This document shows, one piece after another, positions 1 through 23,855 of a DNA stretch of 23,855 nt (its first letter is position 1; each line of letters starts with the position of its first letter). This DNA comes from a virus. Under the pieces are notes generated by a model. It did not search any database. It had not been told where the DNA came from and saw only the letters and a list, made by a program, of their open reading frames with translations. Location of the stretch: the IMG/VR virus record IMGVR_UViG_3300039050_000148, positions 8,083-31,937 of that record; one strand, 5' to 3'. Both the position numbers and the translations under genes were made by a program.

Positions 1-151
1 AATGACAATTATCATCTGCTATTTTATAAATAGGTAAATTACATATATCTTTTGTTTTCATCAAAGGATAATGCCTGTCTGCACCTCTTTTAATCTTCCC
101 CCCCCCTGCTTCATTCCAAGGTGGATCTGCATATATAGTTTTATATTTCAT
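1..151 (-). CDS. MT-A70 family DNA N6-adenine methyltransferase, N-terminal part (runs off left edge)
   Basis: Only the first 50 codons are inside the window. The protein starts MKYKTIYADPPWNEAGGGK; the DPPW tetrapeptide (residues 9-12) is catalytic motif IV of the MT-A70 adenine methyltransferases, and the following Gly-rich KIKRGADRHYPLM stretch is also typical of phage members. By family it would transfer a methyl group from S-adenosylmethionine to N6 of adenine in phage DNA, probably to protect it from host nucleases. The ATG at 151 overlaps the stop of the HNH gene as ATGA, so the two are translationally coupled. Odd feature: the three conserved glycines are encoded by an uninterrupted run of nine G (98-106), unusual in this AT-rich DNA where glycine is normally GGT or GGA. 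Family assignment is firm; target site unknown. Confidence 0.85.
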   Translation of the reverse strand, partial: MKYKTIYADPPWNEAGGGKIKRGADRHYPLMKTKDICNLPIYKIADDNCH

Positions 152-471
152 TCTGCGAAATACCCCCTTAATAAATAAAAAGCCTCTTTCCATAGGTTAA
201 GGCTATGTTTGTGTTCAAATTGAAAAGAACCTATATTATGTCTTTCTGTGTGGTGTTTACGGCACAATGGTATACAAGTAAAGTCTTTAATAGATTGTTT
301 TTTTCTATCGCCACCCATTCCTATAGTATCTTGGTGATCTGCATCTACTGGGCTACCACCACAAACTAAACAATGTTTAGACTTTATATATTTAATATAA
401 TCTTTGGTGTTTATAGGCACATCATTAACCAAGCAATAACTATACATAGGTATTTTATAAGCCACCACCAA
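148..471 (-). CDS. HNH-type nuclease-like zinc protein
   Basis: About 107 residues. It has the zinc-finger HNH layout: C34-x2-C37, a DADH at 43-46, and C70-x2-HH at 70-74 followed by H78. Similar small phage proteins (DUF968/HNH type) are presumed endonucleases of replication or recombination modules. The first possible start is a TTG at 471, overlapping the 3' end of the small membrane gene upstream; an ATG at residue 9 is a reasonable alternative, because neither start has a strong ribosome-binding site and the finger begins only at residue 34. Its stop overlaps the methyltransferase start by four bases, so it belongs to the same minus-strand operon. Nuclease activity is inferred from the motif only. 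Confidence 0.75.
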   Translation of the reverse strand: MVVAYKIPMYSYCLVNDVPINTKDYIKYIKSKHCLVCGGSPVDADHQDTIGMGGDRKKQSIKDFTCIPLCRKHHTERHNIGSFQFEHKHSLNLWKEAFYLLRGYFAE

Positions 472-533
472 AATAAGAAGCCAAATATAATCATACCTAA
501 ATAAATAAGGAAATTAACCCAATTAACCTTCAT
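411..533 (-). CDS. Small single-span membrane peptide (40 aa)
   Basis: ATG at 533 follows AGAGG with 6-nt spacing. The 40-residue product is almost entirely hydrophobic from residue 8 (a long Leu/Ile/Phe run with three consecutive Trp at 22-24, then a second hydrophobic stretch after one Lys), so it should sit in the inner membrane. It starts inside a tight chain of three consecutive membrane peptides and its 3' end overlaps the start of the HNH gene in another frame. No family recognised. It could be an early membrane effector (superinfection exclusion, host takeover) but this is speculation. Confidence 0.5.
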   Translation of the reverse strand: MKVNWVNFLIYLGMIIFGFLFWWWLIKYLCIVIAWLMMCL

Positions 534-642
534 TTTTAAACCTCTCTTTCATAGCAAAATACTTTTCTATTGTTTCTATTATAATCCCTGCTATAAGGAA
601 TACACCAATAGTAGCTAATAATGTTGAAAATATAATTTCCAT
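523..642 (-). CDS. Small single-span membrane peptide (39 aa)
   Basis: ATG at 642 is preceded by AAAGGTGG. Residues 2-23 form one hydrophobic helix (Ile/Leu/Ala/Gly) followed by a charged tail with Glu/Lys residues, giving a typical bitopic small membrane protein. It lies 1 nt after the stop of the 41-residue peptide upstream and overlaps the next membrane peptide by 11 nt, so translation of the three is probably coupled. Function unknown. Confidence 0.5.
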   Translation of the reverse strand: MEIIFSTLLATIGVFLIAGIIIETIEKYFAMKERFKNEG

Positions 643-643
643 A

Positions 644-769
644 TTAAACCACCTTTACATATAATGGATTATAAGGCGATGAACCAAGACTACCACCAAA
701 TCCAGTTAAAACTAATAATGCTATTATAATTAACATACCTATTATAAGGCTCTTAACATCTATATTCAT
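644..769 (-). CDS. Small single-span membrane peptide (41 aa)
   Basis: ATG at 769 follows AAGGAGAATAA, a strong ribosome-binding site, directly after the TAA of the preceding 46-codon gene. Residues 8-23 are a hydrophobic helix (SLIIGMLIIIALLVLTG) followed by a Gly/Ser/Pro-rich tail. First of three consecutive membrane peptides on the minus strand. No family recognised. Confidence 0.5.
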   Translation of the reverse strand: MNIDVKSLIIGMLIIIALLVLTGFGGSLGSSPYNPLYVKVV

Positions 770-910
770 TTATTCTCCTTTTAATCTATCCAACCATTGT
801 TCAGTTATAGTAGGTTGAATTGTTTCTTCGTGTTTAACGGCTTCATCTTTAGTTAAGAATCTCTTGCCGTCACTTGTTATCCAAATCTGTGCTAATTCAT
901 GCGAAATCAT
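770..910 (-). CDS. Small conserved-looking phage protein (46 aa)
   Basis: ATG at 910 with GGAG seven bases upstream. The product is soluble and charged; the segment QIWITSDGKRFLTKDEA (8-24) resembles small proteins that are frequent in marine phage genomes, but I cannot name a family. It is the first gene after the structured element at 926-996, so that element forms its 5' leader. Its stop codon TAA abuts the next ATG with no spacer. Confidence 0.55.
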   Translation of the reverse strand: MISHELAQIWITSDGKRFLTKDEAVKHEETIQPTITEQWLDRLKGE

Positions 911-925
911 TTATTCTCCAATTTT

Positions 926-996
926 AAGAGATAGTGTGCCGAAAGGGTTGCACTAAAGGTAGGGAGAATGAATAAAAAACCTACCACCTATCTCTT
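926..996 (-). ncRNA. Structured intercistronic element A (three-way-junction-like)
   Basis: A perfect 9-bp outer stem (926-934 with 988-996) encloses two inner hairpins: GTGC/GCAC (936-939 with 950-953) and GGTAGG/CCTACC (958-963 with 980-985). On the transcribed minus strand the 5' arm contains the TAG stop of the upstream gene and the element ends just before the ribosome-binding site of the next gene. It shares the string AGTGTGC(C)GAAA and the same placement with the element at 2055-2122. It could be an RNA processing site, a leader regulator, or a partial terminator; there is no U-run. Structure is read from complementarity, not folded. Confidence 0.45.
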
Positions 997-1257
997 TATA
1001 AATTCATCTTTTGGCTTGTCAGTAAAATATAATTCAAATTCTATTTCAAAATCTGCAAACCTTCTAATTTGTCCATTTTTTTTAAGTTGTCTTCCTCTTG
1101 CTATGTAAAAATTATAATCATCTCTTTTTTCATATTTTATATCTTCAACTAAATAAGGAAAATCATTATCTTGGTTGTGCTGACATATCATTATTTTATC
1201 ATTAATATTTGGTATATCATCAAGAGAATAGTTCCATATTTTATCATATACTTTCAT
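988..1257 (-). CDS. Hypothetical protein (89 aa)
   Basis: Acidic to neutral soluble protein of 89 residues with many Asp, Tyr and Ile. No signal peptide, membrane segment or recognisable motif. Its ATG overlaps the stop of the 86-residue gene upstream as ATGA (1254-1257), placing it in the same operon. Its own stop TAG forms part of the outer stem of structured element A. Function unknown. Confidence 0.6.
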   Translation of the reverse strand: MKVYDKIWNYSLDDIPNINDKIMICQHNQDNDFPYLVEDIKYEKRDDYNFYIARGRQLKKNGQIRRFADFEIEFELYFTDKPKDEFIKR

Positions 1258-1514
1258 TTTTTATACTTAATCTTAAATGCTTTTATTTCAGAAAGTCTAC
1301 AATAAATAACAGAACCATCTTTTAATGAAAATGCAAAACCTTCCCCTAAATCTGTTTGTTCGTAGTATTTTTCGTTATCACTATCATAATAACCTATTTC
1401 TAAAGCATCATTCATACAATAAGTTTGACTTTTTACTTTATACCAATTATTATCTGATAATAAAACTTCTGTTATACTTTTATCATCTGTTTGTGTGTCT
1501 ATAAATAATGTCAT
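1254..1514 (-). CDS. Hypothetical protein (86 aa)
   Basis: Soluble 86-residue protein, rich in Asp, Tyr and Ser, with alternating hydrophobic residues suggesting a small beta-rich fold (for example EGFAFSLKDGSVIYC at 58-72). No known domain seen. Coupled to both neighbours by 4-nt overlaps (ATGA at each end: 1254-1257 and 1511-1514). It sits between the resolvase-like gene and an unknown gene, so it is part of the DNA-metabolism operon, but no role can be given. Confidence 0.6.
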   Translation of the reverse strand: MTLFIDTQTDDKSITEVLLSDNNWYKVKSQTYCMNDALEIGYYDSDNEKYYEQTDLGEGFAFSLKDGSVIYCRLSEIKAFKIKYKK

Positions 1515-1813
1515 TTTTTCTCCTTTAAATTAACTAACCAGTCATTCAATTCTTGTATTACATAAATCTTTCCTCTATCCTCTTTAATTACTTGTATATC
1601 TACTTCTTCAGAGGGTTTGATCCATTTCGGCAAAGCCTTGCGAACCTTTGCTTGAACCTTAATATCATCATCAATAAGTATATCTACTTCCTCATGACAA
1701 CCTAATGCTCTGCCGTTGCTCCCCCAAGCACGAACTGCTTTTACCTCGTGCAATTCAACGGCATCTACTATTTCTCTTTCAAATCTATTACCTTTGGCCT
1801 TGCTTTTGTTCAT
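1511..1813 (-). CDS. Holliday-junction-resolvase-like PD-(D/E)xK nuclease
   Basis: 100 residues with the Hjc/PD-(D/E)xK pattern: KGNRFEREIVDAV with Glu12 in the first helix, a WGSNGR loop (30-35), VDILI with Asp44, and QAKVR with Lys56 (Gln54 replaces the usual Glu of ExK). Family members cut branched DNA such as Holliday junctions or serve as small phage endonucleases in replication and packaging. The size is close to short phage versions of Hjc. It is encoded between a zinc-ribbon protein (1-nt TAATG overlap at 1813) and an unknown gene, in the recombination/replication operon. The fold call is good; the specific substrate is inferred. Confidence 0.65.
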   Translation of the reverse strand: MNKSKAKGNRFEREIVDAVELHEVKAVRAWGSNGRALGCHEEVDILIDDDIKVQAKVRKALPKWIKPSEEVDIQVIKEDRGKIYVIQELNDWLVNLKEKK

Positions 1814-2034
1814 TAATCTTCCTTTCTAAAATGTCTATCTGCATAAATTGATTGTAATAACCACCAAGTTTTTCCGTTATTTGTATGCTTCATTATAATA
1901 TCATGAGCTTTATCTCTTTTCTTTTTATTATAATATTTCTGACATTCTTTGCAGTAAGTTGTGTTAGTCCAACCTCCGTCTGCCCATTGTCCTTTATTTT
2001 TAGGCATTTTACATCGTGGACATTTCCTTTTCAT
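1813..2034 (-). CDS. Zinc-ribbon protein (73 aa)
   Basis: Two CxxC knuckles, C5-x2-C8 and C28-x2-C31, followed by a Lys-rich helix and a Trp-Trp pair at 57-58. The layout CPRC...YCKEC...Y.KK.R is common in small phage DNA-binding or HNH-related proteins, but the catalytic His residues of an HNH are not evident, so it is more likely a zinc-ribbon accessory factor. Its ATG at 2034 has AAAGGAG upstream, immediately after structured element B. Function beyond zinc binding is unknown. Confidence 0.6.
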   Translation of the reverse strand: MKRKCPRCKMPKNKGQWADGGWTNTTYCKECQKYYNKKKRDKAHDIIMKHTNNGKTWWLLQSIYADRHFRKED

Positions 2035-2054
2035 ATTGCTCCTTTTAAAGTGAA

Positions 2055-2122
2055 AGGGTAGGCATCTCTTAAGGAGGGAGATACTTGAGTGTGCGAAACT
2101 CGGATGCTATACTGCCTACCCT
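2055..2122 (-). ncRNA. Structured intercistronic element B (related to element A)
   Basis: A perfect 9-bp outer stem AGGGTAGGC/GCCTACCCT (2055-2063 with 2114-2122) encloses ATCTC/GAGAT (2064-2068 with 2078-2082) and GAGT/ACTC (2087-2090 with 2098-2101). On the minus strand the 5' arm includes the TAG stop of the 44-residue gene, and the 3' arm ends about 20 nt before the ATG of the zinc-ribbon gene. It shares AGTGTGCGAAA and GGTAGG with element A. No U-run follows, so it is not a standard terminator. Role unknown. Confidence 0.45.
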
Positions 2123-2255
2123 ATAAGTTATTAATTTGATCTAAAGTTTTTTCAGCTATATCTTTTGCAATAGATGTTTCGGCAGATTCTTCTATAATCG
2201 CCTCTAATCCTTGTATAGCTAACTTTAGTTTTTCAGAATCAATATATAATTCCAT
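2121..2255 (-). CDS. Small acidic helical protein (44 aa)
   Basis: ATG at 2255 with AGAGG upstream, one base after the stop of the replication-protein-like gene. The 44-residue product reads as one or two amphipathic helices (Leu/Ile/Ala with Glu/Lys/Asp), with no Cys and no membrane span. Such small helical partners often bind a neighbouring protein, here possibly the replication protein; that is inference. Its stop codon is built into the outer stem of structured element B. Confidence 0.5.
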   Translation of the reverse strand: MELYIDSEKLKLAIQGLEAIIEESAETSIAKDIAEKTLDQINNL

Positions 2256-2256
2256 A

Positions 2257-2739
2257 TTATCCTCTTTTTGTTAAAATCTTTGAGTTGCAACATTTAGTTT
2301 CTTCTAAGTGGATAGTCTTAATCCCTCCGAAATAAGTATCTCCACATTTTGAACAATAACCAAATCTTGATGCTCCACGAGTGTCCATTTTATAATTCTC
2401 GTAACCTTTATCATCAGATATAACCTCATCTTCCCAAGTTGCTCTTTTGAGGTATCTGATTGGGTCAAGCCTATATACCTTATCCCTATCTTTAATATAA
2501 TTCTTTGTATGGTTCATAATCTTTATTATTAAATCTTTTGTTATATGTTTCTTCCAATATTGTAAACTTTGTCTTTTAGTCGTTTTTTTTCCGTATAAAT
2601 CCCACCATTTATCAAAATCTTTATCAGAAGAAAGAGGTAAAGCAGTTGCCTTAGTTCCTTTTATCAATGTGCTTATTACTGACTTGTGTACTTTAACCCA
2701 CCTAACTTTACCCTTTTCTCTGATTGCTATTTCAATCAT
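2257..2739 (-). CDS. Replication protein O / DnaD-like protein with C-terminal zinc motif
   Basis: 160 residues. The central part FDKWWDLYGKK (42-52) ... YWKK (61-64) ... YRLDPIRYLKRATWEDEV (89-106) follows the pattern of the C-terminal region of phage replication initiator or helicase-loader proteins (F..FW..YP.K ... W ... P..yL....W.DE). The C-terminus adds C129-x2-C132 and C150-C151, a possible zinc site. It would help load the replicative helicase at an origin; no helicase is in the window. The gene is preceded by an intercistronic inverted repeat (2749-2813). Assignment rests on motif pattern and on neighbours (SSB-like, Sak-like, resolvase-like). Confidence 0.55.
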   Translation of the reverse strand: MIEIAIREKGKVRWVKVHKSVISTLIKGTKATALPLSSDKDFDKWWDLYGKKTTKRQSLQYWKKHITKDLIIKIMNHTKNYIKDRDKVYRLDPIRYLKRATWEDEVISDDKGYENYKMDTRGASRFGYCSKCGDTYFGGIKTIHLEETKCCNSKILTKRG

Positions 2740-2748
2740 ACTAAATTC

Positions 2749-2813
2749 TACCCTTGCCTAATACGAAACTATTGTAAACAATGTTTGTTGAATTATATAG
2801 GTTATCAAGGGTA
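2749..2813 (-). repeat. Intercistronic inverted repeat C
   Basis: TACCCTTG (2749-2756) pairs perfectly with CAAGGGTA (2806-2813); between them lies a smaller AAACA/TGTTT inverted repeat near 2776-2787. It fills the gap between the winged-helix gene and the replication-protein-like gene. It could be an mRNA hairpin or a binding site for the neighbouring winged-helix protein. No U-run, so termination is unlikely. Confidence 0.4.
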
Positions 2814-2820
2814 ATCTCCA

Positions 2821-3090
2821 TTAGAATCGTAATGCTTTAACAGGAGTTATTGTTTTACGAGTTATAGTGCATTTGCGAGTGGGACCTTCAACAACTTGGT
2901 TTGCTCGTTTTAAGTCGTTAACCCTCCCACTAACACTATTGATTTGCATATTAGTTCTATCACAAATCTCTTGCAAACTCATAGGTTTCTTATTTTTCCT
3001 TAAAGCATCTAAAATGATTTCTTTTTGAGTAGGTTGCTTACCACTTGATTTTAAGTCATTATAAGCAATTATTGATGTAGTTCTTACCAT
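2821..3090 (-). CDS. Winged-helix DNA-binding protein (89 aa)
   Basis: Residues 19-70 fit a winged helix: a helix (TQKEIILDALRKN), a turn, a second helix (SLQEICDRTN), a recognition helix (NSVSGRVNDLKRAN), then a beta wing (VVEGPTRKCTITRKT). This arrangement is typical of small phage transcription or replication regulators. The ATG at 3090 follows an AAAGGGG-type ribosome-binding site in the 16-nt gap after the SSB-like gene. It lies next to intercistronic repeat C, a possible target. Which operator it binds cannot be told. Confidence 0.6.
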   Translation of the reverse strand: MVRTTSIIAYNDLKSSGKQPTQKEIILDALRKNKKPMSLQEICDRTNMQINSVSGRVNDLKRANQVVEGPTRKCTITRKTITPVKALRF

Positions 3091-3106
3091 TCTTTAACCC
3101 CTTTTC

Positions 3107-3319
3107 TTAAAACGGCAAATCGTTATCCGTTTTGGTTTGTTTTTGTTCTTCATTTAGTTTAAGGCTTATGTATTTTTTACCACTTTTAGCAGTATTAGTC
3201 CAAGCCGATATATAATACTTCTCGCCTTTTATAAGTACATTGCCTGTGAGATTAGGGTGTTTATCTGAGGCTCTATCTTCCACCATAAATAATACACCTG
3301 TCATATCTTTATTTTCCAT
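3107..3319 (-). CDS. SSB-like / DUF736-type small OB-fold protein
   Basis: 70 residues. The core (TGVLFMVE ... GNVLIKGEKYYISAWTNT ... GKKYISLKL, 7-55) resembles small phage proteins of the DUF736 kind, which look like compact OB folds. The last six residues, DNDLPF, copy the acidic tip of single-stranded DNA-binding proteins that docks replication and repair partners. With a Sak-like annealing protein 0.5 kb upstream, a role in binding ssDNA or recruiting proteins during replication/recombination is likely. Its start lies within the last codons of the 49-residue gene upstream (11-nt overlap). Confidence 0.6.
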   Translation of the reverse strand: MENKDMTGVLFMVEDRASDKHPNLTGNVLIKGEKYYISAWTNTAKSGKKYISLKLNEEQKQTKTDNDLPF

Positions 3320-3458
3320 CTATTAACTCCTTTGCTTTTCTTAAAGTTTCTTCAACTTCTGTTATAGTATAGTATGTCTTGTGAAAATGTATTGTTAAAT
3401 CATCTCTATCAAAACTTACTGCTTTTTCTTTTCTGTGTAATATTATTTCTTCTTTCAT
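3309..3458 (-). CDS. Hypothetical protein (49 aa)
   Basis: ATG at 3458, with AAGGAG about seven bases upstream. Charged soluble product with a central beta-prone segment (LTIHFHKTYYTITEV) and a C-terminal helix. A second ATG four bases upstream reads a frame that closes after about 17 codons, so 3458 is the likelier start. The start overlaps the stop of the 54-residue gene upstream as ATGA, and the end overlaps the SSB-like gene. No family recognised. Confidence 0.5.
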   Translation of the reverse strand: MKEEIILHRKEKAVSFDRDDLTIHFHKTYYTITEVEETLRKAKELIDGK

Positions 3459-3619
3459 TCATTCTCCTTTTGTTTATCTTTCATAGCATCTTGAAATCTC
3501 TCGTTCTCGTCATATACGCTAAACTCTATCATTATACCATACTCTTTATAAATGTCCATAACTTTATCTGCAAAATCTTTACATTCTGCTTGAATTTCTG
3601 ATATTAATAACTTGTTCAT
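3455..3619 (-). CDS. Hypothetical protein (54 aa)
   Basis: ATG at 3619 two bases after the stop of the 64-residue gene; the ribosome-binding site GGAGATAGG lies inside the end of that gene. Acidic, helical-looking product (many Glu, Lys, Asp, one Cys). No motif recognised. The tight packing on both sides supports it as a real gene of the operon. Confidence 0.5.
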   Translation of the reverse strand: MNKLLISEIQAECKDFADKVMDIYKEYGIMIEFSVYDENERFQDAMKDKQKENE

Positions 3620-3621
3620 TC

Positions 3622-3816
3622 CTATCTCCATTCTCTTAATTTATAATCCCATTTAGGTTCTGGTTTAGGTTTAGTAGGTTTAGGTTGATTTTTCTTTTGA
3701 TCTATATACTCTTGTGCTTGGCTCATCGCCCATAATGATTCGCCTATATGATAACATTGTTCACAAGTATCTTCGTCTTTATTACATACTGCTCTATGTT
3801 CTTCTATCCATTTCAT
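3622..3816 (-). CDS. Small Cys-containing protein with Pro/Lys tail (64 aa)
   Basis: N-terminal half holds C11, C18, C21 and H23, a possible metal site; the C-terminal part is a Pro/Lys repeat (KPTKPKPEPK, about 46-55) ending in aromatic and basic residues, which looks disordered and DNA-binding-like. It starts with a 1-nt overlap with the Sak-like annealing gene, so it may be an accessory to that protein. No named family recognised. Confidence 0.5.
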   Translation of the reverse strand: MKWIEEHRAVCNKDEDTCEQCYHIGESLWAMSQAQEYIDQKKNQPKPTKPKPEPKWDYKLREWR

Positions 3817-4445
3817 TAGATTTTCCCTTTCATTTGATTATCTAAGTCTTGATTTATAGCTTCGGCTTGTTCATTCTCAAATTCTTCTATCCTTTGTTTC
3901 ATCATATTAAGGACTTTTTGGTAGTGAGATTTAGATGTAGATTTTCGCAGTTCATCTTTAACTGCTTTCTTTTTTCCTGCAAAACATTCGTGTTCTATTA
4001 GTTTAGCAAATTCAGAAGTTTGTTCTTCGGTATAAAACTCCTCTTGTGGTAATCCCTCGCCTTTATAAATATAAAAACCTAAACCAAATCCAGTAGCTAT
4101 ACACTTTGTTAAACATCTCATTTTTGTATTAGCTATATCAACACAACTTGGATTTTTAATTGGACGATTACTAAAATCAGTAACTGCTAACCACATTTTT
4201 TTAGTATTTTCGCCAATATTAACTACACATTCAACAGAACAAGAGCCGTCAGGTGCAACAATATAATCTTTTACCATACCATTACTATCAGTATAATGTA
4301 AAAAGTCATAAGTAACATTAGGATAGTGTTCCATTATAGTAGATATAGCAAAGTTCCAACCTAAATAAGTAAATTGCCCTTTTTTTTCTGTGTGTTTATT
4401 AACATCTATTGCAGATAATTTATTCCATATTTCTTTCATTTTCAT
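3816..4445 (-). CDS. Single-strand annealing protein, Sak/DUF1071-like
   Basis: 209 residues. It shows the DUF1071 (Sak3-type) pattern: KKGQFTYLGWNFAI (21-34), then MWLAVTDFSNRPIKNP (84-99), DIANTKMRCLTKCIATGFGLGFYIYKGEGLP (103-133). Family members anneal complementary single strands and promote phage homologous recombination with an SSB partner. The rest (140-209) is a charged helical tail. An SSB-like gene with a DNDLPF tip and a resolvase-like nuclease are encoded downstream, giving a complete-looking recombination module. Start: ATG at 4445, with GGAGAATAAAAG upstream; a second in-frame Met is at residue 3. Confidence 0.8.
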   Translation of the reverse strand: MKMKEIWNKLSAIDVNKHTEKKGQFTYLGWNFAISTIMEHYPNVTYDFLHYTDSNGMVKDYIVAPDGSCSVECVVNIGENTKKMWLAVTDFSNRPIKNPSCVDIANTKMRCLTKCIATGFGLGFYIYKGEGLPQEEFYTEEQTSEFAKLIEHECFAGKKKAVKDELRKSTSKSHYQKVLNMMKQRIEEFENEQAEAINQDLDNQMKGKI

Positions 4446-4457
4446 TCTTTTATTCTC

Positions 4458-4676
4458 CTATATATAATAATAGTTTATTCTTTTAACCTCACAATCAGGA
4501 TACATCTGTTTAATTGACACTCCCAATAGTTTGGCGAGTGCCTTCAATCTGGCTTGTGATGGTTTGCGTTTATTGTTTATAATAAGAGATAATACACTCT
4601 CATTTATACCAAGTTCTTTACAGATATAGATCTGTTTTATTCCCTTGTCTTTTATAATTTGTTTTATATTGTTCAT
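4458..4676 (-). CDS. XRE/Cro-family HTH regulator
   Basis: 72 residues with a lambda-repressor-like helix-turn-helix: QIYICKELGINESVLSLIINNKRKPS (15-40), followed by ARLKALAKLLGVSIKQMYP, the usual fourth and fifth helices. There is no dimerisation or cleavage domain, so it is Cro-like in size. It is the first gene after a 358-bp spacer (4677-5034) packed with TTATAAT repeats and inverted repeats, which are good candidates for its operators, and it precedes the recombination operon, which it may control. The C-terminal residues INYYYI are aromatic and unusual. Confidence 0.75.
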   Translation of the reverse strand: MNNIKQIIKDKGIKQIYICKELGINESVLSLIINNKRKPSQARLKALAKLLGVSIKQMYPDCEVKRINYYYI

Positions 4677-5034
4677 TTATAATCTCCGTTTATAATTCTT
4701 TGCGTAATTTATAATAAATATTTTAATTTCCAAAACATTTATTTATTTATTTATAATTATAAGAAATAGTTTGTTTATAATTATAATGTTTATTATTTTA
4801 TCATTCATATTATTATAATAGGTTTGGATGAAATTGCTTTTGGCTATTATAATTTATAACGAACTACCAAAAGGAATCACAAAGTTCAGGGTGAGGACTA
4901 ATTATAATACACCTGTGATGAAAAAAATATTATAAGCTAAATAATCCCACAATGTGAGGTTTATAATGGTAGTCATTCCTAGATCAAAAGTCTAGGAATA
5001 AGGACTACTATACCCAAATATAAGGTTTATAATA
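4677..5034. promoter_or_regulatory. Repeat-rich regulatory spacer upstream of the HTH gene
   Basis: 358 bp without a convincing gene. It contains eleven exact TTATAAT heptamers (starting at 4677, 4690, 4709, 4751, 4775, 4781, 4813, 4847, 4902, 4961, 5027), far above what even this AT content would give. It also has a duplicated GTGAGG...TTATAAT motif (4891 and 4954), inverted repeats ATCACA/TGTGAT with inner GGTG/CACC (4876-4919), and the long hairpin at 4969-5008. TTATAAT includes the -10 consensus TATAAT. Promoter cluster, operator array or origin are all possible; I cannot choose. Confidence 0.45.
4969..5008. repeat. Long hairpin-forming inverted repeat
   Basis: ATTCCTAGA and TCTAGGAAT form a perfect 9-bp stem around TCAAAAG (4976-5000), and outside it GTAGTC pairs with GACTAC across a 3-nt bulge. 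No T-run follows on either strand, so this is more likely an operator or a processed RNA hairpin than a terminator. Confidence 0.5.
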
Positions 5035-5253
5035 TTAGTTATTAACATTCTTTAAATATTTAGAAACTACACTCTTAGATTTTTTAATTTCTTCTTCAAA
5101 ATGTATAATTAACCCAAGAAAACTATCTAATATCTCTTTTTTTCTTTCATTCTCATAATCAAGAATATTATTTAAATCACTCCAAACATCTTTAAAATCA
5201 GTAGCAACATCTTGGAAACCACTAATTTCTTGTATTATTTTATCTTTTTTCAT
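5035..5253 (-). CDS. Hypothetical helical protein (72 aa)
   Basis: Soluble, strongly helical 72-residue protein (Glu/Lys/Asp with Leu/Ile/Val heptad-like spacing, for example ERKKEILDSFLGLIIHFEEEIKK). No motif or membrane span. The ATG at 5253 follows the AGAAAGGCAAAAA leader shared by many genes of this array. It is the last gene before the repeat-rich spacer at 4677-5034. Function unknown. Confidence 0.55.
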   Translation of the reverse strand: MKKDKIIQEISGFQDVATDFKDVWSDLNNILDYENERKKEILDSFLGLIIHFEEEIKKSKSVVSKYLKNVNN

Positions 5254-5267
5254 TTTTTGCCTTTCTG

Positions 5268-5444
5268 TTAGTTATTAATATAATCTTCATAAATAGCAAA
5301 ATCATCTTCATCTTCTAACATATTACCATCTGCTTTTCTTTCTTCATTATGTTCTTTTAACCATTTTTTAAAATCAGTAGTAATACCTTCAAATTGCATT
5401 TCATTATTATAATTATAAAATATTGCATATACTTTTATCTTCAT
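5268..5444 (-). CDS. Hypothetical acidic protein (58 aa)
   Basis: ATG at 5444 with AAAAGGAAT upstream. The product begins with a beta-prone segment (KIKVYAIFYNY) and ends in a very acidic tail (EDEDDFAIYEDY), so it could mimic DNA or bind a basic partner; that is speculation. It sits 14 nt upstream of the next gene in the array. No family recognised. Confidence 0.5.
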   Translation of the reverse strand: MKIKVYAIFYNYNNEMQFEGITTDFKKWLKEHNEERKADGNMLEDEDDFAIYEDYINN

Positions 5445-5458
5445 TTTATTATTCCTTT

Positions 5459-5623
5459 TTAGTTAGTTTGTAAATCGGTCCATTCAACCCATTTACAATT
5501 ATTTAATCTATTTAACCATTTATAAGCAATTTTTTTGTTGTTCGTGCTTATAATTCTATGATATTGTTTATCATATCCTAAATATAATGGATATGATTTA
5601 CCAAAATGTATTTTATATTTCAT
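5459..5623 (-). CDS. Hypothetical basic protein (54 aa)
   Basis: ATG at 5623 follows AAAGGAACGGCAAAAA. Basic, aromatic-rich product (many Lys, Tyr and three Trp, one Cys). Its end codes ACT AAC TAA, the same three codons that end the 43-residue neighbour upstream, suggesting that the gene-end-plus-leader segment was duplicated. No family recognised. Confidence 0.5.
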   Translation of the reverse strand: MKYKIHFGKSYPLYLGYDKQYHRIISTNNKKIAYKWLNRLNNCKWVEWTDLQTN

Positions 5624-5640
5624 TTTTTGCCGTTCCTTTC

Positions 5641-5772
5641 TTAGTTAGTTATAAAGTTTATTGTTAGTCTTAATATAAATATCGCCCAGAATATAATGGA
5701 TCCAGTTATAACAATCATAATAGTATGTATTATTATATTATAGTATAATCTCAATATATTAGCTGTTTTCAT
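5641..5772 (-). CDS. Small membrane peptide (43 aa)
   Basis: ATG at 5772 with GAAAGGC upstream. Residues 12-34 form a hydrophobic helix (Ile/Met/Val with one Trp), flanked by Arg and Asn residues: a single-span membrane peptide. Its start lies 2 nt after the stop of the 47-residue gene. Function unknown. Confidence 0.45.
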   Translation of the reverse strand: MKTANILRLYYNIIIHTIMIVITGSIIFWAIFILRLTINFITN

Positions 5773-5774
5773 TT

Positions 5775-5918
5775 TTAGCCTTTCATTTTATTATAGTTAA
5801 TTATAAACTCTTTAAAATTTGATGTGTATTTATTATTATCAAATTCCAGCAATAAATTATAAACTTGTTTTATAGTATTATTATCAAAGTATTTTAATAT
5901 CTTGATTAAGTTATTCAT
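5775..5918 (-). CDS. Hypothetical protein (47 aa)
   Basis: ATG at 5918 preceded by TAGGAGATT, a good ribosome-binding site. The product is Asn/Lys/Tyr rich and helical, without Cys or a membrane span. Neighbouring genes are packed closely in the same direction. Composition is typical of this AT-rich array; no family recognised. Confidence 0.45.
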   Translation of the reverse strand: MNNLIKILKYFDNNTIKQVYNLLLEFDNNKYTSNFKEFIINYNKMKG

Positions 5919-5931
5919 TTTTTTTAATCTC

Positions 5932-6039
5932 CTATTTTTTTAGTGCTTTTTTTATAGTATCAAATATAATTTTATCTATATCTTTTATTGTTTTTTTAGA
6001 TAAAGGCTTTAATTTATGTAATTTAGTTTTATTATTCAT
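5932..6039 (-). CDS. Very basic small peptide (35 aa)
   Basis: ATG at 6039 with AGAGGATCGGC upstream. About a third of the residues are Lys and only three are acidic, so it would bind nucleic acid or membrane surfaces if made. It lies between two other small genes with short spacers. Called on start, ribosome-binding site and packing only. Confidence 0.4.
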   Translation of the reverse strand: MNNKTKLHKLKPLSKKTIKDIDKIIFDTIKKALKK

Positions 6040-6054
6040 TTTTGCCGATCCTCT

Positions 6055-6132
6055 CTATTTTATTAGTAATATTATAATATAAGGTATTGATAATATTATA
6101 ATTTGTAATATGTTTAATATTAATTTATTCAT
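6055..6132 (-). CDS. Putative 25-residue membrane peptide
   Basis: ATG at 6132 has one of the strongest ribosome-binding sites of the array (GGAGG, overlapping the end of the upstream zinc-ribbon gene). The product is one hydrophobic helix of Leu and Ile with a single Pro, capped by Lys at both ends. Short enough that chance cannot be excluded, but the ribosome-binding site and tight packing support it. Confidence 0.35.
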   Translation of the reverse strand: MNKLILNILQIIILSIPYIIILLIK

Positions 6133-6133
6133 T

Positions 6134-6322
6134 TTATTTAACCTCCATACTTATTTGTGATTTGTATAGTGTTTTAGGATTTGTTTCACAGGTATTACAA
6201 TAATAATATTCATCTTCTGTTACTACTTTTCCAGAATTGGCGTCAATCCACCCTTGCACTTCTACGTCTCTTGATGAACATTCTGAACAGATCCAATATG
6301 ATTTATTGTTATTCATTTTCAT
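6134..6322 (-). CDS. Zinc-ribbon protein (62 aa)
   Basis: Two CxxC pairs, C12-x2-C15 and C42-x2-C45, 26 residues apart, form a classic zinc ribbon; between them is WIDANSGKVV, a hairpin-like segment also seen in phage zinc-ribbon proteins of unknown role. Start alternatives are M1 and M3; the ribosome-binding site is GAAAGG. It could bind nucleic acid or host RNA polymerase, but nothing in the sequence decides this. Confidence 0.6.
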   Translation of the reverse strand: MKMNNNKSYWICSECSSRDVEVQGWIDANSGKVVTEDEYYYCNTCETNPKTLYKSQISMEVK

Positions 6323-6327
6323 TTTAT

Positions 6328-6579
6328 TTACCTTTCTTTTATAATATTTAATAATGTATATAATGTATCTTTATATTGATATTTAATTTGAAATTCTTTT
6401 AGTTTTTGTCTAAACATTTCTCTAAAAGGCTCACACTTAGGTATAAGATAACCACCTAATAATGAAGTAAAATTTCTGCCTTTGTAACTTGCTTTATCTT
6501 GCAAATTTAATATTTCTTCTTTTTCTGTTAAATAATCTATATAATGAGATATTTCAGGTTTTTTTATTTCTGTTTTCAT
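6328..6579 (-). CDS. Hypothetical protein (83 aa)
   Basis: Charged helical protein with one Cys and no recognised motif. The ATG at 6579 overlaps the stop of the 33-residue gene as ATGA (6576-6579), with AGAGGAAG upstream. Part of the minus-strand array of small early genes. Function unknown. Confidence 0.5.
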   Translation of the reverse strand: MKTEIKKPEISHYIDYLTEKEEILNLQDKASYKGRNFTSLLGGYLIPKCEPFREMFRQKLKEFQIKYQYKDTLYTLLNIIKER

Positions 6580-6677
6580 TTTGATCGCTTCCTCTCTTTT
6601 ATAATTATTGGGTTTATTTTAGTTTTCTGCCGTTTATTGATCTTAGTGAATAGGTAGATAATCTTTTTATTATTCAT
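6576..6677 (-). CDS. Very basic small peptide (33 aa)
   Basis: ATG at 6677 preceded by GAAAGGC. Lys and Arg make up about a third of the residues and there is only one Glu. The 4-nt overlap with the next gene and the ribosome-binding site support it. No homology can be stated. Confidence 0.4.
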   Translation of the reverse strand: MNNKKIIYLFTKINKRQKTKINPIIIKERKRSK

Positions 6678-6693
6678 TATTTATGCCTTTCTT

Positions 6694-7224
6694 TTAAATA
6701 TATCTATTAATTATAAAGTTATTATATTTAGATTTTATTTTACTTATTTTATCATTTAATAAAGATTTTTTTTCATTTATTTTATTAATCTTATTAATTG
6801 CATTTACAACATTATTATAATTATGATATTGCAATTTATTAAAAGGAAATAATTTTATATTTTCTCTATCATATGAACAAATAAACTCTCCTTTTTTCCA
6901 ATATTGTTTAGGCATAAATAAAGCAATATCTTTTTTAATATATGTATGTGAAGAAAATTTTTCATTTTCATTATCTGCATAATGAATATCAAATTTAAGA
7001 TAGGTTGTAGATACACAGGTTGAAATATAAGCCCTTATATTTGAAGGTTTATTTTTATTTAAAATATCATTAAATTTATCTTTATATACTTTAAATAATT
7101 CATTATCTTTATTTAATTTTATGCCTTTTTCAATTTCATTAATTAATTTAGGCACAACATTATTAATATATTTATTTAATATATTTGTATTTTCTGTATG
7201 TTTTTTTATTCTTTTTGTATTCAT
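6694..7224 (-). CDS. Hypothetical protein (176 aa), first gene after the ribozyme
   Basis: Largest gene of the small-gene array. The Lys/Asn-rich product has helical ends and a more globular middle (NIRAYISTCVSTTYLKFDIHYADNE, about 62-86, and a WKKGEF segment near 108). No domain recognised. The ATG at 7224 has AAGGAAGG upstream. Its leader begins at the predicted hammerhead cleavage point (7256), so self-cleavage would give this gene a defined 32-nt 5' leader. Confidence 0.55.
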   Translation of the reverse strand: MNTKRIKKHTENTNILNKYINNVVPKLINEIEKGIKLNKDNELFKVYKDKFNDILNKNKPSNIRAYISTCVSTTYLKFDIHYADNENEKFSSHTYIKKDIALFMPKQYWKKGEFICSYDRENIKLFPFNKLQYHNYNNVVNAINKINKINEKKSLLNDKISKIKSKYNNFIINRYI

Positions 7225-7250
7225 TTTTATTTACCTTCCTTATTTAGTTT

Positions 7251-7301
7251 GTCTATGACGGCTTAATTAAAAGCCGTTTCGCGTTCGCTCATCAGATAGA
7301 C
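7251..7301 (-). ncRNA. Hammerhead ribozyme, type I topology
   Basis: Read 5' to 3' on the minus strand: stem I strand GUCUAU (7301-7296), core CUGAUGA (7295-7289), stem II GCG-AA-CGC (7288-7281; or 2 bp with a GAAC loop), core GAAA (7280-7277), stem III CGGCUU/AAGCCG around UUAAUU (7276-7259), cleavage triplet GUC with U7258 and C7257, then stem I strand AUAGAC (7256-7251). All conserved core bases are present and stems I and III pair perfectly; A7277 and U7258 give the expected A15.1-U16.1 pair. Predicted cleavage is between 7257 and 7256. It lies between the 45- and 176-residue genes on the transcribed strand. Stem II is very short and no loop-loop contact is obvious, so the rate in cells is unknown. 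Confidence 0.85.
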
Positions 7302-7329
7302 TATTTTATTTTATCCTTTATTTAGTTAA

Positions 7330-7467
7330 TTAATTGTTTAGGTAATGCAAAGCAAAGTCTCTATATAATGAATTATTTTTATCTAATTCTAAAATAGTAT
7401 CTATTAATTCTTTTTTAGTTAATTGATTTAATTCATTTTTAATCTGTTCTTTTTTATTTATTTTCAT
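7330..7467 (-). CDS. Hypothetical protein (45 aa)
   Basis: ATG at 7467 with TAAGGAAATAAATAAA upstream, the leader type of this array. Charged helical product (Lys/Glu/Asn/Leu) with no Cys or membrane span. It is the last gene before the ribozyme, so after self-cleavage its mRNA would end in the stem III hairpin. No family recognised. Confidence 0.5.
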   Translation of the reverse strand: MKINKKEQIKNELNQLTKKELIDTILELDKNNSLYRDFALHYLNN

Positions 7468-7488
7468 TTTATTTATTTCCTTATTTAG

Positions 7489-7692
7489 TTAATTACTGTA
7501 TGTTATTATTCTTGTCCCCTCTTTATCTAGTTCATTTATTTGATCAGACAAAGTCTCTATTATATCAAAGTGTAATGACGAGAACAAATCTAAGCCATTA
7601 TCACTTTTTAAGTCTTCAATGTTATTTTTTTGTATATACTGCAATAACTCTACTGCTTTTCTTTTTGCTATTTTTAATTTATTTAATTTCAT
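7489..7692 (-). CDS. Hypothetical protein, first gene of the early minus-strand array (67 aa)
   Basis: ATG at 7692 with TAGGAGATAAA upstream. Helical protein of 67 residues with a basic N-terminus (KLNKLKIAKRKAVELL) and an acidic C-terminal half. It is the promoter-proximal gene of the early transcript; the two TTTACA/TGTAAA palindromes lie 35-82 bp upstream of the ATG. Position suggests an early host-takeover or regulatory role, but no motif confirms it. Confidence 0.55.
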   Translation of the reverse strand: MKLNKLKIAKRKAVELLQYIQKNNIEDLKSDNGLDLFSSLHFDIIETLSDQINELDKEGTRIITYSN

Positions 7693-7724
7693 TTTATCTC
7701 CTATTGTTATTTAATTACTAACTT

Positions 7725-7774
7725 AATTTACATACTTGTAAAGTAATATGCAAGGATTATTTACAAAATGTAAA
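7725..7774 (-). promoter_or_regulatory. Early promoter candidate with two operator palindromes
   Basis: Two perfect palindromes with the same half-sites: TTTACA-N4-TGTAAA (7727-7742) and TTTACA-N3-TGTAAA (7760-7774), centres about 32 bp apart, close to three helical turns. On the minus strand a TTG-starting -35-like hexamer TTGCAT (7753-7748) and TAAATT (7730-7725) are 17 bp apart, with the first palindrome between them. A repressor bound there would block the promoter of the early array. The promoter match is weak; the palindromes are clear. Confidence 0.45.
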
Positions 7775-8233
7775 GAATATCTTTAATTAATAGACGAGAA
7801 CAAAGTTAAATTAATCCAATTAATATTTAATTTAATGGCTTTGGCTATGCAATTTAAGGCGTAATATCGAGCCGTTAATGATACTTATTCACTATACAAT
7901 AACACTAAGTAATAATATGTTTTAATTGTTTTGATCTTGGTATCTTGTTTGTGCTTTTTGTTTGTGATTTGTTGCAGGATTTTTAATTATATATTTATCA
8001 TTAAATTAAAATCTAATTAGAATATCGGTTACTATGTCTCTTATTATGCGTTATATATCTACTACAACACACCATTTAAGCAAAGTTTTTATTAAAATGA
8101 TACCTTAACAGCCTTAAAGCGTATATTTGGCTGTATGGGGGCGTGGGGGGATGTGATTCGCTAAAACCTTGTCGGAACCCCTACCACAAAAAATGTAAAA
8201 CTTTACTACCATAATCCCAAAACAAAAAAATAA
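7775..8233. other. Divergent intergenic region with repeats and GC-rich block
   Basis: No convincing gene on either strand. Holds a tandem pair of 13-mers (TTGTTTGTGnTTT at 7945-7957 and 7958-7970), the ACAGCC/GGCTGT hairpin near 8108-8134, and a G-rich stretch with GTGGGGGG pairing to CCCCTACCAC (about 8143-8187). Separates the early minus-strand genes from the small terminase gene. Origin and packaging-site functions are possible but not shown. Confidence 0.4.
7945..7970 (+). repeat. Tandem 13-bp direct repeat (iteron-like)
   Basis: Two adjacent copies of TTGTTTGTGnTTT differing at one base. A further GTTG follows. Located in the AT-rich divergent region; two copies are few for an iteron array, so this is only a candidate origin element. 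Confidence 0.4.
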
Positions 8234-8246
8234 TTGGATAAAAGTA

Positions 8247-8273
8247 CCATAAGTACTACATTATGTACTATGG
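8247..8273 (+). promoter_or_regulatory. Inverted repeat covering the small terminase start codon
   Basis: CCATAAGTAC (8247-8256) pairs with GTACTATGG (8265-8273) with one unpaired base, around TACATTAT. The right arm contains the ATG at 8270. No Shine-Dalgarno sequence is visible upstream, so the hairpin may restrain translation or be an autoregulatory site. Confidence 0.35.
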
Positions 8274-8905
8274 AAACAACCCCTGCACAGAGAAAACCTC
8301 ACAAAGTCCTCGCAATAGAGCTTTTCGCACTAAATCCTGCTATTACGGTTAAGGAAGTTGCTGCTAAGGTTGGAGTATCTGATATATGTGTTGCTAAATG
8401 GCGACAAGATCCAATGTTTATAGATAAGATTTATGAAAGGTATATGACTGAGTTTGGAAGTCAGTTACCTGCTGTTATTAATGCTATGGTTAGAGAAGCT
8501 AAGCACGGCAATGTACAAGCTGCTAGATTAGTACTAGAGCATAGTGGTAAACTGGTTAAGAATGTTAATATTACTATAGATAGTCCTTTTGAGAAGTTTT
8601 TAAAGGCTGAGGATGTACAAGATGCTGAGGTTATAGAGGTATTTGAAGATGTGGTTATTCCTGAGGACTTACCTGAGAGGAAACCTCAAAAAACGGTTAA
8701 AGAGGAAAAGATTGCCTTAAAAAAAGAGATTGATAAGGATAGACGTAAACATAGTTCCCCTAAACGTAATGAGCAACGTAGAGAGTGGTATAGATGGAAG
8801 AAAAGAGCAGAAGCTGTGGGAATACCACCATTACCTGCTAGAAAACCTACTAAAGGTCAAAGAAAAGAGTGGGAAGATTCTATTATAAGGGCAGAAGAAG
8901 GTTAG
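8270..8905 (+). CDS. terS: Terminase small subunit
   Basis: N-terminal HTH of the phBC6A51/terminase-small type: AIELFALNPAITVKEVAAKVGVSDICVAKWRQDPMF, then a helical region (QLPAVINAMVREAKHGNVQAARLVLEHSG) that matches the usual 'gd..Aiklvle..G' end of the domain. It binds the packaging site and hands DNA to the large subunit. The long C-terminal tail is very charged and ends in a Lys/Arg-rich region, longer than in typical small subunits. I prefer ATG 8270; a TTG at 8234 would add 12 residues. It is alone on the plus strand, with the large subunit 2.4 kb away on the opposite strand, and its stop overlaps the end of the convergent 47-residue gene. Confidence 0.75.
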   Translation: METTPAQRKPHKVLAIELFALNPAITVKEVAAKVGVSDICVAKWRQDPMFIDKIYERYMTEFGSQLPAVINAMVREAKHGNVQAARLVLEHSGKLVKNVNITIDSPFEKFLKAEDVQDAEVIEVFEDVVIPEDLPERKPQKTVKEEKIALKKEIDKDRRKHSSPKRNEQRREWYRWKKRAEAVGIPPLPARKPTKGQRKEWEDSIIRAEEG

Positions 8906-9045
8906 CGTCTTTTTATAAATCTTATAACTAAATATAAAATAAAAGTTAATAATACTACAGTACCTACATCCACTAAATGATTACCTGAATCACTTTCAAT
9001 AGTACCCATAGGTGTCTCTATACGCACTTTCTGAGTCTTATTCAT
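8902..9045 (-). CDS. Small membrane protein (47 aa)
   Basis: ATG at 9045 with GGAGCAAGAG upstream, overlapping the end of the next gene by 8 nt. An N-terminal segment VRIETPMGTIESDSGNH (7-23) precedes a membrane helix (about 25-42) and a basic end RFIKRR. Small phage proteins with this 'TP.GTIESDSGNH + one span' layout occur in marine phages to my knowledge, role unknown; a lysis or membrane function is possible. The last codons overlap the end of the small terminase gene on the other strand. Confidence 0.6.
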   Translation of the reverse strand: MNKTQKVRIETPMGTIESDSGNHLVDVGTVVLLTFILYLVIRFIKRR

Positions 9046-9334
9046 TTTTCTCTTGCTCCATAATTCTCATTATTTTGTCAGTATTTTCGTCTTTTCTTGC
9101 GTATATCTCTATTAGTGATTTGTATATTCCGTGAAATTTTTTTACTTCCATTTGTACCAGTTTCTGCTGATCAATCAGCTTAATAATAATACCTTCCAAC
9201 CTCTTGAAGTCTTGGTCTAACTCTTGCATCAGAGTTTGTTGTATGAATCTGTTCTGTTTCCATATAAAAAATCCGAACGCTATTGACATCGCTACTGGTA
9301 TTCCAAATTGTTCCAATACTTGTAAAATATCCAT
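9038..9334 (-). CDS. Single-span membrane protein with coiled coil (98 aa), holin-like
   Basis: One hydrophobic segment near the N-terminus (about 11-25, GIPVAMSIAFGFFIW) followed by Lys and a long helical, coiled-coil-like region (30-95). This layout is shared with small phage proteins annotated as holin-like or BhlA-like, but also with general phage membrane proteins, so holin is only one option. ATG at 9334 with GGAGAATA upstream; 9-nt gap after the 77-residue gene. Grouped with portal and virion-assembly genes. Confidence 0.5.
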   Translation of the reverse strand: MDILQVLEQFGIPVAMSIAFGFFIWKQNRFIQQTLMQELDQDFKRLEGIIIKLIDQQKLVQMEVKKFHGIYKSLIEIYARKDENTDKIMRIMEQEKNE

Positions 9335-9343
9335 TATTCTCCA

Positions 9344-9577
9344 TTACGCTATCCCCATAAAAGGGATGTGTCCAGTTCCCATTAAATCACACATTGTTTC
9401 ATAAGTATTTTTGTCTATATCTACTAACTTATCTTCTTCTTTGTAGAATTGTTTACTATATTCTTCTTCATTCATTTCTTGAGCCATAAAATCAATCATT
9501 ATGTTTAATTTCTCGTGCATATTGATTACATTTTTAAGGAGTATTTCCATTAATTCACGTTCTGATTTTTTCATCAT
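9344..9577 (-). CDS. Hypothetical Met/Glu-rich protein (77 aa)
   Basis: Helical protein unusually rich in Met (over ten residues) and Glu, ending in a short MGTGHIPFMGIA tail. No motif. The ATG overlaps the stop of the virion-morphogenesis gene as ATGA (9574-9577). Its place in the portal operon suggests a minor structural or assembly role; that is inference from position. Confidence 0.5.
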   Translation of the reverse strand: MMKKSERELMEILLKNVINMHEKLNIMIDFMAQEMNEEEYSKQFYKEEDKLVDIDKNTYETMCDLMGTGHIPFMGIA

Positions 9578-10050
9578 CTTTTCCTTATCCGTTTGTTAAG
9601 TAATCTAATGAATTTTTTTTCAAAATCCTCGTAAATTTTTGTAAGACCTGCTTTAGTTCCTCTTAATGCAACAACCCTTCTTCCTTTCGCACTATCCTCA
9701 AAATGTGGTATAAATTCTCTTTGTGGAACTTCTAAACCTTTGCTGTGTTTGTACCATATATAACCACCTGGCTCTCTATGAGCTTTTGCATAATCTACGC
9801 CAGTAATACCTTGTGAAGTACCTTTTAAACTATAAGCTAGTTTACCTGTATCAAATAAAGGTCTTGCTTTTTTCCCTCTTGGGTTATTGTCTGATAATTT
9901 AGGTTTTACTTTACCATCAGTAATGTAATCACGAGCTAATTTTGCAGTTTTATCAGCTAAATCAGCATTAATATATTTATCTAAATTTTGTTCGTTTAAT
10001 ATTTTTAAGGCTTTACCAAAATCTATATTATACTTGACTTCTATCTTCAT
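9574..10050 (-). CDS. Virion morphogenesis / HK97 gp10-like tail-completion protein
   Basis: 158 residues with the signature of the Mu gpG / P2 gpS / gp10-like family: PLFDTGKLAYSL (64-75), then VDYAKAHREPGG (85-96) and VPQREFIPHF (108-117), ending in a basic tail (RLLNKRIRKR). These proteins act at the head-tail connection or tail completion. The start at 10050 overlaps the 3' end of the portal gene by 23 nt. Being next to the portal gene, and not with the neck and tail genes on the plus strand, is unusual. Confidence 0.65.
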   Translation of the reverse strand: MKIEVKYNIDFGKALKILNEQNLDKYINADLADKTAKLARDYITDGKVKPKLSDNNPRGKKARPLFDTGKLAYSLKGTSQGITGVDYAKAHREPGGYIWYKHSKGLEVPQREFIPHFEDSAKGRRVVALRGTKAGLTKIYEDFEKKFIRLLNKRIRKR

Positions 10051-11344
10051 CTTGAGACTCCACTTCTATTGGTTCTTCTTTTACAGGCTCCATTTGTGCT
10101 TTATTCTCTTTTAATTTAGCATTTGCCTCATCTAAAGTCAAGTCTTTATTATATTCTACCATTAATTCGGCTTTATTTACAAGTCCTAGATTTAATCTGT
10201 GATTATCAAGAGCTATTTGATCTTGTACCGTCATTGGATACTCAGGCTCATTAAAATCAAGTTTTAAGCCTTGTGGTAAGCCTATATTGAAAGTTCTTGC
10301 TATATTTCTCTCAATTTGGTAAATTTCGTGCTCGTATTGTGTCCATAAAGCCAAATCATCTTGATAATCTTCAAAACTTTCCAAATCTTTAATCTTTAGA
10401 GCTATTCCACTTGGTGTTTCACCACCATCTTGTGCAAATTGTACAGATAAGTGGTTATTTTGTGCTACAAGCTCCATTTGGAACTTAACATTCTCAATAA
10501 CCTTCTCAATATCACCTGATGGCGACTTAATATCATAATTTGCGTTATCTGGAAGCTCTAATATAACATCTGAACCAAATCTTTGATTATTTCCTAAATC
10601 TGCTCCTGAAACAACAGGTTGTCCAAACATTTGAAACCTTAAACCAAGTTGCATCTCTGTCATTGTAATATTTATATGCTCATTGGCGTTACAAATATCA
10701 TTTGCACCCTCAACATAAAAAGAATCACTTTGATGTTCTCTATGAGTGAAAACAAATGGTAAGGCACCATATCCGTGTTCTCCTTCTTCTATAACCTTAC
10801 CTGATTCATCAAAAATAATGTAACTTTCTGCATTCCAATGTATATATTGACAAGAATCAGAGTTAGAAGCATCTTCCGTGTAGTGCATTAAAGGATAAGA
10901 GATTGCTACTGGTTTAAAAGGATCAGAACCAAAGAAAGGATGAAAGTAATAAATAGGTTGATAATCAAAGTAAGGCATTTCACCATCAACATACATTACT
11001 CTTACAGCTATTGTTCCAACTAAACGTGTCATTCTTTCAATATGCTTCATTTTAGCATCTTTTAATACAGAGAGATTATCATATTTTTTACTAACATTCC
11101 TATCAGCACCTACTGTGTAGATACGTGACATTTTATTTATAAATTTCTTAGTTATGTTCGCTTCATACGGAGGAACTTCTCTAAAAGCATCTAGATCAAA
11201 TTTCTTTTCTATATAATACTTAGTATTACTACCATTGTAGTAATCTAATAGTTTATGTACATAACTTTCTCGTTTTCTATGGTTTTCTATCTTCAGGACA
11301 TTTAAACTATCCTTTATAGCTTGTTCTCCGTACTTATATATCAT
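10028..11344 (-). CDS. Portal protein
   Basis: 438 residues, a typical portal length. Features: an N-terminal YNGSNTKYY segment, PYEANITKKFINKMSRIYTVGADR (59-82), GTIAVRVMYVDGEMPYFDYQPIYYFHP in the wing, and the helical SGIALKIKDLESFEDYQDDLALWTQYEHEIYQIERNIARTFN region near 312-353, as in SPP1 gp6-type portals. The C-terminus is acidic. It forms the dodecameric DNA entry channel. The start overlaps the stop of TerL as ATGA (11341-11344), so terminase and portal are coupled. Confidence 0.85.
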   Translation of the reverse strand: MIYKYGEQAIKDSLNVLKIENHRKRESYVHKLLDYYNGSNTKYYIEKKFDLDAFREVPPYEANITKKFINKMSRIYTVGADRNVSKKYDNLSVLKDAKMKHIERMTRLVGTIAVRVMYVDGEMPYFDYQPIYYFHPFFGSDPFKPVAISYPLMHYTEDASNSDSCQYIHWNAESYIIFDESGKVIEEGEHGYGALPFVFTHREHQSDSFYVEGANDICNANEHINITMTEMQLGLRFQMFGQPVVSGADLGNNQRFGSDVILELPDNANYDIKSPSGDIEKVIENVKFQMELVAQNNHLSVQFAQDGGETPSGIALKIKDLESFEDYQDDLALWTQYEHEIYQIERNIARTFNIGLPQGLKLDFNEPEYPMTVQDQIALDNHRLNLGLVNKAELMVEYNKDLTLDEANAKLKENKAQMEPVKEEPIEVESQDEDRSQV

Positions 11345-12651
11345 CTGTTCCTCACTTTTATCTCTCTGTTTTTAATTGGAAAATGGTTAATAAAAAAATA
11401 TCTTAATTGGTCGCAGCCGTGGTCGTGGTAACCGTCTTTTAGTGGCTCTTGTTTTAATGGTTTATTGTCTTGAGCTTCAGGATACCTGTAACTTTCTAAA
11501 TCTTCTGCCATACCTATACAATTATTATTTAAATGAAGGTATCTTTCTCCGTTAGCGTTCTCTATGTAACTTCTAACGTGATTAACACCTGCTGTGATAC
11601 TTCTTGAGGCTTTATCTGTTATTGTTCTAACATCTATACCTTTTTTTCTAAAAATCTCTATATCTCCTACACCTGATTGCCCTTGTGCTTGTAATCCTGC
11701 TGGATCACCATAATACCTTGATACTATATATGGTTTACCTTTAATCATATCTGCAAGTTCATCTGTTTTTATATTTGTTTGATGTATTATCTCATCAATC
11801 ATATTAATATGCCATTCACCATTTACTCTGTGCGTCTGATACCATCCCACAGAAGGCATCCTGTACCCAAAATCAATACTGCAAAAAGTAGGAAGATGGG
11901 GGTTATAAGGATAATAGCCAACATCAATATTTCTGTCAAAAGGATAAACCCTACCTTCAAACGATGTAAATTGTGCTCCATACTCTTGGTCAAAAAGCTC
12001 TTTAGACATATTACGTTTTCTCTCAACGAGAAATTTGTCATCTGCACCTTCAGGAAAAGCGAAGTTATTATCCCAAGATGGTGCTTGATGAGATTCCCAA
12101 AGTTCATCACTTTTTCCAAGCAGGTATAAATCATATAACCAATTAAACCCTTCTGGCGTTGAAATGAAAATCGCCTTACCTTTTCTATCAGATAGAGTGG
12201 GAGATAAATACATATCCCAAATCCTGGGTCTTACTTTGGCTGCCTCATCTATAATCAACAAGTCTAATCCTTCACCAACAAGTGAATCAGGATTATCTGC
12301 CGATTTAGCTTCTACAACTGTATCCCATTTGAATTTGATATATCTTTCTTTCTCTGAAGCCTTGATAATATCGTTTTGATGTCCTTTGACCATCCTTTCC
12401 CAGATTTCTCTAAACATCAAGTCGGCTTTATCATACGAAAGACCAACCAACCAAATACGTTTGTTCGGCTGGGAGGCGTAGAATGTCGCTTCCATAGCCG
12501 ATGCAGTAGTCTTCCCGAATCGCCTCCCACAAATCATTACAAAAAACCTTGCAGATTCTTTGGTAGGAAAATGCAATTTACGCTGACCTTCGTGGGGTTC
12601 ATAACCTAAATAATCAAACCATTTCTTTTTATAATTATTTAAATGTTGCAT
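11341..12651 (-). CDS. terL: Terminase large subunit
   Basis: 436 residues. Walker A GRRFGKTT (42-49) and Walker B LDLLIIDEA (129-137) define the packaging ATPase; the RNase-H-like nuclease shows SIDFG near 253-257, YYGDPAG near 314-320, and HDHGCDQLRY near 410-420 with the metal-binding Asp residues. It pumps DNA into the prohead and cuts concatemers. It is the first gene of the minus-strand packaging operon and lies across a short divergent promoter region from the scaffold gene. Nothing appears missing. Confidence 0.95.
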   Translation of the reverse strand: MQHLNNYKKKWFDYLGYEPHEGQRKLHFPTKESARFFVMICGRRFGKTTASAMEATFYASQPNKRIWLVGLSYDKADLMFREIWERMVKGHQNDIIKASEKERYIKFKWDTVVEAKSADNPDSLVGEGLDLLIIDEAAKVRPRIWDMYLSPTLSDRKGKAIFISTPEGFNWLYDLYLLGKSDELWESHQAPSWDNNFAFPEGADDKFLVERKRNMSKELFDQEYGAQFTSFEGRVYPFDRNIDVGYYPYNPHLPTFCSIDFGYRMPSVGWYQTHRVNGEWHINMIDEIIHQTNIKTDELADMIKGKPYIVSRYYGDPAGLQAQGQSGVGDIEIFRKKGIDVRTITDKASRSITAGVNHVRSYIENANGERYLHLNNNCIGMAEDLESYRYPEAQDNKPLKQEPLKDGYHDHGCDQLRYFFINHFPIKNREIKVRNR

Positions 12652-12739
12652 ATTTCCACCATTTTAATTTAAGTTACAATGTATGACAAACGCAAGATAT
12701 TGTGTTTTTAATTTAAAATATACAACATAGGAGGGCAGT
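12652..12739. promoter_or_regulatory. Divergent promoter region between terL and scaffold
   Basis: 88 bp between two divergent operons, so promoters for both are expected here. AT-rich with TTTAATTTAA repeated at 12662-12671 and 12708-12717; a plus-strand ATGACA (12683-12688) to TTTAAT spacing near 17-20 bp is a weak match. A strong ribosome-binding site, GGAGGGCAG, precedes the ATG at 12740. Confidence 0.4.
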
Positions 12740-13291
12740 ATGTCCGAAGAAAATCAAGTATCAAACGAAACAGTAGTGGAACAGGGTACGGAGAATGTTA
12801 CTCAAGAATCAGCTCAAAATGAGTACATAGCAGAAAGCAAGAAGTATAGAAAAAGAGCTCAAGACGCTGAAAATAAGTTAGCAAATCTACAAAAACAATT
12901 AGAAACTCAACAAAATCAAAAACTTAAAGAGAAAGAGGAATATAAAACTTTAGCTGAAAAATATGAAGCTCAAGTTAATGAACTCAATCCTTATAAAGAT
13001 AAATATGAAGGTTTAGTTGAACAAAGACGTAACGTTTTATTAGAAAGGCTTCCTGAAGATAAGCGTGAAACTTTTAAAAATAAAGATTTAGATGTTTTAG
13101 AATTTATGGTATCTGAATTAAAAACCAAAACTCAAGAACCTTCAGCAAGAAATCTTGTAGGCACTAAAAATACAGAATTTGGTGGTTACGCTTCTTTTGC
13201 TGAGTGGGCAGAAAAAGATCCTATTGGATACGCATCAAATAATACTAGCAGTAATGCTAAAGGTATTAAGATAGGTTACGGTGGCGAATAA
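12740..13291 (+). CDS. Capsid scaffolding protein (coiled coil)
   Basis: 183 residues. An acidic Gln/Glu-rich N-terminus is followed by a long coiled coil (about 30-95) and a more compact C-terminal part ending in a Gly-rich tail. This composition, directly upstream of the major capsid gene, is typical of phage scaffolding proteins that guide prohead assembly. No protease motif. The start ATG follows GGAGGG; the last 11 nt overlap the next gene. Confidence 0.7.
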   Translation: MSEENQVSNETVVEQGTENVTQESAQNEYIAESKKYRKRAQDAENKLANLQKQLETQQNQKLKEKEEYKTLAEKYEAQVNELNPYKDKYEGLVEQRRNVLLERLPEDKRETFKNKDLDVLEFMVSELKTKTQEPSARNLVGTKNTEFGGYASFAEWAEKDPIGYASNNTSSNAKGIKIGYGGE

Positions 13292-13532
13292 AGACCCACA
13301 TAAACCTTTTGGAGTTGATTTAGACCCTAATAATGATTTAACTCATACACCTCAACCTGATGGTGACGTTAAAGTTACTCATAAGGGAGAAAAAATAAGG
13401 TATATGGATTATATTGATATTATGGAAGAAAGAGCAACTCGTAAAGGTGAGGGTAAATCTCCTGTAAAATCTCAAATGGGATTGTTTGGTGGTTTTGGTA
13501 AAGGTACTTTAAAAAAAGCATACGAACATTAA
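13281..13532 (+). CDS. Hypothetical head-region protein (83 aa), GTG start
   Basis: GTG start at 13281 inside the end of the scaffold gene. Soluble, basic, with a GLFGGFGKGTLKKAY C-terminal segment. No motif recognised. Between scaffold and capsid, so a minor capsid or assembly role is plausible but unproven. The start is chosen because the frame has no earlier better start and overlaps give coupling. Confidence 0.5.
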   Translation: MANKDPHKPFGVDLDPNNDLTHTPQPDGDVKVTHKGEKIRYMDYIDIMEERATRKGEGKSPVKSQMGLFGGFGKGTLKKAYEH

Positions 13533-13584
13533 TTCCTACTTGAAGGCGAAAGCAGTTGATAGAGGATAAAATTAGGAGGCTTAA

Positions 13585-14466
13585 ATGGCTTTAACAAATA
13601 CAAGCACAGCAGCTGGTGGCTTAGGAAGAACGATAGGCGACGCTGTAATTGCTTTTAATCACGTAAATGTAATGTACCCACTTGTGACTGTACAACAAGC
13701 AGCTCAAGGGTCAAATCACGTTCAATTCTCAGATTGGACAAAATTAACATCAAGTAATGTAACTGAAGCTACACAGGCTACTACTACAACAGCTGTAGCT
13801 ATTACAACAGCAGCTAGAACTGCAACAATATCAGAACACGTTATTGCTTCTACAGTAAGTGACTTAGTTCTTATGGGTTCAGGCGATGATGTTGAAGGTC
13901 AAGCAGGTCCTGCTTTAGGTAACGCAGTTGCTGCTAAACTTGATGATGACTTAGTAGAATTAGGTAAAGGATTCTCTCAAACAGAATGTGGTGCTGGTAC
14001 TGAACTAGCTTTATCTCATATATTTGGTTCTATGAGACAATTAAGATCAGCAGGTGCTCCAATGCCTTATAACTTAGTTCTTTCACCTAAACAGGTGTGG
14101 GGTGCTAAAGGTTTAATTAGCTTATTACACGATGATGCTGTAACAGGTTCAAATGCTAAACCAATGTCTATGATGGGCAATAAAGGTGAAGAAGTATTTT
14201 CTACAGGTTATGTTGGTTCTATTGCAGGATTCAATGTTTATTGGTCTGACCAAATAGATGAGAATGTTAGTTCTGGTGGCGATGCTGCTGGTTTTGCTTT
14301 CTCAAAAGGTGGTGTTGGTCTTGGAGTTGGTGCTGATGGCTTATTTAGAATCGCAGCAGAAAGAGACGAAATGCTAAGAGCAACTAACTATGTAGCTACA
14401 GGATTCTGGGGCGAAATTGAGATAAAAGACACTTATGGTGTTTATATCTTATCTGACGTTTCATAG
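13585..14466 (+). CDS. Major capsid protein
   Basis: 293 residues, ribosome-binding site AGGAGG. Ala/Thr-rich N-terminus, then blocks typical of HK97-fold / N4 gp56-type capsid proteins: the EHVIASTVSDLVLMGSGDDVEGQ spine-helix area, AKLDDDLVELGKG, LVLSPKQVW (about 164-172) and GFNVYWSDQI (212-221), and a C-terminal 'ATGFWGEIEIKDTYGVYIL' strand. It forms the icosahedral shell. It follows scaffold and is followed by a strong hairpin and a small basic gene, the classical arrangement for a highly expressed capsid gene. Confidence 0.85.
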   Translation: MALTNTSTAAGGLGRTIGDAVIAFNHVNVMYPLVTVQQAAQGSNHVQFSDWTKLTSSNVTEATQATTTTAVAITTAARTATISEHVIASTVSDLVLMGSGDDVEGQAGPALGNAVAAKLDDDLVELGKGFSQTECGAGTELALSHIFGSMRQLRSAGAPMPYNLVLSPKQVWGAKGLISLLHDDAVTGSNAKPMSMMGNKGEEVFSTGYVGSIAGFNVYWSDQIDENVSSGGDAAGFAFSKGGVGLGVGADGLFRIAAERDEMLRATNYVATGFWGEIEIKDTYGVYILSDVS

Positions 14467-14484
14467 TTCTTAACGAAAAAAAAT

Positions 14485-14508
14485 AAGGGGGTGGGAAACT
14501 ACCCCCTT
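14485..14508. terminator. Strong hairpin behind the capsid gene
   Basis: AAGGGGGT (14485-14492) pairs perfectly with ACCCCCTT (14501-14508) around GGGAAACT. On the plus strand only TTTA follows, so it may act as a partial terminator or mRNA 3' stabiliser for the capsid gene; on the minus strand an eight-T run (TTATTTTTTTT) follows, so it is a better terminator for transcription from the opposite direction. Confidence 0.55.
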
Positions 14509-14523
14509 TAATATGGAGATAAT

Positions 14524-14688
14524 ATGAAAAGATTTTTTAAAAAAGGTAATGGAACAATTATTGAAGCAAATGCTAATCACGATATAAAATCTTTAGAAGA
14601 TAGATTTGAAGAATGTGATGAAAATGGTGGTGAAATTAAAAAAGTAGTTAAAAAAGTAGCTAAAAAAGCTAAAAAGGAAGGTAAATAA
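14524..14688 (+). CDS. Small basic protein (54 aa)
   Basis: ATG at 14524, ribosome-binding site TGGAGATA just after the capsid hairpin. The C-terminus is a Lys/Ala/Val repeat (KKVVKKVAKKAKKEGK) resembling histone-H1-like tails, while the middle is acidic. It may be a minor head protein that contacts DNA; no family recognised. Its stop overlaps the next ATG as TAATG. Confidence 0.55.
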   Translation: MKRFFKKGNGTIIEANANHDIKSLEDRFEECDENGGEIKKVVKKVAKKAKKEGK

Positions 14689-14891
14689 TGCCGATAGTAG
14701 CTAAAAGTTTTTTACATAATGACGACAAAATAGTTGGTACTTCAGGTGATGCAGATGGTAATTTAGCAGAAGATGTACAAGATTGGATTACTTCACAAGA
14801 CGCTGAATTAGTGGCTACTACAAATTTAAATGTTACTTGCACACAATTTGGTAGCAAAATATTTACATTAGTAGTATTAGATAGCGATTAA
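14688..14891 (+). CDS. Hypothetical acidic protein (67 aa)
   Basis: Soluble acidic protein (many Asp) with a C-terminal beta pair (FGSKIFTLVVLDSD). TAATG overlaps at both ends tie it to its neighbours. Located in the head gene cluster; no motif recognised, so head decoration or assembly roles are only possibilities. Confidence 0.5.
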   Translation: MPIVAKSFLHNDDKIVGTSGDADGNLAEDVQDWITSQDAELVATTNLNVTCTQFGSKIFTLVVLDSD

Positions 14892-15013
14892 TGTCTGAAA
14901 CTAGAAATGGTAAAGGCGATTCATACAGGATTCCTATTACTGATAAGAAGTATAAAGAAAATTATGATAAAATTTTCAAGAAAGACAGAGATGAGTTTAA
15001 TAGAGAGTATTAA
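14891..15013 (+). CDS. Small charged protein (40 aa)
   Basis: ATG at 14891 overlaps the previous stop as TAATG; ends at 15013, 23 nt inside the lysozyme gene. Highly charged, with IPITDKKYKENYDKIFKKD. Support is the coupled start and good length of the overlap-free part; no family recognised. A longer lysozyme frame starting at 14907 overlaps it, but the extra residues there do not look like lysozyme. Confidence 0.45.
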   Translation: MSETRNGKGDSYRIPITDKKYKENYDKIFKKDRDEFNREY

Positions 15014-15404
15014 AAAACACGAAGGTTATGTAGGCGTAGTCTATAAAGATTCTTTAGGAATTGATACTATAGGCTACGGCTTCGCCATTAAAGATTTAGA
15101 ATTAGATGCAGATATATGCGACATCATTCTTGAACGTAAACTTAAAGCATTACACGATATAATCAAGATTAAGTTTAAATGGTATGGTTATATGCCACAA
15201 GAGATTAAAGATGTTGTTATGGAGATGTGTTATCAATTAGGTGTAGGTGGGTTTTCTAAGTTTAAGAAAACAATAGCCTATTTACAAAACAAGCAATTTC
15301 ACGATGCTTCAGTAGAAATGCTTGATAGCCTTTGGGCGAAACAAACACCTAATAGAGCAAAAGAATTAAGTAATAGAGTTAAAGAGGTAGAAGTTGGACG
15401 TTGA
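14991..15404 (+). CDS. Lysozyme, T4-type endolysin (GH24)
   Basis: 137 residues from ATG 14991 (MSLIESIKKHEGYVGVVYKD). The catalytic triad is Glu11, Asp20 and Thr26 (KKHEG, YKD, TIGYG), exactly the numbering of T4 lysozyme; the GH24 helix with VVMEMCYQLG and the SLWAKQTPNRAKEL end are also present. It cuts peptidoglycan for host lysis. No signal sequence, so it needs a holin; the 52-residue membrane peptide directly downstream is the candidate. An in-frame start at 14907 would add 28 residues without family support. Confidence 0.9.
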   Translation: MSLIESIKKHEGYVGVVYKDSLGIDTIGYGFAIKDLELDADICDIILERKLKALHDIIKIKFKWYGYMPQEIKDVVMEMCYQLGVGGFSKFKKTIAYLQNKQFHDASVEMLDSLWAKQTPNRAKELSNRVKEVEVGR

Positions 15405-15552
15405 AAGTTTAAAGGCTGGTGGACTTGGGTTAAGTGGCTATATAGTACAATGGATAGATTTTTTTAGTCCAGTAATTGAATTAGGCTATATGGTTGTTCT
15501 TATTGCTTACTTTTTATATCAAATTAAAAAAATAAAAAGCGAGATTAAATAG
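15394..15552 (+). CDS. Holin-like membrane peptide (52 aa), TTG start
   Basis: TTG at 15394 with AGAGG upstream, overlapping the lysozyme end by 11 nt. The product begins MDVESLKAGGLGLSGYIVQ and has a hydrophobic span (about 31-42) followed by a basic tail KKIKSEIK. Small proteins of this type next to endolysins in marine phages are likely holins. Its TAG shares a base with the GTG start of the phosphoesterase (15552). Too short and non-ATG, so easily missed. Confidence 0.6.
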   Translation: MDVESLKAGGLGLSGYIVQWIDFFSPVIELGYMVVLIAYFLYQIKKIKSEIK

Positions 15553-16334
15553 TGCCGACAGGTGTAGTTAAGAGAGTAATAGTAACACCTGACAAACATT
15601 TTCCTTTACACGACCAACCTGCTATAAACGTATTAAAAAAGACTATTGAAATAGTCAAACCTGACGCTTATGTTGATTTAGGTGATGTAGGCGAATGGTC
15701 GGCTTTTAGTGCTTGGAAATATAAACGTAAGAAAGCACCACCTCTTGAGTTCTTAATAGAAGATTTTGAAAAAGACGTAAAAGATGTCAATGCTGGTATG
15801 GATCAGATTGACGAGAGTTTAGACAAAGTGAATTGTGAGGAACGCTACATCACAGAAGGTAACCACGATAACTGGTTAAATATGGCTGTTGAGAAGTATC
15901 CTTACATACCTCAATATAAGTTTAAAAATGCAGTAGATTTAAAAGGTAGAGGTTACAAATATATTCCCTTTGGAAAACACTTAAAATTAGGTAAATTATA
16001 CCTATATCACGGACATCAATATGGTGGTCAATACCATACAAGTAACCATTTACGTAAACTTGGTTGCAATGTTATGTATGGACATTGGCACGATTTACAA
16101 CAAATGTCTGCTACACATATGGACGGACCAAAGTCTGCGTGGAGTATCGGATGTTTAAAGGATATGGCAGCAGAAGCTAATGATTGGCTTGACCATAGAA
16201 GGATTAATTGGGCACACGCTTTTGCTATTGTAGATTTTTTTAGAGGAGGACTGTTTACAGTCCATATTATACAAATAATAAACGGCAAAACTTCATTATG
16301 GGGTGAGATTATAGATGGGAACGGAAAATGTTAG
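15552..16334 (+). CDS. Calcineurin-like metallophosphoesterase
   Basis: 260 residues from a GTG start. All metal-site motifs are present: D14-x-H16 (PDKHFPLHD), G44-D45 (LGDVGEW), G103-N104-H105-D106 (GNHDN), H153-G-H155, and G177-H178-W-H180. So it should be an active two-metal phosphoesterase (protein, nucleotide or nucleic-acid phosphoester). Phages often carry such enzymes; the substrate cannot be told. It sits inside the late operon between lysis and fibre-like genes. Start follows the holin-like stop with a 1-nt overlap. Confidence 0.85.
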   Translation: MPTGVVKRVIVTPDKHFPLHDQPAINVLKKTIEIVKPDAYVDLGDVGEWSAFSAWKYKRKKAPPLEFLIEDFEKDVKDVNAGMDQIDESLDKVNCEERYITEGNHDNWLNMAVEKYPYIPQYKFKNAVDLKGRGYKYIPFGKHLKLGKLYLYHGHQYGGQYHTSNHLRKLGCNVMYGHWHDLQQMSATHMDGPKSAWSIGCLKDMAAEANDWLDHRRINWAHAFAIVDFFRGGLFTVHIIQIINGKTSLWGEIIDGNGKC

Positions 16335-16495
16335 TGCAGAGTATGATTATCAAAGCAGTTGCCAAACTGATCAGAAAGCAATTTAAACTAGACAAGATTC
16401 TTCACTATGTTGAAGAACCTAATGAGTTAGATAAAGAAGTTGAAAGACTTAGAAGCCGTATAGAAATATTAGAGACTATCATAAAGGAGAAATAA
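16328..16495 (+). CDS. Small coiled-coil protein (55 aa)
   Basis: ATG at 16328, overlapping the phosphoesterase end by 7 nt. An amphipathic basic N-terminal helix (IIKAVAKLIRKQFKLDKIL) leads into a coiled coil (ELDKEVERLRSRIEILETIIKEK). It could associate with the inner membrane, as lysis accessory proteins do, or with the next membrane protein. Its end carries the ribosome-binding site AAAGGAGAAA for that gene. No family recognised. Confidence 0.5.
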   Translation: MLVQSMIIKAVAKLIRKQFKLDKILHYVEEPNELDKEVERLRSRIEILETIIKEK

Positions 16496-16496
16496 T

Positions 16497-16778
16497 ATGT
16501 TAGATTTTATATCAAATAACGCAGGATTATTAGTAGGTGGAACAGGTGGTGGAATTGTGCTTTATGTGCTTAAAAAGATACCAAATAAGGAGATTTGTGC
16601 TTGGGTTGAAGGAATATGCTTCGCAGCAGGTAGATTTATGACTTTAGGGTTATCTCAATGGAAATTTACTAAAAATATATGGAACAAGACTGTAGAGCCT
16701 TTTTTCATTGATTTAATAGATAATTTTGTAGGTGGAGCACTAAGAGGTTTAATCAGAGGATTGAGGTGCGATAAGTAA
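16497..16778 (+). CDS. Membrane-associated hypothetical protein (93 aa)
   Basis: A Gly-rich hydrophobic N-terminus (NNAGLLVGGTGGGIVLYVLKK, about 7-27, one likely span), two Cys at 34 and 41, and amphipathic Trp/Phe-rich helices after it. The C-terminus ends with a Gly/Arg pattern (GGALRGLIRGLRC). Common in appearance to lysis-region proteins; exact role unknown. Coupled to the fibre-like gene by a TAATG overlap (16778). Confidence 0.5.
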   Translation: MLDFISNNAGLLVGGTGGGIVLYVLKKIPNKEICAWVEGICFAAGRFMTLGLSQWKFTKNIWNKTVEPFFIDLIDNFVGGALRGLIRGLRCDK

Positions 16779-17392
16779 TGCCATACAAGATGAAAGGTAG
16801 TCGTTTGTTAAATGAAGTCACTTTAGGTGATGGTTACCCTTTATCTTCTAATTTAAAACCATTAAAGGTAGGTGGTAAGACGTCTCCACTTGAGATGTCT
16901 ATCCCCTACCCAGATAACAGTAATAATGCAAAAGTTAAAGTTGTAGGCGATTTAGAGGTTACAGGTGCTATACTTAACCAACCTCTTATACATATATTAA
17001 ATGGTGGTGCTTATAATACAGGTACATCAAAATTTTATTTACCACTTATAGGTTACAATATTGAAGGCACTACTACTACAGGTAGAAATGAATATCAAAG
17101 TTTTGTAACACCTTATGATGGTAAGGTTAAAAAGTTAGTTTTAAGAAGTGAATCAAGATGTGATACTGTTGTGGCAGGATTTCATATATCAAGAGAAGGC
17201 ACAGAAGTTCCAAACTCAACTGCATCAGAAGAAATAACAGTTGAGATGCCTATTGATGATACTGCTTATACATTTAATTTTACAGATGCAACTGCTTTTA
17301 ATTCAGGAGATATTTTATCAATATCAGTAACACCTGAAATTGCAGTTTATGATTTAGTTTGGACATTAGTTTTAGAATATAGAGGAGTTTAG
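16778..17392 (+). CDS. Tail-fibre-like protein with C-terminal beta-sandwich (204 aa)
   Basis: N-terminal MPYKMKGSRLLNEVTLGDGY, then VKVVGDLEVTGAI (about 52-64), a motif type frequent in trimeric fibre stalks, and a C-terminal domain from about 105 (FVTPYDGKVKKLVLRSESRC...GDILSISVTPE...TLVLEYRGV) reading as a jelly-roll-like beta sandwich that would bind a receptor or sugar. Located with two other beta-rich proteins. It may be part of the host-recognition apparatus. Name is by pattern, not homology. Confidence 0.5.
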   Translation: MPYKMKGSRLLNEVTLGDGYPLSSNLKPLKVGGKTSPLEMSIPYPDNSNNAKVKVVGDLEVTGAILNQPLIHILNGGAYNTGTSKFYLPLIGYNIEGTTTTGRNEYQSFVTPYDGKVKKLVLRSESRCDTVVAGFHISREGTEVPNSTASEEITVEMPIDDTAYTFNFTDATAFNSGDILSISVTPEIAVYDLVWTLVLEYRGV

Positions 17393-18175
17393 ATGGGAAC
17401 TTTAGCAGGTAAATCACCAGCAAGTACATATAAAAGTTTATTAAAAGTAGCAGATGAAACAAATGGTATATCTACTTCAGTATCTCAATTAGAGGATGGT
17501 GAAGGCACAGCAAGTTGTTTATCTATAAGTGATGATCAACTATTAATTCAACCACAAAATGATAATACCACAAATACTTTTGGTATTAGACAAGCTGATG
17601 GTACATATTTATTAAAAGTTGATACAAGTAATGCTGTAATTAATTTAGGATCAACAGCAACTCCTGCCAATAGTCAATTATTAGAATTTCACGCAAAAAC
17701 ATTAGTACCTGTAGCAGGTACACATTATTTTGTTGGCAAAGGAAGTTCTGCTTATTTTGGAACTTCTGTAGAAACTTCTTGTGGAACAGGTACAGACCCT
17801 GACACTTCTTTAGACGCAGGTGCAGCTACTGATGATTTATTACAAAATTTATTTATAGTACCTGTAGATTTAACAATAGATGCAGTAAAATTTATAGTCT
17901 CTACAATTACAGATACTGATACTACTATTAATGTTCATTTATATAGTTTTGATATGGCTAATACAGGTGGAACAAATGATGGTAATTTATCAAATGGAAC
18001 TTTACTTGCAAATGGTCAAGCGACATCAGTAGATAGAAATGTTATCAAAACAGTAACTTGCTCAATAGATTCAGCAAGTGTTTCAGCAAATAAAGTAATT
18101 GCTTGTTTTGTAGAGAATGAAACAAATACAGATTCAATAATGTTACAAACACAGGTTTTATACCACTTTGATTAG
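17393..18175 (+). CDS. Fibre-like protein, similar architecture to the preceding gene (260 aa)
   Basis: Starts directly after the previous stop (no gap). An N-terminal repeat-like beta region (LGSTATPANSQLLEFHAKTL) is followed by a beta-sandwich (about 155-260) with 'FIVPVDLTIDAVKFIVSTITD...' and '...NKVIACFVEN'. The pattern 'P-hydrophobic strand, Ser/Thr-rich variable loops, long strand at the end' resembles the C-domain of the gene before it, so the two may be paralogous receptor-binding subunits. No enzyme motif. Confidence 0.5.
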   Translation: MGTLAGKSPASTYKSLLKVADETNGISTSVSQLEDGEGTASCLSISDDQLLIQPQNDNTTNTFGIRQADGTYLLKVDTSNAVINLGSTATPANSQLLEFHAKTLVPVAGTHYFVGKGSSAYFGTSVETSCGTGTDPDTSLDAGAATDDLLQNLFIVPVDLTIDAVKFIVSTITDTDTTINVHLYSFDMANTGGTNDGNLSNGTLLANGQATSVDRNVIKTVTCSIDSASVSANKVIACFVENETNTDSIMLQTQVLYHFD

Positions 18176-18184
18176 GAGAAAAAT

Positions 18185-19801
18185 ATGGCAAGATTAGAAG
18201 CAAATTTAACAGTAAAAACAGGAAAAGGAGCAGATTATTTATGCGAAATGACGGAACAATATTCTGATATTCTTACAGCACAACAAATTGTAGATAATGG
18301 AGATGAATACACGCAACTTGCTAGTTTTGGTGTTGCATCAAGTATCGGTGGAGATGCTGGACTTAGAATGGAAGGTTCAAAATTAATTATTGTAAAAAAT
18401 AATTCTGACATACCAGTTGAGCTACAGATACAAACTACTGAATGGAAAGATAATTCTAATGTAGATGAATTAAATAGTGTTGATTTAGGTCCGGATTCTG
18501 CAACATCAGTAAGACAGTTGTCTTATATACTTGCAGCTAATGAATATATGGTTCTTCCTAGTACTTGGATGGTAAGCTATGCAGAAGCACATTCAGCAGG
18601 TAATGCTAAAACTATTGACAATAAAGGTGGATATGATGTTAATAGTGGAAAACTTTATAGTACTGCTATAGTAGATATTGCAACAGCATTAGAAAATGAT
18701 ACTACGACATTTGTTGTTGATGATACAGATTATTTTAAGGTTGGCGATTTAATACAATTAGGATCTACAACAGGTACGACTGCTACTAACATAGAAATTG
18801 CGAGAGTTGCATCAATAACTAATTCAACAACTATGATTTTAGAAAGAGGTTTGTATGGTTCAATAACTGCCGATAAAGATGCTCAAACTGATTCTACTAA
18901 TGGAGCAGTAGTTAATGCTAAAGTTTATTTACCTTGGTTCAATACTCAAGAAGATTATGATAAGTATCACGATGATGCAAATGCTTTAGGTATAGTTCAA
19001 ACAAATAAAACTGGTAGATACACAGCACAAAATTTATTTGGTTATGGAAGAACTGCTGATGGTATAGCTGAAGGAATTGTAAAAGGTTCTTTAGCTTTTA
19101 AATTTTACAATGCTGGTTTCCAAGAATTTGGTTTATCAGGTATTACACCTTCAACTCATTCAGGTTTAGCTGCTTCCACAGCTTATGCTTTTAACATTAC
19201 AGTAGATGGTGGTAGTACATTTGCTAGTTTATCATTTACAACTGATGCTTCTAATTTAAACTTTGGAGGTAATAATGGTATTATAAGTAAAATTCAAGCA
19301 GCACTTGATACACAATATTATACATCAGGAAACTTATTTGAAAAAGCAGTTAGTGTAGGTATTGTTAATGGCGATATTAGATTTACTTCAGGAACAAGAA
19401 CAAGAAATTCAGCTATAGCTTTAGCAGCACCATCAAGTGGAACAACACCATTTGGAGTTGGTAGATTACCTGCCATTGGAAGTATTGAAGCTGCTGTAGC
19501 AGCTAAATTGCCTGATGATACTATTGAAGATAAAACATACAATATATCAAAATCAAATAAAAGTATATTTGCTTATGATGATGGTAAAGGTAACATAATA
19601 GGTTTAGCTACAGGTACTATAAATTATGAAACAGGTGCTATAGATATTCAAGGTCCTGCTAATGCTGAGTTTGTAGTAAGTTTTAATTATGATTCGGCAC
19701 ATAGTGGTGGATTAAATAACAGTAACACTATTAAAACAATATCTGCAAGAAGTTTAAATAGTAAGATAGATGCAGAAGTAGAAATACTAGGGTTTGTATA
19801 A
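18185..19801 (+). CDS. Large beta-rich virion protein (538 aa)
   Basis: 538 residues, ribosome-binding site TTAGGAGAAA. Thr/Ala/Ser/Gly-rich with many short strands: segments such as TTTFVVDDTDYFKVGDLIQLG and EIARVASITNSTTMILERG (180-220) look like the 'domain with xxVGDxI.lg...e.VtVtsv..ttltV.RG' found in phage structural proteins. Between fibre-like genes and the neck gene, so likely a structural part of tail, baseplate or head decoration. Exact identity not established. Confidence 0.55.
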   Translation: MARLEANLTVKTGKGADYLCEMTEQYSDILTAQQIVDNGDEYTQLASFGVASSIGGDAGLRMEGSKLIIVKNNSDIPVELQIQTTEWKDNSNVDELNSVDLGPDSATSVRQLSYILAANEYMVLPSTWMVSYAEAHSAGNAKTIDNKGGYDVNSGKLYSTAIVDIATALENDTTTFVVDDTDYFKVGDLIQLGSTTGTTATNIEIARVASITNSTTMILERGLYGSITADKDAQTDSTNGAVVNAKVYLPWFNTQEDYDKYHDDANALGIVQTNKTGRYTAQNLFGYGRTADGIAEGIVKGSLAFKFYNAGFQEFGLSGITPSTHSGLAASTAYAFNITVDGGSTFASLSFTTDASNLNFGGNNGIISKIQAALDTQYYTSGNLFEKAVSVGIVNGDIRFTSGTRTRNSAIALAAPSSGTTPFGVGRLPAIGSIEAAVAAKLPDDTIEDKTYNISKSNKSIFAYDDGKGNIIGLATGTINYETGAIDIQGPANAEFVVSFNYDSAHSGGLNNSNTIKTISARSLNSKIDAEVEILGFV

Positions 19802-19802
19802 A

Positions 19803-19862
19803 ATGCCGTACAAGAAAAAGAAAAAAACTAAAAAGACTAAGAGTAGAAACAGGAGGAAGTAA
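19803..19862 (+). CDS. Putative 19-residue Lys/Arg-rich peptide
   Basis: ATG at 19803 one base after the preceding stop; product MPYKKKKKTKKTKSRNRRK, 13 of 19 residues basic. It ends TAATG on the next start and its last codons supply AGGAGG for that gene, so it might merely couple translation. It could also be a DNA-binding peptide. Low confidence because of its length. Confidence 0.35.
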   Translation: MPYKKKKKTKKTKSRNRRK

Positions 19863-20836
19863 TGGCTACAGCAGCAATATATTGTACACATAAAGAATTA
19901 AAGAGAGTATTTCCTCAACTTGATAGTTTTGATAATAAAAAACAGATTTATGGTTGGACAGAAGTTTCAAGTAATAAATATGCTGCTCATAATAGTGGTA
20001 TAGTAAGTCAATTATTTGCAGATGGAGAGGATTTAGGACCTGCACAGTCAGCACATACTGATTTAAATGTTGAAGGCGAATGGTTTTATAATTCTGCTGA
20101 AGATGTATGTTATTATTATTCAGCTAATACTCCATTAGATAAATTAATGGAAGGTGGAGAAGAATTTACTGCTATGGTTACACAATATAGAACTGATGCA
20201 AGTAGATACCTTGATAGTATGCTTGATCCTAATATGCCTAAAGAAGCATTAAAAGACAAAGAGGGTAACTTTGATTACATTATTATACGTACTACATCTT
20301 TACTTGCTGCTAATTTTATGATTAAAAGCCACGACCCTAATAGTGAACTTGCTAATGCTTTAATGGAAGAAGCTAGTCTTAACATTGAAAACATTAATCA
20401 AGGTAGAGCAGCTTTATCTTGGCAAGTATCAAGAGATTCATCTCAAGGAATAGTTAGAGATGTAACTTACACTTCAGGTAAAATTAGACCTGTAGATACA
20501 AGAGGTGAATGGTCAGGTACTTATGATTTAATTAAGGTTAAAATAGGTACTGGTGGCGTTTTAGGAACGGCTACATATTCAGTATGGGTTAAAGATGGTG
20601 ATGGACTTAAAAATCAACAAATTATTACTAATGAAGTAATCAATGGTGATTATCAATCTTTAGCAGGTGGATTAGAGATAAGATTTGCAGGTAGTACAGA
20701 TTCTACACAAGCTGCTGCTAATGATGAATGGGAAATAGAAGTATTTGGAAGACACGAGGTTGTAGATGTATCAGAAGGTAAAGCCGTTAAAATGACAAGA
20801 ACAGGTAGAGCTTCATATAAAAGGAAGTATAACTAA
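19862..20836 (+). CDS. Head-tail connector-like structural protein (324 aa)
   Basis: N-terminal region CTHKELKRVFPQLDSFD...W...VSSNKY resembles the head-completion adaptor type (start of gp6-like connectors, which begin 'YcT..elk.'), with a helical middle (LLAANFMIKSHDPNSELANALMEEASLNIENIN) and a beta-rich C-terminal half (IKVKIGTGGVLGTATYSVWVKDGDGL) that looks like an added Ig-like or fibre domain. It precedes the tail terminator gene, which fits a neck role. Fusion of a connector and a display domain would be longer than a normal adaptor. Confidence 0.55.
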   Translation: MATAAIYCTHKELKRVFPQLDSFDNKKQIYGWTEVSSNKYAAHNSGIVSQLFADGEDLGPAQSAHTDLNVEGEWFYNSAEDVCYYYSANTPLDKLMEGGEEFTAMVTQYRTDASRYLDSMLDPNMPKEALKDKEGNFDYIIIRTTSLLAANFMIKSHDPNSELANALMEEASLNIENINQGRAALSWQVSRDSSQGIVRDVTYTSGKIRPVDTRGEWSGTYDLIKVKIGTGGVLGTATYSVWVKDGDGLKNQQIITNEVINGDYQSLAGGLEIRFAGSTDSTQAAANDEWEIEVFGRHEVVDVSEGKAVKMTRTGRASYKRKYN

Positions 20837-21273
20837 TGCCAGTAAGTTTTACTAACAACTTTAAGAATATATTAGATAAATTACGTAATGTATTAAGAAC
20901 AGAATTTAAGGGTACTTTACCTATTTACATAGGACACGAGACTAAAGAAGTGGCGACACAGTATTTACGTCTTGACCCTATAGGTAGTACACTAAGTGAG
21001 TATAATACAACTTCTGAAACGAGGGAGTTTCAAATTAATATGTTTTATTATTTTGCAGACCCTAATGTGAATAAGTCATCATTAGACCACGTTTTAAGAT
21101 TTGTATCAAGAATTGAGGCGTTAATACACGACAATACAGCGATGGTATTGACAGATAGTAGTAATTGTTTTAACTGTAGAGTTGAATCAACTGAACTAAA
21201 TGCCTTAGATGACGAAAACGAATATGTTGTCCAATTTGAATGGCGTGGACAACATTTAGGTAATATAGGATAA
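20836..21273 (+). CDS. Tail terminator / tail completion protein (gpU-like)
   Basis: 145 residues with the small alpha/beta layout of tail terminator proteins: an N-terminal helix (NILDKLRNVLRTEF), a strand (LPIYIGHE), then long strands (REFQINMFYYFAD), a helix (DHVLRFVSRIEALIHDN), and strands to the end (NEYVVQFEWRGQH). These cap the tail tube and join it to the neck. Location between the connector and tail tube genes supports it. TAATG overlap with the preceding gene. Confidence 0.65.
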   Translation: MPVSFTNNFKNILDKLRNVLRTEFKGTLPIYIGHETKEVATQYLRLDPIGSTLSEYNTTSETREFQINMFYYFADPNVNKSSLDHVLRFVSRIEALIHDNTAMVLTDSSNCFNCRVESTELNALDDENEYVVQFEWRGQHLGNIG

Positions 21274-21282
21274 GGAGGTTTT

Positions 21283-21474
21283 ATGAAAATAAAACTAATA
21301 AAAAAGAGTACAGTTTTACCTAATTGTTGGAAGTCCTGTGGTGTAGATAAAGACGCTTGGGATAAACTACAAGAAGGTAAAGAAATAGAAGTTAAACAAA
21401 TAGGTAGTGCAATAGAGAGTTTAGTTGAATCTAAGTCGTCTGCAACACCAATAAAGAAAAAGGAGAGTAAATAA
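21283..21474 (+). CDS. Hypothetical protein (63 aa)
   Basis: ATG at 21283 with AAGGAGG upstream. Contains LPNCWKSCGVDKDAWDKLQEGKEIEV (12-37): a Cys pair and Trp pair, then a Ser/Lys-rich tail. Similar small proteins lie beside tail-tube genes in many phages. No defined function. Stop overlaps the tail-tube start as TAATG. Confidence 0.5.
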   Translation: MKIKLIKKSTVLPNCWKSCGVDKDAWDKLQEGKEIEVKQIGSAIESLVESKSSATPIKKKESK

Positions 21475-22475
21475 TGGCAACATCAGCACATTCGTTCTCA
21501 CCTAAAGAGTTTAAATGCTTTGTTATATCTGATGCAACCAATGCTGGTACATCAGGAATACATTCATCAAATATGCTACAATTAGATGTTGATAGTATAT
21601 CTATGCCCAGCTTAAATGTTTCACAAACATTAGATGTTAGAAGTGGTGTAGGAGCAACTCTAAAAGATGAGGACTTTTTTCAAGACAACAAAATGAGAGT
21701 AGTAGAATTAGGACTTTCAGGAACATTACACGATGATGCAGGTCATAGATTGCTTTTAGCTAATATTTGTGGAGCTGCACAAGCAGACGATACAAATCAA
21801 ACTATTGCATCTGGACATAAAATAGTATCTCAATTATATGGTTCAGCAGTAACAAATAATGCTTCATCATTAACTGTAGTATTACAACCATCAGATGTTA
21901 CTAATCAAACAGGATTAGAAATGCCCGGAATGGTTGTAACAAACTTTTCAATATCAGCAGATTCAGGAACAGAAGGTGGAAGATATAAATTTTCAGCTAC
22001 CTTACAATCAGGCAAAACACCTGATTTAAATTCTACTGCTGCTGCTGGAAGTACTGTATATGCAAACACTACAACAACAACTTTAGCTTCTGCATCAGTA
22101 ACTAAAATCTTTAATAAAGATGCGATGTTAAATAGTTTTACTACAACTATTGATTACCCTGCTGTATTTTCAGGTCACTCATCAACAGGTTACCAACTTG
22201 TAGGTAGAGGTGCAGAATGTTCAGTAACTCACGATTGTCAAATTAAATACGATTCTGAGACTAAAGCATTAATAAACTCATTTGATACACAAACTGCTGC
22301 ATTAGCAGAAAATATGTTTATTATTGCTAATGATGGCAACTTTGGAATAGATACAGCTAATGGTGTATTAACTAATGTAGCATATTCAGAAGGCGATATA
22401 ATGATGCTTGATGTTTCTATTAAAGCAGTAGATGATGGTACAGATGCGTTATTAGAAATTGATTTAAGCGATTAA
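21474..22475 (+). CDS. Major tail (tube) protein
   Basis: 333 residues, beta-rich, Ser/Thr/Ala-rich. Position after the tail terminator and before a two-frame chaperone region and the tape measure is the usual position of the tail tube gene. Segments 'LNVSQTLDVRSGVGATLKDEDFFQDNKMRVVELGLSGTLH' and 'DAMLNSFTTTIDYPAVFSGHSSTGYQL' suit a tube protein with repeated strands. Assignment relies mainly on order. Confidence 0.65.
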   Translation: MATSAHSFSPKEFKCFVISDATNAGTSGIHSSNMLQLDVDSISMPSLNVSQTLDVRSGVGATLKDEDFFQDNKMRVVELGLSGTLHDDAGHRLLLANICGAAQADDTNQTIASGHKIVSQLYGSAVTNNASSLTVVLQPSDVTNQTGLEMPGMVVTNFSISADSGTEGGRYKFSATLQSGKTPDLNSTAAAGSTVYANTTTTTLASASVTKIFNKDAMLNSFTTTIDYPAVFSGHSSTGYQLVGRGAECSVTHDCQIKYDSETKALINSFDTQTAALAENMFIIANDGNFGIDTANGVLTNVAYSEGDIMMLDVSIKAVDDGTDALLEIDLSD

Positions 22476-22499
22476 TAAATAACAAAAAGGAATAAAACA

Positions 22500-22781
22500 A
22501 TGGAAATGAAACTTAAATCTGGAAAGAAAATTAAGTTAAAAGATGTATCTATAGATGAGAGAGATGAAATGCTTGATTCTGTACAATATCAATATGATGA
22601 AAAAGGAAGTCCTAAAGGTATGAAGATGATGAATACCACAATGACTAAATGGATCCGTGTTGGTGTTGATGGCGATACATCTGATAAGTTTCTAAAAACA
22701 CTTTCACTAGAAGATAGAACTGAAATTTTTATTAAAATGCAGGAATATCTTATGGTGGGGGAAGACAAAGCCTCCAAGTAG
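22500..22781 (+). CDS. Tail assembly chaperone G-like (93 aa)
   Basis: 93 residues, helical, charged, with SLEDRTEIFIKMQEYLMVGEDK at the end. It lies between the tail tube and tape measure and its end overlaps a second frame, which is the pattern of lambda G and G-T. The frame-0 product would be G; a -1 shift near 22757-22763 would make a 237-residue G-T fusion. These chaperones coat the tape measure during tail assembly. No sequence motif is shared with lambda, so the call is positional plus frameshift-based. Confidence 0.65.
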   Translation: MEMKLKSGKKIKLKDVSIDERDEMLDSVQYQYDEKGSPKGMKMMNTTMTKWIRVGVDGDTSDKFLKTLSLEDRTEIFIKMQEYLMVGEDKASK

Positions 22782-22814
22782 AACTGACTATATTGTCTGA
22801 TAGCTGTGGAGGCT
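22757..22814 (+). promoter_or_regulatory. Programmed -1 frameshift signal
   Basis: Slippery run GGGGGAA (22757-22763) in the G frame, followed after 5 nt by a perfect 8-bp stem AGCCTCCA (22769-22776) with TGGAGGCT (22807-22814) around a 30-nt loop. The -1 frame is open from 22736 to the tape-measure start, while the second frame has no good ribosome-binding site at its first start. P-site GGG re-pairs perfectly; A-site GAA to GGA is a weaker match. Spacing and stem match known tail chaperone frameshift sites. Confidence 0.6.
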
Positions 22815-23212
22815 GTCAATATTGTGAATTTCCATACGAAGCAACGATACCTGTAAATACAGGAAACGGATACGAAACACGAGAGTTTGAATCACAAGAT
22901 GATGTTTGGGCAGTTATTGATTTAATTGCCCAAGAAACTAAGAATTTTAACGAAGAACAAGGAAAGGATTTTGATTTGGCAAAAAGTATAAGAAGTCAAA
23001 TTCCATTTTTTACTTGTTTTAATCATATAAGAGATGAAAAATACCTTAAACTTCTTAACAAATATTTATATTGTACTGAGACAGGGATACCAGCACATAA
23101 CGGTTGTTATGGTGAGCAACCTGCAAGATGGGTACAATATTTTTTTATAATTAAAAATGCGATGGCGAAAAAGCAGAATATGATACAAGAGAAAGCGAAA
23201 AAAGATGTCTGA
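22793..23212 (+). CDS. T-frame of tail assembly chaperone (made by -1 frameshift)
   Basis: The frame is open from 22736; a TTG at 22793 is the first possible start but has no ribosome-binding site, so it is probably made only as a fusion to the G-like protein. The segment begins with C5, C8 and C11 (SCGGCQYCEF, CxxCxxC), which is uncommon for such proteins and could bind a metal. It is followed by a helical region (DDVWAVIDLIAQETKNF) and a compact, aromatic end. The tape measure starts within its last codons (8-nt overlap). Confidence 0.6.
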   Translation: MSDSCGGCQYCEFPYEATIPVNTGNGYETREFESQDDVWAVIDLIAQETKNFNEEQGKDFDLAKSIRSQIPFFTCFNHIRDEKYLKLLNKYLYCTETGIPAHNGCYGEQPARWVQYFFIIKNAMAKKQNMIQEKAKKDV

Positions 23213-23855
23213 TATTATAGTAAAGTTTAAACCACAAGGACATAAAGGTTTAATAGATGCAATTAGAAAATTAGAATTAGCACAAAAAGATGCTACAAAA
23301 GGTGGCAAAAAATTTAGTGACCAAACTGGTAGGCTTCGTGGCTCTATGAGCACTTTACAGAACAGTTTTGCAACAGTCCGTTCTAAATTGTTATTATATA
23401 ATTTTGCTTTAGGTATGGGTATTAGCCAAATGGTTAAATTTGCCCAACAATCAGCTAAAATTAAAAATATGGAAAGGGCATTTACTAGTTTAGCAGGTTC
23501 TGGAGAAGATGCTGCTGTTGGTATATCTAAACTAAGGTCAGCTACACAGGGAACTGTTTCAGATTTTGATTTATTACAACAAGCAAACAATGCTATGGTT
23601 CTTGGTATTACTGATAGTACAGACCAAATGGCTGATATGTTTGATTTAGCAAAAAAATTAGGTGATGCTTTAGGTAGAGATGCTGTATCATCTGTTGAAT
23701 CATTAGTAACTGGTATTGGTCGTCAATCTCGTCTGATGCTTGATAATATTGGTATTATTGTCAAATCAGAAGATGCTTATCAAAAATATGCTTTAGCTAA
23801 TAATTTAGTTGCTTCAGAATTAACTGATACCGAAAAAAAACAAGCATTTATGAAC
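23205..23855 (+). CDS. Tape measure protein, N-terminal part (runs off right edge)
   Basis: 217 codons are present and the frame is open to the edge. N-terminal MSDIIVKFKPQGHKGLIDAIRKLELAQKD resembles tape measure starts, followed by helical amphipathic stretches and an Ala/Gly/Ser-rich pattern (MERAFTSLAGSGEDAAVGISKLRSATQGTVSDFDLLQQANNAMVLG) matching the TMP-like 'f..l.g......a......l...t...g.....f......l...a.G' core. It sets tail length and later enters the host. Located just after the chaperone pair as usual. Confidence 0.85.
   Translation, partial: MSDIIVKFKPQGHKGLIDAIRKLELAQKDATKGGKKFSDQTGRLRGSMSTLQNSFATVRSKLLLYNFALGMGISQMVKFAQQSAKIKNMERAFTSLAGSGEDAAVGISKLRSATQGTVSDFDLLQQANNAMVLGITDSTDQMADMFDLAKKLGDALGRDAVSSVESLVTGIGRQSRLMLDNIGIIVKSEDAYQKYALANNLVASELTDTEKKQAFMN

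Follow-up and report, generated by a model that had tools for sequence, protein, structure and literature searches.

The minus strand of the window, by which we mean the whole analysed stretch of 23,855 nucleotides from a 31,937-base virus record, carries at positions 7301-7251 what is very likely, judged from sequence and covariance modelling, a type I hammerhead ribozyme that is functional and acts in cis; it lies in the early phage operon and would split the early polycistronic mRNA. The motif, the conservation of its structure, its position and its class can be read directly from the data. Along the minus strand it runs GUCUAU CUGAUGA GCGAACGC GAA ACGGCUUUUAAUUAAGCCGU C AUAGAC (segment lengths total 51), with three helices around the core, arranged as in type I, and stem I open. 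Stem I consists of GUCUAU (DNA GTCTAT, 7296-7301) and AUAGAC (DNA ATAGAC, 7251-7256), the latter being the predicted 5' end of the downstream product, and is bordered by an A directly before (7302) and an A directly after (7250), as is typical of the class described below. The conserved core CUGANGA ... GAA is represented by CUGAUGA (DNA CTGATGA, 7289-7295) and GAA (7278-7280), followed by A15.1 at 7277. Stem III is a hairpin, ACGGCTTTTAATTAAGCCGT (7258-7277), supported by sequence and fold. The triplet GUC at 7259-7257 is of the NUH type, and from hammerhead chemistry cleavage is predicted after its C17, between 7257 and 7256. The assignment of the whole motif (7251-7301) draws on the sequence, on an independent covariance model (R2), and on an identical 51-mer in another locus, L124.

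The preliminary description of this DNA had already placed a type I hammerhead in the early operon, an identification now supported by the independent covariance model and by relatives with compensated stems. Its coordinates for the motif are all right on the minus-strand reading, every conserved core base is present in the sequence (CUGAUGA, GAA with A15.1, and the GUC triplet), and the 6-bp stems I and III are as perfect as claimed, stem III extending to 7 bp once the A15.1-U16.1 pair is added. Re-reading gave the same result for stem II, described as having only 2-3 bp and no clear loop partner. Stem-loop II, GCGAACGC (7281-7288), can be drawn with 2 bp and a GAAC loop or with 3 bp and AA, and lacks the 4 bp and UNANN loop of the class from which R2 was built, while the 6-bp stem I flanked by A on both sides conforms to it. 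Relatives show UNANN loops and A/A beside stem I; for the GAAC loop, no partner was found in the window motif. With the short stem II and no UNANN loop, the presumed tertiary contact between stem I and loop II is probably absent in the window hammerhead, and cleavage at cellular Mg2+ may therefore be slow.

A match of this kind could be a product of chance in an AT-rich genome, and hammerhead-like patterns do arise randomly in large databases (PMC3088659). The core pattern in its loose form is found a single time in the window, against 0.05 expected occurrences. When the whole window was shuffled 400 times with dinucleotides preserved, a relaxed structural scan (stem I of at least 4, stem II of at least 2 and stem III of at least 4 bp) gave 5 matches, and none had stems comparable to those of the window, with at least 6 bp in both stem I and stem III. 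The shuffle test and the independent covariance model refute the chance reading, against which the hammerheads of relatives also argue, and we consider its probability negligible. Energy minimisation folds a 59-mer into precisely the hammerhead (-14.8 kcal/mol, z=-2.6), and the structure persists in the MFE fold over 301 nt, where the centroid retains only 4 stem I pairs.

The preliminary description had named an Rfam search as a check and the lack of a covariance-model match among its grounds for refutation; for Rfam at the gathering score, that lack is formally the case. No ribozyme match is obtained anywhere in the window, but the same is true for 11 related loci and for four cultured-phage loci with clear hammerheads. 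Since every relative and cultured phage tried is missed in this way, the result for the window reflects the Rfam thresholds and not the sequence. With the threshold off, the sole Rfam match in the region is the RAGATH-1-hammerhead (RF03152; 31.3 bits, E=0.0012, gathering 56.3). The hammerhead core is alike, but we rejected membership in this family, because the score is below gathering and two of the four pairs of the family's upstream 4-bp stem are broken in the window. Hammerhead_1 (RF00163, gathering 34 bits) has the same type I topology; its gathering score is not reached, and the window copy is unlisted even at E<=10. Two copies of the related locus L050 obtain 31.4 and 30.9 bits with this model, below gathering, and sub-threshold Hammerhead_1 or RAGATH-1 scores are seen in some other related or cultured-phage loci. 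The best Rfam match of the pelagiphage copies is again RF03152.

For model R2, 29 hammerheads were taken from other phages, none of them from the lineage of the window or with its short stem II. On the window it returns 7301-7251 with 41.2 bits (E=2.7e-10) as the only strong match, the next reaching 12.1 bits. In the R2 alignment, pair counts show 99.8% pairing and 125 double changes, and they fall sharply on sliding. Its rows were preselected for paired stems, and the case for covariation therefore rests on the core-only matches and the orthologous loci discussed below.

Used as a probe, the 176-aa protein encoded downstream of the motif has no homologue in IMG/VR, and relatives were therefore gathered with TerL, which led to 80 related IMG/VR loci. 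Hammerheads in them were located by structural scan, by model R1 and by whole-record searches; a first generic pattern, allowing any 8-nt stem II, had given mostly chance matches, with full stems at the match itself in 7 of 80 loci. Three TerL relatives (L019, L023 and L039) carry hammerheads with the stem I of the window, GUCUAU/AUAGAC, and two more (L078 and L073) also carry hammerheads. The 38-kb record L050 contains seven, in which stem I GUUCAA is paired with UUGAAC or UUGGAC. All seven lie within 5.3 kb (10048-15363), and the six that were read share the 5' GUUCAA and differ in stems II and III. L156, which entered the set through a hammerhead pattern, has stem I GUCUAU too, and its Sak-like annealing protein is 93% identical to that of the window. 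The relatives with hammerheads have 1-7 copies each, in which stems II and III vary yet remain paired; compensatory variation, which the preliminary description had suggested looking for, thus exists, and it extends to a replaced stem I at the pelagiphage locus.

The motif of L124, on the same contig as the TerL relative L012, is identical to that of the window at 51 of 51 positions, and the genes before and after it are both different from those of the window. The GCGAANGC form with stem I GUCUAU is confined to the window, L124 and L156, and in L156 the short stem II is combined with another stem III, again fully paired. The closest TerL relative, L003, carries no hammerhead. Among the 25 TerL relatives whose early side is covered by 1.5 kb or more, 8 have the element, which is thus optional. 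In the search for a host, a scan of GTDB with the GUCUAU hammerhead pattern or with TerL gave no match.

The class to which these elements belong is large and sharply defined, and it is missed by the Rfam thresholds. The class pattern CTGANGAGGNTTNANTANCCGAAA, a single stem-II pattern that leaves stems I and III unconstrained, was found in at least 120 IMG/VR stretches, and its reversed string in none. Among the testable core-only matches listed, 76 of 80 have a stem I of at least 5 and a stem III of at least 4 bp, as against 47 of 16,000 (0.3%) with shuffled flanks. Stem I has 6 bp in 132 of 137 non-redundant copies, and in the 121 copies that combine it with a 13-nt stem II, A precedes and follows stem I in 99%. 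The norm for stem II is 4 bp with a UNANN loop. In 52 copies outside the pattern, A is found before stem I in 49 and after it in 47; 39 of them have a 13-nt stem II, with the loop U (39/39) N A (33/39) N N.

In the 137 copies, the first base of stem I lies at a median of -1 nt relative to the upstream stop codon, just inside it, and the median distance from the cleavage site to the next start codon is 26 nt; a start codon at 20-60 nt is seen for 79% of copies and for 28% of random positions. Arrays comprise up to 6-7 copies, and stem I hexamers are identical in 46 of 81 pairs within a contig, against 415 of 9235 pairs between contigs, a comparison that is descriptive, the contigs not being a random sample. 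In L258 (6271-11133, minus strand), a repeated tail of the form AAAAGTSAGSYGCAVACTATAACAGGC comes after each of six hammerheads, and a variant at L051 11433-11502 and L053 15610-15679 carries an additional U after CUGAUGA, ahead of stem II (CUGAUGAU-GGAUUUAAAAUCC).

A blastn search with two class members led to phages of cultured Pelagibacter and Flavobacterium. Full hammerheads with the cleavage triplet GUA lie upstream of MarR, integrase and RNA polymerase genes in the pelagiphages HTVC019P (L300 2948-3008), HTVC131P (L301 2658-2720), Jormungand EXVC012P (L302 38219-38279), HTVC022P (L304 2297-2359) and HTVC304P (L305 2431-2493). Stem I is GCAAAA/UUUUGC in HTVC019P and Jormungand and GUUGUA/UACAAC in HTVC131P, HTVC022P and HTVC304P; on these sequences, it is replaced yet fully paired at one orthologous locus. 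The Flavobacterium phage elemoB (MT497068) has a copy among small genes (L303 9214-9271, minus strand), with one internal mismatch in stem III. None of these hammerheads is annotated in the phage records. In the pelagiphages HTVC026P and HTVC112P and in phage DSL-LC06, whose capsid protein is distantly related, model R1 finds no hammerhead.

In the window, the motif lies between two minus-strand genes. Upstream is a 45-aa ORF (MKINKKEQ...HYLNN; 7330-7467) with no assigned function, and between it and the motif a leader with an RBS-like AAGGA (7302-7329) is followed by no gene. The same leader is present in L156, where it continues into ATGG and an ORF. In the window it runs into the ribozyme instead, as if gene exchange, by loss or replacement, had left it orphaned. 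A 9-aa ORF that could start at the core AUG (AUGAGCGAACGC...) was set aside, the nearest RBS-like AAGGA being too far upstream. On the other side, a leader with the RBS AAGGAAGG (7225-7250) precedes the downstream 176-aa gene (6694-7224), whose product has just a weak PHROG match, of unknown function. Its ATG at 7224 begins 32 nt after the cleavage site, which confirms the distance that the preliminary description had given between the new 5' end and this gene. Two nearby genes are preceded by near-identical RBS leaders, AACTAAATAAGGAA, at 7230-7249 and 7471-7490 (minus strand); comparable leaders are found again in relatives and could serve as homology for cassette exchange. Promoter and terminator scans were uninformative in the AT-rich DNA of the window.

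From this arrangement we infer in-cell cleavage, the chemistry of the resulting ends, and any effect on mRNA stability or translation. After transcription, the RNA would fold as a hammerhead and cut itself between 7257 and 7256. The upstream product would be the mRNA of the small genes on that side, with a 3' end formed by the stem III hairpin and a 2',3'-cyclic phosphate. The downstream product would be the mRNA of the 176-aa gene and later genes, with a 5'-hydroxyl and starting AUAGAC, and its 32-nt leader, which contains the RBS, would be short and mostly unstructured. The element would then be one of many interchangeable intergenic 'punctuation' ribozymes between the small accessory genes of such phages.

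Several observations weigh against a functional ribozyme in the window: the element is optional in relatives, L003 has no copy, stem II has few pairs, and the Rfam scores stay below gathering. The copy could be a relic of an active class, its 2-bp stem II and missing loop contact making it too weak for cleavage in vivo. In favour of decay, stem II is without the 4 bp and UNANN of most copies, and the GCGAANGC form with this stem I has a very narrow distribution (window, L124, L156). A decaying motif would hardly be expected from the complete identity with L124 despite different flanks, or from the retention in L156 of a short stem II next to a different, fully paired stem III. Moreover, a stem II of 2 bp is frequent in natural hammerheads, and activity was seen in 14 of the 18 consensus-conforming hammerheads put to the test (PMC3088659). 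On balance, we regard a relic as improbable.

Somewhat more plausible, if still doubtful, is the possibility that the motif cleaves but has been retained through cassette shuffling, marking gene boundaries, with hexamers and leaders acting as recombination homology and processing being neutral. The identical 51-mer ahead of unrelated genes in the window and L124, the orphaned leader just upstream of the motif, the sharing of stem I hexamers within loci rather than between them (46/81 and 415/9235 pairs), and the optional presence among relatives all fit such a history. Pure homology does not require the compensated divergence of stems II and III, and the narrow placement relative to stop and start codons and the retention of the core throughout also speak against this reading.

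A more general proposal, which we think rather unlikely to hold in full, is that type I hammerheads serve as a general, protein-free mRNA punctuation of marine tailed phages, masked by the ribosome at the stop codon, released in time with translation, and interchangeable through their hexamers. On this view, several boundaries between genes would each carry a hammerhead that overlaps the stop codon upstream of it. A gene's own translation would then set when the following mRNA is freed, and the shared stem I hexamers would leave the units exchangeable after recombination. Hypothetically, a terminating ribosome could delay folding where the stop codon is overlapped, as is usual in the class; the window copy sits 28 nt from the upstream stop codon.

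In phage T7, RNase III sites between early genes cut the early polycistronic mRNA and leave hairpin 3' ends. A host protein is required there and the 5' ends carry a phosphate, and the analogy to the window element is one of effect only. A closer precedent was described by Perreault et al. in 2011, who found clustered hammerheads flanking genes in prophages and phages, commonly with 2-bp stem II, proposed the same transcript-cutting role, and showed in vivo cleavage for a triple array of Agrobacterium (PMC3088659). In view of that report, the statement that such hammerheads are little described was too strong. The core, the multiple copies flanking single genes, the weak 2-bp stem II and the suggested role are shared with the elements described here, which differ in occurring in small marine phages and pelagiphages, in the stereotyped 6-bp stem I bounded by A, in the start at the upstream stop codon, and in a stem I hexamer that is often common within a genome. 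HHphage of the haloviruses HF1/HF2, for which a 5' end was mapped within 3 nt of the cleavage site (PMC3088659), likewise lies just upstream of an early-region phage gene, but it is a core variant with insertions, from an archaeal virus, and 13 nt before the start.

The class in small marine phages and pelagiphages seems to be undescribed in the searchable literature, in which no report of hammerheads in pelagiphages was found (subscription journals and preprints were outside the search). The purpose of phage self-cleaving ribozymes has been stated to be an open question (PMC6155905; PMC10085705). The window copy is tied to a class with members in phages of cultured hosts, namely HTVC019P, HTVC022P, HTVC131P, HTVC304P and Jormungand (Pelagibacter) and elemoB (Flavobacterium), in which the cleavage site can be mapped, and the question of the role is thus directly testable. 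For annotation, the small early genes of these phages may sit on separate mRNAs.

The window has two further features of note. The gap between the early operon and an HTH gene contains a strong hairpin (UAGUAGUC...CCUAGACUUUUGAUCUAGG...GACUACC; 4940-5025, minus strand), an 86-nt stretch with -23.2 kcal/mol and z=-2.6 and no Rfam match at gathering. On the plus strand, 15552-16334 encodes a metallo-phosphoesterase (phrog_221); any action of it on RNA ends is pure guesswork. A gene annotated as putative phosphodiesterase is found in HTVC026P and HTVC112P.
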